Origin: an uncultured Clostridia bacterium
GTDB lineage: Bacteria; Bacillota; Clostridia; UBA1381
NCBI GenBank assembly: GCA_947585795.1
Contig: CANPXG010000008.1
Span: forward strand, 1-56,798
Direction of reading: 5' to 3'
Length of the DNA: 56,798 nt
How positions within the stretch are numbered: the first letter of the stretch is position 1; the number at the start of each line of letters is the position of its first letter. The notes beneath the pieces were generated by a model. It ran no database searches. It saw only the letters and a list, made by a program, of their open reading frames with translations, and was not told where the DNA came from. This document shows, one piece after another, positions 1 to 56,798 of this stretch. A program made the translations under genes and the position numbers.

Positions 1-59
1 CAATGACCGACCTCGTAAGTGCCTCGGCTGGAAATCCCCTAAAGAAATTTATGTTGCAC

Positions 60-445
60 TTGCTTGACTTTCTGCCCCCCTCCCTTTAACAAGGGAGGCT
101 AACGGGCGGCCAACGACCGCCCCTACGGTGGATTTTATAAATCACGTGTTGTAGGTCGGGGTGCCCACAGCCCGCCGTAATTAATGAACATATAAACCCG
201 CCATACGCGCGAGGTGAATAACGGGCGGATGAGGTTTGCCCCTACAGACCCCTCAGTCGCCTACGGCGACAGTTCCCCTAGTAGGGGAGGCTTGCGGCGA
301 AGCAACAAACGCCGCAGCAAGGGGAAAGGCTAAATGCCGTAGCAAGGGGGAAAGGAATCCCTCCACCGCCTTCGGCGGTCCCCCTCCCTTTAACAAGGGA
401 GGCACACGGGCGAACACGGTTCGCCCCTACGGGGGAGAGGGATAT
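60..445. repeat. Intergenic island of palindromic repeats upstream of mutS
   Basis: No gene is visible between 1 and 480. The stretch is packed with short inverted repeats. CCTCCCTTTAACAAGGGAGG, a hairpin with a TAAC loop, occurs near 80 and again near 384. It is followed by arms of the GGGCGG...CCGCCCCTACGG type near 111-135 and GGGCGAACACGG/TTCGCCCCTACGGG near 406-434. Further hairpins are CGCCTACGGCG (~256), CCCCTAGTAGGGG (~276) and CCGCCTTCGGCGG (~365). This is a composite of REP-like units. A related GGCGGGCT...AGCCCGCC hairpin sits at 33659-33682. No transposase is linked. The mutS promoter could not be picked out inside it. Confidence 0.7.
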
Positions 446-480
446 GAGAATATTGAGAGAGGCGGTAGAAAGGAAAAGGC

Positions 481-3081
481 ATGGAAGGTAAATTAACTCC
501 GATGATGGAGCAGTATTTGGAAACGAAGCAGCAATACCCTGACAGTATTCTATTTTACCGTCTGGGTGATTTTTACGAGATGTTTTTTGACGACGCGGTA
601 AAAGCTTCAAAAATACTCGACATAACTCTTACCGGCAAGGACTGCGGACTTAGCGAGCGCGCTCCGATGTGCGGCGTTCCCTTTCACAGCGCCGACGCGT
701 ATATAGCAAAGCTCATCGCTAACGGCTGCAACGTCGCTCTCTGCGAACAGATGGAGGATCCCAAGAGCGCGAAGGGAATCGTAAAGCGCGAGGTCATACG
801 CATTATGACACCCGGAACGGTCATAGCCGACGAGCTTCTTGACAAAACCAAAAACAATTACCTTGCCGTTATTTACGGCGACGGCAGCGGCAAGTACGGC
901 TTCGCCGCGGCGGATATTTCCACGTGGGAAATGTATGCGACGGAGCTTGACGGTGAGGACGAGGTGCTTAGCGAGATCGCGCGCTACGAGCCGCGTGAGG
1001 TGATCGTAAACGAAACTGTCACGGATAGGCTCGCAAAGCCCGTGGAGGCGCGTTTCCACATAAACGTTCAGGGACGGTTTAACACGTATTTTGAGCAGGA
1101 CGCTTACGCGGACGCGGTGAAGCTTCAGTTCCCCGACGTTAAGAAAGAGGAGCTTGTAAAAGACGGCAGGAAGCATATCGTGTACGCCGTCGGCGCGGCG
1201 CTCGATTATTTGCAGCGTACGCAAAGGAGCCGTATACGCTACCTCAACACCCTCGTTATCTACACGAAGGACAAGTATGTGGATATGGATATAAATACGC
1301 GCCGTAATCTCGAGATCACGGAGTCGATGCGCGACCGCGTGAAAAAAGGCTCGCTTTTATGGGTGCTCGATCATACGCGTACCTCGATGGGTGCGCGCCT
1401 TTTGAAGCAGTGGCTTGAAAAGCCGCTTGTGGATCCGTCACAAATAAATAAGCGCTTGTATTCCGTGAAGGAGATAACGGAGGATATTGAGCTTCGCGAC
1501 GACCTCGCGGCGGCGCTTTCGGGTACGTATGACATATCGCGGATAGTGAGCCGCCTGTCGCAGGGTACGGTCACGCCGCGCGATTTGGTGTCGCTTAAAA
1601 TGACGCTTTTGAAGCTTCCCGAGCTTGAGTTTGCGCTTAGCCGCGTGAAGTCGCCGATGCTTTGTGCGATGCGTAAGGATTTTGATTTGATGGAGGACGT
1701 GGCGACGCTGCTTGACAGGGCGATCAAGGATGAGCCGTCCGCTTTTTTGCGTGACGGTAACGTTATAAAGGACGGGTTCAATGAGGAGATAGATAAGCTG
1801 CGCCTCGCGATGCGTGACGGTAAAAAGTGGCTCGCGTCGGTGGAGGCGGAGGAAAAAAGTGCGACGGGTATTTCGAAGCTTAGGATCGGGTACAACAAGG
1901 TGTTCGGGTATTATATCGAGGTGACGAAGGCGAATATAAAGGATGTGCCGGAGTATTACATAAGAAAACAGACGCTCGCGAATTGTGAGAGGTATATAAC
2001 GCCGAAGCTTAAGGAAATCGAGAATACGATACTCGGTGCGTCGGAAAGGGCGCTGTCGCTCGAGGCGCATGTGTTCGAGCAGGTGCGCGCCGAGGCGGCG
2101 AAGGAAACGGAGCGTCTTAAAAAAGCCGCTAAAATAATAGCCGCGGCGGACGTGCTTTTGTCGCTCGCGGAGGTGTCGGTGAAAAATAATTACGTTATGC
2201 CCGAGGTGTCAAACGGCGGCGTGATAGAAATAAAGGACGGCAGACATCCGGTCGTGGAGAAAATGTCGGCGGATACGATGTTTGTGCCGAATGATACGTA
2301 TATCAATACGGACAGTGACAGGCTGCTTATAATAACAGGTCCGAATATGGCGGGTAAGTCCACGTATATGCGTCAGGTGGCGCTTATTACGCTGATGGCG
2401 CAGATAGGCAGCTTCGTGCCCGCGTCGTCGGCGCGGATAGGCGTGGTGGATAAGATATTTACGCGCGTCGGCGCGTCGGACGATATTGCGTCGGGACAGA
2501 GTACGTTCATGCTTGAGATGAACGAGGTAAGTCATATTTTGAAAAACGCGACGGCAAGGTCGCTTGTTATACTGGATGAGATAGGCCGCGGAACGAGTAC
2601 GTTCGACGGTCTGTCGATCGCGCGGGCGGTGGCGGAGTATATACACAATAAGCGTAAGATCGGCGCTAAGACGTTGTTTGCGACGCATTATCACGAGCTT
2701 ACGGAGATGGAAAATACGCTTGAGGGCGTGAAAAATTACCGCGTGGCGGTGAAGAAGCGCGGTGATGATATTACGTTTTTGCGTAAGATAGTGCGCGGAG
2801 GCGCGGACGACAGTTACGGTATCGAGGTCGCGGCGCTTGCGGGAGTGCCGAAGGACGTTATAAAGAGCGCGAAGAGGATCTTAAGCGCGATCGAGAAGGG
2901 TGAAGGTCAGAATGAGGACGGCGCGAGGCGCGTCGAGGAGAAAAGTCAGATAGATTTCGGTGACGAGGCGGCGAGAGAGATCGCGGAGGAGCTTAAAATC
3001 ATGGACGTTACGACGTACACGCCGATAGAGGCGATGAATAAGCTCTACGAGCTTGCGAATAAGGCGAAGGAGAACGGATAA
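481..3081 (+). CDS. mutS: DNA mismatch repair protein MutS
   Basis: MutS recognises mismatches and small loops and, with ATP, recruits MutL. At 866 residues it is full length for the family. The N-terminal mismatch-reading Phe-x-Glu is F31-Y32-E33. The C-terminal ABC-type ATPase has the Walker A motif GPNMAGKST at about residue 620 and the Walker B/signature LDEIGRGTSTFDGLS about 80 residues later, followed by the FATHYHEL switch. The start is the ATG at 481 behind AGAAAGGAAAAGG. It is the first gene of mutS-mutL-miaA, with only 12 bp before mutL, so co-transcription is expected. Confidence 0.98.
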   Translation: MEGKLTPMMEQYLETKQQYPDSILFYRLGDFYEMFFDDAVKASKILDITLTGKDCGLSERAPMCGVPFHSADAYIAKLIANGCNVALCEQMEDPKSAKGIVKREVIRIMTPGTVIADELLDKTKNNYLAVIYGDGSGKYGFAAADISTWEMYATELDGEDEVLSEIARYEPREVIVNETVTDRLAKPVEARFHINVQGRFNTYFEQDAYADAVKLQFPDVKKEELVKDGRKHIVYAVGAALDYLQRTQRSRIRYLNTLVIYTKDKYVDMDINTRRNLEITESMRDRVKKGSLLWVLDHTRTSMGARLLKQWLEKPLVDPSQINKRLYSVKEITEDIELRDDLAAALSGTYDISRIVSRLSQGTVTPRDLVSLKMTLLKLPELEFALSRVKSPMLCAMRKDFDLMEDVATLLDRAIKDEPSAFLRDGNVIKDGFNEEIDKLRLAMRDGKKWLASVEAEEKSATGISKLRIGYNKVFGYYIEVTKANIKDVPEYYIRKQTLANCERYITPKLKEIENTILGASERALSLEAHVFEQVRAEAAKETERLKKAAKIIAAADVLLSLAEVSVKNNYVMPEVSNGGVIEIKDGRHPVVEKMSADTMFVPNDTYINTDSDRLLIITGPNMAGKSTYMRQVALITLMAQIGSFVPASSARIGVVDKIFTRVGASDDIASGQSTFMLEMNEVSHILKNATARSLVILDEIGRGTSTFDGLSIARAVAEYIHNKRKIGAKTLFATHYHELTEMENTLEGVKNYRVAVKKRGDDITFLRKIVRGGADDSYGIEVAALAGVPKDVIKSAKRILSAIEKGEGQNEDGARRVEEKSQIDFGDEAAREIAEELKIMDVTTYTPIEAMNKLYELANKAKENG

Positions 3082-3093
3082 CGAGGTAAGAGT

Positions 3094-5091
3094 ATGGGTA
3101 AAATTCATGTGCTGGATACTGAGGTTTCCAATAAGATAGCCGCGGGCGAAGTCGTCGAGCGCGGCGCGAGCGTTATAAAGGAACTTGTCGAGAACAGTAT
3201 AGACGCGTCGGCAAGTCTTATTACGGTGGAAATTAAAAACGGCGGTAACACGTATATGCGCGTCAGCGACAACGGCACCGGTATGGACGCGGACGACGCG
3301 AAGGTGTGTTTTTTGCGTCACGCGACGAGTAAGATACGCCAAAGCTCCGACCTTGACGCGATATATACGCTTGGGTTTAGAGGTGAGGCGCTTTCGAGTA
3401 TCGGCGCGGTCGCGAAGGTAACTCTTTACACGAAGCGCGCGGAGGATAAGGCGGGTGTATGCGTCACGTGCAGGGGCGGAGAGATTTTGTCGAGCGATGA
3501 GGCGGGTATACCGGACGGCACGTCAATCGTCGTGGAGGATCTGTTCTTTAATACGCCGGCAAGGCGTAAGTTTTTGAAAAGAGATGCGACGGAAACGGGG
3601 TATATAACGGATATAATGACGCGGTTTATTTTCGCGCATCCCGAGATTTCGTTTAAGTTTACGGCGGACGGCAAGGAAAAGCTGTTTTCACCCGGCGATA
3701 ACTCGCTTAAAAATTCCGTGTATACGGCGTACGGCAAGGATTACGCGAACGGTACCATTCCGGTTGATTACGAAACGGACGGAGTGCGCGTCACAGGTCT
3801 TATCGGTAAGGGTACGCTCGCGCGTCCGAAGCGTAATTATCAGAGCTTTTTCGTGAATAAAAGGTACGTCCGCAGCAGGACGCTCACGAGCGCGCTCGAA
3901 AACGCGTACAAAAATCAGATAATGATAGGCAAGTTCCCGATGGCTGTGCTGAATGTGGAAACGGATCCGTCGTTTACGGATATAAACGTGCACCCGACGA
4001 AGCTCGAGGTCAAGTTCGCAAGTGAAAAGGCGGTTTATGACGCGGTGTATTACGGCGTTAAAAACGCGCTTTACGCGATCCCGAACGTGCCGAAAATCGA
4101 ACGGGAGGAAAGTGCGGAGGAAAGTCCGTTCGCGTCGGCGGGCGGCGGTGAGAAGCGTAAGCAGCTTACGCTCGCGGATATGGCGGATGCGCTGCCGAAA
4201 AATCTGACGCGGCGCGCGGAAGCGCCGTCTTACGATCCGCGTGAAAATCACTTTTTAAAGAACAGCGCGGCGAAAACGGACAATGTACCGAAAACGGACG
4301 GCGCGCCAAAGGCGGAAAAAGCGTATACGCCGTTTGCGAAGGCGGGGTATATGCCGACCACGCTGTCGTTCGCATCGCCGAAAAAGGACGAGGCTTTGTA
4401 CACGCCTTTAAAGCCCGAAAAAAGCGAGGAAATCAAATACGAGAGTAACATCATACCCGAGGGTGAAACGGACGAAAATACGGACGGTACGGGCGCGGAA
4501 ACAGTGTTTGCGGACGAGTACTTTGAAATTGTCGGTCAGGTGTTTAATTCCTTCATAATAGCCGAAAAGGGCGACGAGATGATGCTCATTGACCAGCACG
4601 CGGCGCATGAGAGATTGAAGTACGAGGAGCTTAAAGAGGAAATGGCTTCAAGGCGGACGGTGTCGCAGGTGCTTATAGAGCCGGTCATAGTGAGCCTAAG
4701 CGGCTCGGAAATGGCGGCGTACCGCGACAATAAGGAAATATTTAACGAGATGGGCTTTGAGGCGGAGGAGTTTGACGAAAGCTCGGTAATCGTAAGGTGC
4801 GCCCCCGGCGAGGTCGAGATGGGCGAGGTGGAGCCGCTTCTTACAGAGCTTGTCGCGCAAAGCGAGGAATTTAAAAAGGAGCTTATCACGGACAAGTATC
4901 AGCGGCTTCTCTACACGATAGCCTGCAAAGCGGCGGTCAAGGCAAATATGAAGATGAGCGTGCAGGAAATGGAGTCGCTTGTAAGGCGCGTGCTGCGTCT
5001 TAAAAATATAAACACGTGTCCGCACGGCAGACCGATAATAATTACGATGAGTAAAAAGGAAATCGAAAAGGAGTTTAAGAGAATTGTGTAA
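3094..5091 (+). CDS. mutL: DNA mismatch repair endonuclease MutL
   Basis: MutL couples MutS-bound mismatches to strand nicking and excision. The N-terminal GHKL ATPase shows LVENSIDAS, DNGTGMD and GFRGEALSSI in the first ~110 residues. A low-complexity Lys/Glu/Ala-rich linker covers about residues 335-475. The C-terminal dimerisation domain carries the metal-binding endonuclease motif DQHAAHERLKYEE, plus ACKAAVKA and the terminal CPHGRP motif. This is therefore the nicking type of MutL usual in bacteria without MutH. It has 665 residues. Its end overlaps the miaA start by 8 bp, indicating translational coupling. Confidence 0.98.
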   Translation: MGKIHVLDTEVSNKIAAGEVVERGASVIKELVENSIDASASLITVEIKNGGNTYMRVSDNGTGMDADDAKVCFLRHATSKIRQSSDLDAIYTLGFRGEALSSIGAVAKVTLYTKRAEDKAGVCVTCRGGEILSSDEAGIPDGTSIVVEDLFFNTPARRKFLKRDATETGYITDIMTRFIFAHPEISFKFTADGKEKLFSPGDNSLKNSVYTAYGKDYANGTIPVDYETDGVRVTGLIGKGTLARPKRNYQSFFVNKRYVRSRTLTSALENAYKNQIMIGKFPMAVLNVETDPSFTDINVHPTKLEVKFASEKAVYDAVYYGVKNALYAIPNVPKIEREESAEESPFASAGGGEKRKQLTLADMADALPKNLTRRAEAPSYDPRENHFLKNSAAKTDNVPKTDGAPKAEKAYTPFAKAGYMPTTLSFASPKKDEALYTPLKPEKSEEIKYESNIIPEGETDENTDGTGAETVFADEYFEIVGQVFNSFIIAEKGDEMMLIDQHAAHERLKYEELKEEMASRRTVSQVLIEPVIVSLSGSEMAAYRDNKEIFNEMGFEAEEFDESSVIVRCAPGEVEMGEVEPLLTELVAQSEEFKKELITDKYQRLLYTIACKAAVKANMKMSVQEMESLVRRVLRLKNINTCPHGRPIIITMSKKEIEKEFKRIV

Positions 5092-6007
5092 AATTCCCCT
5101 TATAGTTGTCGCCGGTCCGACCGCGTCGGGAAAAACGGAGCTTGCGATAGAGATAGCGGAGCGCGTCGGCGGCGAAATAGTGAGCGCGGACAGTATGCAG
5201 ATATACAAGTATATGGATATAGGTACCGCGAAGCCGACGAAGGAGGAGCGCGCGAGGGCGGTGCACCACCTTATAGACTTTGTCGAGCCGTGTGAGGATT
5301 TTAGCGTAGCGGACTATGCGGCGCTCGCGCATAAGGAGATAGAGGATATAGCGTCGCGCGGGAAAGTGCCGATAATGTGCGGCGGCACGGGGCTTTATAT
5401 AAGCTCCGTCGTGAACGACGTGACATTTGGAGAAGTAGAAACCGATCACGCGCTGCGTGAGGAATTAAAAAAGACCGCCGAGGAAAAGGGCGGTGAATAT
5501 CTTATCGAAATGCTTCGTAAGTTCGATCCCGTGTCGGCGGAAAGGCTGCACCCGAACAACTTGAAGCGCGTCATACGCGCGATCGAGTTTTACAAAACGA
5601 CGGGTAAGCCTATCTCCGAGCATCAGGCGGAAACGAAATTGAAGGAAAGCCGCTACAGTCCGCTTATAATGTGTATCGAGTGGGACAGGCAAACGCTTTA
5701 TGACAGGATAAATAGGCGCGTGGACATGATGTTTGACGCGGGGCTTATTTGTGAGGTGAAGCGGCTGCGCGAAATGGGGTTTACGCGTGAGCTCAATTCG
5801 ATGCAGGGGATAGGGTACAAGGAGGTCATGGACTACCTCGACGGCGCGGCGACGCTCGATGAAACGAGGGAGATAATAAAGCAGTCCTCGCGCCGATACG
5901 CGAAGCGGCAGATGACGTGGTTTCGCCGCGATACGCGCGTGCGGTATATCGGTGCCGACAGCGCGGCGGTCGAGGCGGGAAGATTGGTGGATGATTTTTT
6001 AAAGTGA
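5084..6007 (+). CDS. miaA: tRNA dimethylallyltransferase MiaA
   Basis: MiaA transfers a dimethylallyl group from DMAPP to N6 of A37 in tRNAs that read UNN codons. The P-loop GPTASGKTELAIE lies at residues ~11-23, followed by SADSMQIYKYMDIGTAKPT and GGTGLYISS, all diagnostic. Length is 307 residues, normal for the family. There is no ATG near the N terminus. The likely start is TTG at 5084 inside the last codons of mutL, with AAGGAG about 10 nt upstream. It is the last gene of mutS-mutL-miaA. No hfq follows, unlike in many Firmicutes. Confidence 0.96.
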   Translation: MCKIPLIVVAGPTASGKTELAIEIAERVGGEIVSADSMQIYKYMDIGTAKPTKEERARAVHHLIDFVEPCEDFSVADYAALAHKEIEDIASRGKVPIMCGGTGLYISSVVNDVTFGEVETDHALREELKKTAEEKGGEYLIEMLRKFDPVSAERLHPNNLKRVIRAIEFYKTTGKPISEHQAETKLKESRYSPLIMCIEWDRQTLYDRINRRVDMMFDAGLICEVKRLREMGFTRELNSMQGIGYKEVMDYLDGAATLDETREIIKQSSRRYAKRQMTWFRRDTRVRYIGADSAAVEAGRLVDDFLK

Positions 6008-6038
6008 AACGGCGGCTCTGTGAGCCGCCGTTTGGTTT
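6007..6038. terminator. Bidirectional terminator between miaA and the D,D-carboxypeptidase gene
   Basis: The inverted repeat AAACGGCGGCTC-TGT-GAGCCGCCGTTT has 12-bp arms and a 3-nt loop and lies between two convergent genes. It is followed on the plus strand by a T-rich stretch, so it can end miaA and probably also the opposing gene. Confidence 0.8.
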
Positions 6039-6040
6039 GT

Positions 6041-7702
6041 TTATTTATCTCTGCCGTATCGGGAATTTTCGCCTTTGGTGCCGTGTTGGGTGCGTTCGGT
6101 GCGGGACGCGTTCCTGTCGGGAGTGCGCGTGCCCGTTTCGTTGTCGGGGTAGTTCTGATTGCGCTGACGCTTAAGCTGCTGTATCCGTCTGCGGCGCTCA
6201 AGCTTCTTCTTGCGGTGACGCGCGTAGAGCATCACGATGATCAGAATTATCACCGGTATGAAGAAGAACGGACTTGTCACGACCTTTAAAATTATGTGGA
6301 AAACGTGAAGCAAATTGTTCCTCTCAACGTCGTTCGTCGCGACGAGGTTCGCCGCGCCGACCGGCACGTCGTTATAATAATAAGTCACGGTGCCCACCGT
6401 GTCGCCCTTGGCTATCGGCGCGCTTATTTGCTCCGGCATGTCGTATACAGGCTTTATAAGATCAGCGCTGCCCGTCTTGTTCGATATGAGCGCGGACACG
6501 TCCGCGTCAACGGTCAGGGCGACGCGCATGTCGTCCTTCGCCTCGTATACCTTGGAGTCGTTTATTATGTCGCCCACGGTCGCGAGCGATTGGTGCATGT
6601 AGTTGTTGAAACCGAAGTCAAACAGCTCGCGGGAGTCCGTGTACGAGTACGCGCCCGCCTGCTCGTCCGTGTTTGGACAGTTCATAACTATCGCAAGAAG
6701 CTCCGTGTCGTTATACGATGCCGCGGACACGAGGCAGTTGCCCGCCTGTGAGGTGTGTCCCGTCTTTATGCCTATCGCGGGCGGGTATAAATGGTAGGTC
6801 GAGCGAATCGTCGATAGGAACAGGTTCGTGTTTACCAGTGTGCGCTCCTGCGTGTACTTCGCCGTCGGCGGTATTTTGTATATTACGGTCTTTACCAATT
6901 CGCGGAAGGTGTCGTTTTTCATCGCGTATTTCGAGAGAATGGCGATGTCGCGCGTGGTCGTGTAGTGGTTGTCGTCGTGCGCGCCGCACGGATTCGCGAA
7001 GTGAGTGCCGGTCATGCCCAGTTCCTGCGCCTTTTGGTTCATCATCTCAACGAACGCGTCCATAGAGCCGGCTATGTGAACGGCGATAACGTTCGCCGCG
7101 TCGTTCGCGCTTTGTACCATCATCGCGTAGACAAGCTGTTCAAAGGTAAGCTCCTCGCCGAGCAGTATGCCGATGGCGCTGTCATCGAGAGTGATCGGCT
7201 TTAATGCCTCGTAGGTCGCGGTGACGGTGTCGGTCATGTTGCCGTTCTCGAGCGCGAGAACGCATGTCATGATTTTTGTGATACTCGCGGGGTATACGCG
7301 GTCGTCCAAATTTTTACTGTAGAGTACGCGTCCGGAGTCAAGGTCCATAAGCAGCGCCGACTGCGCGTGTGAAACGGAGGGCGGCGTGAGCGTGGGATCC
7401 TCCATTGTGATCCCCGCCGCGAGCTGCGGCGCGGGAGATGTGTCTTCGCTCGTTTCGTCGTCCGCGTCGTTTGACGTGTCGGCGGTTTCGTCCGTGCCGT
7501 CCTCGTCCTCGTCGGGCGTGGGCTCGGGCGTGGGTGTGACGGTTTCACCGTCGGAGTTGACGGTTTTCGTGGTGCCGTCGGGTGAGGTGACCGTTGATGT
7601 GGACGTGTCGGGCGTGGGCGTGGGAGCCGCGAACGCGTGCGCAAGCGGCGAAAGCGCGGTGAAAGCCGCGATCATAAGCGAAATAATCCTCTTTTTGTTC
7701 AT
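6041..7702 (-). CDS. D-alanyl-D-alanine carboxypeptidase (penicillin-binding protein 5/DacF type) with long N-terminal linker
   Basis: This is a serine peptidase (family S11) that trims the terminal D-Ala from peptidoglycan stem peptides on the outer face of the membrane. Residues 1-25 are a signal peptide ending AHAFA. Residues ~26-105 are a Thr/Pro/Asp/Glu-rich linker, unusual at this position. The catalytic domain has S140-I-T-K143 (nucleophile motif), S198-A-N200 and K313-T-G315. Near the C terminus one hydrophobic helix (SPFFFIPVIILIIVM) precedes a strongly basic tail, giving a membrane anchor instead of the usual amphipathic helix. The ATG at 7702 has GGAGG upstream. dacF-like sporulation roles are possible but not shown. 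It is transcribed alone. Confidence 0.92.
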   Translation of the reverse strand: MNKKRIISLMIAAFTALSPLAHAFAAPTPTPDTSTSTVTSPDGTTKTVNSDGETVTPTPEPTPDEDEDGTDETADTSNDADDETSEDTSPAPQLAAGITMEDPTLTPPSVSHAQSALLMDLDSGRVLYSKNLDDRVYPASITKIMTCVLALENGNMTDTVTATYEALKPITLDDSAIGILLGEELTFEQLVYAMMVQSANDAANVIAVHIAGSMDAFVEMMNQKAQELGMTGTHFANPCGAHDDNHYTTTRDIAILSKYAMKNDTFRELVKTVIYKIPPTAKYTQERTLVNTNLFLSTIRSTYHLYPPAIGIKTGHTSQAGNCLVSAASYNDTELLAIVMNCPNTDEQAGAYSYTDSRELFDFGFNNYMHQSLATVGDIINDSKVYEAKDDMRVALTVDADVSALISNKTGSADLIKPVYDMPEQISAPIAKGDTVGTVTYYYNDVPVGAANLVATNDVERNNLLHVFHIILKVVTSPFFFIPVIILIIVMLYARHRKKKLERRRRIQQLKRQRNQNYPDNETGTRTPDRNASRTERTQHGTKGENSRYGRDK

Positions 7703-7755
7703 TATAAACGTTGCCTCCGTATGTTTTTTCTTTTCATAATATTTCTCATTATACT

Positions 7756-7784
7756 ATTATACAGAAAGAATAATTACAATTCAA
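7756..7784 (-). promoter_or_regulatory. Sigma-A-type promoter for the D,D-carboxypeptidase
   Basis: Read on the minus strand: TTGAAT, 17-bp spacer, TATAAT, about 55 nt before the start codon at 7702. Confidence 0.7.
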
Positions 7785-7868
7785 TGAATTTTTTTTTAAA
7801 TTTGTAAAAAAATGCGGAAATGTGGTGAGGGAAAATTGGGGGTGGGGCAGGCTTCGTATTATTTTTAC

Positions 7869-7896
7869 TTGCAAAAACGGAAAAATATGGTATACT
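7869..7896 (+). promoter_or_regulatory. Probable promoter for the ComEA-like gene and the downstream operon
   Basis: TTGCAA, 16-bp spacer, TATACT, ending 40 nt before the ATG at 7937. It could also drive the response regulator and kinase genes, since only 29 bp separate them from the ComEA-like gene. Confidence 0.6.
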
Positions 7897-7936
7897 ATAG
7901 ATAAGATATGACTAAACGAAAAGGTGAGGTAGGGAT

Positions 7937-8302
7937 ATGGTTACGTTAAAGAAGAAGGCGAAGATAATAATCGCGGCGGCTTTGTTCGTGGGAGTCGCGG
8001 CGGCGGGATATTTGATAGAAAAATTTGAGAAGGATGCGTTTGTCGTGGAAACGGTCGCGCAGGATGACGCGGTTTCGTACGTGTCCGAGGGGAACGCCGA
8101 GGAGGAAGGCAAGATAAATATAAATGCGGCGGGCGTTACGGAGCTCGTAAAGCTTGACGGAATAGGTGAGGCGCTTTCGGAGCGTATAATAAATTACAGA
8201 GAGGAAAACGGTCCGTTCGTTACGGTTGAGGAAATAATGAAGGTGCCGGGCATAAGCGAAAGTAAGTTTGAAGCGATAAAGGATCATATTTGCGCCAAGT
8301 GA
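7937..8302 (+). CDS. ComEA-like membrane-anchored helix-hairpin-helix protein
   Basis: A 121-residue protein with one N-terminal membrane segment (IIIAAALFVGVAAAGYLI) after a basic start, a short acidic linker, and a C-terminal double helix-hairpin-helix. That domain holds INAAGVTELVKLDGIGEAL and VEEIMKVPGISESKFEAI. The arrangement matches ComEA, the surface dsDNA receptor of competence, but it lacks the SLBB domain of classical ComEA and no comEC/comF lies nearby. I therefore call it ComEA-like: surface DNA binding is inferred and a competence role is unproven. The start ATG follows AGGTAGGG. Confidence 0.8.
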   Translation: MVTLKKKAKIIIAAALFVGVAAAGYLIEKFEKDAFVVETVAQDDAVSYVSEGNAEEEGKININAAGVTELVKLDGIGEALSERIINYREENGPFVTVEEIMKVPGISESKFEAIKDHICAK

Positions 8303-8331
8303 CGGCGCGTGGGCTTGAAAGGATGGAATAA

Positions 8332-9015
8332 ATGAAAATACTTGTTGTAGACGATGAAAAGCTTCTTGTGAAGGGAATAAAATTTAATCTCGAACAGGAG
8401 GGTTATACTGTCGTGACGGCGTTCGACGGTGAGGAAGCGATACGTTTGGCTCACGATGAAACGATAGATCTGATACTGCTCGACCTTATGCTGCCGAAGG
8501 TGGACGGCTTTACGGTATGCCGCACGGTGCGCGGTTTTTCAAACGTGCCGATAATAATGGTGACGGCGAAGAGTGAGGATATAGATAAAATACTCGGTCT
8601 TGAGTACGGCGCGGACGATTATATCACAAAGCCGTTCAATATACGCGAGGTCACGGCGCGTATAAAGGCGATACTGCGACGCGTAAATCCCGAGCCGAAA
8701 AACGGTAAGGACAAGCTTATGGTTTCGGGCGATATAACGCTCGATTACAATTTCAGGCGCGTCACGATAAACGATAAGGTGATCGAGCTTACGAGTAAGG
8801 AGTTCGATCTGCTCGAGCTGTTTATGCGCAATCCCGGAAAGGTGTACACGCGTGAGAACCTTCTTGACATAGCGTGGGGCTTCGATTATCCCGGGGACGT
8901 TCGGACGGTGGACGTGCATATAAGACGACTTAGGGAGAAAATCGAGAAAAATCCCGCGGAGCCGTCTTATATAAGGACAAAATGGGGTGTTGGCTATTAC
9001 TACAAAAAGGACTAA
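8332..9015 (+). CDS. OmpR/PhoB-family response regulator
   Basis: A 227-residue two-domain regulator. The receiver has VDDE near the N terminus, the phosphoacceptor Asp in IDLILLDLMLP, and the conserved Lys in ADDYITKPF. The C-terminal winged helix has ELTSKEFDLLELFMRNPGKVYTRE and VDVHIRRLREKIE, typical of OmpR/PhoB DNA-binding domains. It overlaps the sensor kinase start by 29 bp, so the two are coupled. The sequence resembles WalR/PhoP-type regulators. The signal is unknown. Confidence 0.95.
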   Translation: MKILVVDDEKLLVKGIKFNLEQEGYTVVTAFDGEEAIRLAHDETIDLILLDLMLPKVDGFTVCRTVRGFSNVPIIMVTAKSEDIDKILGLEYGADDYITKPFNIREVTARIKAILRRVNPEPKNGKDKLMVSGDITLDYNFRRVTINDKVIELTSKEFDLLELFMRNPGKVYTRENLLDIAWGFDYPGDVRTVDVHIRRLREKIEKNPAEPSYIRTKWGVGYYYKKD

Positions 9016-10474
9016 GCTGAGGGACAAAATAAAAAGCGTCACCGGCTCGATGCGGTTTATGATGATCACAACATATCTCGCCATCATAGTCACGACGCTT
9101 GTTTTGATGTCCTTTTACATAATAGGGCTTTTGAGTGAAAGTCTTTACAGCGGTGAAACGATAAATATGTTCGCGAAGGCGAATATTATTTCCGAAAGTA
9201 TTTCCGAGGTGTGGGGCGACAATCCCTCCGCGACGGCGGCGGAAAAGTTTTCCCAAGTCGTCGAAAGCTCCCTGGCGGGTACGAATATACGCGGCGTCGT
9301 TACAAACACGTCGTACACGGTAATGTATGACACGAACGAGGAATCGCAGCTCGGCGGCAAGGTGTTCATGCGTGACGTTTTAAAGCGCGCGCTCGACGGT
9401 GAGCAGGCGGAGCAGGTCACGACGACGGACAACGGTATGAGGCTCGTAAACGTCGCGGTGCCCGTGAAAAAGAGCGCCGATATAATAGGAGGCGTGTACC
9501 TCGCGGAGTCGGTCAGCACGATCGACGACACGATAAATTCCACGCGGACGAGCCTTATAGTTTTCAGTGTGCTTATAATCATACTTATCGGTATGCTGAG
9601 TCTTGGAATGAGCTACATAATAACGTCGCCGTTCGAGGAATTTACGGCGGTGGCGCGGGAAATTTCAAAGGGTAATTTCTCGAAGCGCGTCAACATAAAG
9701 GGACGCAGCGAAATCGCGCAGATGGCAGCGGCGCTCAATTACATGTGCGGTGAGCTGGAGCTTTTGGAGGAGAAAAGAAGAAAGTTCGTTTCCGACGCGT
9801 CGCACGAGCTTAAAACGCCGATGGCGGGTATTAAGCTTATATGCGACAGCCTCGTGAGCGCGGAAGATCCCGATATGGGAACGGTCAAGGAATTTTTGTC
9901 GGATATGTCGGACGAGGTAGACAGACTTACGAGGATAGTCGAGAGGCTTCTCGTACTGACGAAGCTCGACGTGGGCGCAACGTCGCTGAAGCTCGAGGAA
10001 ACGGATATAAAGGCGCTTGTAAATCAAGTCATAAAGAAGCTTACGCCTATGGCTACGGCTAAGGAAATGGTAATGTACGCCGACTATCGTTCCGCCGAGT
10101 ATGAGCCGATACTCATAGACTACGACAAAATGTACGAGGCGATCTACAACATCGCCGACAACGCGATAAAGTACTCGCCGGAGGGCGGATACGTGCATAT
10201 AATCGTAAGCGCGGACGATGATTACCTGACGATAAGGATAGAGGATAACGGTCCGGGCATACCGGAGGGTGAGCGCGACAGAATTTTCGAGCGTTTTTAC
10301 CGCCTTGACGACTCGCGCGCCCGCGACACAGGCGGCACGGGACTCGGTCTTGCGATAACGAAGGAGGCGGTGCTCATGCACGGCGGAACGATCGAGGTAA
10401 CAAACGTTTCGGAGGTCGGCAGCGCGTTTATCATAAGACTTCCGTACAAGATAAATATTGACAGGATAAATTAA
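8987..10474 (+). CDS. Membrane sensor histidine kinase (PhoR/WalK type)
   Basis: A 495-residue partner of the regulator just upstream. Membrane helices at ~24-50 and ~189-211 flank an extracytoplasmic sensor of ~140 residues. A HAMP domain covers ~212-262. The phosphoacceptor His is H273 in SDASHELKTPMAG. The ATPase has the N box (DNAIKYSPEGG), G1 (IEDNGPGIPEG), F box (IFERFYR) and G2 (GGTGLGLAI). The start shown is GTG 8987 inside the regulator gene. An ATG at 9050, directly before the first helix, is an alternative. No PAS domain is visible. Confidence 0.94.
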   Translation: MLAITTKRTKLRDKIKSVTGSMRFMMITTYLAIIVTTLVLMSFYIIGLLSESLYSGETINMFAKANIISESISEVWGDNPSATAAEKFSQVVESSLAGTNIRGVVTNTSYTVMYDTNEESQLGGKVFMRDVLKRALDGEQAEQVTTTDNGMRLVNVAVPVKKSADIIGGVYLAESVSTIDDTINSTRTSLIVFSVLIIILIGMLSLGMSYIITSPFEEFTAVAREISKGNFSKRVNIKGRSEIAQMAAALNYMCGELELLEEKRRKFVSDASHELKTPMAGIKLICDSLVSAEDPDMGTVKEFLSDMSDEVDRLTRIVERLLVLTKLDVGATSLKLEETDIKALVNQVIKKLTPMATAKEMVMYADYRSAEYEPILIDYDKMYEAIYNIADNAIKYSPEGGYVHIIVSADDDYLTIRIEDNGPGIPEGERDRIFERFYRLDDSRARDTGGTGLGLAITKEAVLMHGGTIEVTNVSEVGSAFIIRLPYKINIDRIN

Positions 10475-10486
10475 GGGAGGCGGCTC

Positions 10487-11422
10487 ATGGAAAATAAAAA
10501 GGTGCTTATACCCGCCGCCGTTATTGTTGCCGCTGTTATCGCGGTACTGGTATTTTTTGCCGTCAGGGAGGACTATAACAGTCAGAAATACGACGGTGAG
10601 CTGTACTTCTTCAACGAAACGGCAACGGCTATCGAGGCGGAGGACAGAGAAATAAAGTACAAAACCGGTCAGGACTTGGCGGAGTCGGTTATACGCGCTT
10701 TGATGAAAGGTCCCGAAAGCGCGCGGCATCAGCGCATAATCGAGAGGGATGCAGACCTTATCTCCGTGACGGGCGTTGAAACGGGCAATGTGCTCGTAAA
10801 TTTTACGGACGAGTTCATTACCGGTGACAACACAAAAGACGTGCTGGCGGTTTACGCGGTCGTAAAGTCGCTTTGCGTCACGGATATAATAAGCAGCGTG
10901 AAGGTCGTTATCGAAGGGCGCGACATAAAGACGAGCGACGGCTCTATCATCGGTTATCTCACAAATCAGGACATAAATTTGCCGAGCGACACGTATAACA
11001 GCGAAACGCGCGTCGTGACGCTGTATTTCCCCGACAAGGAATTGAAAAAGCTCGTCAGGGAGGACAGGAATATCAAGGTGACCGACCAGCAGCCTATAGC
11101 GCAGTACATAATAAACGAGCTTATAAAGGGTACGGAAAATCCCGAGCTTACGGCTCCGCTTAGCAAGGACACGGTGCTTTTGAGCGTGGAAACGTCGGAC
11201 AGTAAGTGCTTCGCGAACTTTAAGTCCAATTTCCTCGATAAAAATTCCGGCTCGGCGGAGCGTGAAAAAATGACGGTTTTCTCCATTGTGGATTCGCTTA
11301 CGGAGCTTGACACGATAGACCGCGTGCAGTTCCTCATGGACGGTAAAAAGGTGGATATGTTCGGGAATATCAATATAGGAAGCATGTTCGGTCGGGATGA
11401 AAGTATAATCGCGCAAAATTAA
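10487..11422 (+). CDS. GerMN-domain protein (sporulation/germination or LpqB-like), membrane-anchored
   Basis: A 311-residue protein with one N-terminal membrane helix (VLIPAAVIVAAVIAVLVFFAV). Two GerMN-like repeats follow, at about residues 35-155 and 165-295. Each has the pattern L.FF/LYF...E...V.............VI..LM.GP/ELIKGT.....L.APL..D....V....G.V.V.F. The second copy shows NELIKGTENPELTAPLS and VFSIVDSLTELDTIDRVQFLMDG. In mycobacteria LpqB, which contains GerMN, works with the MtrAB two-component system. The same arrangement directly after a kinase gene, 12 bp apart, suggests this protein modulates that kinase. That link is an inference. Confidence 0.85.
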   Translation: MENKKVLIPAAVIVAAVIAVLVFFAVREDYNSQKYDGELYFFNETATAIEAEDREIKYKTGQDLAESVIRALMKGPESARHQRIIERDADLISVTGVETGNVLVNFTDEFITGDNTKDVLAVYAVVKSLCVTDIISSVKVVIEGRDIKTSDGSIIGYLTNQDINLPSDTYNSETRVVTLYFPDKELKKLVREDRNIKVTDQQPIAQYIINELIKGTENPELTAPLSKDTVLLSVETSDSKCFANFKSNFLDKNSGSAEREKMTVFSIVDSLTELDTIDRVQFLMDGKKVDMFGNINIGSMFGRDESIIAQN

Positions 11423-11433
11423 ACATGAAAGAT

Positions 11434-11472
11434 AAAAAAACAGGCGGAAAGTGTTGTTTCCGTCTGTTTTTT
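11434..11472 (+). terminator. Rho-independent terminator after the two-component operon
   Basis: Stem AAACAGGCGGAAA / TTTCCGTCTGTTT with a GTGTTG loop, followed by a T run. Confidence 0.85.
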
Positions 11473-11620
11473 ACCCTTTTATCCGATTTTGGTTTTAAAG
11501 TCCCGTGCCGAGAATATCCAATTTAACTGTGCCGTCCGTTTTTACGGCGTAAACATACAGTCCCTTTTTCATTTTTTTGGTTTTAATAAACCCTTCACCG
11601 ATATTTTAAATTTCGAGGGC

Positions 11621-11655
11621 AAAAAAAATCAACCGAACGTGCACATTCGGTCGAT
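11621..11655 (-). terminator. Terminator of the AgrC-like kinase operon
   Basis: On the minus strand, ATCGACCGAA / TTCGGTTGAT flank TGTGCACG and are followed by eight Ts, 15 nt after the kinase stop codon. Between here and the terminator at 11472 I see no convincing gene. Confidence 0.8.
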
Positions 11656-11670
11656 TTCATGCACAAGCGG

Positions 11671-12984
11671 TCAATTTTTCTTTGAAAAATCTCTGTGATT
11701 TATTAAAATCGTGGTATTGAATTTCTTTTCGTCCCTGTCATAGCTCCATTCCATATCGCCGCTGTATTTTTTTAGCGCCTGTTTTATGCTCACCGTACCT
11801 ATGCCGTGCAAGTCCTTATCGCTCTTGCTCGTCACAAGCACGCCGTTTTCACTCACAGGCTCGCTGTCGGCGCTGTTGTCAAGGCGGATAACGGTAAAGG
11901 CGCCGTTCATTTCGTATATGCTTAAAAATATCTTTTTCGCCGTCGATTTGTTGCTCGCCTCGATGGCGTTGTCCATGAGGTTTGCGAATATCGCCACCGT
12001 GTCGGCTTCGTTTATAAACGACAGGCTTACGTCCTGAATATAAACTTGAAAATCAATGCCGTTTTGCGCACATTCCTCCGATTTTTGCGTAAGCAGGACG
12101 TTCAAGGCGGCGTTGTCCGTGTATTCCACAAGCAAAAATGAACGGTTTTTACTTTCAAGGCTTCGTATCATTTCAAGTGCCGCGCCGGAGTTTTCACCGA
12201 GCATTCCCTCTATGCTTTTGCAGTATTTATTGAAGTCGTGCGACATAATGCGCAAGTCGGCGTATTTGTCCTTCAGCAGATTATATTTCTGAAAATCAAT
12301 CTCGTTTTTATGCTCAACCTCCTGTAAATATTGTATTCTCGCGTTTCTTTCAACAATTCGGTCACAAATAATATACACGGCAAAATTCGTCGCGATAAGC
12401 ATAATGCCGAGAATGATAAATACAGCCTTCGCGCCGTAATCGACCTGTGCAAACATCTTATTGAACAGCATAAAAAACAGGCAGCTGCATATCGGCAGCG
12501 GAATAAGCCATACCATTTCCGGTGTGCTTTTGCCGCTTCTGCCGGGAGCAAAGCGTTTCAGCATTACGAGCGATATAAAATACAGTGTTTTGGAAAAAAT
12601 CACCATAATCGCATCCAATACGGGATCTATGTTGCCGTAAGAGCCTTGCTCGATTTTCGTATCGGTAAGCAGAGAGAAAACCAATTCCCAAAACATCATT
12701 ATTGCGGTCAGGATTATGACGCGCAGCGCGGTTGCCTTTGCGGAATCGGAAAAGCCCAAATACAGCACGATAAAATTGATTATTATAAAACTCAATATAT
12801 TCAGAACGGGGACATAAAACGCACATATAACGCCGTAAAGTGCATATCCGATAATTATGAGCAAATTACTCTTTGTCCTTGAATTTCTGTATTGCATAAC
12901 CGAATTTGAAAAATAAATCAGCGCAATACATTCTATCAAAACAGACAGTTCCGTATTTATAGAAACAATCAATAAATCACTCAT
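11671..12984 (-). CDS. AgrC-type sensor histidine kinase (GHKL ATPase)
   Basis: A 437-residue kinase with six to seven predicted N-terminal membrane helices (about residues 5-205) and a cytoplasmic GHKL module. The phosphoacceptor His is in RIMSHDFNKYCKSIEG (about residue 250). The ATPase shows NLMDNAIEASNKS and a late GIGTVSIKQALKKY. This layout is that of quorum-sensing kinases (AgrC, ComD). The gene overlaps the preceding LytTR regulator by 4 bp (ATGA), so translation is coupled. No agrB or agrD-like peptide gene is adjacent, so the ligand is unknown. Confidence 0.9.
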   Translation of the reverse strand: MSDLLIVSINTELSVLIECIALIYFSNSVMQYRNSRTKSNLLIIIGYALYGVICAFYVPVLNILSFIIINFIVLYLGFSDSAKATALRVIILTAIMMFWELVFSLLTDTKIEQGSYGNIDPVLDAIMVIFSKTLYFISLVMLKRFAPGRSGKSTPEMVWLIPLPICSCLFFMLFNKMFAQVDYGAKAVFIILGIMLIATNFAVYIICDRIVERNARIQYLQEVEHKNEIDFQKYNLLKDKYADLRIMSHDFNKYCKSIEGMLGENSGAALEMIRSLESKNRSFLLVEYTDNAALNVLLTQKSEECAQNGIDFQVYIQDVSLSFINEADTVAIFANLMDNAIEASNKSTAKKIFLSIYEMNGAFTVIRLDNSADSEPVSENGVLVTSKSDKDLHGIGTVSIKQALKKYSGDMEWSYDRDEKKFNTTILINHRDFSKKN

Positions 12985-13700
12985 CTTAGATCCTTTGCCG
13001 TTTTAAACATTTTCGCCGCGAAAGCCTTGTAAAGTCTGCGTGAAACCATCGCCGAGTATGTATTTTCGCCGTATGTCATATGCACGCTTAATTTGTCGTA
13101 GCCGGTGACGTATTTCAAATTTACAAAGTAACTTTGGTGCGGCGTGGCAAAGTAATTCACCTCGCTCTCTATAGCAGATTTTATCTCGGTAAAGTTTTCC
13201 GCCGCTTCAAAAGCGCCGCTTACCGTGACTACCTTTGTGCGCCGTTTTACCGTTTCAATGTAGATCATGTCGGACAGGAATATGTCCGTTTTGCATTTTG
13301 TCTTAAAATCGGTCAAGGTGATTTTCTTGTTTGCAGTTTCTATACGCTCAATAGCACTGTCAATACCGGAGGAAAGACGCGCGCGGTCAATGGGTTTTGT
13401 GAGGTAGCGAATCGCGTTCACGTCGAAGGCGCTGTCGAGATAAACGGAATAATTCGTGATAAAGAACACAAGGCAGTCCTTGTTAATCTCATGCAGCCGC
13501 CGCGCGAGGTCTATCCCCGTCATACCGTCCATTTCCACGTCGAGAAACGCAATATCAAACCCGTCCGCCGCAAGCAGCTCCGACGGGTCGGAAAATTTGT
13601 CAAATGTATAATCGACGCCCTTTTCGTCGAGCACCGAGCAAATGATCTCATACTCCGCCGCCAGATCCGCCGCTTCGTCGTCGCATATCGCGATCCTCAT
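12981..13700 (-). CDS. LytTR-family response regulator (AgrA type)
   Basis: A 239-residue regulator. The receiver begins MRIAICDDEAAD, has its phosphoacceptor Asp in FDIAFLDVEMDG, and the Lys in RYLTKPID. The C-terminal LytTR DNA-binding domain includes DMIYIETVKRRTKVV and PHQSYFVNLKYV. I take the ATG at 13700 because GGAGGTGGAAGT sits directly before it; a longer frame to 13724 lacks a ribosome site. It follows the glycosyltransferase gene by 39 bp and overlaps the kinase gene, so the three minus-strand genes probably form one transcript. Confidence 0.92.
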   Translation of the reverse strand: MRIAICDDEAADLAAEYEIICSVLDEKGVDYTFDKFSDPSELLAADGFDIAFLDVEMDGMTGIDLARRLHEINKDCLVFFITNYSVYLDSAFDVNAIRYLTKPIDRARLSSGIDSAIERIETANKKITLTDFKTKCKTDIFLSDMIYIETVKRRTKVVTVSGAFEAAENFTEIKSAIESEVNYFATPHQSYFVNLKYVTGYDKLSVHMTYGENTYSAMVSRRLYKAFAAKMFKTAKDLR

Positions 13701-13739
13701 ACTTCCACCTCCATATAAATACATTTTATCACATTTTTA

Positions 13740-15221
13740 TTAACTGTCGATTTTTTTGTAGAGCATATCGTAGCCGAGTTCGCTTATGAGTTCGTAGTTT
13801 TCGCGGAGGATGCGAAGGAATTGGCGGCTTTCGATTATGTCTATATTGTGTATCACGACCCACTTGGGCGGGGAGTCGAGCATCATTTGGTTTATTTCCC
13901 TGCCGAACTCGCCGTAATGCGCCGCCCATTCCTCCTGAAGCGTGAACAGGCGGAAGCACGGCATTATGTCAGCCTCCAAAAACCATGCCGCCGAAATGTT
14001 GTAACCAAAGACGCTGTCACGCTCGTCCTCGGGAATGAGCGAGGAGAGCGCCGACGCGCTGTACTGTATGTCGGAATGAGCGTCGCGGTAGACCTCGGGG
14101 CGGTTTTGGCGGTAAAGCTTTCGCGTGTAGTGGCTCACGTTGTACGGGAGCGTGTCAAAGTAGCCGCCAAGCGGCAGCGCCATGACGACGCATAAAATAC
14201 ACGCCGCCACGTTTACTCTGTTGCCCGCAATGTAGAAAAACACGGCGGCGTACAGGTTTATAAGCGGTATGAGCGTCGTGTAGTAGTGGGTGTAGCCGAA
14301 GCCCATCATTACCGGTATCAGCGCGAATACGGAAACGGTCGTTATAAGTGATGCCGTTTTTACGCCGAGGCGTTTTGAGAATATGAGTGACACGACGATG
14401 AGCGCAATCACCGGCAGCGTCCATTTTATAAGCTCCCAAAGCGCCGCGGAGCCTTTTTCGTACGAGCCTTCGGCGGCGTAGAGAAAATTAAACGTGAACG
14501 TCGCGAAAATCATATCGGAAAATGTGCCTTTTATGATGAAAAACAGGCATATCGGTACGGCGACGAGCGCCGCGCCCGCAAGAAAGTAAAGTATGCTTTT
14601 AAACGCGGCTTTTACGCGCTCGCTCACAAAGTCCGTGACGACGGCGATAAGCACTATGCCGCCTATCATTATGCCGTTGTTTATACGTATAAACGCGCAT
14701 AACGCGAAGCATACGCCGTATATGAACATGTATTTGGGCGGGTGCGGAGCGTCGGGCGATTTTGTGAAAAATTTCAGTGAGAGGTAAATCGGTATAAGGC
14801 ACGGAAGCAGACAGTACTCCTCGCTGAGATTGCCGTCGCTTATCGTGGCGGCGAACGCCAAAACGGATATGACGGCGCATATTACGGCGCGAGTCGTTTT
14901 GGTGAATATGCGCGCCGTTTTGTACATAAATATCGCTGAGAGCGAAAGTAAAATACACTGTATTATAAATACGCCCGCCTTCGTTTTCGTGACGGCGAAG
15001 CCGAGAGCGTTCAGGTAAAAAAGTATCGGTCCCTTGTGGTCGAAGTAGTCGGTGTAAACGTTTTTGCCCATCGTTATCGCTTTGCCGATAAGCATGAAAA
15101 TGCTCGAGTCACCGTCGCAGTAGGAGGTGTAAAGCGGGGAGGTGGACGCGGATAGGAGCAGTAAAAAAACCGCGCAGAACGCGGAAAGCGACAAGTAGAT
15201 CACGGCGCGTTTTTTTCGCAT
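13740..15221 (-). CDS. Polytopic GT39/ArnT-like membrane glycosyltransferase
   Basis: A 493-residue membrane protein with about ten hydrophobic segments and a hydrophilic C-terminal domain of ~120 residues. The first extracytoplasmic loop holds CDGDSSIFMLIGKAI and the phrase VYTDYFDHKGPILFYLNALG, which is the typical active-site region of GT-C enzymes (protein mannosyltransferase/ArnT group) using a polyprenyl-phosphate sugar. The first acidic residue is in DGDSS. The acceptor is unknown. It is upstream of, and probably co-transcribed with, the AgrA/AgrC-type pair, an unusual pairing. Confidence 0.8.
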   Translation of the reverse strand: MRKKRAVIYLSLSAFCAVFLLLLSASTSPLYTSYCDGDSSIFMLIGKAITMGKNVYTDYFDHKGPILFYLNALGFAVTKTKAGVFIIQCILLSLSAIFMYKTARIFTKTTRAVICAVISVLAFAATISDGNLSEEYCLLPCLIPIYLSLKFFTKSPDAPHPPKYMFIYGVCFALCAFIRINNGIMIGGIVLIAVVTDFVSERVKAAFKSILYFLAGAALVAVPICLFFIIKGTFSDMIFATFTFNFLYAAEGSYEKGSAALWELIKWTLPVIALIVVSLIFSKRLGVKTASLITTVSVFALIPVMMGFGYTHYYTTLIPLINLYAAVFFYIAGNRVNVAACILCVVMALPLGGYFDTLPYNVSHYTRKLYRQNRPEVYRDAHSDIQYSASALSSLIPEDERDSVFGYNISAAWFLEADIMPCFRLFTLQEEWAAHYGEFGREINQMMLDSPPKWVVIHNIDIIESRQFLRILRENYELISELGYDMLYKKIDS

Positions 15222-15262
15222 AATGACGTCCCTCCCGTAGTAATATGAGTTAAATCGTATAT

Positions 15263-15291
15263 ATTTTAGTACATCGGCGCGTTGTTGTCAA
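15263..15291 (-). promoter_or_regulatory. Promoter for the glycosyltransferase-regulator-kinase operon
   Basis: Minus strand: TTGACA, 17-bp spacer, TAAAAT, about 40 nt before the start at 15221. Confidence 0.75.
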
Positions 15292-15350
15292 TATTTGTAA
15301 CAGGTATAACGCCAAATTGTGAACTCATTGTAAATTTTTGCGACGGCTTG

Positions 15351-15379
15351 TTGACTTTAAATTTTTAAAGTGATAAAAT
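15351..15379 (+). promoter_or_regulatory. Promoter for the MacA/MacB-like operon
   Basis: TTGACT, 17-bp spacer, TAAAAT, 65 nt before the ATG at 15444. It lies back to back with the promoter at 15263-15291. Confidence 0.75.
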
Positions 15380-15443
15380 ACGTTATCGGATATAGGTTTA
15401 TTAAAATTATGAGTATATAAATTTTGAAGCGGGAGGCGGCTCT

Positions 15444-17588
15444 ATGGAGAATTTAACATCGCAGGAAGAAATCACGGAAGAAGTGCCGTCCGCAGTGCAA
15501 GGCGGCGAAACGGAGGATGAGGTGTCGTTTTCGGATGACAGCGAGTACTACGGTGACGAGGATGACGCTCTCACGTTAAAAAAGAAAAAGAGAAAGAAAA
15601 GGCTTATCATACTGGGAAGTGTGGTAGGCGTTATTGTGGTGCTGATGATAATATCGAGCATACGCGGACATATCGCGGATAAAAAAGCCGAGGAAGCGAT
15701 GTATACGGATATGCCGGTAATAAGGCGCACCATATCGAATACTATCACGGGTTCGGCGTATATAGAGCCGAACGATTCGTATAACGTCATATCGATGCAC
15801 TCGGGCGATATAACCGCCGATTACATAACGGAGGGTAAGACGGTCAAAAAGGGCGATAAGCTGTACCAGTTCGACGATGAGGACGCGCGAAACCAGCTTA
15901 CGAGCGCGAAAAATAATCTTACGAAGGCGCAGCAGCAGTACGCGGACGCGGTGAAAACGAGGACGCAGACGATCTCGTCGAACAACGCGCAGACGGCAAG
16001 CGCGCGTAATTCCGTGCAGAAGGCGTTAAATTCGTTAAACGACGCGCAAAAGTCGCTTGACGATAGTTATGTGACGTCCGATATAAGCGGAAAGGTGAGC
16101 GCGGTGTATGTGGAGAACGGAACGAAAGTGCAGGCGGGAGCGCCTATCGCGGATGTGTATGACGATTCGGTCATGAAGCTGCGTCTGCCGTTTAACGAGT
16201 TCGATTCCGCGAATTTGTACGCGGGCGCGGCGGCGGAGGTGTCGGTAGCCGGTACGGGTGAGAAGCTTATCGGAACGGTGACGGACGTTTCAAACTCGTC
16301 GACCGCGACGGAGTCGCACACGATAATAACGTACGCGACTATAGAGGTCGTAAATCCCGGCGCGCTCACATCGAGCGACGTCGGCAGCGCCGTGGTGAAC
16401 GGAGCCGCATGCTCCGATACGGCGAATTTTGAGTACGCGAGTACGCGGTCGATAACGGCGGAAACGTCGGGCACGGTCGAAAATCTTAGCGCGGATATGG
16501 GCGAAGCGGTGCAGGCGGGTGAGAGGATAGCGCATATAAGTTCAAGTCAGCTGCAGACGAGCTACGACAACGCGCGTCTTTCCTATGACGACGCGGTGCT
16601 GGCGCTTGAAAGACAGGTGCTTAACAATGATACATATTCTCAGGATTCGAGTATAAAGAACGCGGGGCTCGCGCTTGACGACGCGCGGCTGCAGGTTCAG
16701 AACGCCCAAAAAACGGTGGACGATTATCTCGTCGAAGCGCCTATTGACGGTACCGTCGTGACGAAGAACGCCAAGTCGGGCGACACGATAGACTCGTCGA
16801 ACGGAACGGATCCGCTTTGCGTTATCTACGACCTTTCGAGCGTTAAGTTCAGTATCGACGTTGACGAAACGGAGGTCGCGCTTATCAAGGTAGGTCAGAA
16901 GGCGACGGTGACGGCGGACGCGGCGGAGGGTGAGTTCGTCGGCGAAGTCGTTAAGGTGCCGGTGGACGGCGTGAACCAAAACGGCGTTACGACGTATACG
17001 ATAGATATTCAGATAAAGGATTACGGCGACCTGCTCCCCGGTATGAACGTTGATGCGGAAATTGTCGTCGAGGAAGCGGTGAACGCGCTCGCGATACCTA
17101 TGAACAGCATAAACCGCGGTAATATTGTTTTCGTGAAGGACGATGGTACGCAGCGCGCGAACGACGTTACCGATAAGATCGCGCCGTCAGAGGACGGTAA
17201 AAAGGATAAGGACGCTCCCGAGGAGAGTGCCGCGCCGACATTTTCTCCGGCAGGCGCAAGCCGACGTGCGGTCGGAAAGGACGACTTAACGGCTGATCTG
17301 CCGAAAAACGTCGAGGTTCCCGAAGGGTACCGCGCGATAGTTATTGAAACGGGACTTAATGACGCTGATTACATAGAGGTAAAGTCAGGTCTTAACGAGG
17401 GCGACAGTGTGAGAACGCTCAATACGCTCGCCGCAAGTGAGGGTGCTCTTGACGATGATATGGCGAACGCCATGAATGCCACAATGGGCGGCGGTATGGG
17501 CGGTCCCGGCGGCGGAGCTCCCGCAGGCGGCGGGGCTCCCGACGGCGGAAACAGAGGCGGCGGCAATGCGGGCGGCGGTCCGAGATAA
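15444..17588 (+). CDS. HlyD/MacA-family efflux adaptor with Gly-rich tail
   Basis: The membrane-fusion partner of the ABC transporter downstream. It has 714 residues, much longer than MacA (~370). An acidic N-terminal cytoplasmic segment and a KKKKRKKR patch precede one membrane helix (~52-68). Next come a biotinyl-lipoyl-like half (DSYNVISMHSGDI...GKTVKKGDKLYQFDDEDA), a coiled-coil hairpin (~150-205), a second repeated lipoyl/coiled-coil block (~340-430), beta-barrel segments and a C-terminal domain. The end is low-complexity Gly/Pro/Ala (about 680-714). The ATG follows GGGAGGCGGCTCT. The duplicated lipoyl/hairpin region is notable. Confidence 0.9.
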   Translation: MENLTSQEEITEEVPSAVQGGETEDEVSFSDDSEYYGDEDDALTLKKKKRKKRLIILGSVVGVIVVLMIISSIRGHIADKKAEEAMYTDMPVIRRTISNTITGSAYIEPNDSYNVISMHSGDITADYITEGKTVKKGDKLYQFDDEDARNQLTSAKNNLTKAQQQYADAVKTRTQTISSNNAQTASARNSVQKALNSLNDAQKSLDDSYVTSDISGKVSAVYVENGTKVQAGAPIADVYDDSVMKLRLPFNEFDSANLYAGAAAEVSVAGTGEKLIGTVTDVSNSSTATESHTIITYATIEVVNPGALTSSDVGSAVVNGAACSDTANFEYASTRSITAETSGTVENLSADMGEAVQAGERIAHISSSQLQTSYDNARLSYDDAVLALERQVLNNDTYSQDSSIKNAGLALDDARLQVQNAQKTVDDYLVEAPIDGTVVTKNAKSGDTIDSSNGTDPLCVIYDLSSVKFSIDVDETEVALIKVGQKATVTADAAEGEFVGEVVKVPVDGVNQNGVTTYTIDIQIKDYGDLLPGMNVDAEIVVEEAVNALAIPMNSINRGNIVFVKDDGTQRANDVTDKIAPSEDGKKDKDAPEESAAPTFSPAGASRRAVGKDDLTADLPKNVEVPEGYRAIVIETGLNDADYIEVKSGLNEGDSVRTLNTLAASEGALDDDMANAMNATMGGGMGGPGGGAPAGGGAPDGGNRGGGNAGGGPR

Positions 17589-17603
17589 GGCGGAGGTGGC
17601 AGT

Positions 17604-18365
17604 ATGACACCTTTGGTGGAATTAAAGGACGTATACAAGATATATAAAATGGGTGACACGTCCGTCCACGCGCTGGACGGGATCTCCCTTACGATAGAGA
17701 AGGGTGAGTTCGTCGCCATTGTCGGTCAGTCCGGCTCGGGTAAGTCCACGTGTATGAATATTATCGGCTGCCTCGACGTCGCGACGAAGGGAACGTACAA
17801 GCTGAACGGCAGAAGGATAGGTAATTACTCGCAAGACGAGCTTGCGGAGATACGCAATAAAATGCTCGGATTTATATTTCAGCAGTACAATCTTATACCG
17901 AAATTAACGGTGCTCGAAAATGTGCAGCTTCCGCTGCTTTACGCGGGTATGAGAGAGTCGGAGCAGCGCGCACGCGCGCTCGCGTCGCTCGAGCGCGTGG
18001 GACTTAAGGCGAAGGCGGGAAATTACCCGTCGCAGCTTTCGGGCGGACAGCAGCAGAGAGTGTCTATAGCGCGGGCGTTGGCGGGTGAACCGTCGGTAAT
18101 ACTTGCCGACGAGCCTACGGGCGCGCTCGATTCGCGTACGGGCAGAGAGGTTATGATGTTTTTGCAAAAGCTCAACCGTGAGGGTAACACTATCATACTC
18201 GTTACCCACGACAACTCGATCGCGGCGCGCGCGAAGCGCATAGTGCGTATCACCGACGGACGCATCGTATACGACGGTCCCGTCGAGGGCGACGTGACGG
18301 TAATGCAGATGCACGGCGCGGGTGAGGAAGCTCCCGAGGACGAGAAAGCAAAGGGGGCGACTTGA
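17604..18365 (+). CDS. MacB/LolD-type ABC transporter ATP-binding protein
   Basis: A 253-residue ATPase with Walker A GQSGSGKST (~38-46), Q loop in FIFQQYNLIPKLTVLENV, signature LSGGQQQRVSIARALA, Walker B VILADEPTGALDS, and H loop VTHDNSIA. The closest groups by motif are the MacB, LolD and FtsE-like ATPases, which drive mechanotransmission rather than classic translocation. It starts 15 bp after the adaptor gene (site GGCGGAGG) and overlaps the permease start by 4 bp. Confidence 0.96.
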   Translation: MTPLVELKDVYKIYKMGDTSVHALDGISLTIEKGEFVAIVGQSGSGKSTCMNIIGCLDVATKGTYKLNGRRIGNYSQDELAEIRNKMLGFIFQQYNLIPKLTVLENVQLPLLYAGMRESEQRARALASLERVGLKAKAGNYPSQLSGGQQQRVSIARALAGEPSVILADEPTGALDSRTGREVMMFLQKLNREGNTIILVTHDNSIAARAKRIVRITDGRIVYDGPVEGDVTVMQMHGAGEEAPEDEKAKGAT

Positions 18366-19534
18366 TGCTTTGGAAATGCTTTAAAATGGCTATAAACAGC
18401 GTCATCAGTAACAAAATGCGCTCACTGCTTACGATGCTCGGTATAATCATAGGAATAACGGCGGTAATATCGCTCGTAAGCCTTATGTCGGGACTTACGT
18501 CGGAGGTTACGGACGCTTTCGAGGAGGTCGGAATAGAAGCTATTTCGGTGGCTGTGACCGACAGGGCGGACACGATAGAATTGCCCGTGGAGCACGTTGA
18601 CGAGCTTGCGCAAAAGTACCCCGACATTATACAGGGTTATTCGCCGAGCGTGACTATGCCGGCATATATAAAGGACGGGACGGAGTCCGTAATGTCGTCC
18701 GCAACGGGAGTCAACGAGCAGTACATAGACCTTTACGGCTACAAGATAGAATACGGCAGAGGTATTACGTATATAGACGTGGAGCGTATGCAGAAGGTGT
18801 GCGTCATAGGCACATACATCGCGAAGGAGTTTTTTGACGGTGACGCGCTCGGTAAGACGCTGCAAATCACGGGAACGCCGTACAAGGTCGTCGGAATAAT
18901 CGAAGAGCGCAGCGACTCGGAAAAGGATTCGGACGACGACTGTATCTACGTGCCGTACACCGTCGCGGCGCACACGGTACATTCAAGTAAAATAAGCAGG
19001 TACATAGTGTACGCGACGAATCAGGAAACGGTCGAAGCCGCGGAAACGCTTATAGAGCAGCTTTGCGACAAGGATATAGGCGATGACGATTATTACACGG
19101 TAATAGCGATGAAGGCGATAGCGGAGTCGCTTACGAGTATTCTCGACAGTATGGGAGCCGTGCTTATCGCGATAGCCGCGATCTCGCTCGTCGTCGCGGG
19201 TATAGGAATTATGAATATAATGCTCGTTTCCGTGACGGAGAGGACGAGGGAGATAGGTATAAGAAAGTCGCTCGGAGCGAAGCAGCGCGACATTCTCTCG
19301 CAGTTCATCATGGAGGCGGGAATGCTGAGCTGTATAGGCGGAGTGATAGGTATCGCGTTCGGATCGCTTTTGGCGGTCGGGGCGGGTAAGCTGCTCGATA
19401 TGAACGTGCTGCCGACGCCCGCCTCGATAATCGTATCTTTCACGGTGTCGGCGGCGATAGGCGTGTTCTTCGGGTTTATGCCGGCGAAAAAGGCGGCGGA
19501 GCTTAACCCGATAGACGCGCTCAGATATGATTGA
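18362..19534 (+). CDS. MacB-type ABC transporter permease
   Basis: A 390-residue permease of the MacB fold. One N-terminal membrane helix follows the cytoplasmic start NKMRSLLTMLGIIIGITAV. A periplasmic-type core covers about residues 45-260, and three C-terminal helices follow (~265-385). The last region contains MLVSVTERTREIGIRKSLGA, the diagnostic cytoplasmic loop motif, and FGFMPAKKAAELNPIDALRY at the end. With the adaptor and ATPase it forms a complete Gram-positive MacAB-like export unit. The substrate (peptide, toxin or envelope stressor) cannot be told from sequence. Confidence 0.95.
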   Translation: MMLWKCFKMAINSVISNKMRSLLTMLGIIIGITAVISLVSLMSGLTSEVTDAFEEVGIEAISVAVTDRADTIELPVEHVDELAQKYPDIIQGYSPSVTMPAYIKDGTESVMSSATGVNEQYIDLYGYKIEYGRGITYIDVERMQKVCVIGTYIAKEFFDGDALGKTLQITGTPYKVVGIIEERSDSEKDSDDDCIYVPYTVAAHTVHSSKISRYIVYATNQETVEAAETLIEQLCDKDIGDDDYYTVIAMKAIAESLTSILDSMGAVLIAIAAISLVVAGIGIMNIMLVSVTERTREIGIRKSLGAKQRDILSQFIMEAGMLSCIGGVIGIAFGSLLAVGAGKLLDMNVLPTPASIIVSFTVSAAIGVFFGFMPAKKAAELNPIDALRYD

Positions 19535-19549
19535 TAACGGAGGATTGTT

Positions 19550-22057
19550 ATGAAAAAGATTGCAGTATTAATGCTTTTCGCGCTGATTTGCGTCATGCCG
19601 CACGCGGTGAGCGCCGAGTGGAGCGAGGAGGACGGGATCGTATCGCTGCTTAACGAGCTCGAAATCATGCAGGGTGACGAAAACGGCGATATGGGACTTG
19701 ACCGTCTTGTTTCACGCGCGGAGTTCGCGAAAATCGCGGTCGCCGCGTCGAGCGAAAAGGATACCGTGGCGATAGGACTTCAGATGTCGCCGTACCGCGA
19801 CGTGCCTTACACGCGCTGGTACGCGCCTTACGTGAAGGCGGCGATGTCGGCGGGGTACGTTCAGGGCTACCTTGACGGCACGTACCGTCCCGACAATACG
19901 GTGACGTATGAGGAGGCGCTTTCGATAATGCTGCGCGTTTTGGGATATAACGACAGCGCGTTCGGCGCGGCGTACCCGTACGGACAGGTGGCGAAGGCGC
20001 AGGCGCTTGACCTCACCGACGGGGTGGACGGTGAGATAGGTACGGAAATGACGAGGCGGCAGGTGATGCGCCTTGTGTATAATACGCTTTTGGCGGACGT
20101 TACCGTATCGACAAGCTCACAGACGACAACGAGCACCGGTAATTCTTCACAGCCGAGCTCAAATACTCAGAGAACGTCGCAAAGCATGACGACAGTCGGT
20201 ACCTCAAGCTACTCGGGTTCGCTTTTGGGAACGCATAACTGCAGCGTTTCGGAGGACGCGGACGTGATCGCGGGGTACGCGCAGGATAATTCCCTGGGTT
20301 TGGATAAGGTGTTCACTTCGGTGGGAACTTACACAAAGGGAGATCATTTCAGCGACGAGTGCGTCGGTATGACGGGAAACGTGTTTGTCAAAAATTCGCG
20401 CGATATTGTCGCGTTCGTTCCCGATACAGCGTATGAAAATAACGATTACGAAACGTATTTTGTGTACTCGATGCTCCCGAACGCCGTGGTGGGTTACAGA
20501 AACGGTAATTTTGAAACGATAGATATACCCGACAGCGCGACGGTGTATGAAAATCAAAGTCCGACGGTGTATTCGCTCGTGAAAGGTAATATGGAAATGG
20601 GCGACACGATGTACGTAAAGCGTACAAGCGGCGGTTCGATCGATTATATAACGTATGAGTCGAGCGCTATGGAGGGACCTGTCAGAGTTAAGAGCAGGGG
20701 ACAGGTGCCGAGCTTCCCGTCGGACGCGGACACAACGGTCATGCGCGGCGGCGTGAAGGCGAGTATGGCGGATCTTCAGGTGGACGATATTGCGTACTAC
20801 AGCCCGAATTTGAATATGGTGCTCGCGTATACGGATAAGGTTACGGGCGTGTACGAAAACGCGGCTCCGACAAAGGACGCGCCCGCGTCGGTAACGGTTT
20901 CGGGTGCGGAGTATACGGTTGAGAGCGTGGAGGCGTTTAACGATCTTTCGTCGAACGGTAAGTATAATTACGGCGATACGGTGACGCTGCTGCTCGGCAG
21001 GGACCGCGCGGTCGCGGGCGTAAGCGGCGGCAGCGGAAGTAATGCCGTTGCGACTTCGACGGGCGCGACGGGCGGATTTGTGACGGAAACGGGAAGAAAG
21101 GATTTTAAAAATCCCGATAATACGGTGTATACGAGTTATTACGCCAAGGTGGTAACGTCGGACGGAATTTTGAACGAGTATGAAACGGCGAGCGATTATT
21201 CGTCGTTCGTGTGCTCCGCCGTAAGGATAAGCTTTAAGAACGGTAAAGCGTCGCTTAAGCGTGAAAAGAGCAGCGGCGGCGTGTACGGTAAGGTGAACGC
21301 GAAAGCGGGAACGATCGGTGACGATACTCTCGCGGACGATGTGAAAATACTTGATACGGCGGGGATGGAGAGAGATGACATACCGGCGTATAAGAAGATA
21401 TATCCTCAGCGTTTAGATAAAGTAACAATCAATCCTTCAAGTGTAATATACAGTTCTAAAAACAGCAGCGGAGAAATTGACGAATTAATACTTAGAAATG
21501 TGACGGGTGATATGTACACATATGGAGTTGCTATAAAATCCGAAGAGAACACAAGCGTTACGGTAACTCAAACAAACGAAACCGAAGTTGTCACGGATGA
21601 CGAAGGCAATCCCGTATATGAGCCGGGCGTGGTTAAGAACGCTGACGGCAATTTGTCTGTCGGACTTGTTCCGAAAACAACAAATAAAACAATGAGCACG
21701 GTAAATACAACGAATACATTAACTATCGAAGTCGGTGACGAAACGTATAGCTACGGAGCCAATATTGCCGCGCAAAGGGGACCGTGTAGAATAAAAGCAT
21801 CGGGACTTTACGTAGATGATTTTATGGCGCTGCACGCGTATTCCGGTTCTATATCGCAGCTGACGCGGACGGAGGCGGTCATAGGTCAGCAGAGGTATCT
21901 TTTAAGCGACAAGGTCGCTGTATACTACAAGGCGCTGTCGATGCCGTACATGAAAATCACTCTTGATGACGCGATAAATGGGGATTACAGGCTTACCGCG
22001 TACTACGATAAGGCGGAATCGTCGGGAGGACGGATACGCATAATAATAGCCGAGTGA
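19550..22057 (+). CDS. Secreted S-layer-homology (SLH) protein with Thr/Ser linker and mosaic C-terminal part
   Basis: An 835-residue secreted protein. The signal peptide is MKKIAVLMLFALICVMPHAVSA. SLH-like repeats follow at about 28-175 (YRDVPYTRWYAPYVKAAM, GYLDGTYRPDNTVTYEEAL), then a Ser/Thr/Gln-rich linker (~185-225) and a long beta-rich region without a recognised domain. SLH repeats normally bind pyruvylated wall polymer, so it should sit on the cell wall. It ends the MacAB-like operon (15 bp gap, GGAGG site), so it may be a cargo or a surface partner. Bases ~21405-21830 are AT-richer than the flanks. Confidence 0.85.
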   Translation: MKKIAVLMLFALICVMPHAVSAEWSEEDGIVSLLNELEIMQGDENGDMGLDRLVSRAEFAKIAVAASSEKDTVAIGLQMSPYRDVPYTRWYAPYVKAAMSAGYVQGYLDGTYRPDNTVTYEEALSIMLRVLGYNDSAFGAAYPYGQVAKAQALDLTDGVDGEIGTEMTRRQVMRLVYNTLLADVTVSTSSQTTTSTGNSSQPSSNTQRTSQSMTTVGTSSYSGSLLGTHNCSVSEDADVIAGYAQDNSLGLDKVFTSVGTYTKGDHFSDECVGMTGNVFVKNSRDIVAFVPDTAYENNDYETYFVYSMLPNAVVGYRNGNFETIDIPDSATVYENQSPTVYSLVKGNMEMGDTMYVKRTSGGSIDYITYESSAMEGPVRVKSRGQVPSFPSDADTTVMRGGVKASMADLQVDDIAYYSPNLNMVLAYTDKVTGVYENAAPTKDAPASVTVSGAEYTVESVEAFNDLSSNGKYNYGDTVTLLLGRDRAVAGVSGGSGSNAVATSTGATGGFVTETGRKDFKNPDNTVYTSYYAKVVTSDGILNEYETASDYSSFVCSAVRISFKNGKASLKREKSSGGVYGKVNAKAGTIGDDTLADDVKILDTAGMERDDIPAYKKIYPQRLDKVTINPSSVIYSSKNSSGEIDELILRNVTGDMYTYGVAIKSEENTSVTVTQTNETEVVTDDEGNPVYEPGVVKNADGNLSVGLVPKTTNKTMSTVNTTNTLTIEVGDETYSYGANIAAQRGPCRIKASGLYVDDFMALHAYSGSISQLTRTEAVIGQQRYLLSDKVAVYYKALSMPYMKITLDDAINGDYRLTAYYDKAESSGGRIRIIIAE

Positions 22058-22117
22058 TGTTGGCTTTGGGAAAAAGTAAAGTAAGATACAAGTTATTTAA
22101 CAGGGGGGTTAAATATC

Positions 22118-22711
22118 ATGAATGTATGCCGTTATTTTCTATGCTTCGCGGTATTCAGCTTCATAGGCTGGGCGTATGAAACGGTGTATTACAGTGTACA
22201 GCACAAAAAGTGGGTGAACAGCGGATTTTTGAGCACGTGCTTCTGCCCGATATACGGAATAGGCGCTATGCTCGATTTGCTGCTGCTCGGTTCCGTTAAA
22301 AACACGTTCGCTCTTTTTGCCGCGGGAATGGTCGTTACCGGTTCTTTGGAGTATTTTGTTTCGTGGATGCTGGAGCGCCTTTTCGGAAGGCGCTGGTGGG
22401 ACTATACCGACTGGCCCCTCAACATAAACGGAAGGGTATGTATACTGAGCGCCGCGATGTTCGGTATAGGAACGGTAGCGCTGATTAAATTTATCGCGCC
22501 GTTTACGTTCGGGATGATAAACCGAATAGACAATAACGCGTGCGTCGCGCTGACGGTCGTCATAGCCGCCGTTATGATAATAGACGCGGCGCGTTCCGCA
22601 AGACATACCGACGCGGCGAAGCTTTGGTACGTCGAAAAACAGCCGACGCTGTTTCGTGAGATCGAGCACAGCGCCGTGGTAGAAAAAATCAAACATGTTC
22701 TTAAAAAATAA
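22118..22711 (+). CDS. CmpB-type putative ABC-transporter membrane protein (short paralog)
   Basis: A 197-residue integral membrane protein with about five helices. The N-terminal signature FSFIGWAYETVYYSVQHKKW and SGFLSTCFCPIYGIGAM, together with RRWWDYTDWPLNINGRVC, marks the family annotated as putative ABC-transporter type IV (CmpB). No ATPase is linked and the function is unknown. A second member is at 36959-37801. The ATG follows an AGGGGGGTT site. The gene lies 60 bp after the SLH gene. Confidence 0.85.
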   Translation: MNVCRYFLCFAVFSFIGWAYETVYYSVQHKKWVNSGFLSTCFCPIYGIGAMLDLLLLGSVKNTFALFAAGMVVTGSLEYFVSWMLERLFGRRWWDYTDWPLNINGRVCILSAAMFGIGTVALIKFIAPFTFGMINRIDNNACVALTVVIAAVMIIDAARSARHTDAAKLWYVEKQPTLFREIEHSAVVEKIKHVLKK

Positions 22712-22737
22712 AAAGCGCCCATGAGGCGCTTTTTTAT
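22712..22737. terminator. Bidirectional terminator between the CmpB-like gene and the recombinase gene
   Basis: AAAAAGCGCC-CATGA-GGCGCTTTTTT lies between convergent genes, with A and T runs on both sides. Confidence 0.85.
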
Positions 22738-23780
22738 CTGTTTCCTTTTATGTCGAAGCCGCGCATGAGCTCTTTGCGTTTTTCCACCGCGTACTGGGTG
22801 TAGTACTTATGCGTGACCTCTATGTTTTTATGTCCCATAAGCTCCGCTACCATTTTTATATCGACTCCGTCGGCTATGAGGTTGCAGGCGAACGTGCGCC
22901 GAAGCGCGTGCGGACGGGTTTTGTCGGGATCGGTTATACCCGCCGCGGCGCAGTATTTTTTTAAAAGCTTCTCCACGCCCTGCGCCGTCATGCGCTTGCC
23001 AAGACGGCTCAAAAACAGCGCGTCATCCTTCGCGTCTTCTATTTCCGAGCGTTCGAGCATATACGTAAGCAGCTCGTTTTCTACCTGTACCGGCATAAAT
23101 ATTTCCTGCTCGTCGCCGCCCTTGCGCGTCACGACGAACGAGGATGTTTCAAAGCTCACGTCGCGCATGTCGAGGTTCACAAGCTCGCTCACGCGGCAGC
23201 CGGTGCCGAGATACGCCGTAAAAAGAGCTATGTCGCGCGTTTTTCGCTTTTTGTACTCGGTGAGGTCGCGTCCGGTAAAGTAATTTTCGCCGTTATACAA
23301 TACGTCGAGGAGGCGTACCGTTTCCTGAGTCGTTAATGGGCGCTTCATCTTTTGATGCAGCTTTTTGAAATCCACCTTGTCGGTCACGTTCTGTGAAATG
23401 AGGTCGTTTTTGTAAAGGTACGAGAACAGTCCGCGCACGCCCGACAGCTTTCTGTTTATGCCGTATGGACTGTTGTGCCACACGCGCTTTATATGTTTGC
23501 CGTCTATCGTCACAGTTTCGGTTTCGTATTCCTTTAGGTACGCCGTAAATCCGTTGAGGTCGCGAAGCGTCACCTTGTCCATGTGTGCGACGGTAAAGTC
23601 CTCGGTGTTTTCCACGTCGCGGAACTTAAATTTTTGCAAGTATTCCAAAAATATTTTTATGTCTATGCTGTAGCCGATCTGCGTGTTTATGCTCTCGCCG
23701 TTGTACGCTATCTCTATGTAGTCGAACACAAAGTCCGGCAGATTTGAAAGAAAATTCATCAGCTTTGTACGCTTGCTCAC
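22734..23780 (-). CDS. Xer-like tyrosine recombinase
   Basis: A 348-residue recombinase. The N-terminal SAM-like core-binding domain (~20-155) precedes the catalytic domain. That domain has Arg I in LGTGCRVSELVNL, the Lys of the beta hairpin in VVTRKGGDE, HALRRTFACNLI (His-x-x-Arg), GHKN and the nucleophile Tyr in VTHKYYTQYA. All catalytic positions are present. No excisionase, phage or conjugation genes flank it, so a chromosomal Xer-type resolvase is more likely than a phage integrase. The start is GTG 23780 behind GGAGGTGG. A slightly long N-terminal region distinguishes it from XerC/XerD (~300). Confidence 0.88.
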   Translation of the reverse strand: MSKRTKLMNFLSNLPDFVFDYIEIAYNGESINTQIGYSIDIKIFLEYLQKFKFRDVENTEDFTVAHMDKVTLRDLNGFTAYLKEYETETVTIDGKHIKRVWHNSPYGINRKLSGVRGLFSYLYKNDLISQNVTDKVDFKKLHQKMKRPLTTQETVRLLDVLYNGENYFTGRDLTEYKKRKTRDIALFTAYLGTGCRVSELVNLDMRDVSFETSSFVVTRKGGDEQEIFMPVQVENELLTYMLERSEIEDAKDDALFLSRLGKRMTAQGVEKLLKKYCAAAGITDPDKTRPHALRRTFACNLIADGVDIKMVAELMGHKNIEVTHKYYTQYAVEKRKELMRGFDIKGNR

Positions 23781-23810
23781 AGCGCGCCACCTCCGTTCTC
23801 CGTAAAATTA

Positions 23811-23839
23811 ATTATATACCGTAAAGTGTTTTAAAGCAA
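23811..23839 (-). promoter_or_regulatory. Promoter for the tyrosine recombinase
   Basis: Minus strand: TTGCTT, 17-bp spacer, TATAAT. Confidence 0.65.
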
Positions 23840-23879
23840 GAACAAATAAAAAAATTTTAAAAAACATGATTTTTACGTA

Positions 23880-23908
23880 TGGACTATTTTGGAATTTTAT
23901 AGTACAAT
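23880..23908 (+). promoter_or_regulatory. Probable promoter for the Asp23-FakA-RecG operon
   Basis: TGGACT, 17-bp spacer, TACAAT, 42 nt before the ATG at 23951. The -35 box is weak. Confidence 0.5.
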
Positions 23909-23950
23909 GTAGGTAATAAAACATTCCAAAGGAGAGGAAGGGATATAACC

Positions 23951-24304
23951 ATGGTACTGAAAACAAGCAGCGAGCTGGGCGAGGTTTCGATCTCCAACAG
24001 CGTCATATCGGAAATCGCCGGCGCTGTCGCGACAAAGTGCTACGGCGTTGTCGGCATGGCTTCGAGAAACAAAAAGGACGGTATAGTAAATCTTCTGAAA
24101 TCGGACAGTATGTCAAGAGGAATAAGCGTATCGGTGGAGGACGAGGGAGTCGTCGTTGAGATCCATCTCATCGTCGAGTACGGCATAAATATTAACACGG
24201 TATGCAAAAGTATTGTAAACCGCGTAAGATACACCATCGAAAACGCGGTCGGCATAAAGGTCAACAGAGTAAATGTCAAGGTGGAAGGCGTAAGAGTGGA
24301 CTGA
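23951..24304 (+). CDS. Asp23/Gls24-family envelope stress protein (YloU type)
   Basis: A 117-residue Asp23-domain protein. It shows SNSVISEIAGAVATKCYGVVGMA near the N terminus and VEIHLIVEYGININTVCKSI, both typical. The family is associated with the membrane and linked to envelope stress and, in this operon context, to FakA. It has no membrane segment of its own. The order Asp23, DAK2 protein, RecG is conserved across Firmicutes. The ATG follows GGAGAGGAAGGGATATAACC. The next gene starts 7 bp after the stop. Confidence 0.93.
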   Translation: MVLKTSSELGEVSISNSVISEIAGAVATKCYGVVGMASRNKKDGIVNLLKSDSMSRGISVSVEDEGVVVEIHLIVEYGININTVCKSIVNRVRYTIENAVGIKVNRVNVKVEGVRVD

Positions 24305-24311
24305 CGGAGGG

Positions 24312-26066
24312 GTGATTAAAATTAAGACCTTAAACGGAAACGCGTTCGCGAGCATGATCGTAAGCGGCGCGAATAATTTATATAATAACAGGAAAACCGT
24401 GGATGATCTCAACGTGTTCCCCGTGCCCGACGGCGACACGGGTACAAATATGTCGCTGACTACCTCGGCTGTCGCGGCGGAGCTTCTGAAAAACGACTCG
24501 CTCACGGTAACGAAAGCGGCGGATGCCGCGTCTTTCGCGGCGCTTCGCGGTGCGCGCGGTAATTCGGGAGTGATCTTGTCACAGATTTTCAGAGGTATGG
24601 CGAAAAGCCTTAAGGGCGTGACGGAATGTGAGGCTTCAGCGCTTGCGGACGCGCTCAAGGCGGGCAGTGACGCGGCGTACAAGGCGGTAATGAAACCGAC
24701 GGAGGGTACGATACTCACGGTGTCGAGAGAGGCTTCGGCGGGCGCGCAGAGCGCCGCGAAGGCGGGCGGCGACGTTGTCGCGGTCATTGAGGCGGCGTAT
24801 GAACGCGGTGAAAAGGCGCTCGCGAAAACGACGCAGATGCTTCCCGCGCTGCAGCAGGCGGGGGTGGTCGACGCGGGCGGACAAGGATGGATATTCGTGC
24901 TTTGGGGTATACTTGACTACCTTAAAAGCGGCTCCGTCACAGAGCGTGAGAACGCGGGTGAAGCGGCGGAGGAAACAAAGAGCGCACCGACACAGACGGC
25001 TGTGAGCACGGAGGATATAAAGTTCCGTTACTGTACGGAATTTATAGTCGAGAAAAAGTCAAAGGGACTTTCGGTCGACGCGTTCCGTAAAGCCATATCG
25101 CCGAAGGGCGACTGTATGCTCGTGATAGACGACGAGGATATAGTAAAGGTGCATATACACACGAACCACCCCGGCTTTGTGCTTGAGGAGGCGATAAAGC
25201 TTGGTGAGATGATAAACCTCAAGATAGACAACATGAAGCATCAGCATAAGTCCATAATAGAGGGCAGTAAGGACGCGCCGAAAAAAGCGGCGGCGGTGAG
25301 CGTGAAGGGTAAGGCGGAGAAGCCGAATAAGACGCAAAAGCCCAAGAGTGAGCCGAAGGAGAAGGCGCAGACCGCGAAGCCTAAGGAGCCGGCACCGATG
25401 AAGGAGTTCGGGTTCGCGGCGGTATGTATGGGTAAGGGGCTCGCGTCCATACTCAAGGACCTCGGCGTTGACAAGGTGATCGAGGGCGGTCAGACGATGA
25501 ACCCGAGCACGGAGGATATTTTAAAGGCGGTAAAGCGCGTGAAGGCAAAGACGGTATACGTGTTCCCGAATAATAAGAACATAATCATGGCGGCGCGTCA
25601 GGCGGCGGAGCTTACGGACGACAGAAATGTTATAGTAATCGAAAGTAAAAGTTATCCGCAGTGCGTCAGCGCGATGATGAGCTTCGATCCGCAAAAGAGT
25701 GCGGAGGAGAATGCGAGTAAGATGAACCGTGCGATAAAGGAGGTAACGTCGGCGCAGCTTACATACGCGGTGCGCGATACCGAGATCGACGGCAGGAAAA
25801 TCGCGAAGAACGATATTCTCGGTATGATAGAGGACAATATAGAGGTCGTCGGTAAGGATACGGACGACACGCTCAACAAGGTAATATCGCATATGGTCGA
25901 TGAGGACACGGAGTACATAACCGTGTACTGCGGCAAGGACATAAAAAAGGCTCAGGCAGACCGTATGCAGAAGGCGCTTGAAGCCAAGTATGAAAAAGAC
26001 GAGATAGAGGTATCCTTTAAAAGAGGCAGTCAGCCTTTGTATTACTACATCGTGGCGGTAGAATAG
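24312..26066 (+). CDS. fakA: Fatty acid kinase catalytic subunit-like DAK2/DegV-domain protein (FakA/YloV)
   Basis: A 584-residue protein. The N-terminal DAK2 ATP-binding domain contains DDLNVFPVPDGDTGTNM with the metal-binding Asp cluster, GARGNSGVILSQIFRG, and DAGGQGW. The central FakA region has KFRYCTEFIVE and GDCMLVIDDEDIVKVHIHT. A Lys/Pro/Ala-rich linker (~315-365) precedes the C-terminal domain. FakA phosphorylates fatty acids bound to FakB; no fakB is in the window. The start is unclear. GTG 24312 is used here, but GGAGG ends one base before it. ATT at 24315 fits the spacing and the family N terminus slightly better. Confidence 0.92.
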   Translation: MIKIKTLNGNAFASMIVSGANNLYNNRKTVDDLNVFPVPDGDTGTNMSLTTSAVAAELLKNDSLTVTKAADAASFAALRGARGNSGVILSQIFRGMAKSLKGVTECEASALADALKAGSDAAYKAVMKPTEGTILTVSREASAGAQSAAKAGGDVVAVIEAAYERGEKALAKTTQMLPALQQAGVVDAGGQGWIFVLWGILDYLKSGSVTERENAGEAAEETKSAPTQTAVSTEDIKFRYCTEFIVEKKSKGLSVDAFRKAISPKGDCMLVIDDEDIVKVHIHTNHPGFVLEEAIKLGEMINLKIDNMKHQHKSIIEGSKDAPKKAAAVSVKGKAEKPNKTQKPKSEPKEKAQTAKPKEPAPMKEFGFAAVCMGKGLASILKDLGVDKVIEGGQTMNPSTEDILKAVKRVKAKTVYVFPNNKNIIMAARQAAELTDDRNVIVIESKSYPQCVSAMMSFDPQKSAEENASKMNRAIKEVTSAQLTYAVRDTEIDGRKIAKNDILGMIEDNIEVVGKDTDDTLNKVISHMVDEDTEYITVYCGKDIKKAQADRMQKALEAKYEKDEIEVSFKRGSQPLYYYIVAVE

Positions 26067-26073
26067 GAGTATA

Positions 26074-28104
26074 ATGAAAGATATACGGTATCTTAAAGGC
26101 GTGGGTGAAAAGCGCGCCGAATTGTTTGCGAAAAAAGGAATAAACACAGTCGAGGATCTGCTTTATTACTTTCCGCGCTCGCATGAGGACAGGTCGGAAA
26201 TGAAGGAGATCGCGGACTGCGGCGAGGGAGAAACGGTGTGCGTCAGCGTCACCGTTTTTTCGCCTGTGCGCGACGTGCGCGTGAGAAAAAATATGCTTAT
26301 ATCCACGATGATAGTGAGCGACCGGACGGGCGCGCTGAATGTCGTGTGGTACAATAACCGCTATGTCAAGGGACAGTTTATGACGGGCGATGAGTATATC
26401 CTTTACGGTAAAATAACGCGTAACCGCGGTAAAAAGGAAATGGTAAATCCCGTGTATGAGAAAAAGGGGAATGAGCGTTTTACGGGTAAGATAGTGCCGC
26501 TGTATCCCTTGACAGAGGGACTTACGCAAAAAATACTGCAGTCGGCGATGGAGCTTGCGATAAAGGATGCGGGTAGGCTCGAGGAGTACATTCCCGCCGA
26601 CATACGCGAAAAGTACAAGATAGCGGAGCTTAATTACGCTATGAAAAACGTGCATTTCCCCGAGGATTTTGAAAGCTACAACATAGCGCGTGAGAGGTTT
26701 GTGTTTGAGGAGCTTTTAATATTGCAGCTCGCGCTTACAGGTCACAGGGAGGAGAATACCGAGCTTGCGGGAACGGTGTTTAAGGACGCGCTTTGCGTGC
26801 GGGAGTTTGCGAAAACGCTGCCGTTTCCGCTTACGAACGCGCAAAAAAGGGTATTGAATGAAATAATGTCCGACTGCAAAAGCGGTAAGGTGATGAACCG
26901 CCTTGTGCAGGGCGACGTGGGCAGCGGTAAGACGGCTGTCGCGGCGGCGGCGGTGTATGCCGCCGTTAAAAACGGTCACCAAGCGGCTATGATGGCTCCG
27001 ACGGAAATACTTGCCATGCAGCATAAGGAAACGCTTGACAAATTTTTTAAGGGTATGGGTATAAACGTCGTGCTGCTCACGGGCAGTATGAAGGTGAAGG
27101 AGAAGCGTCTTGCGTATGATATGATCTCGTCGGGCGCGGCGGACGTGGTTGTCGGCACGCACGCTATCATACAAAAAGAGGTGGAGTTTAAAGACCTCGC
27201 GCTCGTCGTCGCGGACGAGCAGCACCGTTTCGGAGTGGAGCAGCGGGCGAAGCTTGCCGCGAAGGGTAATGATCCGCATATACTCATTATGTCCGCCACG
27301 CCGATACCGAGGACACTCGCACTTATTCTGTACGGCGACCTCGACATTTCCGTGATAGACGAGATGCCGCCGGGCAGGAAGGCGGTCAAAACGTACGCGG
27401 TGGGTGAGAGTATGCGTAAGCGAGTGTTCGCGTTCCTTGAAAAGAATGTGAGAAGCGGTATGCAGGCGTACGTCGTGTGTCCGCTGGTGGAGGAAACGGA
27501 GAAGAGCGATTTGCAGAACGCGGAGCTTTTGTCCGAAAAATTGGCGGCGATCTTCCCCGATTTTAAAATAGGACTGATGCACGGGCGTATGCGTCCGAAG
27601 GTGAAGGAAAGCGTCATGGACGAGTTTTTGCGCGGCGATATACAAATACTCGTGTCAACGACGGTAATAGAGGTCGGCGTGAACGTGCCGAACGCGAATA
27701 TAATGATAATTGAGAACGCGGAGAGGTTCGGGCTTTCGCAGCTTCATCAGCTTCGCGGACGCGTCGGGCGCGGCAATGAGCAGGCGTACTGTATACTTAT
27801 CGCGCACGGTAATAGCGAGGTCACGAAAAAACGTATGGAAACGATGTGTATTTCAAACGACGGTTTTTATATAAGTGAGCAGGATCTGAAGCTGCGCGGT
27901 CCGGGCGACTTTTTCGGTACGCGTCAGCACGGTCTGCCGGAGATGAAGATAGCGAATCTGTTCGAGGACAGGGATATTTTAGCCGTGTCGCAAATGGCGG
28001 CGAAGGATATTCTTGCGGAGGATCCCAAGCTTGAGAGTGAGAAGTACAAAGCCCTTAGGGAGCGCGCCGACAAGATAATAAATTCCGGCATAGTTATGAA
28101 TTAG
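26074..28104 (+). CDS. recG: ATP-dependent DNA helicase RecG
   Basis: A 676-residue superfamily 2 helicase that remodels stalled forks and Holliday junctions. The N-terminal wedge/OB domain has LKGVGEKRAELFAKKGI and DLLYYFPRSHEDR. The helicase core has Walker A QGDVGSGKTAVA, motif Ia MAPTEILAMQH, DEQH (VVADEQHRFGVEQR), SATPIPRTLAL, STTVIEVGVNVPNA and QLRGRVGRG. It ends with LKLRGPGDFFGTRQHG, diagnostic of RecG. It starts 7 bp after fakA behind AGGAG and is the last gene of the operon. Confidence 0.98.
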   Translation: MKDIRYLKGVGEKRAELFAKKGINTVEDLLYYFPRSHEDRSEMKEIADCGEGETVCVSVTVFSPVRDVRVRKNMLISTMIVSDRTGALNVVWYNNRYVKGQFMTGDEYILYGKITRNRGKKEMVNPVYEKKGNERFTGKIVPLYPLTEGLTQKILQSAMELAIKDAGRLEEYIPADIREKYKIAELNYAMKNVHFPEDFESYNIARERFVFEELLILQLALTGHREENTELAGTVFKDALCVREFAKTLPFPLTNAQKRVLNEIMSDCKSGKVMNRLVQGDVGSGKTAVAAAAVYAAVKNGHQAAMMAPTEILAMQHKETLDKFFKGMGINVVLLTGSMKVKEKRLAYDMISSGAADVVVGTHAIIQKEVEFKDLALVVADEQHRFGVEQRAKLAAKGNDPHILIMSATPIPRTLALILYGDLDISVIDEMPPGRKAVKTYAVGESMRKRVFAFLEKNVRSGMQAYVVCPLVEETEKSDLQNAELLSEKLAAIFPDFKIGLMHGRMRPKVKESVMDEFLRGDIQILVSTTVIEVGVNVPNANIMIIENAERFGLSQLHQLRGRVGRGNEQAYCILIAHGNSEVTKKRMETMCISNDGFYISEQDLKLRGPGDFFGTRQHGLPEMKIANLFEDRDILAVSQMAAKDILAEDPKLESEKYKALRERADKIINSGIVMN

Positions 28105-28192
28105 TATAAATTACCTGTTTATATTTTGTAAATTTACATAAATTATGATTGGAGTAAACAACTCAAAATTTTATGTAAAGGAGCATGTAATT

Positions 28193-28369
28193 ATGTCAAA
28201 GAACACAAGGAAAGCGGCGCTTGAAAAGTTTAAGATGGAAGCGGCAAGAGAAGTCGGAGTAAGTCTTGACCAAGGCTATAACGGTTCGCTTACATCAAAG
28301 CAGGCGGGCTCGATAGGCGGTCAGATGGTAAAGAAAATGATAGAGAGCTACGAGGATAAAAACATATAA
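28193..28369 (+). CDS. Alpha/beta-type small acid-soluble spore protein
   Basis: A 58-residue DNA-binding spore protein starting MSKNTRKAALEKFKMEA. The conserved halves are FKMEAAREVGVSL and YNGSLTSKQAGSIGGQMVKKMI. Family members coat and protect spore DNA and are degraded by GPR at germination; the equivalent of the GPR site is EVG here. I choose ATG 28193 because GGAG lies 9 nt upstream; a longer frame from 28145 has no site. The region 28105-28192 shows no clear sigma-G promoter. A paralog sits at 35271-35462. Confidence 0.95.
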   Translation: MSKNTRKAALEKFKMEAAREVGVSLDQGYNGSLTSKQAGSIGGQMVKKMIESYEDKNI

Positions 28370-28392
28370 CTGAGCGCTCGTAAAATGTATGG

Positions 28393-28421
28393 AAAAGGAC
28401 CGACCGAGGCGGTCCTTTTTG
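28393..28421 (+). terminator. Terminator after the SASP gene
   Basis: AAGGACCG / CGGTCCTT arms with an ACCGAGG loop and a T run. Confidence 0.8.
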
Positions 28422-28423
28422 TC

Positions 28424-28452
28424 TTGACATTAACTTTATTATGTTGTATGAT
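28424..28452 (+). promoter_or_regulatory. Promoter for the GH115-GH35-uxuA operon
   Basis: TTGACA, 17-bp spacer, TATGAT, 29 nt before the ATG at 28482. It begins right after the SASP terminator, so the sugar operon is separately controlled. Confidence 0.75.
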
Positions 28453-28481
28453 GTAGACATATTGACGGGAGGAAAAATGTA

Positions 28482-30470
28482 ATGGGATTTATTTTTAACG
28501 CCGGCACAAAAATCGTGTGCGGCAGCGGCAGTAAACCGGTGCTTAACGCCGTTTCTATCTTGCGCCGCGACATGGACAAGGTGTTTTTGGAAAGCGTATG
28601 CGAAAACGAAATTGTTTTGGAAAACGACGCTTCGGCGGACGACGAGAGCTACGAAATATCGGTAGGCGGCAACGTGACGGTGCGCGCGGGCGGCGATTTG
28701 GGATTTGTGTACGCGCTTCTTTACATAAGCGAGAGGTATCTCGGAATAAAGCCGTTTTGGTTTTGGCTCAATCAAAAAATCGAGAAAAAGGAAAGCGTAC
28801 CGATAGACGAGGGAGTGATAAAGTCAAAAAAGTACGCGGTACGTTACCGCGGCTGGTTTTTTAACGACGAGGTGCTTATGCTCAAGTGGAAGGTAAACGG
28901 CGACGAGCGCGAGGTGTGGCGTATGGCGTTCGAGGCGCTTCTGCGCTGCGGCGGTAATATGACGATACCCGGTACGGATAAGATGTCGCGTAAAAATCGG
29001 CAGATGGCGGCGGATATGGGCTTGTGGATAACGCACCATCACGCGGAGCCTTTGGGCGCGGAAATGTTTGCGAGGCGTTACACGGGCGTGGACGCGAGCT
29101 TTACCGAGCATCCCGAAATGTTTTACGAGCTTTGGGACGAGGCGGCGCGGGAGCAGAAGGACTGTAAGGTCGTTTGGAATTTGTGTTTCCGCGGTCAGGG
29201 CGATAAGCCGTTTTGGGGCGACGATAAAAGCGGCAGATTCGATACTCCCGAAAAACGCGGCGCGCTCATAAGCGAGGTAATGGCAAAACAGCGTGGTTTG
29301 GTTGAAAAATACGTGGAAGATCCCGTGTTCTGTACCAATTTGTACGGTGAGATAATGGAGCTTTACGAGGCGGGGCACATAAAGCTTGACGACGATATAA
29401 TAAAAGTACACGCCGACAACGGCTACGGTAAAATGGTCACGCGCCGCCGTGACAGCCACAACGTGCGCGTATCCTCCATGCCAAAAAAGGACGGAGGTCG
29501 GCAGGGTATTTACTACCACGTTTCGTTTTACGACCTGCAGGCGGCGAACCATATTACGATGCTCCCGAACAGTGTGGATTTTGTAAACCGCGAGCTTGAC
29601 GCGGTGCTTGAAAATAACGGCGATGATTTTTGGATAATAAATTGCTCGAACGTGAAGCCGCACGCGTACTTCCTTGACGCGGTGCGTAAAAAGTGGGAGG
29701 GCAGTGACGTGAGTGACGAAACGCACAGCGCGGAATTTACTCGTGACTATTACGGCGCGGACGAAAACGTGCGGCGCGTATTTACGGAGTACCCGAAATC
29801 GCTTTTGAGCTACGGCGAAAATGACGACGAGAAGGCGGGTGAGCAGTTTTATACCGAAAACGCGCGCGTATTGGCGCACAGTCTTATCCGCGCGGACTTT
29901 GACGGTGCGGGCGGTCTTAAGTGGATAGCGGACGGAACGCTTTTTGAGCAGGCGAAAACGCTTTTAAATATTTGTTTTAACGGTATTGGCGCGCTTGAAG
30001 TGTACTTTGATTTGTGCCGTTCAGTAAGCGGCGGACTTGAGGGAGATAATAAGCGTCTTTTTGACGAAACGCTGTTTTTGCAGGCAAAAATCCACTATTA
30101 CTGCGCGAAAGGTCTTATCGCGCTTTGCGAAAGCGTCATAAAATTCGGTGACGGAAATTACAGGGACGCGTTTTTGCTCGCGGGTGACAGTGCCGCGCTG
30201 TACGATACGGCGAATGGCGAAATGCGCACGAGTGAAAGCGGGATATGGCATGGTTTTTACGCCAATGACTGCTTTGCCGATATTAAGCACAGCGCGTACA
30301 TGGCGAGAAAAATGATGGGCACGATACGCGAGTACGGCGATAACGCGCGTCATGACACGTGGCAGCGCGACGCGACGTATTCAAAGGAGGATAGGGACGT
30401 GTTCCTTCTGCTTCTTACCGACAATCATATGACGGACGATGAACTTTATAAAATAATGCGTGAAAAATAA
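28482..30470 (+). CDS. Glycoside hydrolase family 115-like protein (xylan alpha-1,2-glucuronidase type)
   Basis: A 662-residue protein without signal peptide. The segment RYRGWFFNDEVLMLKWK, followed by LLRCGGNMTIPGTD and MGLWITHHHAEPLGAEM, resembles the catalytic barrel of GH115 enzymes. Those remove (4-O-methyl)glucuronic acid from xylan or arabinogalactan. Other family-like phrases are NLCFRGQGDKPFW and IYYHVSFYDLQ. It is shorter than typical GH115 (~850-1000) and lacks the C-terminal accessory domains. Exact specificity is uncertain. It is cytoplasmic, so it should act on imported oligosaccharides. It overlaps the annotated neighbour's ribosome site, with 13 bp between stop and next start. 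Confidence 0.75.
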   Translation: MGFIFNAGTKIVCGSGSKPVLNAVSILRRDMDKVFLESVCENEIVLENDASADDESYEISVGGNVTVRAGGDLGFVYALLYISERYLGIKPFWFWLNQKIEKKESVPIDEGVIKSKKYAVRYRGWFFNDEVLMLKWKVNGDEREVWRMAFEALLRCGGNMTIPGTDKMSRKNRQMAADMGLWITHHHAEPLGAEMFARRYTGVDASFTEHPEMFYELWDEAAREQKDCKVVWNLCFRGQGDKPFWGDDKSGRFDTPEKRGALISEVMAKQRGLVEKYVEDPVFCTNLYGEIMELYEAGHIKLDDDIIKVHADNGYGKMVTRRRDSHNVRVSSMPKKDGGRQGIYYHVSFYDLQAANHITMLPNSVDFVNRELDAVLENNGDDFWIINCSNVKPHAYFLDAVRKKWEGSDVSDETHSAEFTRDYYGADENVRRVFTEYPKSLLSYGENDDEKAGEQFYTENARVLAHSLIRADFDGAGGLKWIADGTLFEQAKTLLNICFNGIGALEVYFDLCRSVSGGLEGDNKRLFDETLFLQAKIHYYCAKGLIALCESVIKFGDGNYRDAFLLAGDSAALYDTANGEMRTSESGIWHGFYANDCFADIKHSAYMARKMMGTIREYGDNARHDTWQRDATYSKEDRDVFLLLLTDNHMTDDELYKIMREK

Positions 30471-30483
30471 GGAGATCACATAT

Positions 30484-32520
30484 ATGAAGTATACTTTTGA
30501 AAAATACAAGGAAGAGCCGCTTCTTGTTGACCACCTGGAGCTTGGCGGTAAAAATCCCGACGGTGTGGAAATAAACGTCACGAGCCGCTACTTCACGCGC
30601 GGCGCTAAGCCGTTTATCGGCGTTATGGGCGAGTACCATTATTCGCGCGGACGGCGCGCCGACTGGGCGAAGGAGCTTGCAAAAATGAAGGCGGGCGGTG
30701 TGACGATAGTATCGACTTACATATTTTGGATATACCACGAGGAAATAGAGGGCGTGTACGATTTCTCGGGCGACAACGACGCGCGCGCGTTTGTGGAGGA
30801 ATGTAAAAAAGCGGGGCTTGACGTGGTGATACGTATAGGTCCTTGGGCGCACGGCGAGTGCCGCAACGGCGGTCTGCCCGACTGGCTTTTGAAAAAACCG
30901 TTCGCGCTCCGTGAAAATAACGACGAGTACCTTGCGCTTGCGCGTAAGTGGTACGCGCGTATTTATGAGGAGATGAAGGGACTTTTCTACAAGGACGGCG
31001 GAAATATTATCGGCGTGCAGATAGAGAACGAGCTTACGGACGACGCGGAGCATTTGGCGAAGCTTAAGGAAATAGCGGTGGAGTGCGGACTTATAGCGCC
31101 GCTTTACACCGTTACCGGCTGGAACAGCGCGGCGGGCGCGAAGATACCGTTAAGCGGCGTAACGCCGGTGTTCGGTGCGTACTGCGAAGCGCCGTGGACG
31201 GCGCATACGAACCGTATCGCCGCGTCGCCGCATTACCGTTTTCACACGATGCGTAACGATTCCGCGATAGGTACCGACCTTATAGAGCAGACCGACGGCG
31301 ACGGCTGGCAGCTCCCGTATGAGCGTTATCCGTTCGCCACGTGCGAGATGGGCGGCGGAATACAGGTTACGCATCACAGAAGGCCTATCATAAACCCGAT
31401 GGATATTTACGCGGTGTCGCTCGTGAAGCTGGGCTGCGGTAACAATCTTATAGGCTATTACATGTACCACGGCGGTACGAATAAGATAGGTAAGCTGTCC
31501 ACACTCAACGAGTGTAAGACGACGGGGTACCCGAACGACTACCCGATATTGTCCTACGATTTCCAAGCGCCCATTTCCGAGTACGGCGAGATAAGGGAGC
31601 ATTACCGTCTTTTAAATCTGCTGCATATGTTCGCGGCGGATCTCGGTGAAACGCTTGCGCCGATGGGCGTGGCGGAAGCGGCAGCGGCGAACGGCGGCGA
31701 AACGCTGCGCTACTGTATGCGTACCGACGGCGAGAGTGGGTTCGTGTTCGTAAACCATTATGAGCGTCTTACAAACCTTCCCGACATAGAAAACGCGGTC
31801 ATAGACACGGGCAGCGTCGAGTTCCCGCCGATAGACGTGAAGTGTGACGTGAGTTTCTTTATGCCGTTTAATATGCGCGTGGGCGGCAGCGTTCTCGAAT
31901 ACGCGGCGGCACAGCCGATTTGCGTCGTGGACGGCGCGTACTTCTTTGTGGATATACCGAATGTGCGCGCGGAATTTAAGTTCGCGGACGGCAGCGTGTT
32001 TACGGATAAGAGCTTTGATTTTGGCGGCGCGCATATAGAGGTGCTTAGCACGGACGAGGCGAGGTACGCGCGTAAGATAGCGGGAACGCTGTATATAGGT
32101 GAGAAAGATCTGTATGAGATGGACGGTAAAATACTGTGCGCCGGCGGCGGAATGTGCGAGTGCCGCAAGTGGAACGGTGCGGAGTTTGAAAAATTGACCG
32201 TGGGCGAAACGTGCGAAAAGGACGCGCGGGTAATCGTGGAGGATGTGAGCGACGCGCCGTTTGAGCCGAAGTACAAGGAGGAGCTTAGTATAGGCGGCGA
32301 GCGCAGCATCACGTGGAAAAAAGTGTCGGTAAGCGGCAGGGGCGGCTTTGCCGTGATAGATTACGTGGGTGACGCGGCGCAGATATACGCCGACGGTGAA
32401 CTCGTAGCCGACGATTATTACTACGGTAAACCGTGGCGCGTGCCGTGCGAATTGCTTTACGGTAAGGAATGTTACGTTGCGATTTCGGAAATGAAGGACG
32501 ATTTTTACAGAGAATTTTAA
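30484..32520 (+). CDS. Glycoside hydrolase family 35 protein (beta-galactosidase type)
   Basis: A 678-residue GH35-like enzyme. The N-terminal barrel shows GEYHYSRGRRADWAKEL, STYIFWIYHE, RIGPWAHGECRNGGLPDWL and GVQIENEL. E183 would be the acid/base. E288 in ATCEMGGGIQ is the likely nucleophile. GH35 releases beta-linked galactose (or related sugars) from chain ends. There is no signal peptide, so it acts inside the cell. The start is taken at ATG 30484, with AAGGAGATC 8 nt upstream; a longer frame from 30460 lacks a site. It lies between the GH115-like gene and uxuA. Confidence 0.85.
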   Translation: MKYTFEKYKEEPLLVDHLELGGKNPDGVEINVTSRYFTRGAKPFIGVMGEYHYSRGRRADWAKELAKMKAGGVTIVSTYIFWIYHEEIEGVYDFSGDNDARAFVEECKKAGLDVVIRIGPWAHGECRNGGLPDWLLKKPFALRENNDEYLALARKWYARIYEEMKGLFYKDGGNIIGVQIENELTDDAEHLAKLKEIAVECGLIAPLYTVTGWNSAAGAKIPLSGVTPVFGAYCEAPWTAHTNRIAASPHYRFHTMRNDSAIGTDLIEQTDGDGWQLPYERYPFATCEMGGGIQVTHHRRPIINPMDIYAVSLVKLGCGNNLIGYYMYHGGTNKIGKLSTLNECKTTGYPNDYPILSYDFQAPISEYGEIREHYRLLNLLHMFAADLGETLAPMGVAEAAAANGGETLRYCMRTDGESGFVFVNHYERLTNLPDIENAVIDTGSVEFPPIDVKCDVSFFMPFNMRVGGSVLEYAAAQPICVVDGAYFFVDIPNVRAEFKFADGSVFTDKSFDFGGAHIEVLSTDEARYARKIAGTLYIGEKDLYEMDGKILCAGGGMCECRKWNGAEFEKLTVGETCEKDARVIVEDVSDAPFEPKYKEELSIGGERSITWKKVSVSGRGGFAVIDYVGDAAQIYADGELVADDYYYGKPWRVPCELLYGKECYVAISEMKDDFYREF

Positions 32521-32541
32521 TTTGAGAAAGGGAGTATAAAA

Positions 32542-33609
32542 ATGGAAATGACACTGCGCTGGTATGGAAAGGATTTCGATACCGTAACACTGAAACAGAT
32601 AAGACAGATCCCGGGCGTGACGGGCGTTATAACGACACTTTACGACACCAAGCCCGGTGAGGTTTGGTCACGTGAGCGCATACGCGCGATGATAGATGAG
32701 GTCGAGGCGGCGGGACTTCACGTAAGCGGCATAGAGAGCGTGAACGTTCACGACGCGATTAAGGTAGGCACGCCGGAGCGTGACAAATATATAGCAAATT
32801 ACATAGAAACGCTTGAAAATCTTGGTAAAGAGGGCATACATCTCGTGTGCTACAATTTTATGCCGGTGTTCGACTGGACGAGGAGCGAGCTTGCTCGCAA
32901 ACGCCCCGACGGCAGCACGGTGCTGGCGTACAATCAGGACGACATAGATAAAATCGTGCCGGAAAAAATGTTTGAAAGTATTTCGGGCGACATGAACGGC
33001 ACGGTGATGCCGGGCTGGGAGCCTGAGAGAATGGAAAAGGTCAAGGAGCTTTTTGAGATGTACAAGGACGTTGACGATGAAAAGCTGTTTGAAAATTTAA
33101 AGTACTTCCTTGAAAAAATAATGCCCGTCTGCAACGAGTACGACATCAAAATGGCGATACACCCCGATGACCCCGCGTGGAGCGTGTTCGGGCTGCCGAG
33201 GATCATAATCAATAAGGAAAATATTCTGCGTATGATGAGCATGGTTGACGACGTGCATAACGGCGTTACATTCTGCTCCGGCTCGTACGGCACGAACCGT
33301 AAAAACGACCTGCCCGACATGATACGCTCATTAAAGGGACGTATACATTTCGCGCACGTGAGGAACCTCAAATTCAATTCGCCGACCGATTTTGAGGAGG
33401 CGGCGCATTTGTCGAGTGACGGCACGTTTGATATGTACGAGATAATGAAGGCGCTTTACGATATAGGCTTTGACGGTCCCATACGCCCCGACCACGGCAG
33501 AATGATTTGGGACGAGGTCGCAATGCCCGGCTACGGACTGTATGACCGCGCCCTCGGCGCAACGTACCTTAACGGTCTGTGGGAAGCGATTGAGAAAAGT
33601 AACAGGTGA
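32542..33609 (+). CDS. uxuA: Mannonate dehydratase UxuA
   Basis: UxuA dehydrates D-mannonate to 2-keto-3-deoxygluconate, the third step of glucuronate breakdown. The 355-residue protein shows LRWYGKDFDTVTLKQIRQIPG at the N terminus, LVCYNFMPVFDWTRSEL, MAIHPDDPAW, GVTFCSGSYG and IHFAHVRNLK, all family signatures including the metal-binding His/Cys positions. It follows the two hydrolases by 21 bp (GAAAGGGAG site). Finding it next to an alpha-glucuronidase-like enzyme is coherent: GH115 frees glucuronate and UxuA consumes it. UxaC and UxuB are not in the window. Confidence 0.95.
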   Translation: MEMTLRWYGKDFDTVTLKQIRQIPGVTGVITTLYDTKPGEVWSRERIRAMIDEVEAAGLHVSGIESVNVHDAIKVGTPERDKYIANYIETLENLGKEGIHLVCYNFMPVFDWTRSELARKRPDGSTVLAYNQDDIDKIVPEKMFESISGDMNGTVMPGWEPERMEKVKELFEMYKDVDDEKLFENLKYFLEKIMPVCNEYDIKMAIHPDDPAWSVFGLPRIIINKENILRMMSMVDDVHNGVTFCSGSYGTNRKNDLPDMIRSLKGRIHFAHVRNLKFNSPTDFEEAAHLSSDGTFDMYEIMKALYDIGFDGPIRPDHGRMIWDEVAMPGYGLYDRALGATYLNGLWEAIEKSNR

Positions 33610-33618
33610 TATTGCGGT

Positions 33619-33682
33619 AGGGACGAATGTTCGTCCCTATTTTTATTGTAAAATTATACGGCGGGCTGAGGGCAGCCCGCCG
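33619..33682 (+). terminator. Terminator after uxuA plus a second hairpin
   Basis: AGGGACGAA-TG-TTCGTCCCT followed by ATTTTTATT ends the operon. Immediately after, CGGCGGGCT-GAGGGC-AGCCCGCCG forms a second strong hairpin close to the convergent hydG end. It resembles the repeat arms at 1-480. Confidence 0.75.
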
Positions 33683-33690
33683 TGAGCGAT

Positions 33691-35109
33691 TTAAAATCTG
33701 AAATCTCTTTTTCCGTTTTCAATTTCTTTCAAATAATTTTCCGCGATACCTCTTACTTTGTCGTTCGGTATTTTTTTCATTTCCTCGCTTATAAGCTTTT
33801 CGCCGGTTTCGCGCGTTTTTTCGGAGGCGTAGTCCGTAAGATACTCTTTAAGCGTCATTAGGGCGTTGGGCTGACAGCAGTTTTGTATCGCGCCCGTTTT
33901 CGCGAGCGACATAAATCGGTCACCGGTGCGTCCCTCGCGGTAGCACGCGGTACAGAACGACGGTATATACCCAAGCTCCATGAGCCAGTTTACGACCTCG
34001 TCGAGCGTGCGCGTGTCGCTCCTGTCGAATTGCGCGGTGTTGTTTTCCTCCGTTTCCGGCTCCACGTATCCGCCGACGCTCGTGCTTGACGCGCCGCTTA
34101 TCTGCGATATACCGAGCTCCAGCGCGCGCGCACGGTTTTTCTCGCTTTCGCGCGTGGATACGATCATACCGGTGTACGGAACGGCGATCCTTATGATAGC
34201 AATAAGCTTGTGCCATATTTCGTCCGGTACGGCGTTTGAAAAGTCCTCCACGTTGATATCGTCCGCGGGACATATTCTCGGCACGCTTATCGTGTGCGGT
34301 CCGACACCGTGCACCGCTTCAAGATGCTCCGCGTGCATGATTATGCCGACAAGCTCGTAAGGGTAGGTGTTAAGACCGAACAGCACGCCGAGTCCCACGT
34401 CGTCGATACCGCCCTCCATGGCTCTGTCCATCGCCTCGGTGTGGTAACGGTAGTCGTGCTTGGGACCCGCGGGGTGAAGCTTTTCGTAATTTTCCTTGTT
34501 GTAAGTTTCCTGAAACAATATATACGTGCCTATTCCCGCGTCCTTTAAACGCTTGTAATTTTCTACCGTGGTCGCGGCTATATTCACGTTGACGCGGCGT
34601 ATCGCGCCGTTTTTGTGTTTTATCGAGTAAATCGTGTTTATACATTCAAGTATGTACTCAAGCGGATTGTTTACGGGATCCTCACCCGCCTCGAGCGCAA
34701 GACGCTTATGTCCCATGTCCTGTAAAGCTATTGTTTCCGCCCTGACCTCCTCCTGAGTGAGCTTTTTGCGGCATATATGCTTATTTTTTACGTGATACGG
34801 ACAGTAAACGCAGCTGTTTATACAGTAGTTTGAAAGGTACAGCGGAGCGAACATAACTATTCTGTTTCCGTAAATTTTTCTTTTGATTTCACGGGCGAGG
34901 GAGTACATCTTTTCGTTTAAGTCCTCGTACGGACACGCCAAAAGCAGCGCCGCTTCTCTGTGCGTAATGCCTTTTAAGTCGCGGGCGCGCTCGATTATTT
35001 CCTCTATAAGCGCTCTGTCCGTCTTGTTTTTTTCTGCAAATTCCAATGACGCCTTAACCTCGCCGTCACAAATAAATTCGTCGGCGTTCATTGATTTTGG
35101 ATCGTACAT
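33691..35109 (-). CDS. hydG: [FeFe]-hydrogenase H-cluster maturase HydG (radical SAM)
   Basis: HydG cleaves tyrosine to supply CO and cyanide for the hydrogenase H-cluster. The 472-residue protein has the radical-SAM cluster motif CINSCVYCPYH (C-x3-C-x2-C). A second cluster near the C terminus starts FCTACYREGRTGDRF and continues to the Cys pair in QNCCQPNAL. The core shows RLALEAGEDP and LFQETYNKENY. I prefer ATG 35109, preceded by AGAGGTGG, over GTG 35118. HydE, HydF and the hydrogenase are not in the window. It is transcribed alone. Confidence 0.96.
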   Translation of the reverse strand: MYDPKSMNADEFICDGEVKASLEFAEKNKTDRALIEEIIERARDLKGITHREAALLLACPYEDLNEKMYSLAREIKRKIYGNRIVMFAPLYLSNYCINSCVYCPYHVKNKHICRKKLTQEEVRAETIALQDMGHKRLALEAGEDPVNNPLEYILECINTIYSIKHKNGAIRRVNVNIAATTVENYKRLKDAGIGTYILFQETYNKENYEKLHPAGPKHDYRYHTEAMDRAMEGGIDDVGLGVLFGLNTYPYELVGIIMHAEHLEAVHGVGPHTISVPRICPADDINVEDFSNAVPDEIWHKLIAIIRIAVPYTGMIVSTRESEKNRARALELGISQISGASSTSVGGYVEPETEENNTAQFDRSDTRTLDEVVNWLMELGYIPSFCTACYREGRTGDRFMSLAKTGAIQNCCQPNALMTLKEYLTDYASEKTRETGEKLISEEMKKIPNDKVRGIAENYLKEIENGKRDFRF

Positions 35110-35140
35110 TTTTTCCACCTCTTATAAAAAATCTACATCT

Positions 35141-35169
35141 ATTTTACCGCAAAACGCGCCCAAAATCAA
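35141..35169 (-). promoter_or_regulatory. Promoter for hydG
   Basis: Minus strand: TTGATT, 17-bp spacer, TAAAAT, about 30 nt before the ATG. Confidence 0.65.
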
Positions 35170-35180
35170 TACAAAAAAAG

Positions 35181-35228
35181 AAAAACGGTGATTAAAAATG
35201 AACTGTTTCATCTCTAATCGCCGTTTTT
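35181..35228 (-). terminator. Terminator after the second SASP gene
   Basis: Arms AAAAACGGTGATTA / TAATCGCCGTTTTT (one wobble position) around a ~20-nt loop, located between the SASP stop and the hydG promoter. Confidence 0.7.
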
Positions 35229-35270
35229 ATACAGGTCAAATTTTATGATAAAGGGTTATTTCAGAATGAC

Positions 35271-35462
35271 TTACTTCAATCTGCTTTCGTAATCCGTGAT
35301 CATCTTTTTAACCATCTGACCGCCTATCGAACCCGCCTGCTTGGAAGTGAGGTCGCCGTTGTAACCCTGCTTAAGAGTAACGCCTACTTCGTTGGCAGCT
35401 TCCATCTTAAACTGCTCCATAGCCTGCTTAGCCTCAGGAACCTGAATCTTGTTTCTGCTCAT
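35271..35462 (-). CDS. Alpha/beta-type small acid-soluble spore protein
   Basis: A 63-residue SASP beginning MSRNKIQVPEAKQAMEQF. It shares NEVGVTL and YNGDLTSKQAGSIGGQMVKKMI with the copy at 28193. The PEAKQAM N terminus is the more classical of the two. I take ATG 35462, preceded by AAGGAGGG; a longer frame exists but lacks a site. Two SASP genes 7 kb apart indicate a real spore-former. Confidence 0.95.
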   Translation of the reverse strand: MSRNKIQVPEAKQAMEQFKMEAANEVGVTLKQGYNGDLTSKQAGSIGGQMVKKMITDYESRLK

Positions 35463-35535
35463 TTCTTTTCCCTCCTTAAAAACCAAAGTCTTTAATATAT
35501 CTAAATTTTGTGTCGAATTATATCGGACACAGTAC

Positions 35536-35564
35536 TATTTTGTACGCTGAAAAAAATAATATTC
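35536..35564 (-). promoter_or_regulatory. Possible forespore (sigma-G/F-like) promoter of the second SASP gene
   Basis: Minus strand: GAATA, 17-bp spacer, CAAAATA. This fits the sigma-G pattern GHATR-N17/18-CATHHTA at all but one position. It lies about 70 nt upstream of the start. SASP genes are normally sigma-G dependent. Confidence 0.4.
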
Positions 35565-35599
35565 AAAAAAATATTAGAAATATTTAGCTCATTAAATTA

Positions 35600-35628
35600 T
35601 TGAAAAAATTGACGAATTGTGTTAGAAT
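35600..35628 (+). promoter_or_regulatory. Promoter of the ClC channel gene; fixes its start
   Basis: TTGAAA, 17-bp spacer, TAGAAT. The -10 box overlaps the ATG at 35627, which rules out the longer coding frame and leaves TTG 35666 as the start. Confidence 0.7.
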
Positions 35629-35665
35629 GAAATATGTACAATACATTTACGGAGGGGCGATTTCG

Positions 35666-36931
35666 TTGATAAAGCAAATAATCATTTTAAAAATCAAATC
35701 AGCGCTCGATTACCTGACCGTATTTTTTAAATGGACGTTTATAGCCGTGATAATCGGCGCGGTCGGAGGCGCGGTCGGCGCGCTGTTCCACGTCAGCGTT
35801 ACGCGCTCAAACGAGCTTTTTACGCGTTACGATAAGCTGATACTCCTTCTGCCGCTTGGCGGTCTTTTGATCGTGGCGATGTATAAAAAAACCAAGATGC
35901 TCGGCAACAAGGGTACGGACAGTATACTCGCGTCGATACGCGGCGATAATGACGTGCCGTTTGTGCTCGCGCCGCTTATATTTATAAGCACTGTCGTGAC
36001 ACACCTTTTGGGCGGAAGCGCGGGACGTGAAGGTGCGGCGCTTCAGCTCGGCGGAAGCATCGGTACGAGTATCGGCAAGCTTTTCCGTCTTGATCAAAAG
36101 GATATGCACATGGTCGTTATGTGCGGTATGAGCGCGCTGTTTTCGGCGCTGTTCGGTACTCCGATAACGGCGGCGTTTTTCGCGCTCGGCGTTACGAGCG
36201 TCGGTATAATGTACTACTCGGGACTTGTTCCGTGCCTTATGTCCGCACTTGCGGCGTACATGGTGTCGCTTATCGCGGGCGTGGAGCCGACATTTTTACT
36301 CATATCGTCCGTGCCGAGTGTGTCCGTGGTGACCGTGCTTCAGACGATACTGATAGCGGCGCTCTGCGCGGAGCTTAGTATAATATTTTGCACAGTCATG
36401 CACTACACGGCGCGGTACATGAAAATATGGTTTAAAAATCCATACCTGCGCGTGATAGTCGGCGGACTTGTAATAGTCGCGCTCACGTACCTTACCGGCA
36501 CGCGCGACTATAACGGTTCGGGTATGAATATCATCGAGGACGCGGTGACGTTCGGTAACGCCAAGGGCTGGGCGTGGGCGCTTAAAATAGTGTTTACCGC
36601 GATCACGATAGGCGCGGGGTACAAGGGCGGAGAAATCGTTCCGACGTTCTTTATCGGCGCGACGTTCGGCTGCGTCATAGGTGGACTTATCGGAATGCCG
36701 GCGGGCTTTGGTGCGGCTGTGGGAATGATCGCGATGTTTTGCGGCGTGCTTAACTGCCCCGTCGCGTCGCTCATACTCAGTATCGAGGTTTTTGGCTCGC
36801 ACGGATTTATACTTTTCGCCGTCGCGGTCGGTATAAGCTACATGCTTTCCGGCTATTACGGTCTTTACGGAAGTCAGAAGATAGTCTACTCAAAGCTTCG
36901 CGACGAGTACATTAACGCCGACACAAAATAA
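35666..36931 (+). CDS. ClC-family chloride channel/transporter
   Basis: A 421-residue membrane protein with ten or more hydrophobic helices. Ion-path signatures are GGSAGREGAALQLGGSIG (the GREGP-like motif has Ala in place of Pro) and GGEIVPTFFIGATFGCVIG near the second selectivity region. The first motif region usually has GSGIP; here the matching part reads LLPLGGLLIV. This resembles prokaryotic ClC exchangers, including members related to the fluoride type. Anion specificity cannot be assigned. The start is TTG 35666 with GGAGGGG about 9 nt upstream; upstream ATGs fall in or before the promoter. Confidence 0.9.
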   Translation: MIKQIIILKIKSALDYLTVFFKWTFIAVIIGAVGGAVGALFHVSVTRSNELFTRYDKLILLLPLGGLLIVAMYKKTKMLGNKGTDSILASIRGDNDVPFVLAPLIFISTVVTHLLGGSAGREGAALQLGGSIGTSIGKLFRLDQKDMHMVVMCGMSALFSALFGTPITAAFFALGVTSVGIMYYSGLVPCLMSALAAYMVSLIAGVEPTFLLISSVPSVSVVTVLQTILIAALCAELSIIFCTVMHYTARYMKIWFKNPYLRVIVGGLVIVALTYLTGTRDYNGSGMNIIEDAVTFGNAKGWAWALKIVFTAITIGAGYKGGEIVPTFFIGATFGCVIGGLIGMPAGFGAAVGMIAMFCGVLNCPVASLILSIEVFGSHGFILFAVAVGISYMLSGYYGLYGSQKIVYSKLRDEYINADTK

Positions 36932-36958
36932 AATCAATAAAAACGGGAGGAAGAAAAA

Positions 36959-37801
36959 ATGATTTTGGGATTTTCGATTTATGAGCTTATAAGCCTGTTC
37001 TTTATTTACGGATTTCTCGGCTGGTGCGTCGAGGTGGCGTACTGCGGGTTGGAGTGCGGTAAATTTGTGAACAGGGGATTTCTTAACGGTCCGATATGTC
37101 CGATATACGGCGTTGGCGGAGTTATAGTCGTGGTGTGTCTTACGCCCATAAGCGACAATATTTTCGTACTGTTTGTCGGTTCCGCGATACTTACGACGCT
37201 TTTGGAGCTTGTGACCGGTTTCGCGCTCGACAAGATATTTCACGCGCGCTGGTGGGACTACTCGGACACACCGTTTAACCTGAACGGCTATATCTGCCTT
37301 AAGTTCTCGCTCGCGTGGGGACTTGTGTGCATAGGACTTATGCGGTTCATACATCCCGTTATATTCGGTCTTGTAAAGCATTTTCCGCATTTTATCGGAA
37401 TGATAATACTTATATTCCTGGCGGCGGTATTTGCTGCGGACTGTGTGATCACGGTCGTGACGATAAATAAGCTGACGAAGCGTATGAAGCTCATGGACGA
37501 GATAGCAGCTAAAATACACAGCGTTTCCGACGAGATAGGTGAGCACGTTTACGAGGGTACGGTGAAGATAATACATAAGGGTGAGGAGATACGCGACAGC
37601 GAGAACGTGCGCGAGATAAAGGAAAAGTACGAGGAGAGCGTCGAAACGCTTCGGGAAAAGTACGCCGCCGCGGCGAACGAGCGCCACGTTTTTCAAAAGC
37701 GTATTTTAAAGGCGTTCCCCGATATGCGCTCGCATAAGCATAACGAGCAGCTTGACGCGCTGAAGGAGAGCGTAAAGAAAAAACAGAAAGCAGATAAGTA
37801 A
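36959..37801 (+). CDS. CmpB-type putative ABC-transporter membrane protein (long paralog with coiled coil)
   Basis: A 280-residue paralog of the protein at 22118. The shared signature is FLGWCVEVAYCGLECGKF, RGFLNGPICPIYGVGG and ARWWDYSDTPFNLNGYICL. About five helices (1-165) are followed by a charged, helical C-terminal part (~170-280, rich in Glu/Lys/Arg) that the short copy lacks. Function is unknown. It follows the ClC gene by 27 bp behind GGGAGGAAG, so the two are probably co-transcribed. Confidence 0.85.
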   Translation: MILGFSIYELISLFFIYGFLGWCVEVAYCGLECGKFVNRGFLNGPICPIYGVGGVIVVVCLTPISDNIFVLFVGSAILTTLLELVTGFALDKIFHARWWDYSDTPFNLNGYICLKFSLAWGLVCIGLMRFIHPVIFGLVKHFPHFIGMIILIFLAAVFAADCVITVVTINKLTKRMKLMDEIAAKIHSVSDEIGEHVYEGTVKIIHKGEEIRDSENVREIKEKYEESVETLREKYAAAANERHVFQKRILKAFPDMRSHKHNEQLDALKESVKKKQKADK

Positions 37802-37803
37802 AT

Positions 37804-37837
37804 AAAAAAAGTCTTGGAGGTTTCCAAGACTTTTTTT
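37804..37837. terminator. Bidirectional terminator
   Basis: AAAGTCTTGG-AGGTTT-CCAAGACTTT with A and T runs, between convergent genes. Confidence 0.85.
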
Positions 37838-37846
37838 GTGCTTTGT

Positions 37847-40800
37847 TTAATTTACGGTTTTCGTGTCGATAGGCTGACCGTTATTCAGGTTCCAAAGGAA
37901 TGCGCGCATATTCGATGTTTTTTCGGTATCGGCGAACGCGTTGACCTTTAATAGCGACTCGCCGCCACCCTGCTGTATGTTCTTTCTGTCCAGTTTTACC
38001 GATTTGAGCGCGCCGTTTTCGTAGGAGGCGACGATAAGCGCCATGTTTGCCGAATGTATTGTGCCATTTTTGACAGCTGCGCTTACGGAACCGTCGGTGT
38101 TGACCGTGACGGAGCCTTCGGGCTCTGTGGGAATGTCCGACGGGTCGAACGTCTGCGGCGTGACAAGACTTTCACCCTTTTCCTCAGCTCGTTTTTCTTC
38201 GTTTTCAAGTGCGGTGAGTTCGGCAAATCTCGCTTCAACAACGATGTCTTTATCTTCGATATCACTGTAATTTACCGTGATTTTATTATCCGTAGGTGTA
38301 ACGGCTTTGCTGCCCACCATGACAGATTCAACGCCGTAGCCATCGGACGGCGTTACCGTAAGCGTTACGCTTTCGCCCTCTTTGAGGCTTATAAATTCAC
38401 TGTCCGTGTCGGAGGTGACAGAGCCGCCGTAGCTCGATGATACGAGTACTTGCTTTGTGTCCTCCACAGCCGCGCCCTCGTCAAGCTCGACCGCCGCTAC
38501 CGCGAACGGACTGAACGAGTTGCATAGTATAACAAGACCGTAACGCGTGATCTCGCACGGTATCTCTTCCACTTCGATCGTATTTCCTTGAGAGTCCTTT
38601 TTGAAGTGGTAAGCCTTGAAGGTCACGCCCTCGTCGTCGGGACCGTAGGGGTAGGGGAAGCCCATGCTTATTCGCACGGACTGACCTGTTTCGACGACTT
38701 GACATTTGCAAAGTGTCAGCGCGATGTTGTAGGTGCTGCTGCTTAAAACCTTGTCAACGTTCGTTTCGGGACTTTCTTCTATGAGGTCGTTCATCGTCTT
38801 GTCCTGCGACGCGTCCGTTTCCGACACGACGAGCGTCATTCTGTGCGTAAGGTCGCCGTCAACGCTGTTACCTTGAGCGTCCTTCCAGCCGTTTGTCGAA
38901 AGGTCGCTGTTTTCCATAAGCTGCGGCTTCGCGAACACGTTCCAAAAATATCCGCGCGAACGGTACGCGCATACGGCGCAGCCGTGCGCCGCGTGGTACA
39001 CTATCTCGTTCGGTGTTTTTTGACTTATTTTACCCTTTAAGGAGTTGAGAGTGATTTTATATATAATACAGTCGCCCGCCCACAATTCCTCGGGACGGAA
39101 GTCAAACCGTACCGTGCGGTCGCCGTCGAACACGGCGTTTTGTACCACAATGTCTTTCCTGACGTTGCCGAGCGCGTCATTACGGGCGAAGTCCACAAGC
39201 TCGACGGTAAAGTCCTCGCCGTACTTAAGCGGCATTTCCGTGCCCGCAGCGCTTGCTTCACCGGCCGGTACAAGCGGCTGATCGTACACGACCTCGCACT
39301 TATACGTGCTGCCGACGGAAAGTCTGCCCGTCTGAGATGGCGTGGCTTTTTTAATATACGGCGGAGCCATATACGTACCCTCGGGGTTGTGCAAAAGTCC
39401 CGTCTGACCTTCAAGTAAGAGTGGATCGCCCTTGTAGTACTGATATTCAAATTCTTTTCCCGTATAATCTTCCTTGCTCGGCGGATCGGGTATCTGCGGA
39501 GTTTCGGGGATCTTCTGACCGTCGTACCAGTGACCTATCGGCGGTATGTCCGTAACGGCAAATTCCGCGTATGTAAGGTGCCACGCGGGGAAGAGAGTGT
39601 AATTTTCGGTTTCAAACTCAACTCCCTGCCCGTCGAAAAGACCTGTGTCGGCGTAAACCCAATCCTTAAAGCCCGCCGTGCTGCCGTCCTCGGTACTTGT
39701 TCCGTAAAGCTTTACGAGAATGTACATACCATCCTCTTTCGCTGCTCTTTCATATCCCTTGCCGTTGTAGCTTACCTTGTAAGCGGGCATGGGCCCCGCG
39801 TTCGGATCGGTGGAGGCGTTTTTGGAATATTCCACCTCAAGACCGTTCAGCGAATATACCGTGTCGTACCTCGTGCCGCTTATTTCGAGCGCGGGGTACG
39901 TAAACTCAAACCCGCACTCCGACATTTCGCCGCTTGGCACGTGCTGGCGGTCCATCTCGTCCGCGCCGACCATAAGGTACTCGCTGCTCTCCCGACCGCT
40001 TGTGACGTTATTGTTATTTTTCACGATAGGATCGTCAAATGTGGAATCCACCGCGTACCACTTATTGCCGTCACTTTCGTCGATCCTCACGTAATTCCAC
40101 ATATGAAGCTCCGGCGTGTCTTTCGTGTGCATGTAAACGCCCTGTACAAGCACGCATGGAACGCCGGCTCTGTCGAGAACCGTCTTTAACGCGCGTGAAT
40201 AGCCCTCGCAAAGACTTTCCCGCGCCACAAGCGCGCCGTACGCCGTCCTCACGTGACCGATATTTTCTTCTTTACACCTGTTCGGCTCGCTTTCGCTCGT
40301 CGTGTCAAGCTTGTAAATTGTGGCGCGTATAAGCGTGTCGTGAACGTAGGTGATGATTTTTTCCGCCTCCGTCTTTTCGCGCGCGCTCTCCTCGGTGCTG
40401 TTGTCGCTGCGAAGCTCGTCTATCGTGTACACCGTTTTATCGTCCGTGGCGGGGCTGCTTCCGCTTTCGGTATTGCCGTAATTTTCGTCAGATGCCGCGT
40501 CCTTGGCATCCTGTGCCATTTTGTCCGCCGCTTTGTTTAATTCTTTTTCCGCCGCCTCTACGCCCTCTTTTGACGTAAAGCCCTGCCTGTAATAGCTCGC
40601 GCTTCTGCCCGTGCCGAGAGTCGCGGTGTACGTGCCGTCCTGCTTTTTTCTCACGACGATACTGAGTTGGTCAAAATCAACGTAAAATACCTCGGGAAAA
40701 TCGGCACAGAACGCGTCGCGCGCCGCGCCGTATGTGTTTAAAAGAGTGTTGTCGCCGTGGGCGTAAGCGTCAAGCTGTTCTTGCGTCACAACGCCGTTGT

Positions 40801-41065
40801 CGGTAAGACTGTACTCGCCGCTGCCCGTTTTAAACGTGCCGTTTTCGTACATTTTTGCCATAGCGTTGTAAAACTTTTTCGCCTCTGTCGTAAGCTGGTC
40901 GTAAAAATAGATAAAGTGCTTCGCGCCGTTCGCGTCTGTTTCCCAGTGACCGCCCGTAACGTCGGGCGCGGACACCTCGAACGCCGCGTCCGATATAAAC
41001 GGCGCGCAAAGCATGGTAAGCGACAATATTGCCGCGATCGTTTTTTTAAATTTTCCTTTGCTCAT
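37847..41065 (-). CDS. Large secreted transglutaminase-like multidomain surface protein
   Basis: A 1072-residue exported protein. It starts MSKGKFKKTIAAILSLTMLC with a signal peptide ending near SDAA. I choose ATG 41065, directly preceded by GGGGAGGAC, over a frame extended to 41185. A transglutaminase-like domain (about residues 260-400) shows the triad: Cys in RESLCEGYSRAL, His in PELHMWNYVRI, Asp in WYAVDSTFDDP. A long region of beta-type segments follows. A bacterial-repeat (InlB B-like) unit begins SSSYGGSVTSDTDSE and contains VTPSDGYGVESVMV, and the C terminus carries RAFLWNLNNGQPI. There is no LPXTG or SLH anchor. Confidence 0.8.
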   Translation of the reverse strand: MSKGKFKKTIAAILSLTMLCAPFISDAAFEVSAPDVTGGHWETDANGAKHFIYFYDQLTTEAKKFYNAMAKMYENGTFKTGSGEYSLTDNGVVTQEQLDAYAHGDNTLLNTYGAARDAFCADFPEVFYVDFDQLSIVVRKKQDGTYTATLGTGRSASYYRQGFTSKEGVEAAEKELNKAADKMAQDAKDAASDENYGNTESGSSPATDDKTVYTIDELRSDNSTEESAREKTEAEKIITYVHDTLIRATIYKLDTTSESEPNRCKEENIGHVRTAYGALVARESLCEGYSRALKTVLDRAGVPCVLVQGVYMHTKDTPELHMWNYVRIDESDGNKWYAVDSTFDDPIVKNNNNVTSGRESSEYLMVGADEMDRQHVPSGEMSECGFEFTYPALEISGTRYDTVYSLNGLEVEYSKNASTDPNAGPMPAYKVSYNGKGYERAAKEDGMYILVKLYGTSTEDGSTAGFKDWVYADTGLFDGQGVEFETENYTLFPAWHLTYAEFAVTDIPPIGHWYDGQKIPETPQIPDPPSKEDYTGKEFEYQYYKGDPLLLEGQTGLLHNPEGTYMAPPYIKKATPSQTGRLSVGSTYKCEVVYDQPLVPAGEASAAGTEMPLKYGEDFTVELVDFARNDALGNVRKDIVVQNAVFDGDRTVRFDFRPEELWAGDCIIYKITLNSLKGKISQKTPNEIVYHAAHGCAVCAYRSRGYFWNVFAKPQLMENSDLSTNGWKDAQGNSVDGDLTHRMTLVVSETDASQDKTMNDLIEESPETNVDKVLSSSTYNIALTLCKCQVVETGQSVRISMGFPYPYGPDDEGVTFKAYHFKKDSQGNTIEVEEIPCEITRYGLVILCNSFSPFAVAAVELDEGAAVEDTKQVLVSSSYGGSVTSDTDSEFISLKEGESVTLTVTPSDGYGVESVMVGSKAVTPTDNKITVNYSDIEDKDIVVEARFAELTALENEEKRAEEKGESLVTPQTFDPSDIPTEPEGSVTVNTDGSVSAAVKNGTIHSANMALIVASYENGALKSVKLDRKNIQQGGGESLLKVNAFADTEKTSNMRAFLWNLNNGQPIDTKTVN

Positions 41066-41115
41066 AAAATGTCCTCCCCAATTATGCTTTAGCGGATAAT
41101 ACGCTCCGCCCCTGA

Positions 41116-41145
41116 ATTTTATCATGCGGACAAATTCCGCGTCAA
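41116..41145 (-). promoter_or_regulatory. Promoter for the transglutaminase-like surface protein
   Basis: Minus strand: TTGACG, 18-bp spacer, TAAAAT, about 50 nt before ATG 41065. Confidence 0.6.
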
Positions 41146-41216
41146 TACGATATATAAAATTTAAAAATTGTGTAATAAATGTCACATTTAAGCGTGCACT
41201 TTAGCCAACCGGTGTA

Positions 41217-41245
41217 TTGACAACCGTATGTAGTTATGATAAACT
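41217..41245 (+). promoter_or_regulatory. Promoter for the condensation-carrier-adenylation cassette
   Basis: TTGACA, 17-bp spacer, TAAACT, 50 nt before the ATG at 41296. Confidence 0.6.
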
Positions 41246-41295
41246 TTATGTAGGAATATATTGGCAATCGGGACGTAAAAAACAGGAGGAATATC

Positions 41296-42705
41296 ATGGA
41301 GAAAGTAATAGGAGGCATTAAACGCGACTGCTACCCCATTACCGAGGCGGAGCTTTTGCATTTGTACACGATGTCGTTCAGTCCGACGCAGGAGATCGTA
41401 AACCTCGGTACGGGGCGTTACCTGCAGATGGATATAAATATGTCGCTTCTGCGTGAGGCGCTGAACCGCGCGGTGTCGCGCTGTGAAACTATGCGCCTCA
41501 GGTTTTGGAAGGAGCCTGAAACGGGACAGATTTGGCAGTACGTTATGCCGTACGAAAACCAACACTTCGAGTACTACGATTTCTCGGATATAAGCGAGGA
41601 AAAGGCGCACGCAATTCTCGACGGGTGGACGAGTCAGCCGTTCGACACGTTCGGCGGCCCGCTTTCGCGTATCGTGCTCGTGTCGATGCCCGACGGCTAC
41701 AACGGCTATTACATGAACGTGCATCACGCGACGATGGATGCAGCGTCGATCATCACGTTTAACCGTGACGTTATGGATATATACTGCAGCCTTATGTACG
41801 ACCTTCCTTACCCCAAGCCGATGACGTCATATATAGAGGCGGTAAAGAAGGATATGGAGTACCTTGCCGGCTGTAAAAAGAAGGAAGCCGACGACAAGTA
41901 CTGGGCGGAGCAGCTTGCGCGTCCCGAGCCTATATACACCGACTTTACGGGACCCGGACGCTTGCAGACGCAGCGGCGTGAAAACAACAACCCCAACCAG
42001 CGCGCGGGACTTCTTCTCTCGCGTGACGCGGCGGGCAGCACCGTTACGTATGCTCTCGACGTTGACTCGACGAAAAAGCTCGTTGACTTCTGTGAGGAAC
42101 ACGGCTACCCCGTAAGCGTTCTGTTGCTGCACGGTCTGCGCACCGTTTTGTCGAAGTTTAACAACAACGAAAAGGATATATGTATAAAGGACTTCGTCGC
42201 AAGACGTTCAACGGTGCTTGCCAAAAAGTGCGGCGGCGTGAGAATGCACTGCATGACGCTTCGCACGATCGTCGAGCCGGACAACACCGTTCTCGAGTCG
42301 CTTGACATTATAGACAAGGCGCAGAACGATTTGTTCAAGCACTCCGAGTACGGTCCGATGACGTTCTACAAAAATCAGCGTGAAACGTACGGTTACGCGC
42401 CGCGCGGCGGTTATGAGAGCGTCGGCTTCACGTACCAGCCGGCGACGCTCAAGAGCATTGCGCCGTACCTTAAGGGCATACCGTACAAGAATTTTTGGTA
42501 TTCAAGCGGTAAGCAGCCGCAGGCGTTCTATCTCACGGCTATGCACCGCCCCAACGACGGCGGTCTGAATTTCCATTTCGGTTATCAGAGCGATGTGGCT
42601 ACGCCGCAGGAGATCGAGTTCCTGTACTACTACCTCGGACGCGTGCTGTTTAGAAGTATCGAAAATCCGAACGCGACGGTTCAGGAAATTATGGATATGG
42701 TTTAA
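41296..42705 (+). CDS. Free-standing NRPS-like condensation-domain protein
   Basis: A 469-residue protein with the two-lobed condensation/acyltransferase fold. The active-site HHxxxD is H143-H144-A-T-M-D148, with YYMNVHHATMDAASI around it. Other condensation-type features are the N-terminal YPITEAELLHLYTM segment and a C-terminal sheet region. In NRPS pathways this domain joins an acyl or aminoacyl group on one carrier to an amine or alcohol. Here it is a single protein, not part of a megasynthase. The ATG follows AGGAGGAAT. A carrier protein gene begins 22 bp later. Confidence 0.88.
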   Translation: MEKVIGGIKRDCYPITEAELLHLYTMSFSPTQEIVNLGTGRYLQMDINMSLLREALNRAVSRCETMRLRFWKEPETGQIWQYVMPYENQHFEYYDFSDISEEKAHAILDGWTSQPFDTFGGPLSRIVLVSMPDGYNGYYMNVHHATMDAASIITFNRDVMDIYCSLMYDLPYPKPMTSYIEAVKKDMEYLAGCKKKEADDKYWAEQLARPEPIYTDFTGPGRLQTQRRENNNPNQRAGLLLSRDAAGSTVTYALDVDSTKKLVDFCEEHGYPVSVLLLHGLRTVLSKFNNNEKDICIKDFVARRSTVLAKKCGGVRMHCMTLRTIVEPDNTVLESLDIIDKAQNDLFKHSEYGPMTFYKNQRETYGYAPRGGYESVGFTYQPATLKSIAPYLKGIPYKNFWYSSGKQPQAFYLTAMHRPNDGGLNFHFGYQSDVATPQEIEFLYYYLGRVLFRSIENPNATVQEIMDMV

Positions 42706-42727
42706 TTATGTAAGGGAGGATATAAAA

Positions 42728-42952
42728 ATGCTGGAACAGTTAAAAGAGCTTATAATGAATTACGTCGAGGTCGACGAAAGCGAGATCGTGCCGGAGGCGC
42801 GTTTTTCGGAGGATTTGGGATTTAACTCGTACGATTTTATGTGCATGCTCGGCGACATCGAGGACGAAATGGATATAGAAATAGACGAGGATAAGGCGGC
42901 GGCAAGCAAAACCGTCGAGGAATTGATGAATTATTTGGAGGAACAGAAGTAG
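42728..42952 (+). CDS. Acyl/peptidyl carrier protein
   Basis: A 74-residue acidic carrier protein. The phosphopantetheine attachment Ser is S34 in EDLGFNSYDFM (the usual DSL is NSY here). It also has the helix II/III pattern IEDEMDIEIDE. It stands between a condensation domain and an adenylating enzyme, so it presumably carries the activated acyl or amino acid between them. The start is ATG 42728 behind GGGAGG. It differs from housekeeping AcpP by the NSY motif and by its context. Confidence 0.92.
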   Translation: MLEQLKELIMNYVEVDESEIVPEARFSEDLGFNSYDFMCMLGDIEDEMDIEIDEDKAAASKTVEELMNYLEEQK

Positions 42953-42968
42953 AAAAGAGAGGTATACC

Positions 42969-44489
42969 ATGTTTTCACGCGACAACATAAAAAATATGCG
43001 CGATCTTGCGTACACGGCGGCGGAGCGTTTTGGTGATGAAACGTTTATCCGTACCCGCGACAAGAAAGAGTTTACGGACAGGACCTTTAACGAGTTTAAG
43101 CGCGACGCGGACGCTGTCGGAGCGTGGCTTGAGGAAACGTTTCCAAGCAAGGTCCACGCCGCGCTTTTCGGCGCGACAAGCTATGAGTTCGTCGTGTCGT
43201 GGTTCGGCGTTACGACGAGCGCGAACGTTGCCGTGCCGCTTAACGTGTCGAACGACGCGGCGGCTCTCGCGGACGAGATAAATCGCTCCGACAGCGAAAT
43301 TATATTTCTTGACGAGCGCCGCGAGGACTGTATTGACGAATTAAAAAAGCTTTGTCCCAAGGTCAAGTGCTTCGTTCATATGAGTGGCGAGCATGAGGGT
43401 ACGGTTTCATTAAAGTCCATAACCCAAAAGTACGGCGGTAAAGCGCCCAAGCGCGAAATAGACGCAAACTCCGTGGCGGCAATCATATTCACGTCCGGCA
43501 CGACAGGTCAGAGCAAGGGCGTAATGCTTACCCACGCGAATTTTGCCGACAACGCGACGTGTGAGCCTGATCTCGGCTACCACGGCGACAAGCGTCTTAC
43601 GCTTCTGCCGATACATCATATTTTCTGCTTCACCTGCGACATACTTTGCACGCTTTGGTACGGAAGGCTTTTATGTATAAACGATTCTCTTATGCGTATT
43701 CCGAAAAACCTTAAAGCGTACAAGCCGGTACAGACGACGTTTGTGCCGATGATCGCCGCGTCGATACTTAACAAAATGCGTCAGGAGGCGAAGAAAAATC
43801 CCGACAAGATCGCCGTCGGCAGGGAAATGTTTGGCGACGAGTTCAGCATACTTTACGCGGGCGGAGCGTATTTAAGCCCCGAGATAATAAAGGGATATAA
43901 GGAGTTCGGTATAGAAATAGCGCAGGGTTACGGTATGACCGAAACGACCTCGCGCATAAGCACCGGCGTTAAAAACTGTCCGTACCCCGAGTCGGTCGGC
44001 AGGATAATTCCCGGCTGTGAGGTAAAGATAGTGGACGGTGAGATATGGGCAAAGGGACCGTCCATCATGAAGGGATATTACAAAAACCCCGAGGAAACCG
44101 CGAAGGCGCTTACCGAGGACGGCTGGCTCATGACGGGCGACTTGGGTTACGTAAAGGATAATTACGTGTTCATAGTGGGACGCAAGAAAAACCTTATCAT
44201 ACTCGACAACGGTGAGAACGTGTCACCGGAGGAGCTTGAAAACAAGTTCGCGATGTGCGAGCCGGTGAAGGAGATCGTAGTGTACGATAAGGATAAGGTG
44301 ATCACGGCTGAAATTTACCCCAATCCCGACTACGAGTTTACCGACGTTCGCGCGGAAATTCAAGCGGAGATAGACAAGGTGAATGGCACCCTTCCCGCGC
44401 CGAAGCAAATACACGGCTTGGTTTTGAGGGACACAGAATTTGATAAAACAGCCTCGAAAAAAATAAAAAGAAACTCAATCACAAAATAA
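42969..44489 (+). CDS. AMP-forming acyl/amino-acid ligase (adenylation enzyme)
   Basis: A 506-residue ANL-superfamily enzyme. The P-loop core IIFTSGTTGQSKGVMLTH lies at about 172-189. It continues with AQGYGMTETTSRIS, ELWMTGDLGY-type LMTGDLGYV, VGRKKNLIILDNGENVSPEE, and a C-terminal catalytic Lys region DKTASKKIKR. It activates a carboxylate as the adenylate and loads it onto the carrier upstream. The substrate is unknown; sequence style is closer to long-chain acyl ligases than to standard amino-acid A domains. It ends the three-gene cassette, which has no thioesterase, phosphopantetheinyl transferase or exporter nearby. Confidence 0.92.
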   Translation: MFSRDNIKNMRDLAYTAAERFGDETFIRTRDKKEFTDRTFNEFKRDADAVGAWLEETFPSKVHAALFGATSYEFVVSWFGVTTSANVAVPLNVSNDAAALADEINRSDSEIIFLDERREDCIDELKKLCPKVKCFVHMSGEHEGTVSLKSITQKYGGKAPKREIDANSVAAIIFTSGTTGQSKGVMLTHANFADNATCEPDLGYHGDKRLTLLPIHHIFCFTCDILCTLWYGRLLCINDSLMRIPKNLKAYKPVQTTFVPMIAASILNKMRQEAKKNPDKIAVGREMFGDEFSILYAGGAYLSPEIIKGYKEFGIEIAQGYGMTETTSRISTGVKNCPYPESVGRIIPGCEVKIVDGEIWAKGPSIMKGYYKNPEETAKALTEDGWLMTGDLGYVKDNYVFIVGRKKNLIILDNGENVSPEELENKFAMCEPVKEIVVYDKDKVITAEIYPNPDYEFTDVRAEIQAEIDKVNGTLPAPKQIHGLVLRDTEFDKTASKKIKRNSITK

Positions 44490-44492
44490 AAA

Positions 44493-44533
44493 ACAGGGGA
44501 CACTAAATTTAGTGTCCCCCTGTGCATTTTTTA
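44493..44533 (+). terminator. Terminator after the condensation-carrier-adenylation cassette
   Basis: GGGGACACTAAA / TTTAGTGTCCCC perfect arms, extended by CAG/CTG, and followed by GCATTTTTT. Confidence 0.85.
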
Positions 44534-46183
44534 TTGCGAAAGCATACGGTTTACCGCGCTTATGAGCGCGTAGATCGACGCGGTGTTTATATTAACGTCC
44601 ACGCCCGCGCCCCAGTAGGTGCGCGCGTCGTGCTTTATCGCTATATACGCGGCGGCTTTTGAATTTGACGAGCGCTCGAGCGCGTGCTCGTTGTAGCTGC
44701 TTATTTCAAAGTCGGCTTTGAGGTAGCTGCGAAGCGCGTTTGAAAGCGCGTCGATAGGACCGTTACCCTTACCCTCGATCGACGAAACCTTACCCTTTAC
44801 CTCGACCGTCGCCGTAAGCAGAGTGCCGTCCGCTTCCTCGTTTGAACGGTAGAAACGCATATTTATGGGTGACGACACATTCACGTAAATATCCTTAAAC
44901 GCCTGATGTATCTCGTGGTTCGTAAGCACCGTCTGCTTTTCGTCGGACATGTCGTTTATGACGGACGAGAACTCGATAAGCATGGGCTTTGGCAGCGTGT
45001 AGCCGTACTTGTTTTCCATTATGTAGCTCACTCCGCCCTTGCCGGACTGACTGTTTATGAGTATCGGCTCGTACTTTCTGCCTATATCCGTCGGATCTAT
45101 GGTGAGGTAGGGGTTAGCCCACTTGTTCGCGGGACTTGAACCGAACAGATCCATACTCTTCTTTATAGCGTCCTGATGTGAGCCCGAGAACGCCACGTAC
45201 GCCATTTCTCCCGCGTACGGATGACGCGGATGTATCGGCAGACGGTTGTATTTTTCAAATACTTCGATTATCTCGTCTATATTTTCAAGGTTAAGCTCGG
45301 GATCTATACCCTGACAAAACATATTGAGCGCGACGGTTATAAGGTCCGTGTTGCCCGTTCTCTCACCGTTACCGAAAATAGTGCCTTCCACTCTGTCCGC
45401 GCCCGCCAAAAGCGCAAGCTCGCTCGACGCGACGCCCGTGCCTCTGTCGTTGTGCGCGTGCACGCTTATGATAAGATTTTCACGGTTTTTGAGGTGCTTG
45501 CACATGTACTCTATCTGGTCGGCGTACACATTCGCCGTCGCGACCTCGATAGTGGAGGGAAGGTTTATAATGATCTTGTTGTCCGCCGACGCGCCGAACA
45601 CGTCTATAACGGCGTTACAAACCTCCGCCGCGTAGTCGGGCTCGGTGCACGTAAAGCTTTCGGGTGAGTACTCGTAGCGGATATTGCCGTCGAGCTGTCC
45701 CGACACAAGACTTTTTACCAGCTTCGCTCCGTCGACCGCAAGCTGTTTGATCTCCTCTTTATTCTTCTTAAACACCACCTCGCGCTGAAGCGTCGATGTG
45801 GAATTGTAAAGATGTATGACCGCGTTTTTAACGCCCTTAAGCGCCTCGACCGTCTTTTTGATAATATGCTCGCGCGCCTGCGTAAGCACTTGTATCGAAA
45901 CGTCGTCGGGGATCAGATCCTCGTCGATAAGGCGGCGCACAAACTCAAACTCCGTATGCGACGCGGCGGGGAAACCGACTTCGATCTCCTTAAAACCGAG
46001 CTTTACCAAAAACTTAAAGAACTCGATCTTTTCGTCGGTCGTCATGGGGGAGTAAAGCGCCTGATTACCGTCACGCAAATCAACGCTGCACCATATCGGA
46101 GCCTTTGTTATTTCATTATCGGGCCACTCACGGTTCTCAAGCGGAACGGGGTGGTACATTTTCTGATACTTTTTATAATTCAT
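44531..46183 (-). CDS. leuA: 2-isopropylmalate synthase (LeuA)
   Basis: LeuA condenses acetyl-CoA with 2-oxoisovalerate, the committed step of leucine synthesis. The 550-residue protein has the DRE-TIM barrel with SVDLRDGNQALYSPM and HAHNDRGTGVAS (metal-binding HxHND). The C-terminal regulatory domain (~430-550, leucine feedback) includes SSPINMRFYRSNEEADG. The N terminus MNYKKYQKMYHPVPLENREW is of the longer, yeast/actinobacterial-like class. No other leu genes follow it in the window. A leader peptide and attenuator lie directly upstream. Confidence 0.96.
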   Translation of the reverse strand: MNYKKYQKMYHPVPLENREWPDNEITKAPIWCSVDLRDGNQALYSPMTTDEKIEFFKFLVKLGFKEIEVGFPAASHTEFEFVRRLIDEDLIPDDVSIQVLTQAREHIIKKTVEALKGVKNAVIHLYNSTSTLQREVVFKKNKEEIKQLAVDGAKLVKSLVSGQLDGNIRYEYSPESFTCTEPDYAAEVCNAVIDVFGASADNKIIINLPSTIEVATANVYADQIEYMCKHLKNRENLIISVHAHNDRGTGVASSELALLAGADRVEGTIFGNGERTGNTDLITVALNMFCQGIDPELNLENIDEIIEVFEKYNRLPIHPRHPYAGEMAYVAFSGSHQDAIKKSMDLFGSSPANKWANPYLTIDPTDIGRKYEPILINSQSGKGGVSYIMENKYGYTLPKPMLIEFSSVINDMSDEKQTVLTNHEIHQAFKDIYVNVSSPINMRFYRSNEEADGTLLTATVEVKGKVSSIEGKGNGPIDALSNALRSYLKADFEISSYNEHALERSSNSKAAAYIAIKHDARTYWGAGVDVNINTASIYALISAVNRMLSQ

Positions 46184-46229
46184 AAAACACTGCCTTTCCG
46201 GCTATACGCCTGTATAATTTTCATGTTAC

Positions 46230-46260
46230 AAAAAAGCTGAGCCGCGCAATGGGGCTCAGC
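46230..46260 (-). terminator. leuA attenuator terminator
   Basis: On the minus strand, GCTGAGCC-CCATTGCGC-GGCTCAGC is followed by TTTTTT, 46 bp before the leuA start. Segment 46307-46322 (just after the leader Leu codons) can instead pair with 46236-46252 through GCTGA/TCAGC and GCAATGG/CCATTGC, breaking the terminator. Confidence 0.85.
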
Positions 46261-46317
46261 ATAATTCCAATACTTACAACAGTACAGAAAAACCAAACTG
46301 AAGACACCATTGCCCGT

Positions 46318-46368
46318 TCAGCTTAGTAGTAGAAGGCTGTTCATATTAAATGCCGCAAAATTTCTCAT
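46318..46368 (-). CDS. leuL: Leucine leader peptide of the leuA attenuator
   Basis: A 16-codon frame reads MRNFAAFNMNSLLLLS. Residues 12-15 are four Leu codons in a row (CTT CTA CTA CTA), three of them the rarer CTA, directly before the terminator region. AGAGG lies 10 nt upstream of its ATG. Low charged leucyl-tRNA should stall the ribosome on this run and favour the antiterminator hairpin described in the attenuator entry. The mechanism is the classic one of enterobacterial leu leaders; here it is inferred from the sequence alone. Confidence 0.85.
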   Translation of the reverse strand: MRNFAAFNMNSLLLLS

Positions 46369-46398
46369 GACAATTACCTCTTTCCGTACTATACAGGT

Positions 46399-46427
46399 AT
46401 TCTACAATAAAATTTACAATATGTCAA
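46399..46427 (-). promoter_or_regulatory. Promoter of leuL-leuA
   Basis: Minus strand: TTGACA, 17-bp spacer, TAGAAT. The transcript would begin about 25 nt before the leader ATG. Confidence 0.8.
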
Positions 46428-46454
46428 TATTTTTTTGCAAAAATTTTTTCCTTT

Positions 46455-47453
46455 TTACTTTCGGATATTGACCGTGCGCGTATCGCCGTCCCAATCGACT
46501 TCCACGTCAAACGCTTCCATGACGAAACGCAGCGGCACGAGCGTCCTGCCGTTCTTTATCATAGCGGGCATTTCAAGCGTCGTTTCCTCACCGTTAAAGA
46601 GCGCGGTGTCGCTGCCGATAAACAGCGTCATCGTGTCGGAGCCTTTGCTTATCGTGACCGTCTGACTTTCCGCGTCCCACTCAACATCCGCGTCAAGCGC
46701 TTCGCTCACGCCCCTTATCGGTATAAGTGTGTACGTTTCGCCGTAACGCGTTTCGAGCAGCGGATACTGGTCGTCGAACTTCAGCAATTTACCGTCTATC
46801 CTGACCTTCGCGCCCGAATACTCGATGTCGTTATGGTAATACCTCAGCACGTGCTCTATGTACTCCGCGTCGCCGTACGTTTCGTACTGCCAGTTGTCGG
46901 CATACGCGGCGGCGTTTTTGCGCTCGTCAAGCCAATCGTCGCCCGCCGCCTCGATTATTCTGTCAAGTACGGTCTGACCGAAGTTATACGACTGTATCAT
47001 CTTCATGTAATCGCAGTCGTAGCGGATAAGCGCCTGAGATATGAGGTACGCGGCGAACGGAACAGCCTTCGCCTCGTCGAGTCTGTCCTCTCTTGTCCAC
47101 TCTTCACCTGTGGTTTCCTCGCCGAATTTTGAGAATGTGTCGACCATCGAGTACTCGATCTGCATTATGCCCCACGCGGGGTACTCGCTGCCGTCCTCAC
47201 GGTAGCTGAGATTACGTCCCGACGATTCCTGCATACATATAGCCGCGAGCAGGTTGGGATCGACTCCGTACCTGTCGCCCGCGCTTTTAAACAGGTTCGA
47301 GTACGACTTTACCGCCGAATTAAGCGGCTCGGTGCCAATCTCCATTCCCTCCGTGCTTGTCCCCATATGGTCGGGTATCGCGCCCGCCGCGAACGCCGGA
47401 TATGTACTGAATGTTACTGCGGCGGCAATAATAAGTGCCGTTATCTTTTTCAC
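46455..47453 (-). CDS. Secreted SLT (lytic transglycosylase/lysozyme-like) protein with copper-amine-oxidase-N-type stalk domains
   Basis: A 332-residue secreted protein. The signal peptide is MKKITALIIAAAVTFSTYPAFA. The lysozyme-like domain (~48-205) has LLAAICMQESSGR, where the Glu is the expected catalytic acid, and YPAWGIMQIEYS. Two stalk-type beta units follow (~225-332): YTLIPIRGVSEALDADVEWD and RTLVPLRFVMEAFDVEVDWD. The RTLVPLRF..E..GA.V.WD pattern is that of the copper amine oxidase N-terminal domain, often a wall-binding module in Firmicutes. The SLT part should cleave peptidoglycan glycan strands. It is transcribed alone. Confidence 0.88.
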   Translation of the reverse strand: MKKITALIIAAAVTFSTYPAFAAGAIPDHMGTSTEGMEIGTEPLNSAVKSYSNLFKSAGDRYGVDPNLLAAICMQESSGRNLSYREDGSEYPAWGIMQIEYSMVDTFSKFGEETTGEEWTREDRLDEAKAVPFAAYLISQALIRYDCDYMKMIQSYNFGQTVLDRIIEAAGDDWLDERKNAAAYADNWQYETYGDAEYIEHVLRYYHNDIEYSGAKVRIDGKLLKFDDQYPLLETRYGETYTLIPIRGVSEALDADVEWDAESQTVTISKGSDTMTLFIGSDTALFNGEETTLEMPAMIKNGRTLVPLRFVMEAFDVEVDWDGDTRTVNIRK

Positions 47454-47516
47454 GGTACACCCCTTTCCGCGGACGTTATACCGCGTCCGCCCGAGATTTT
47501 ACGAATATCTGCTTCC

Positions 47517-47545
47517 ATTATACACGCGAACGGCTATTTAGTCAA
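47517..47545 (-). promoter_or_regulatory. Promoter for the SLT protein gene
   Basis: Minus strand: TTGACT, 17-bp spacer, TATAAT. Confidence 0.75.
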
Positions 47546-47580
47546 TGTATTTGCTTTCCATTGTATAAATAAAAAGGAAT

Positions 47581-47609
47581 TTGCCAATACTCAAACCGTA
47601 AGAGATAAA
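47581..47609 (+). promoter_or_regulatory. Possible promoter for eno
   Basis: TTGCCA, 17-bp spacer, GATAAA, 38 nt before the ATG at 47647. The -10 box is weak. Confidence 0.4.
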
Positions 47610-47631
47610 AATTGTAAAATTTGTATTTTAA

Positions 47632-48918
<1,287 letters not shown>

Positions 48919-48934
48919 AAATTTGAAAAAAGGA

Positions 48935-48963
48935 TTGACAGAAGGCGTATTTTGTCATATAAT
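48935..48963 (+). promoter_or_regulatory. Promoter of the Mn2+ riboswitch operon
   Basis: TTGACA, 17-bp spacer, TATAAT: a near-consensus promoter. Confidence 0.85.
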
Positions 48964-48970
48964 TATGTCA

Positions 48971-49093
48971 GTATAAAGGGGAGTAGTTCACGCCTTCTGG
49001 CGTTGAATGGGACGTCAATACACGGAGAGATCCCGTCCATTCAGTAAGTAACAAGACTTTTATTGCGTTTTTTGCAGTAAAAGTCTTTTTTGT
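48971..49093 (+). ncRNA. yybP-ykoY (Mn2+-sensing) riboswitch with terminator
   Basis: The RNA starts with AAAGGGGAGTAG at 48975-48986, the hallmark of the yybP-ykoY family. A central CGTCAATACACGG element follows at about 49013, and the 3' part has CAAGAC at 49052. The aptamer closing helix (GTATAAAG at 48971 with CTTTTAT near 49057) overlaps a terminator at 49053-49093, whose arms are AAGACTTTTATTGC / GCAGTAAAAGTCTT plus a T run. The two folds exclude each other, so Mn2+ binding should switch on the transporters. The downstream MntP gene supports the call. The family and its ligand are established; the fold here is by eye. Confidence 0.88.
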
Positions 49094-49133
49094 TAATTTA
49101 AAGCTGCACCCGTATTTTAAGGAGGAAAATTAA

Positions 49134-50093
49134 ATGAACACACTGCTTATGATTTTATTTCTCGTCGGCGGATTTATCCTGCTCGTAAAGGGTGCGGACG
49201 TGTTTGTGGACGGCGCTTGCGCGCTGTCGGACAAGCTCAAAATACCCGCTTACCTCGTCGGACTTACCGTCGTCGCGTTCGGAACGAGCTTGCCGGAGGC
49301 GGCGGTAAGCGTCACCGCGTCGATCGCGGGCAGTAACGAAATAGCGATAGGCAACGTTATAGGCTCGAATATGTTCAACACTCTCGTCGTTCTCGGCGCG
49401 AGCGCGCTGCTCGCTCCGGTGGCGGTGAAGAAAAATATTTTAAAGCGCGATTTCCCGTTCTGTATAGGCATAACGCTTCTCATGCTTGCACTCATGCTGA
49501 CTATGAGCAATGGCGAAGTCGCTCTTACCCGCGTTGACGGAATCGTGCTGCTCGTCGTTTTCGCGGCGTTTATGACGGTATCGATAGTTTCGGGAAAGCG
49601 TAACGCCTCGCTCCAACCGGAGGCGGATAGTGAAGAGAAAAAGGATATGCCCATGTGGAAGTGCATACTGTTTATACTGGCGGGCATTATCGGCGTTATA
49701 ATAGGCGGTGAGCTCACCGTAAAGGGCGCTCAGGAGCTCGCGCTGCAAGCGGGACTCAGCGAAAAAGTCGTCGGACTTACCGTTGTCGCGATAGGCACGT
49801 CGCTGCCGGAGCTTGTAACATCGATCGTCGCCGCGCGTAAAAAACAGAACGACATCGCCGTCGGCAACGTCATAGGCTCAAATATATTTAACGTGCTCTT
49901 TATTTTAGGTATTTCCTCTTCGATAAGCGCCATCGTGACCGACATGTCTGCTGTTTTTGACGCTCTTATCCTCACCGCCGCACTCGCGCTTACGTATGTG
50001 TTCGCGCTTACGGGCAAAAAAATAAACCGCGGCGCGGGAATCATAATGATAGTCATGTATGCGGCTTACACGGCGTATCTTTTGATTAGGTAG
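49134..50093 (+). CDS. CaCA-family cation/Na+ (or H+) exchanger, YrbG type
   Basis: A 319-residue exchanger with about ten membrane helices and two inverted alpha-repeats. These are GLTVVAFGTSLPEAAVSV with AIGNVIGSNMFNTL, and GLTVVAIGTSLPELVTSI with AVGNVIGSNIFNVL. The acidic residue in each GTSLPE and the Asn in GSN form the ion site. Members move Ca2+, but a Mn2+ riboswitch in front and MntP behind suggest Mn2+ export or counter-transport here. It has its own AGGAGG site. MntP follows 24 bp later. Confidence 0.93.
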   Translation: MNTLLMILFLVGGFILLVKGADVFVDGACALSDKLKIPAYLVGLTVVAFGTSLPEAAVSVTASIAGSNEIAIGNVIGSNMFNTLVVLGASALLAPVAVKKNILKRDFPFCIGITLLMLALMLTMSNGEVALTRVDGIVLLVVFAAFMTVSIVSGKRNASLQPEADSEEKKDMPMWKCILFILAGIIGVIIGGELTVKGAQELALQAGLSEKVVGLTVVAIGTSLPELVTSIVAARKKQNDIAVGNVIGSNIFNVLFILGISSSISAIVTDMSAVFDALILTAALALTYVFALTGKKINRGAGIIMIVMYAAYTAYLLIR

Positions 50094-50117
50094 AAATATT
50101 GGGAAGGGGATAAATGT

Positions 50118-50678
50118 ATGGGAATATGGGAGCTTATAATTCTCGCTGTGGGACTGTCCATGGACGCGTTCGCGGTATCGGTATGTAAAGGACTTGCCGT
50201 CGGCAAGGTAAATGCGCGCCATCTTGTGAAGGCGGGCGCTTGGTTCGGTGGGTTTCAGGCGCTCATGCCGCTTGTCGGGTACCTGCTCGGCAGCAGCTTT
50301 TCGGAGTTCGTGACGAAGTACGACCACTGGATAGCGTTTATACTTCTCGCGCTGATAGGCGCTAACATGGTAAAGGAGGCACTGGGCGGCGGAGAAGAAA
50401 AGTCGGACAGCCTCATGGACGTAAAGACAATGTTCCTGCTTGCCGTCGCGACAAGTATCGACGCGCTCGCCGTCGGCGTGACGTTCGCCTTTTTGGACGT
50501 CGCCGTCATACCCGCCGTGCTCACTATAGGCTCCGTGACGTTTATATTCAGCGCCGCGGGCATTAAAGCGGGCAGCGTGTTCGGCTACAAGTACAAATCC
50601 AAAGCCGAGCTGTGCGGCGGTATAATTCTCATATTGCTCGGAATTAAAATATTGCTTGAAGGCGTGGGTGTGCTGTAA
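50118..50678 (+). CDS. mntP: Manganese efflux pump MntP
   Basis: A 186-residue membrane protein with six helices. Family signatures are VGLSMDAFAVSVCKGLA in the first helix, GGFQALMPLVGYLLG, and LLAVATSIDALAVGVTFAF, which carry the conserved Asp residues of the pump. MntP exports excess Mn2+ and is a classic target of the yybP-ykoY riboswitch. It starts 24 bp after the CaCA exchanger gene, behind GAAGGGG. The operon is closed by a terminator right after its stop. Confidence 0.95.
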   Translation: MGIWELIILAVGLSMDAFAVSVCKGLAVGKVNARHLVKAGAWFGGFQALMPLVGYLLGSSFSEFVTKYDHWIAFILLALIGANMVKEALGGGEEKSDSLMDVKTMFLLAVATSIDALAVGVTFAFLDVAVIPAVLTIGSVTFIFSAAGIKAGSVFGYKYKSKAELCGGIILILLGIKILLEGVGVL

Positions 50679-50680
50679 CA

Positions 50681-50710
50681 AAAAAACACGGTAATTTTAC
50701 CGTGTTTTTT
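50681..50710. terminator. Terminator after mntP (likely bidirectional)
   Basis: AAAAAACACGGTAA / TTACCGTGTTTTTT with a TT loop centre, between convergent genes. Confidence 0.85.
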
Positions 50711-50715
50711 GCGTT

Positions 50716-51696
50716 TTACGCTTCTTTATCCCATATTTCCTGGAAGAATGTCGCGTAATCCGTTCTTCCGTTCTTGATGCAGTCGATCGCCGAGCGCGGG
50801 TGCACGTTCAGTATACCCGTGATGAGGTACGGCACATCGTAGCCCCAAACAAGCCCTTCCTTTTTGAGCTTCACCATCTCGTCCTGAACGAATTTCAGCA
50901 CGGGATCTATCTTGTACTTGGGGTTTTTGAGGAAGCCTATAAGCGCCTCCATAGCGCAGTTACCCGCGCCTCTGCCCATACCACTCATCGTCGCGTCGAG
51001 CATGCTCACACCCTGAGCTGTCGCTTCGATCGTGTTCGCGAACGCCATCTGCTGGTTGTTATGCGCGTGCATACCGATTTTTTTGCCGTACTTTACGCCC
51101 ACCTCGGTATACATTTCCGCGAGCTCGCGTATCTGCTCGGGGTACATCGAACCGTAGCTGTCAACGATGTAGATCATGTCTACGCCGCTTTGACCGATAA
51201 GCTCGAGCGCCTGCTTAATATCCCTGTCGCCCGACGTGGATATAGCCATGATATTGATACTCGTTTCATAGCCCTTCGACTTACAGTACTCCGCCATGTC
51301 GATAGCGGCGGGAATTGTGTTTATGTAAGTCGCCACGCGCACGAGGTCGATAACGCTGTCCTTTTTGTCGAGAATGTCATGCTCGAGGTCGGTTCTTCCC
51401 ACGTCCGCCATTACGGATATTTTCATATCCGTGTCGTTTTCTCCGACGACATCTCTTATGGATTGCTCGTCGCAGAACTTCCACTTACCGAATTTGTCCA
51501 CGTCAAAAAGTTCCTTCGACGCTTTGTAGCCAAATTCCATGTAATCTACTCCCGCTTTCACGTTCGCCTTGTAGAGCTTTTTCACAAACTCGTCGGTGAA
51601 GTAAAAGCTGTTTACCAATCCGCCGTCGCGGATCGTCGCGTCCAAGACCTTTATGTCAGGTCTGTAGGACAATAGTGTTCCTTGCTGTGGTGCCAT
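50716..51696 (-). CDS. DRE-TIM metallolyase (4-hydroxy-2-oxovalerate aldolase/HMGL-like catalytic domain)
   Basis: A 326-residue aldolase-type protein. The barrel starts IKVLDATIRDGGLVNSFYF (the DxTxRDG metal site). It continues with DMIYIVDSYGSMYPEQI and the metal-binding His pair in KKIGMHAHNNQQMAFANTIE, then the glycine-rich ATMSGMGRGAGNCAMEAL. The family includes DmpG, HMG-CoA lyase and LeuA. There is no acylating dehydrogenase partner (DmpF), so the catabolic pathway is unlikely. This clostridial subgroup has no assigned substrate. It is transcribed alone from ATG 51696 behind AGGAGG. Confidence 0.85.
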   Translation of the reverse strand: MAPQQGTLLSYRPDIKVLDATIRDGGLVNSFYFTDEFVKKLYKANVKAGVDYMEFGYKASKELFDVDKFGKWKFCDEQSIRDVVGENDTDMKISVMADVGRTDLEHDILDKKDSVIDLVRVATYINTIPAAIDMAEYCKSKGYETSINIMAISTSGDRDIKQALELIGQSGVDMIYIVDSYGSMYPEQIRELAEMYTEVGVKYGKKIGMHAHNNQQMAFANTIEATAQGVSMLDATMSGMGRGAGNCAMEALIGFLKNPKYKIDPVLKFVQDEMVKLKKEGLVWGYDVPYLITGILNVHPRSAIDCIKNGRTDYATFFQEIWDKEA

Positions 51697-51752
51697 TGTT
51701 TTTTCCTCCTACCATACTACATTATTTTTTGTCACATACAAAAAACATTTAT

Positions 51753-51781
51753 ATTCTAACAGATTTATTGAAAAAAATCAA
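51753..51781 (-). promoter_or_regulatory. Promoter for the DRE-TIM aldolase
   Basis: Minus strand: TTGATT, 17-bp spacer, TAGAAT. Confidence 0.7.
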
Positions 51782-51799
51782 GAGTAAATATAAAAAAAT

Positions 51800-51900
51800 A
51801 TACCGCAAGCCATTCAACACCATAAACCTGTAATCAACCGCCGGTTGAAAACGCCCGTTTGCGCGGTAATTGCCGTGTCTTTCCTCCTACAAATGCATTT
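51800..51900. other. Structured intergenic segment, function unknown
   Basis: This 305-bp gene-free gap holds a perfect 15-nt palindrome TCAACCG-C-CGGTTGA (51834-51848). Outer complementary arms are TACCGC (51801) and GCGGTA (about 51867). On the minus strand TTGCGGTATATTTTTTTA follows the outer arm, which looks terminator-like. It could be a small RNA or an upstream regulatory structure. Near 51888, TCCTCC reads as AGGAGGA on the minus strand with no start codon behind it. Confidence 0.35.
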
Positions 51901-51904
51901 CAAT

Positions 51905-51932
51905 GTAACGAAAAAGTAACAATAAAGTAAAC
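51905..51932 (+). promoter_or_regulatory. Three 11-bp-spaced GTAAC repeats (Pho-box-like operator)
   Basis: GTAAC, GTAAC and GTAAAC start at 51905, 51916 and 51927, exactly 11 bp apart. Direct repeats with one-helical-turn spacing are typical of OmpR/PhoB-family binding sites. They lie upstream of the promoter of the DUF5684-like gene. A PhoB-like regulator is encoded at 8332; the connection is an inference. Confidence 0.4.
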
Positions 51933-51960
51933 ACTGTGACAACATAGGGTTGAAATAGTA

Positions 51961-51969
51961 TGGTAAAAT
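51961..51969 (+). promoter_or_regulatory. Extended -10 promoter element for the DUF5684-like gene
   Basis: TGG-TAAAAT, an extended -10 box without a good -35, 32 nt before the ATG at 52002. This is typical of activated promoters. Confidence 0.45.
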
Positions 51970-52001
51970 ATATGTATCTAATTTTAAGGAGGTAAATAAT
52001 A

Positions 52002-52499
52002 ATGGAAAATCTTACATCGCAGGAAACCGGCGTATTAGCTCTCTTTGCCCTGATAGGAGTTACGGGAGTATTGTTGATTGCTCTGGCATGGTATGTGATT
52101 CAGGTGATCGCAAACTGGAAGATATTCAAAAAGATGGGCGAGCCGGGCTGGAAGGCGATAATTCCGTTTTACAACTCGTACATCTTATACAAGAGAACAT
52201 GGAAAACAATGTTCTTTTGGATCGCGCTTGTTATAGGCATAATTGCCGGAGTATTCCAATCGCTTTCACAGACTATGACGGATCAGGCTACCGTATTCGC
52301 TGCAATTGAACTGGTATTCCTCATTGCGGCACTCGTACTCAAGATTATCGGTGACAACAAGCTGTCAAAGTCATTTGGACACGGCGCGGGCTTTACCGTT
52401 GGTCTTGTGTTCCTGAACCCGATATTTAAACTCATTCTCGGCTTCGGTTCGTCGAAGTACGTAGGCAACACAACTGACGTAACCAACAAGCAGGCTTAA
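52002..52499 (+). CDS. DUF5684-like small integral membrane protein
   Basis: A 165-residue membrane protein with four hydrophobic helices (~13-35, 68-88, 96-115, 126-150). The loop motif KIFKKMGEPGWKAIIPFYNS is characteristic of a family of unknown function often found in secretion and signal-peptidase neighbourhoods. The ATG follows AGGAGG. Its first eight codons (MENLTSQE) match those of the HlyD-like adaptor at 15444 almost base for base. Expression is likely regulated by the repeats at 51905. Confidence 0.75.
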   Translation: MENLTSQETGVLALFALIGVTGVLLIALAWYVIQVIANWKIFKKMGEPGWKAIIPFYNSYILYKRTWKTMFFWIALVIGIIAGVFQSLSQTMTDQATVFAAIELVFLIAALVLKIIGDNKLSKSFGHGAGFTVGLVFLNPIFKLILGFGSSKYVGNTTDVTNKQA

Positions 52500-52566
52500 T
52501 AAAACTTACGCTCATTGCGGTCATGGACGAATAAGAGAAAACTACTCGCATTAAGCGGCTTATCAC

Positions 52567-52598
52567 AAAAAAGCGTTTCCGTAAGGAAACGCTTTTTT
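52567..52598. terminator. Terminator between the DUF5684-like gene and dpaB
   Basis: AAAAAGCGTTTCC-GTAA-GGAAACGCTTTTT with flanking A and T runs, between convergent genes. Confidence 0.9.
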
Positions 52599-52622
52599 GC
52601 GTACTCATGAGCGCAATCTATA

Positions 52623-53204
52623 TTAAAAGCCCAAAACGGGCTGTAATTGTCTTCCTTCAAAAGCCGCCCGCGCCGCGTCCGTAAGCTTGTTAAAATCAGC
52701 AACGAGCGATGTGGGCTTCTTTATGTAGTCGTCCTGTGAGAACGGAAGAAAGTAGACATTTTTGCAGTTCAAAAGAACGCCGATATTCTTTGCCGCGGTA
52801 CCGAGTCCGTCGTTGGTGGACACCGCGATCAGGAGTGGTCGCTGATTGCGCAGGTGTGCCTTGACCGCCATCGTCACCGACGTGTCGGCGATGCCGTTGG
52901 CTATTTTGGCGAGCGAGTTGCCGGTGCAGGGGAGCACGACGAGCAGATCCAGCATACCCTTGGGACCGATAGGCTCCGCCTCCTTGACGGTGTGGATTAT
53001 CTCGTTGCCGGTAAGCTCACGAAGGCGCGAGCGAAAATAGTCGGCTGTGCCGAAGCGGGTGTCGGTGGAGTAGGAGATGCCACTCATGATAGGTATTACG
53101 TTCGCGCCCGTGCGGGTAAGCGCCTCGAGCGCGTCCACAGCCTTTGAAAACGTGCAGAAGGAGCCGCACATGGCGAACCCGATCGTTTTATTTTCCCAAT
53201 CCAA
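52623..53204 (-). CDS. dpaB: Dipicolinate synthase subunit B (DpaB/SpoVFB)
   Basis: DpaB and DpaA make dipicolinic acid from dihydrodipicolinate in the mother cell; the spore core needs it for heat resistance. The 193-residue flavoprotein shows IGFAMCGSFCTFSKAVDALE, GPKGMLDLLVVLPCTGNSLA and VSTNDGLGTAAKNIG, all typical. There is no ATG; the start is TTG 53204, placed by GGGGGTGTG overlapping the dpaA stop. dpaA lies directly upstream in the normal order but only its 3' end is present. With dpaA broken, this promoter-less fragment depends on transcription from beyond the insertion or on excision. Confidence 0.95.
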   Translation of the reverse strand: MDWENKTIGFAMCGSFCTFSKAVDALEALTRTGANVIPIMSGISYSTDTRFGTADYFRSRLRELTGNEIIHTVKEAEPIGPKGMLDLLVVLPCTGNSLAKIANGIADTSVTMAVKAHLRNQRPLLIAVSTNDGLGTAAKNIGVLLNCKNVYFLPFSQDDYIKKPTSLVADFNKLTDAARAAFEGRQLQPVLGF

Positions 53205-53207
53205 ATT

Positions 53208-53354
53208 TCACACCCCCAATTCCTTTATGATGTTCATGATCGTGTTTTTGATTATGGCTCCCGACGTCACGGGCGCGATTTTACCGGGCAGCGACAGCGC
53301 CCATATCACGCGCACCCCGTACTCCTTCGCCGCCTCAAAATCCACCCCGCCGGA
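53208..53354 (-). pseudogene. dpaA: 3' fragment of dipicolinate synthase subunit A (DpaA/SpoVFA), interrupted
   Basis: The last ~47 codons of DpaA can be read on the minus strand: SGGVDFEAAKEYGVRVIWAL, then SLPGKIAPVTSGAI, and ending NIIKELGV at 53208. The phrases GGVDFEAAKEYG and LPGKIAPVTSG match the C terminus of SpoVFA, and the position directly before dpaB is the conserved one. Upstream of the Gly-Gly codons (about 53351) the similarity stops. The frame stays open to about 53445 with unrelated sequence. The 5' ~250 codons are missing, replaced by the recombinase-bearing DNA. This is either a developmental interruption or a decayed gene. Confidence 0.85.
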
Positions 53355-53361
53355 TACAAAA

Positions 53362-53444
53362 TTTGGATAAGGCGGTGTAAAAGTAAAAAAACGTCCGTAA
53401 GGTTTGCGCTTTCGCGGGACGCAGCGTTTGGATAAGGAATATCC
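53362..53444 (+). repeat. Direct repeats TTTGGATAAGG next to the dpaA junction
   Basis: TTTGGATAAGG occurs at 53362-53372 and 53427-53437. A further GGATA lies at 53352, at the junction itself. The second copy continues into the palindrome GGATA-AGGAA-TATCC (53430-53444). Such repeated half-sites next to a serine recombinase are candidate attachment or accessory binding sites. Confidence 0.5.
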
Positions 53445-53483
53445 TCACCGAAATTTTAATAGAATTATCGGGGAGGTGATACA

Positions 53484-53579
53484 ATGGTGGTCCAAAGAGA
53501 AGTAAAGGTGATATTCAACGCCAACGGAAAGAGCTTAAGCGATATACTGAAACAGATATTGATCAGTAAAGCAAGGTGA
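53484..53579 (+). CDS. Tiny ORF preceding the serine recombinase
   Basis: A 31-codon frame starts MVVQREVKVIFNANGKSLSD and ends ISKAR, with a strong GGGGAGGTGATAC site. Its stop overlaps the recombinase ribosome site, so the two are coupled. Short proteins with an x-V-x-F-x-x-x-G-K-S-L pattern are common directly before large serine recombinases in Clostridia. A role as directionality factor is possible but unproven. I do not recognise a domain. Confidence 0.65.
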   Translation: MVVQREVKVIFNANGKSLSDILKQILISKAR

Positions 53580-53584
53580 TAACC

Positions 53585-55105
53585 GTGGCGGATAATATGA
53601 CTGCTTTATATTTAAGACTGTCCCGCGACGACGGTACGGTTACGGAGTCGGAGAGCATCGCGAACCAAAAAGCGTTCCTTACGGACTATGCCGAAAAGAA
53701 CGGACTTAATGTTGCCCATGTGTTTTCGGACGACGGTTATTCCGGCTTGTCCTTTGACAGACCGGACTTTAAACGAATGATTAAAATGATTGAAGACGGG
53801 AAAATAAATACCGTTGTTACGAAGGATTTATCCCGCCTCGGTCGCGATTATATAGAGGTCGGCAAGTACATAGACAAGTATTTCCCAGCGCACGGCATAC
53901 GCTACATCGCCGTGAACGACGGCATAGACACCGCGGCGCAAAGCGACGACATGACGCCGTTTCGCGCGGTTTTTAACGATATGTACGCCAAGGACATAAG
54001 CAAGAAGGTGCGGACGGCTCTTACTACCAAAAAGATCGGCGGCAAATTTATCGGTTCCAAGCCACCTTACGGGTACAAAAAGGATCCGAACGATAAAAAC
54101 CATCTTGTTATCGACGAGGAAACGGCAGTCTATGTGCGGCGGATTTACCGCGATTTCCTTGCGGGAGAAACGATACTCGGCATAGCGCACAAGCTGAGCA
54201 TGGACGGCGTTCCCACACCGTCGCAGCAGAAGAATCTGACCGCAACGCAGCGGGTTTTCCAAGGAGTGTGGAACGATGCGATTATTCGCCGTATACTGAC
54301 AAATCCCACATACGCCGGACATCTTGCGCAGAATATGACGCGAAAGGTGAGCTACAAGGTGGATAAAAAGGTGCGTCTGCCGCGTGAGGAATGGATTATC
54401 ATCCGCGATACCCACGAGCCGATTGTGTCGCAGGAGGATTTTGACGCAGCGGCGGATATTCTCTCAAAGCGCGGCTACAATAAACGCAAACGTGAGGGTG
54501 AGCCGCATCTGCTGTCGGGGTTGGTATTCTGCAAGGACTGCGGTGGCGGTATGAGCTTTGTCAGAGAATCGGAAACCCGAACGTATCTCGTATGCAGCCG
54601 GTGGAGGAAGAACGCAAAGCTCGGAGTTTGTACCTCGCACAGCATCAGGGAGTCATACGTCGAGAGCATAGTTAAAGAGAAACTTAAGGAATTAGCGTCA
54701 GCTATCAATACGTCGGAAATTTTGACGGAGGCTGACGCTTTTTTTAATAGCGAAAATAATAATGCCAAGCTTGCCGAGTCGCTTGCGAGAAGGATCGAGG
54801 CTTGTAAGAGTACGGCTTTGAGCCTATACAAGGATAAGGCGTGCGGAACGATCTCGGCGGAGGAATACGCGGAGATGAGCGACGGTATAAAAGCTGAAAG
54901 GGCTGTTTATGAGAAACGGCTTGAGGAAATTCGCAGGGAGGATGAACGCAGTAAAACGACGCGCAATATGGGCGAGTTGCTTAAGGGAATCCTCAGCTTT
55001 GACGATATTGACAGAAATACGCTGCTTATGCTGGTTGATAAAATTTACATCGGACAGGATAAAGATATAGAAATACGGTTTAAATTCGACGATCCGAAGG
55101 GGTGA
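53585..55105 (+). CDS. Large serine recombinase (SpoIVCA/CisA-like site-specific recombinase)
   Basis: A ~506-residue large serine recombinase. The resolvase-type catalytic domain has the nucleophile Ser in ALYLRLSRDDG and the active-site arginines in VTKDLSRLGRDYIEVGKYID. The recombinase domain follows (SKPPYGYKK, GVWNDAIIRRILTNPTYAGH), then a zinc ribbon with FCKDCGGGMSF and the downstream Cys pair in LVCSRWRKNAKLGVCTSH, and a coiled-coil C-terminal part (~390-480). Start GTG 53585 fits AAGGTG six bases upstream; GTG 53576 and ATG 53597 are alternatives. Enzymes of this class excise skin-like elements, integrate phages, or move transposons. Confidence 0.95.
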   Translation: MADNMTALYLRLSRDDGTVTESESIANQKAFLTDYAEKNGLNVAHVFSDDGYSGLSFDRPDFKRMIKMIEDGKINTVVTKDLSRLGRDYIEVGKYIDKYFPAHGIRYIAVNDGIDTAAQSDDMTPFRAVFNDMYAKDISKKVRTALTTKKIGGKFIGSKPPYGYKKDPNDKNHLVIDEETAVYVRRIYRDFLAGETILGIAHKLSMDGVPTPSQQKNLTATQRVFQGVWNDAIIRRILTNPTYAGHLAQNMTRKVSYKVDKKVRLPREEWIIIRDTHEPIVSQEDFDAAADILSKRGYNKRKREGEPHLLSGLVFCKDCGGGMSFVRESETRTYLVCSRWRKNAKLGVCTSHSIRESYVESIVKEKLKELASAINTSEILTEADAFFNSENNNAKLAESLARRIEACKSTALSLYKDKACGTISAEEYAEMSDGIKAERAVYEKRLEEIRREDERSKTTRNMGELLKGILSFDDIDRNTLLMLVDKIYIGQDKDIEIRFKFDDPKG

Positions 55106-55172
55106 TTTGCGTTGCCCCTTCTTCTTAGGACGATATATTTGTAAACTTTTTATAAACTTTCCCCAAACACTA

Positions 55173-55203
55173 TTGACTTACCGCCCGAAGGTGTTGCTAT
55201 AAT
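55173..55203 (+). promoter_or_regulatory. Promoter for the LysR-type regulator
   Basis: TTGACT, 19-bp spacer, TATAAT, about 47 nt before ATG 55250. Confidence 0.6.
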
Positions 55204-55249
55204 ATACATAAGTATACATAGCCGAAAAAATTGGGAGGTGGGTGCAAAG

Positions 55250-56143
55250 ATGAATAACACGCAGCTTGAAACATTTGTGCGGGTAGTCGAGGCGGGGAGC
55301 TTCAACAAGGCTTCGGAGGAGATGTTTATCACGTCCACGGCTGTTATCAAGCAGGTCAATCAGCTTGAAACGGAGCTTGGCGCGCCGCTGTTTGAGCGCA
55401 CTCACCGCGGACTTACGCTCACTCCGGCGGGAAATTCGCTCTACAAGGACTCGAAATACATAATAGAGTATATGCGCGAAACGGTTTTGCGTGCGCGGCA
55501 GGCGATGAGTGAAAGCGAAAATGTTATTCGCATCGGCACGTCGCCCATGACTCCGGCGCAGATTTTGACAGACTTATGGCCGAGGATACACGAGCATTGT
55601 CCCGATATTCATTTTCAGTTGATCCCATTCGAGAACACTCCCGAAAACGCGAGAGAGATCCTCGCGAATCTCGGTCGGAACATAGATATTGTGACGGGTA
55701 TTTTCGATGACACGCTTCTCGATCTGCGTAAATGTGAGGGCTTTGAGATCGCCCGCGAGCCGCTATGCTGCGCCATGTCGATAAATCACCCGCTTGCGAA
55801 TAAGGACAAGCTCACGATGCGCGATATGTACGGAGAAAATCTGATGCTTATCCACCGCGACTGGAGCAGATATATTGACGCTTTGCGCGACGATATTTTC
55901 CTAAATCACAGCCGGATAAACGTAATTGATTTCGATTTTTACGACGTCGGCGTTTTCAACACCTGCGAGCGGAATAAGGATCTGCTTGTCGTTATCCGCG
56001 ATTGGGACTGTATTCACCCGATGATGAAGGTAGTGCCGGTGGAATGGGAATACAATATCCCGTTCGGCGTGCTGTACTCGCCCAAGCCCTCCGAAATCGT
56101 CGAACGGTTTTTGTCGGCGGTGAAAACGGTTATGCAGGAGTAG
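55250..56143 (+). CDS. LysR-family transcriptional regulator
   Basis: A 297-residue regulator. The N-terminal winged helix shows NNTQLETFVRVVEAGSFNKA and VNQLETELGAPLFERTHRGL, the classic LysR HTH. The C-terminal effector domain (~95-295) begins VIRIGTSPMTPAQIL. I choose ATG 55250 with GGGAGGTG upstream; the frame to 55238 lacks a site. LysR regulators often control a divergent or adjacent gene, here possibly the flavodoxin downstream. The effector is unknown. Confidence 0.92.
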   Translation: MNNTQLETFVRVVEAGSFNKASEEMFITSTAVIKQVNQLETELGAPLFERTHRGLTLTPAGNSLYKDSKYIIEYMRETVLRARQAMSESENVIRIGTSPMTPAQILTDLWPRIHEHCPDIHFQLIPFENTPENAREILANLGRNIDIVTGIFDDTLLDLRKCEGFEIAREPLCCAMSINHPLANKDKLTMRDMYGENLMLIHRDWSRYIDALRDDIFLNHSRINVIDFDFYDVGVFNTCERNKDLLVVIRDWDCIHPMMKVVPVEWEYNIPFGVLYSPKPSEIVERFLSAVKTVMQE

Positions 56144-56211
56144 TTTTAAATTGTAGCAACGCTCTGCTAAGCTCGCTTAAATCAGAGCTTGCGACAGATT
56201 ATGGCTGCGAA

Positions 56212-56238
56212 TCAGTTATAACTTTTGGTTATAACTGA
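56212..56238. promoter_or_regulatory. Perfect inverted repeat downstream of the LysR gene
   Basis: TCAGTTATAAC-TTTTG-GTTATAACTGA, 11-bp arms. It could be an operator or a weak hairpin. A second repeat, GCTCTG...CAGAGC, lies at 56161-56188. Confidence 0.5.
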
Positions 56239-56244
56239 TGAACT

Positions 56245-56272
56245 AAAAAAGACTTCTCAAGAGGTCTTTTTT
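56245..56272 (+). terminator. Terminator after the LysR gene
   Basis: AAAAAAGACTTC-TCAA-GAGGTCTTTTTT, a short symmetric hairpin with one wobble pair and a T run. Confidence 0.7.
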
Positions 56273-56315
56273 GCGTTATAATAGAGTTATCAATTATAAA
56301 AGAGTTTTATGTGTA

Positions 56316-56332
56316 ATTCCGGATAACGGAAT
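56316..56332. promoter_or_regulatory. Inverted repeat upstream of the flavodoxin gene
   Basis: ATTCCG-GATAA-CGGAAT, 27 bp before the ATG, a possible operator. A TATAAT-like box lies at about 56276. Confidence 0.35.
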
Positions 56333-56358
56333 AACGAGAAAATATGGGAGGAACTTTT

Positions 56359-56798
56359 ATGGCAAAGATGTTGATTGTATATTATTCGTGGTCTAACGGG
56401 AATACAAAAAGAATTGCTCAAATGCTACAAAAGGCAACGGGTGCGGATATGGCTGAAATCGAAACGGTTGAGAAATATAAGGGAAGTCATCAAGACGTTG
56501 TAGAGCAGGGTAAGCGCGAGGTTGACAGCGGTTTTATGCCGAAAATAAAACAACTTCCGTATGACATCGGCGACTACGATTATATTGCCGTCGGAACTCC
56601 GACATGGTGGTACACAACGGCGCCCGCGGTTTTGACTTATTTAAGCGGTAATGACTGGACAGGCAAGACGGTTATTCCGTTTATGACAAACGGCGGTTGG
56701 CCCGGTCATGTTATCCGCGATATGAAGGAATTATGCAAAGGCGCAAAATTCGTATGTGAAGCGGAAATACAATTTGACTCCTCCGGCGGCGCGCATCT
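56359..56798 (+). CDS. Flavodoxin-family protein, 3' end cut by the window edge
   Basis: 146 codons of an open frame starting MAKMLIVYYSWSNGNTKRIA, the FMN-phosphate loop of flavodoxins (S-x-S-N-G-N-T). It continues with YDYIAVGTPTWWYTTAPAVL and FMTNGGWPGHV, which resemble the Flavodoxin_4 group of redox proteins. It should carry electrons or act as an NAD(P)H-linked FMN reductase. It has a GGGAGG site before ATG 56359. The reading frame is still open at 56798. It may be cargo of the element in dpaA or an ordinary host gene. Confidence 0.85.
   Translation, partial: MAKMLIVYYSWSNGNTKRIAQMLQKATGADMAEIETVEKYKGSHQDVVEQGKREVDSGFMPKIKQLPYDIGDYDYIAVGTPTWWYTTAPAVLTYLSGNDWTGKTVIPFMTNGGWPGHVIRDMKELCKGAKFVCEAEIQFDSSGGAH

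Follow-up and report, generated by a model that had tools for sequence, protein, structure and literature searches.

A stand-alone condensation protein, carrier protein and acyl ligase in an uncultured Clostridia bacterium: a probable fatty acid amide cassette in an apparently recombinant operon

What can be made by three small proteins of nonribosomal peptide synthetase (NRPS) type that are encoded together with few obvious partners? The question is raised by a locus in the window, a stretch of 56,798 nucleotides from an uncultured Clostridia bacterium (contig CANPXG010000008.1). Three genes on the forward strand encode a stand-alone condensation protein (C; 41296..42705, 469 amino acids, PF00668 at 126 bits), an acyl carrier protein (T; 42728..42952, 74 amino acids, PF00550 at 38 bits) and a stand-alone adenylating acyl ligase (A; 42969..44489, 506 amino acids, PF00501 at 199 bits). 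The gaps are 22 bp between C and T and 16 bp between T and A, and the tightly spaced trio of the original prediction is borne out. That prediction also proposed one promoter and one terminator, and candidates for both are present. A ribosome-binding-site-like AGGAGG precedes C, and upstream of C on the same strand lies a promoter-like site (41217..41245; TTGACA-17-TAAACT, with TG before the second hexamer) that is a consensus match only, such sites numbering 7 against a mean of 4.0 in shuffled sequences. The operon is closed by a strong palindrome (44495..44520), which the terminator scan scored on the reverse strand only, so it probably also serves the convergent leuA. This palindrome reads GGGGACACTAAATTTAGTGTCCCC (window 44496-44519); its 22-base core occurs at six places in the assembly with no mismatches, and the terminator is thus a dispersed repeat. 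Divergent from the operon, positions 37847-41185 of the reverse strand encode a large protein, probably secreted, part of which looks transglutaminase-like by eye; among the related contig loci described below, this protein is common only to the window, L011 and L012.

As predicted, no phosphopantetheinyl transferase (PPTase), thioesterase or reductase adjoins the trio. The single PPTase (PF01648) match in the assembly is on another contig (G000:C9:12904-13113), in a 214-codon open frame that is Sfp-like by length. The source assembly is 86.5% complete, so absences from it are provisional.

Although the original prediction recognized no described product, products are known for cassettes of the same kind. 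The OAA cassette of Coprococcus eutactus, with OaaA, OaaACP and OaaC, makes oleoyl aminovaleric acid (Chang et al. 2021, via PMC13142362 and PMC13060934), and PMC13142362 reports that OaaC, OaaA and OaaACP, when reconstituted, yielded fatty acid amides (FAAs) in vitro. The same paper treats A, ACP and C of FAA cassettes as separate proteins and places the C domains in one clade, marked by a (D/H)HxxxDS-type motif in which the residue after the Asp is Ser in 42% and Ala in 36%. In the CTA operon the carrier lies between C and A in all identified isolates, and the operon has been linked in Blautia to both N-acyl ethanolamines and acyl dopamines, and in Coprococcus catus to acyl ethanolamines; at the survey threshold of 70% identity, it was found only in Lachnospiraceae isolates (PMC13060934). 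The window trio is very likely an FAA ("CTA") cassette of this kind, with its reaction, acyl donor and free-amine acceptor read across from these characterized relatives. It comprises three free-standing proteins in one operon with T between C and A, and its C is clearly related to OaaC, whose own cassette is likewise ordered C-T-A. This reading agrees with the conjugate joined by a single bond, for example an acylated amine, that had been predicted from the sequence alone.

The catalytic motif of C is HHATMDA, which fits (D/H)HxxxD followed by Ser, Ala or Gly and agrees with the predicted intact HHxxxD. A defunct active site in close relatives, a possibility raised at the outset, was not found, the second His and the Asp being kept in every genome-contig locus that covers the motif. 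In a sequence search against solved structures, C matched PDB entry 12KH with an E value of 2.2e-96, followed by EntF at 3.5e-9; with a family profile of C the values were 9.7e-139 for 12KH and 2.2e-12 for the next best entry. The molecule name of 12KH is "Condensation Domain Protein," and we take the entry to be OaaC because of this name, the length and number (two) of its chains and the presence of DHxxxDS, the motif that PMC13142362 gives for OaaC. The two proteins are homologous over their full length, with 159 of 461 aligned columns identical (34%) and nine gap columns, but the window protein has HHxxxDA where OaaC has DHxxxDS.

The predicted structure of C (AlphaFold, mean pLDDT 89) has a condensation-domain fold, and its best structural neighbors are condensation domains. 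The closest is the starter C domain of RzmA solved with C8-CoA (PDB 7C1L; Z 36.8, rmsd 2.9, 422 residues aligned), tied with several others; the structural library ends at 8 April 2026 and lacks 12KH, so this comparison rests on other C domains. RzmA shares with the window protein the fold and, in our reading, a fatty acyl donor. It differs in lying inside a lipopeptide NRPS, in having been solved with acyl-CoA and in being only ~15% identical, whereas the window C stands alone and its donor is probably the neighboring carrier. From these relationships we infer that C is an acyl transferase acting from an acyl-carrier to a free amine.

A tree built by a quick method compared 49 stand-alone C proteins, one of them OaaC, with 10 C domains embedded in NRPSs. 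A branch with SH-aLRT support of 100 divided all of the stand-alone proteins from the embedded domains, the outgroup consisting of clostridial embedded domains without verified starter domains. The window protein belongs to a branch of 24 rows, of which all that cover the motif have HHxxxD(A/S), and OaaC lies in another branch of the same stand-alone clade. Some long branches meet in this tree, and fine placement is less sure. We know of no assayed member of the window's branch. The branch thus appears to be distinct and uncharacterized, given 34% identity to OaaC and the HHxxxDA motif, within a kind of cassette that is already known.

The separation of stand-alone from embedded C domains also bears on whether the three proteins are detached NRPS parts in the service of a bigger synthetase encoded at another site. 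All three are indeed NRPS-type domains, but the trio travels alone in many genomes, and the window's own genome, at 86.5% completeness, yielded no further condensation domain; we consider this explanation barely credible. A canonical modular NRPS, with C, A and PCP in multidomain proteins, does not describe a locus of three separate genes with no other condensation domain found.

The ligase resembles acyl ligases, as predicted, and by sequence belongs to that family. It contains the motifs FTSGTTG, LPIHHIFCFTC, YGMTETT, TGDLG and TASKKIKR, the last like a catalytic-lysine motif. The nearest NCBIfam model is PRK06187, a long-chain-fatty-acid-CoA ligase (1.9e-60, below cut-off), with acyl- and aryl-CoA ligases near it, and an amino-acid-adenylation model was weaker (3.4e-31). 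In amino-acid-activating domains the substrate amine is usually held by an Asp. Where this Asp usually sits, the A family has LPIHHIFCFTC or near variants, which argues against an amino acid donor and does not fix the chain. The same three-protein chemistry could join an aromatic or other nonfatty carboxylic acid to an amine, since the best solved match of A is 4-coumarate-CoA ligase (2.9e-31), luciferases are also among the best, and the C model lies near C domains of other donor types too. Nevertheless, a long-chain fatty acyl ligase heads the NCBIfam models of A, and OaaC, which according to PMC13142362 accepts several acyl chains, is far above the other solved C domains, so a nonfatty donor is improbable.

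Comparison with DltA bears on the alternative offered in the original prediction, acylation of a wall or teichoic polymer in the manner of dlt with C standing in for DltB. The trio does share with dlt a free-standing adenylating enzyme and a carrier, and the genome has two MBOAT genes. However, both of these are on other contigs, C has a condensation-domain rather than an MBOAT fold, and A is much closer to acyl- and aryl-CoA ligases than to DltA, the streptococcal-type DltA (3l8c) appearing far down the PDB list at 7.5e-17. Furthermore, no membrane acyltransferase recurs beside the trio in the window's branch in a flank comparison with partly annotated families. The arrangement of an actual dlt system, with the MBOAT protein DltB beside DltA and DltC, is not that of this locus, and the dlt-like alternative can practically be set aside.

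An FAA cassette also requires a carrier that can be primed. The putative phosphopantetheine Ser lies in GFNSYD, in keeping with the predicted NSY, and all aligned carriers have FNSYD or FTSYD; the closest NCBIfam matches of the carrier are acyl carrier proteins, below cut-offs. The Sfp-like PPTase encoded elsewhere would place phosphopantetheine on this carrier, A would activate a fatty acid with ATP and load it, and C would pass the carrier-bound acyl group on to a small amine that diffuses freely. Amide formation on a free amine would itself release the product, so a thioesterase would not be needed. For a decarboxylase of the amine-making PF00282 family, the genome gave two weak matches, both below cut-off.

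Gene content and order, the intact motifs and the relation to OaaC are observed directly, as is conservation of the trio across many Clostridia. In 34 of the 41 C-encoding loci found in genome contigs a carrier lies behind C, and in 7 of the 41 it does not. The end of the locus falls inside C in L011, L030, L035 and L040. Foreign-looking sequence follows C near the end of L023, C and A are joined with the carrier absent in L041 and L042 (by their look a deletion or misassembly), and L021, outside these seven, has a stop inside C; L021, L023, L041 and L042 look like decayed copies or assembly faults. In a further set of 20 regions around stand-alone C genes, one per genome, from searches of the genus and the class and in part overlapping the contig loci, C-T-A lies on one strand in all 20. 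The class-wide search gave a C match in 48 of 391 genomes, with stand-alone C proteins scoring at least 335 bits (split pieces apart) and domains mostly of large proteins at most 109 bits. C is present in 12 of 16 genomes of the window's genus and 28 of 70 genomes of its family, a patchy presence that, like the C-T-A order of three genes, recalls the CTA operon of Blautia wexlerae and other Lachnospiraceae (PMC13060934). Unlike the isolates that have that operon, the relatives of the window are mostly metagenome-assembled genomes (MAGs) classified as Clostridia, Oscillospiraceae or Ruminococcus, and the isolate names of many are those of a rabbit study (Lapin), the rumen or the deer gut. Plasmid records held only distant condensation domains, with identities of at most 24% among the ten matches listed.

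The search for the trio and its neighbors in other genomes, suggested with the original prediction, recovered the trio itself, and flanking genes differ among most loci. No recurring protein family was seen beside the window's own branch in the flank comparison, in which families of open reading frames are partly annotated. The window shares its flanks substantially, at the DNA level, only with L011 and L012. In L002, L004, L005 and L006, but not in L003, an insert of ~300 to 400 bp lies between the carrier and A; that of L002, at about 7654-8065, has the look of a dispersed repeat.

The two ends of the operon appear to have different histories. Between the window and L002, L003, L004 and L006, C is nearly identical, with a dN of 0.007-0.011 and a dS of 0.44-0.49, but A is not, with a dN of 0.16-0.18 and a dS of 1.3-1.5. 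In careful trees of 18 sequences, calculated separately for C and A, the window groups with L002, L003, L004 and L006 for C, and for A it lies outside that group, nearest to L012 and L013. Constraining the A tree to join the window with the L002 type was rejected (p-AU 8.8e-7), as was constraining the C tree to join it with L012 and L013 (p-AU 9.1e-8); the groups were picked after the identities were known, so these p-values are optimistic, and the log-likelihood gaps were 93 and 64. Site patterns of the window against L002-L006, L011 and L012 switch sharply at ~41.30 kb and become mixed from ~42.86 kb, within the carrier gene. The sequence comparisons thus indicate a natural recombinant, in which one lineage supplied A and another supplied C along with the bulk of the carrier. 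The simplest history would start from a resident operon of the L012 kind, whose flanks the window shares, with C and the greater part of the carrier then arriving from the L002 lineage; a swap of A in the opposite direction is also conceivable, though less simple.

Other branches have possible accessory genes. In two other branches, 19 loci carry an alpha/beta hydrolase gene immediately upstream of C (L031-L035, L037, L038, L040, L086-L094, L099 and L100), and PPTase-like (PF01648) genes lie near the trio in eight (L028, L033, L038, L086, L091, L092, L099 and L100), between the carrier and A in L086; one hydrolase and four PPTases were matched to Pfam and the rest assigned by similarity, and L038 and L099 have the same C sequence. 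Neither gene occurs at the window locus, and a search of the 86.5% complete genome, run without a positive control, found no alpha/beta hydrolase like those of the other branches. The recurring hydrolase might serve as an amidase or as an editing thioesterase; a text search of PMC13142362 gave no mention of a hydrolase. The uncharacterized branch, the natural recombinant and the possible accessory genes of other branches are what is new here.

FAAs of gut Clostridia act on host receptors, and acyl dopamines have been reported to activate GPR119 and release GLP-1 (PMC13060934). For the producing cell, removal of toxic fatty acids has been reported as a benefit in Blautia (PMC13060934), and the benefit of the window's cassette may be fatty acid detoxification, host signaling, or both. 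The locus widens the known cassette to an uncharacterized branch with members in many MAGs from gut and rumen, and its recombinant operon is a natural module swap that could be used to test how C and A each bear on the choice of amine and acyl chain. It is conceivable, although on balance we doubt it, that the window's HHxxxD(A/S) branch makes an FAA with an amine undescribed for gut bacteria and that different ligases are combined in nature with the pair of C and carrier, the recombinant operon of the window being one instance. If true, this would show where the product diversity of FAA producers originates.
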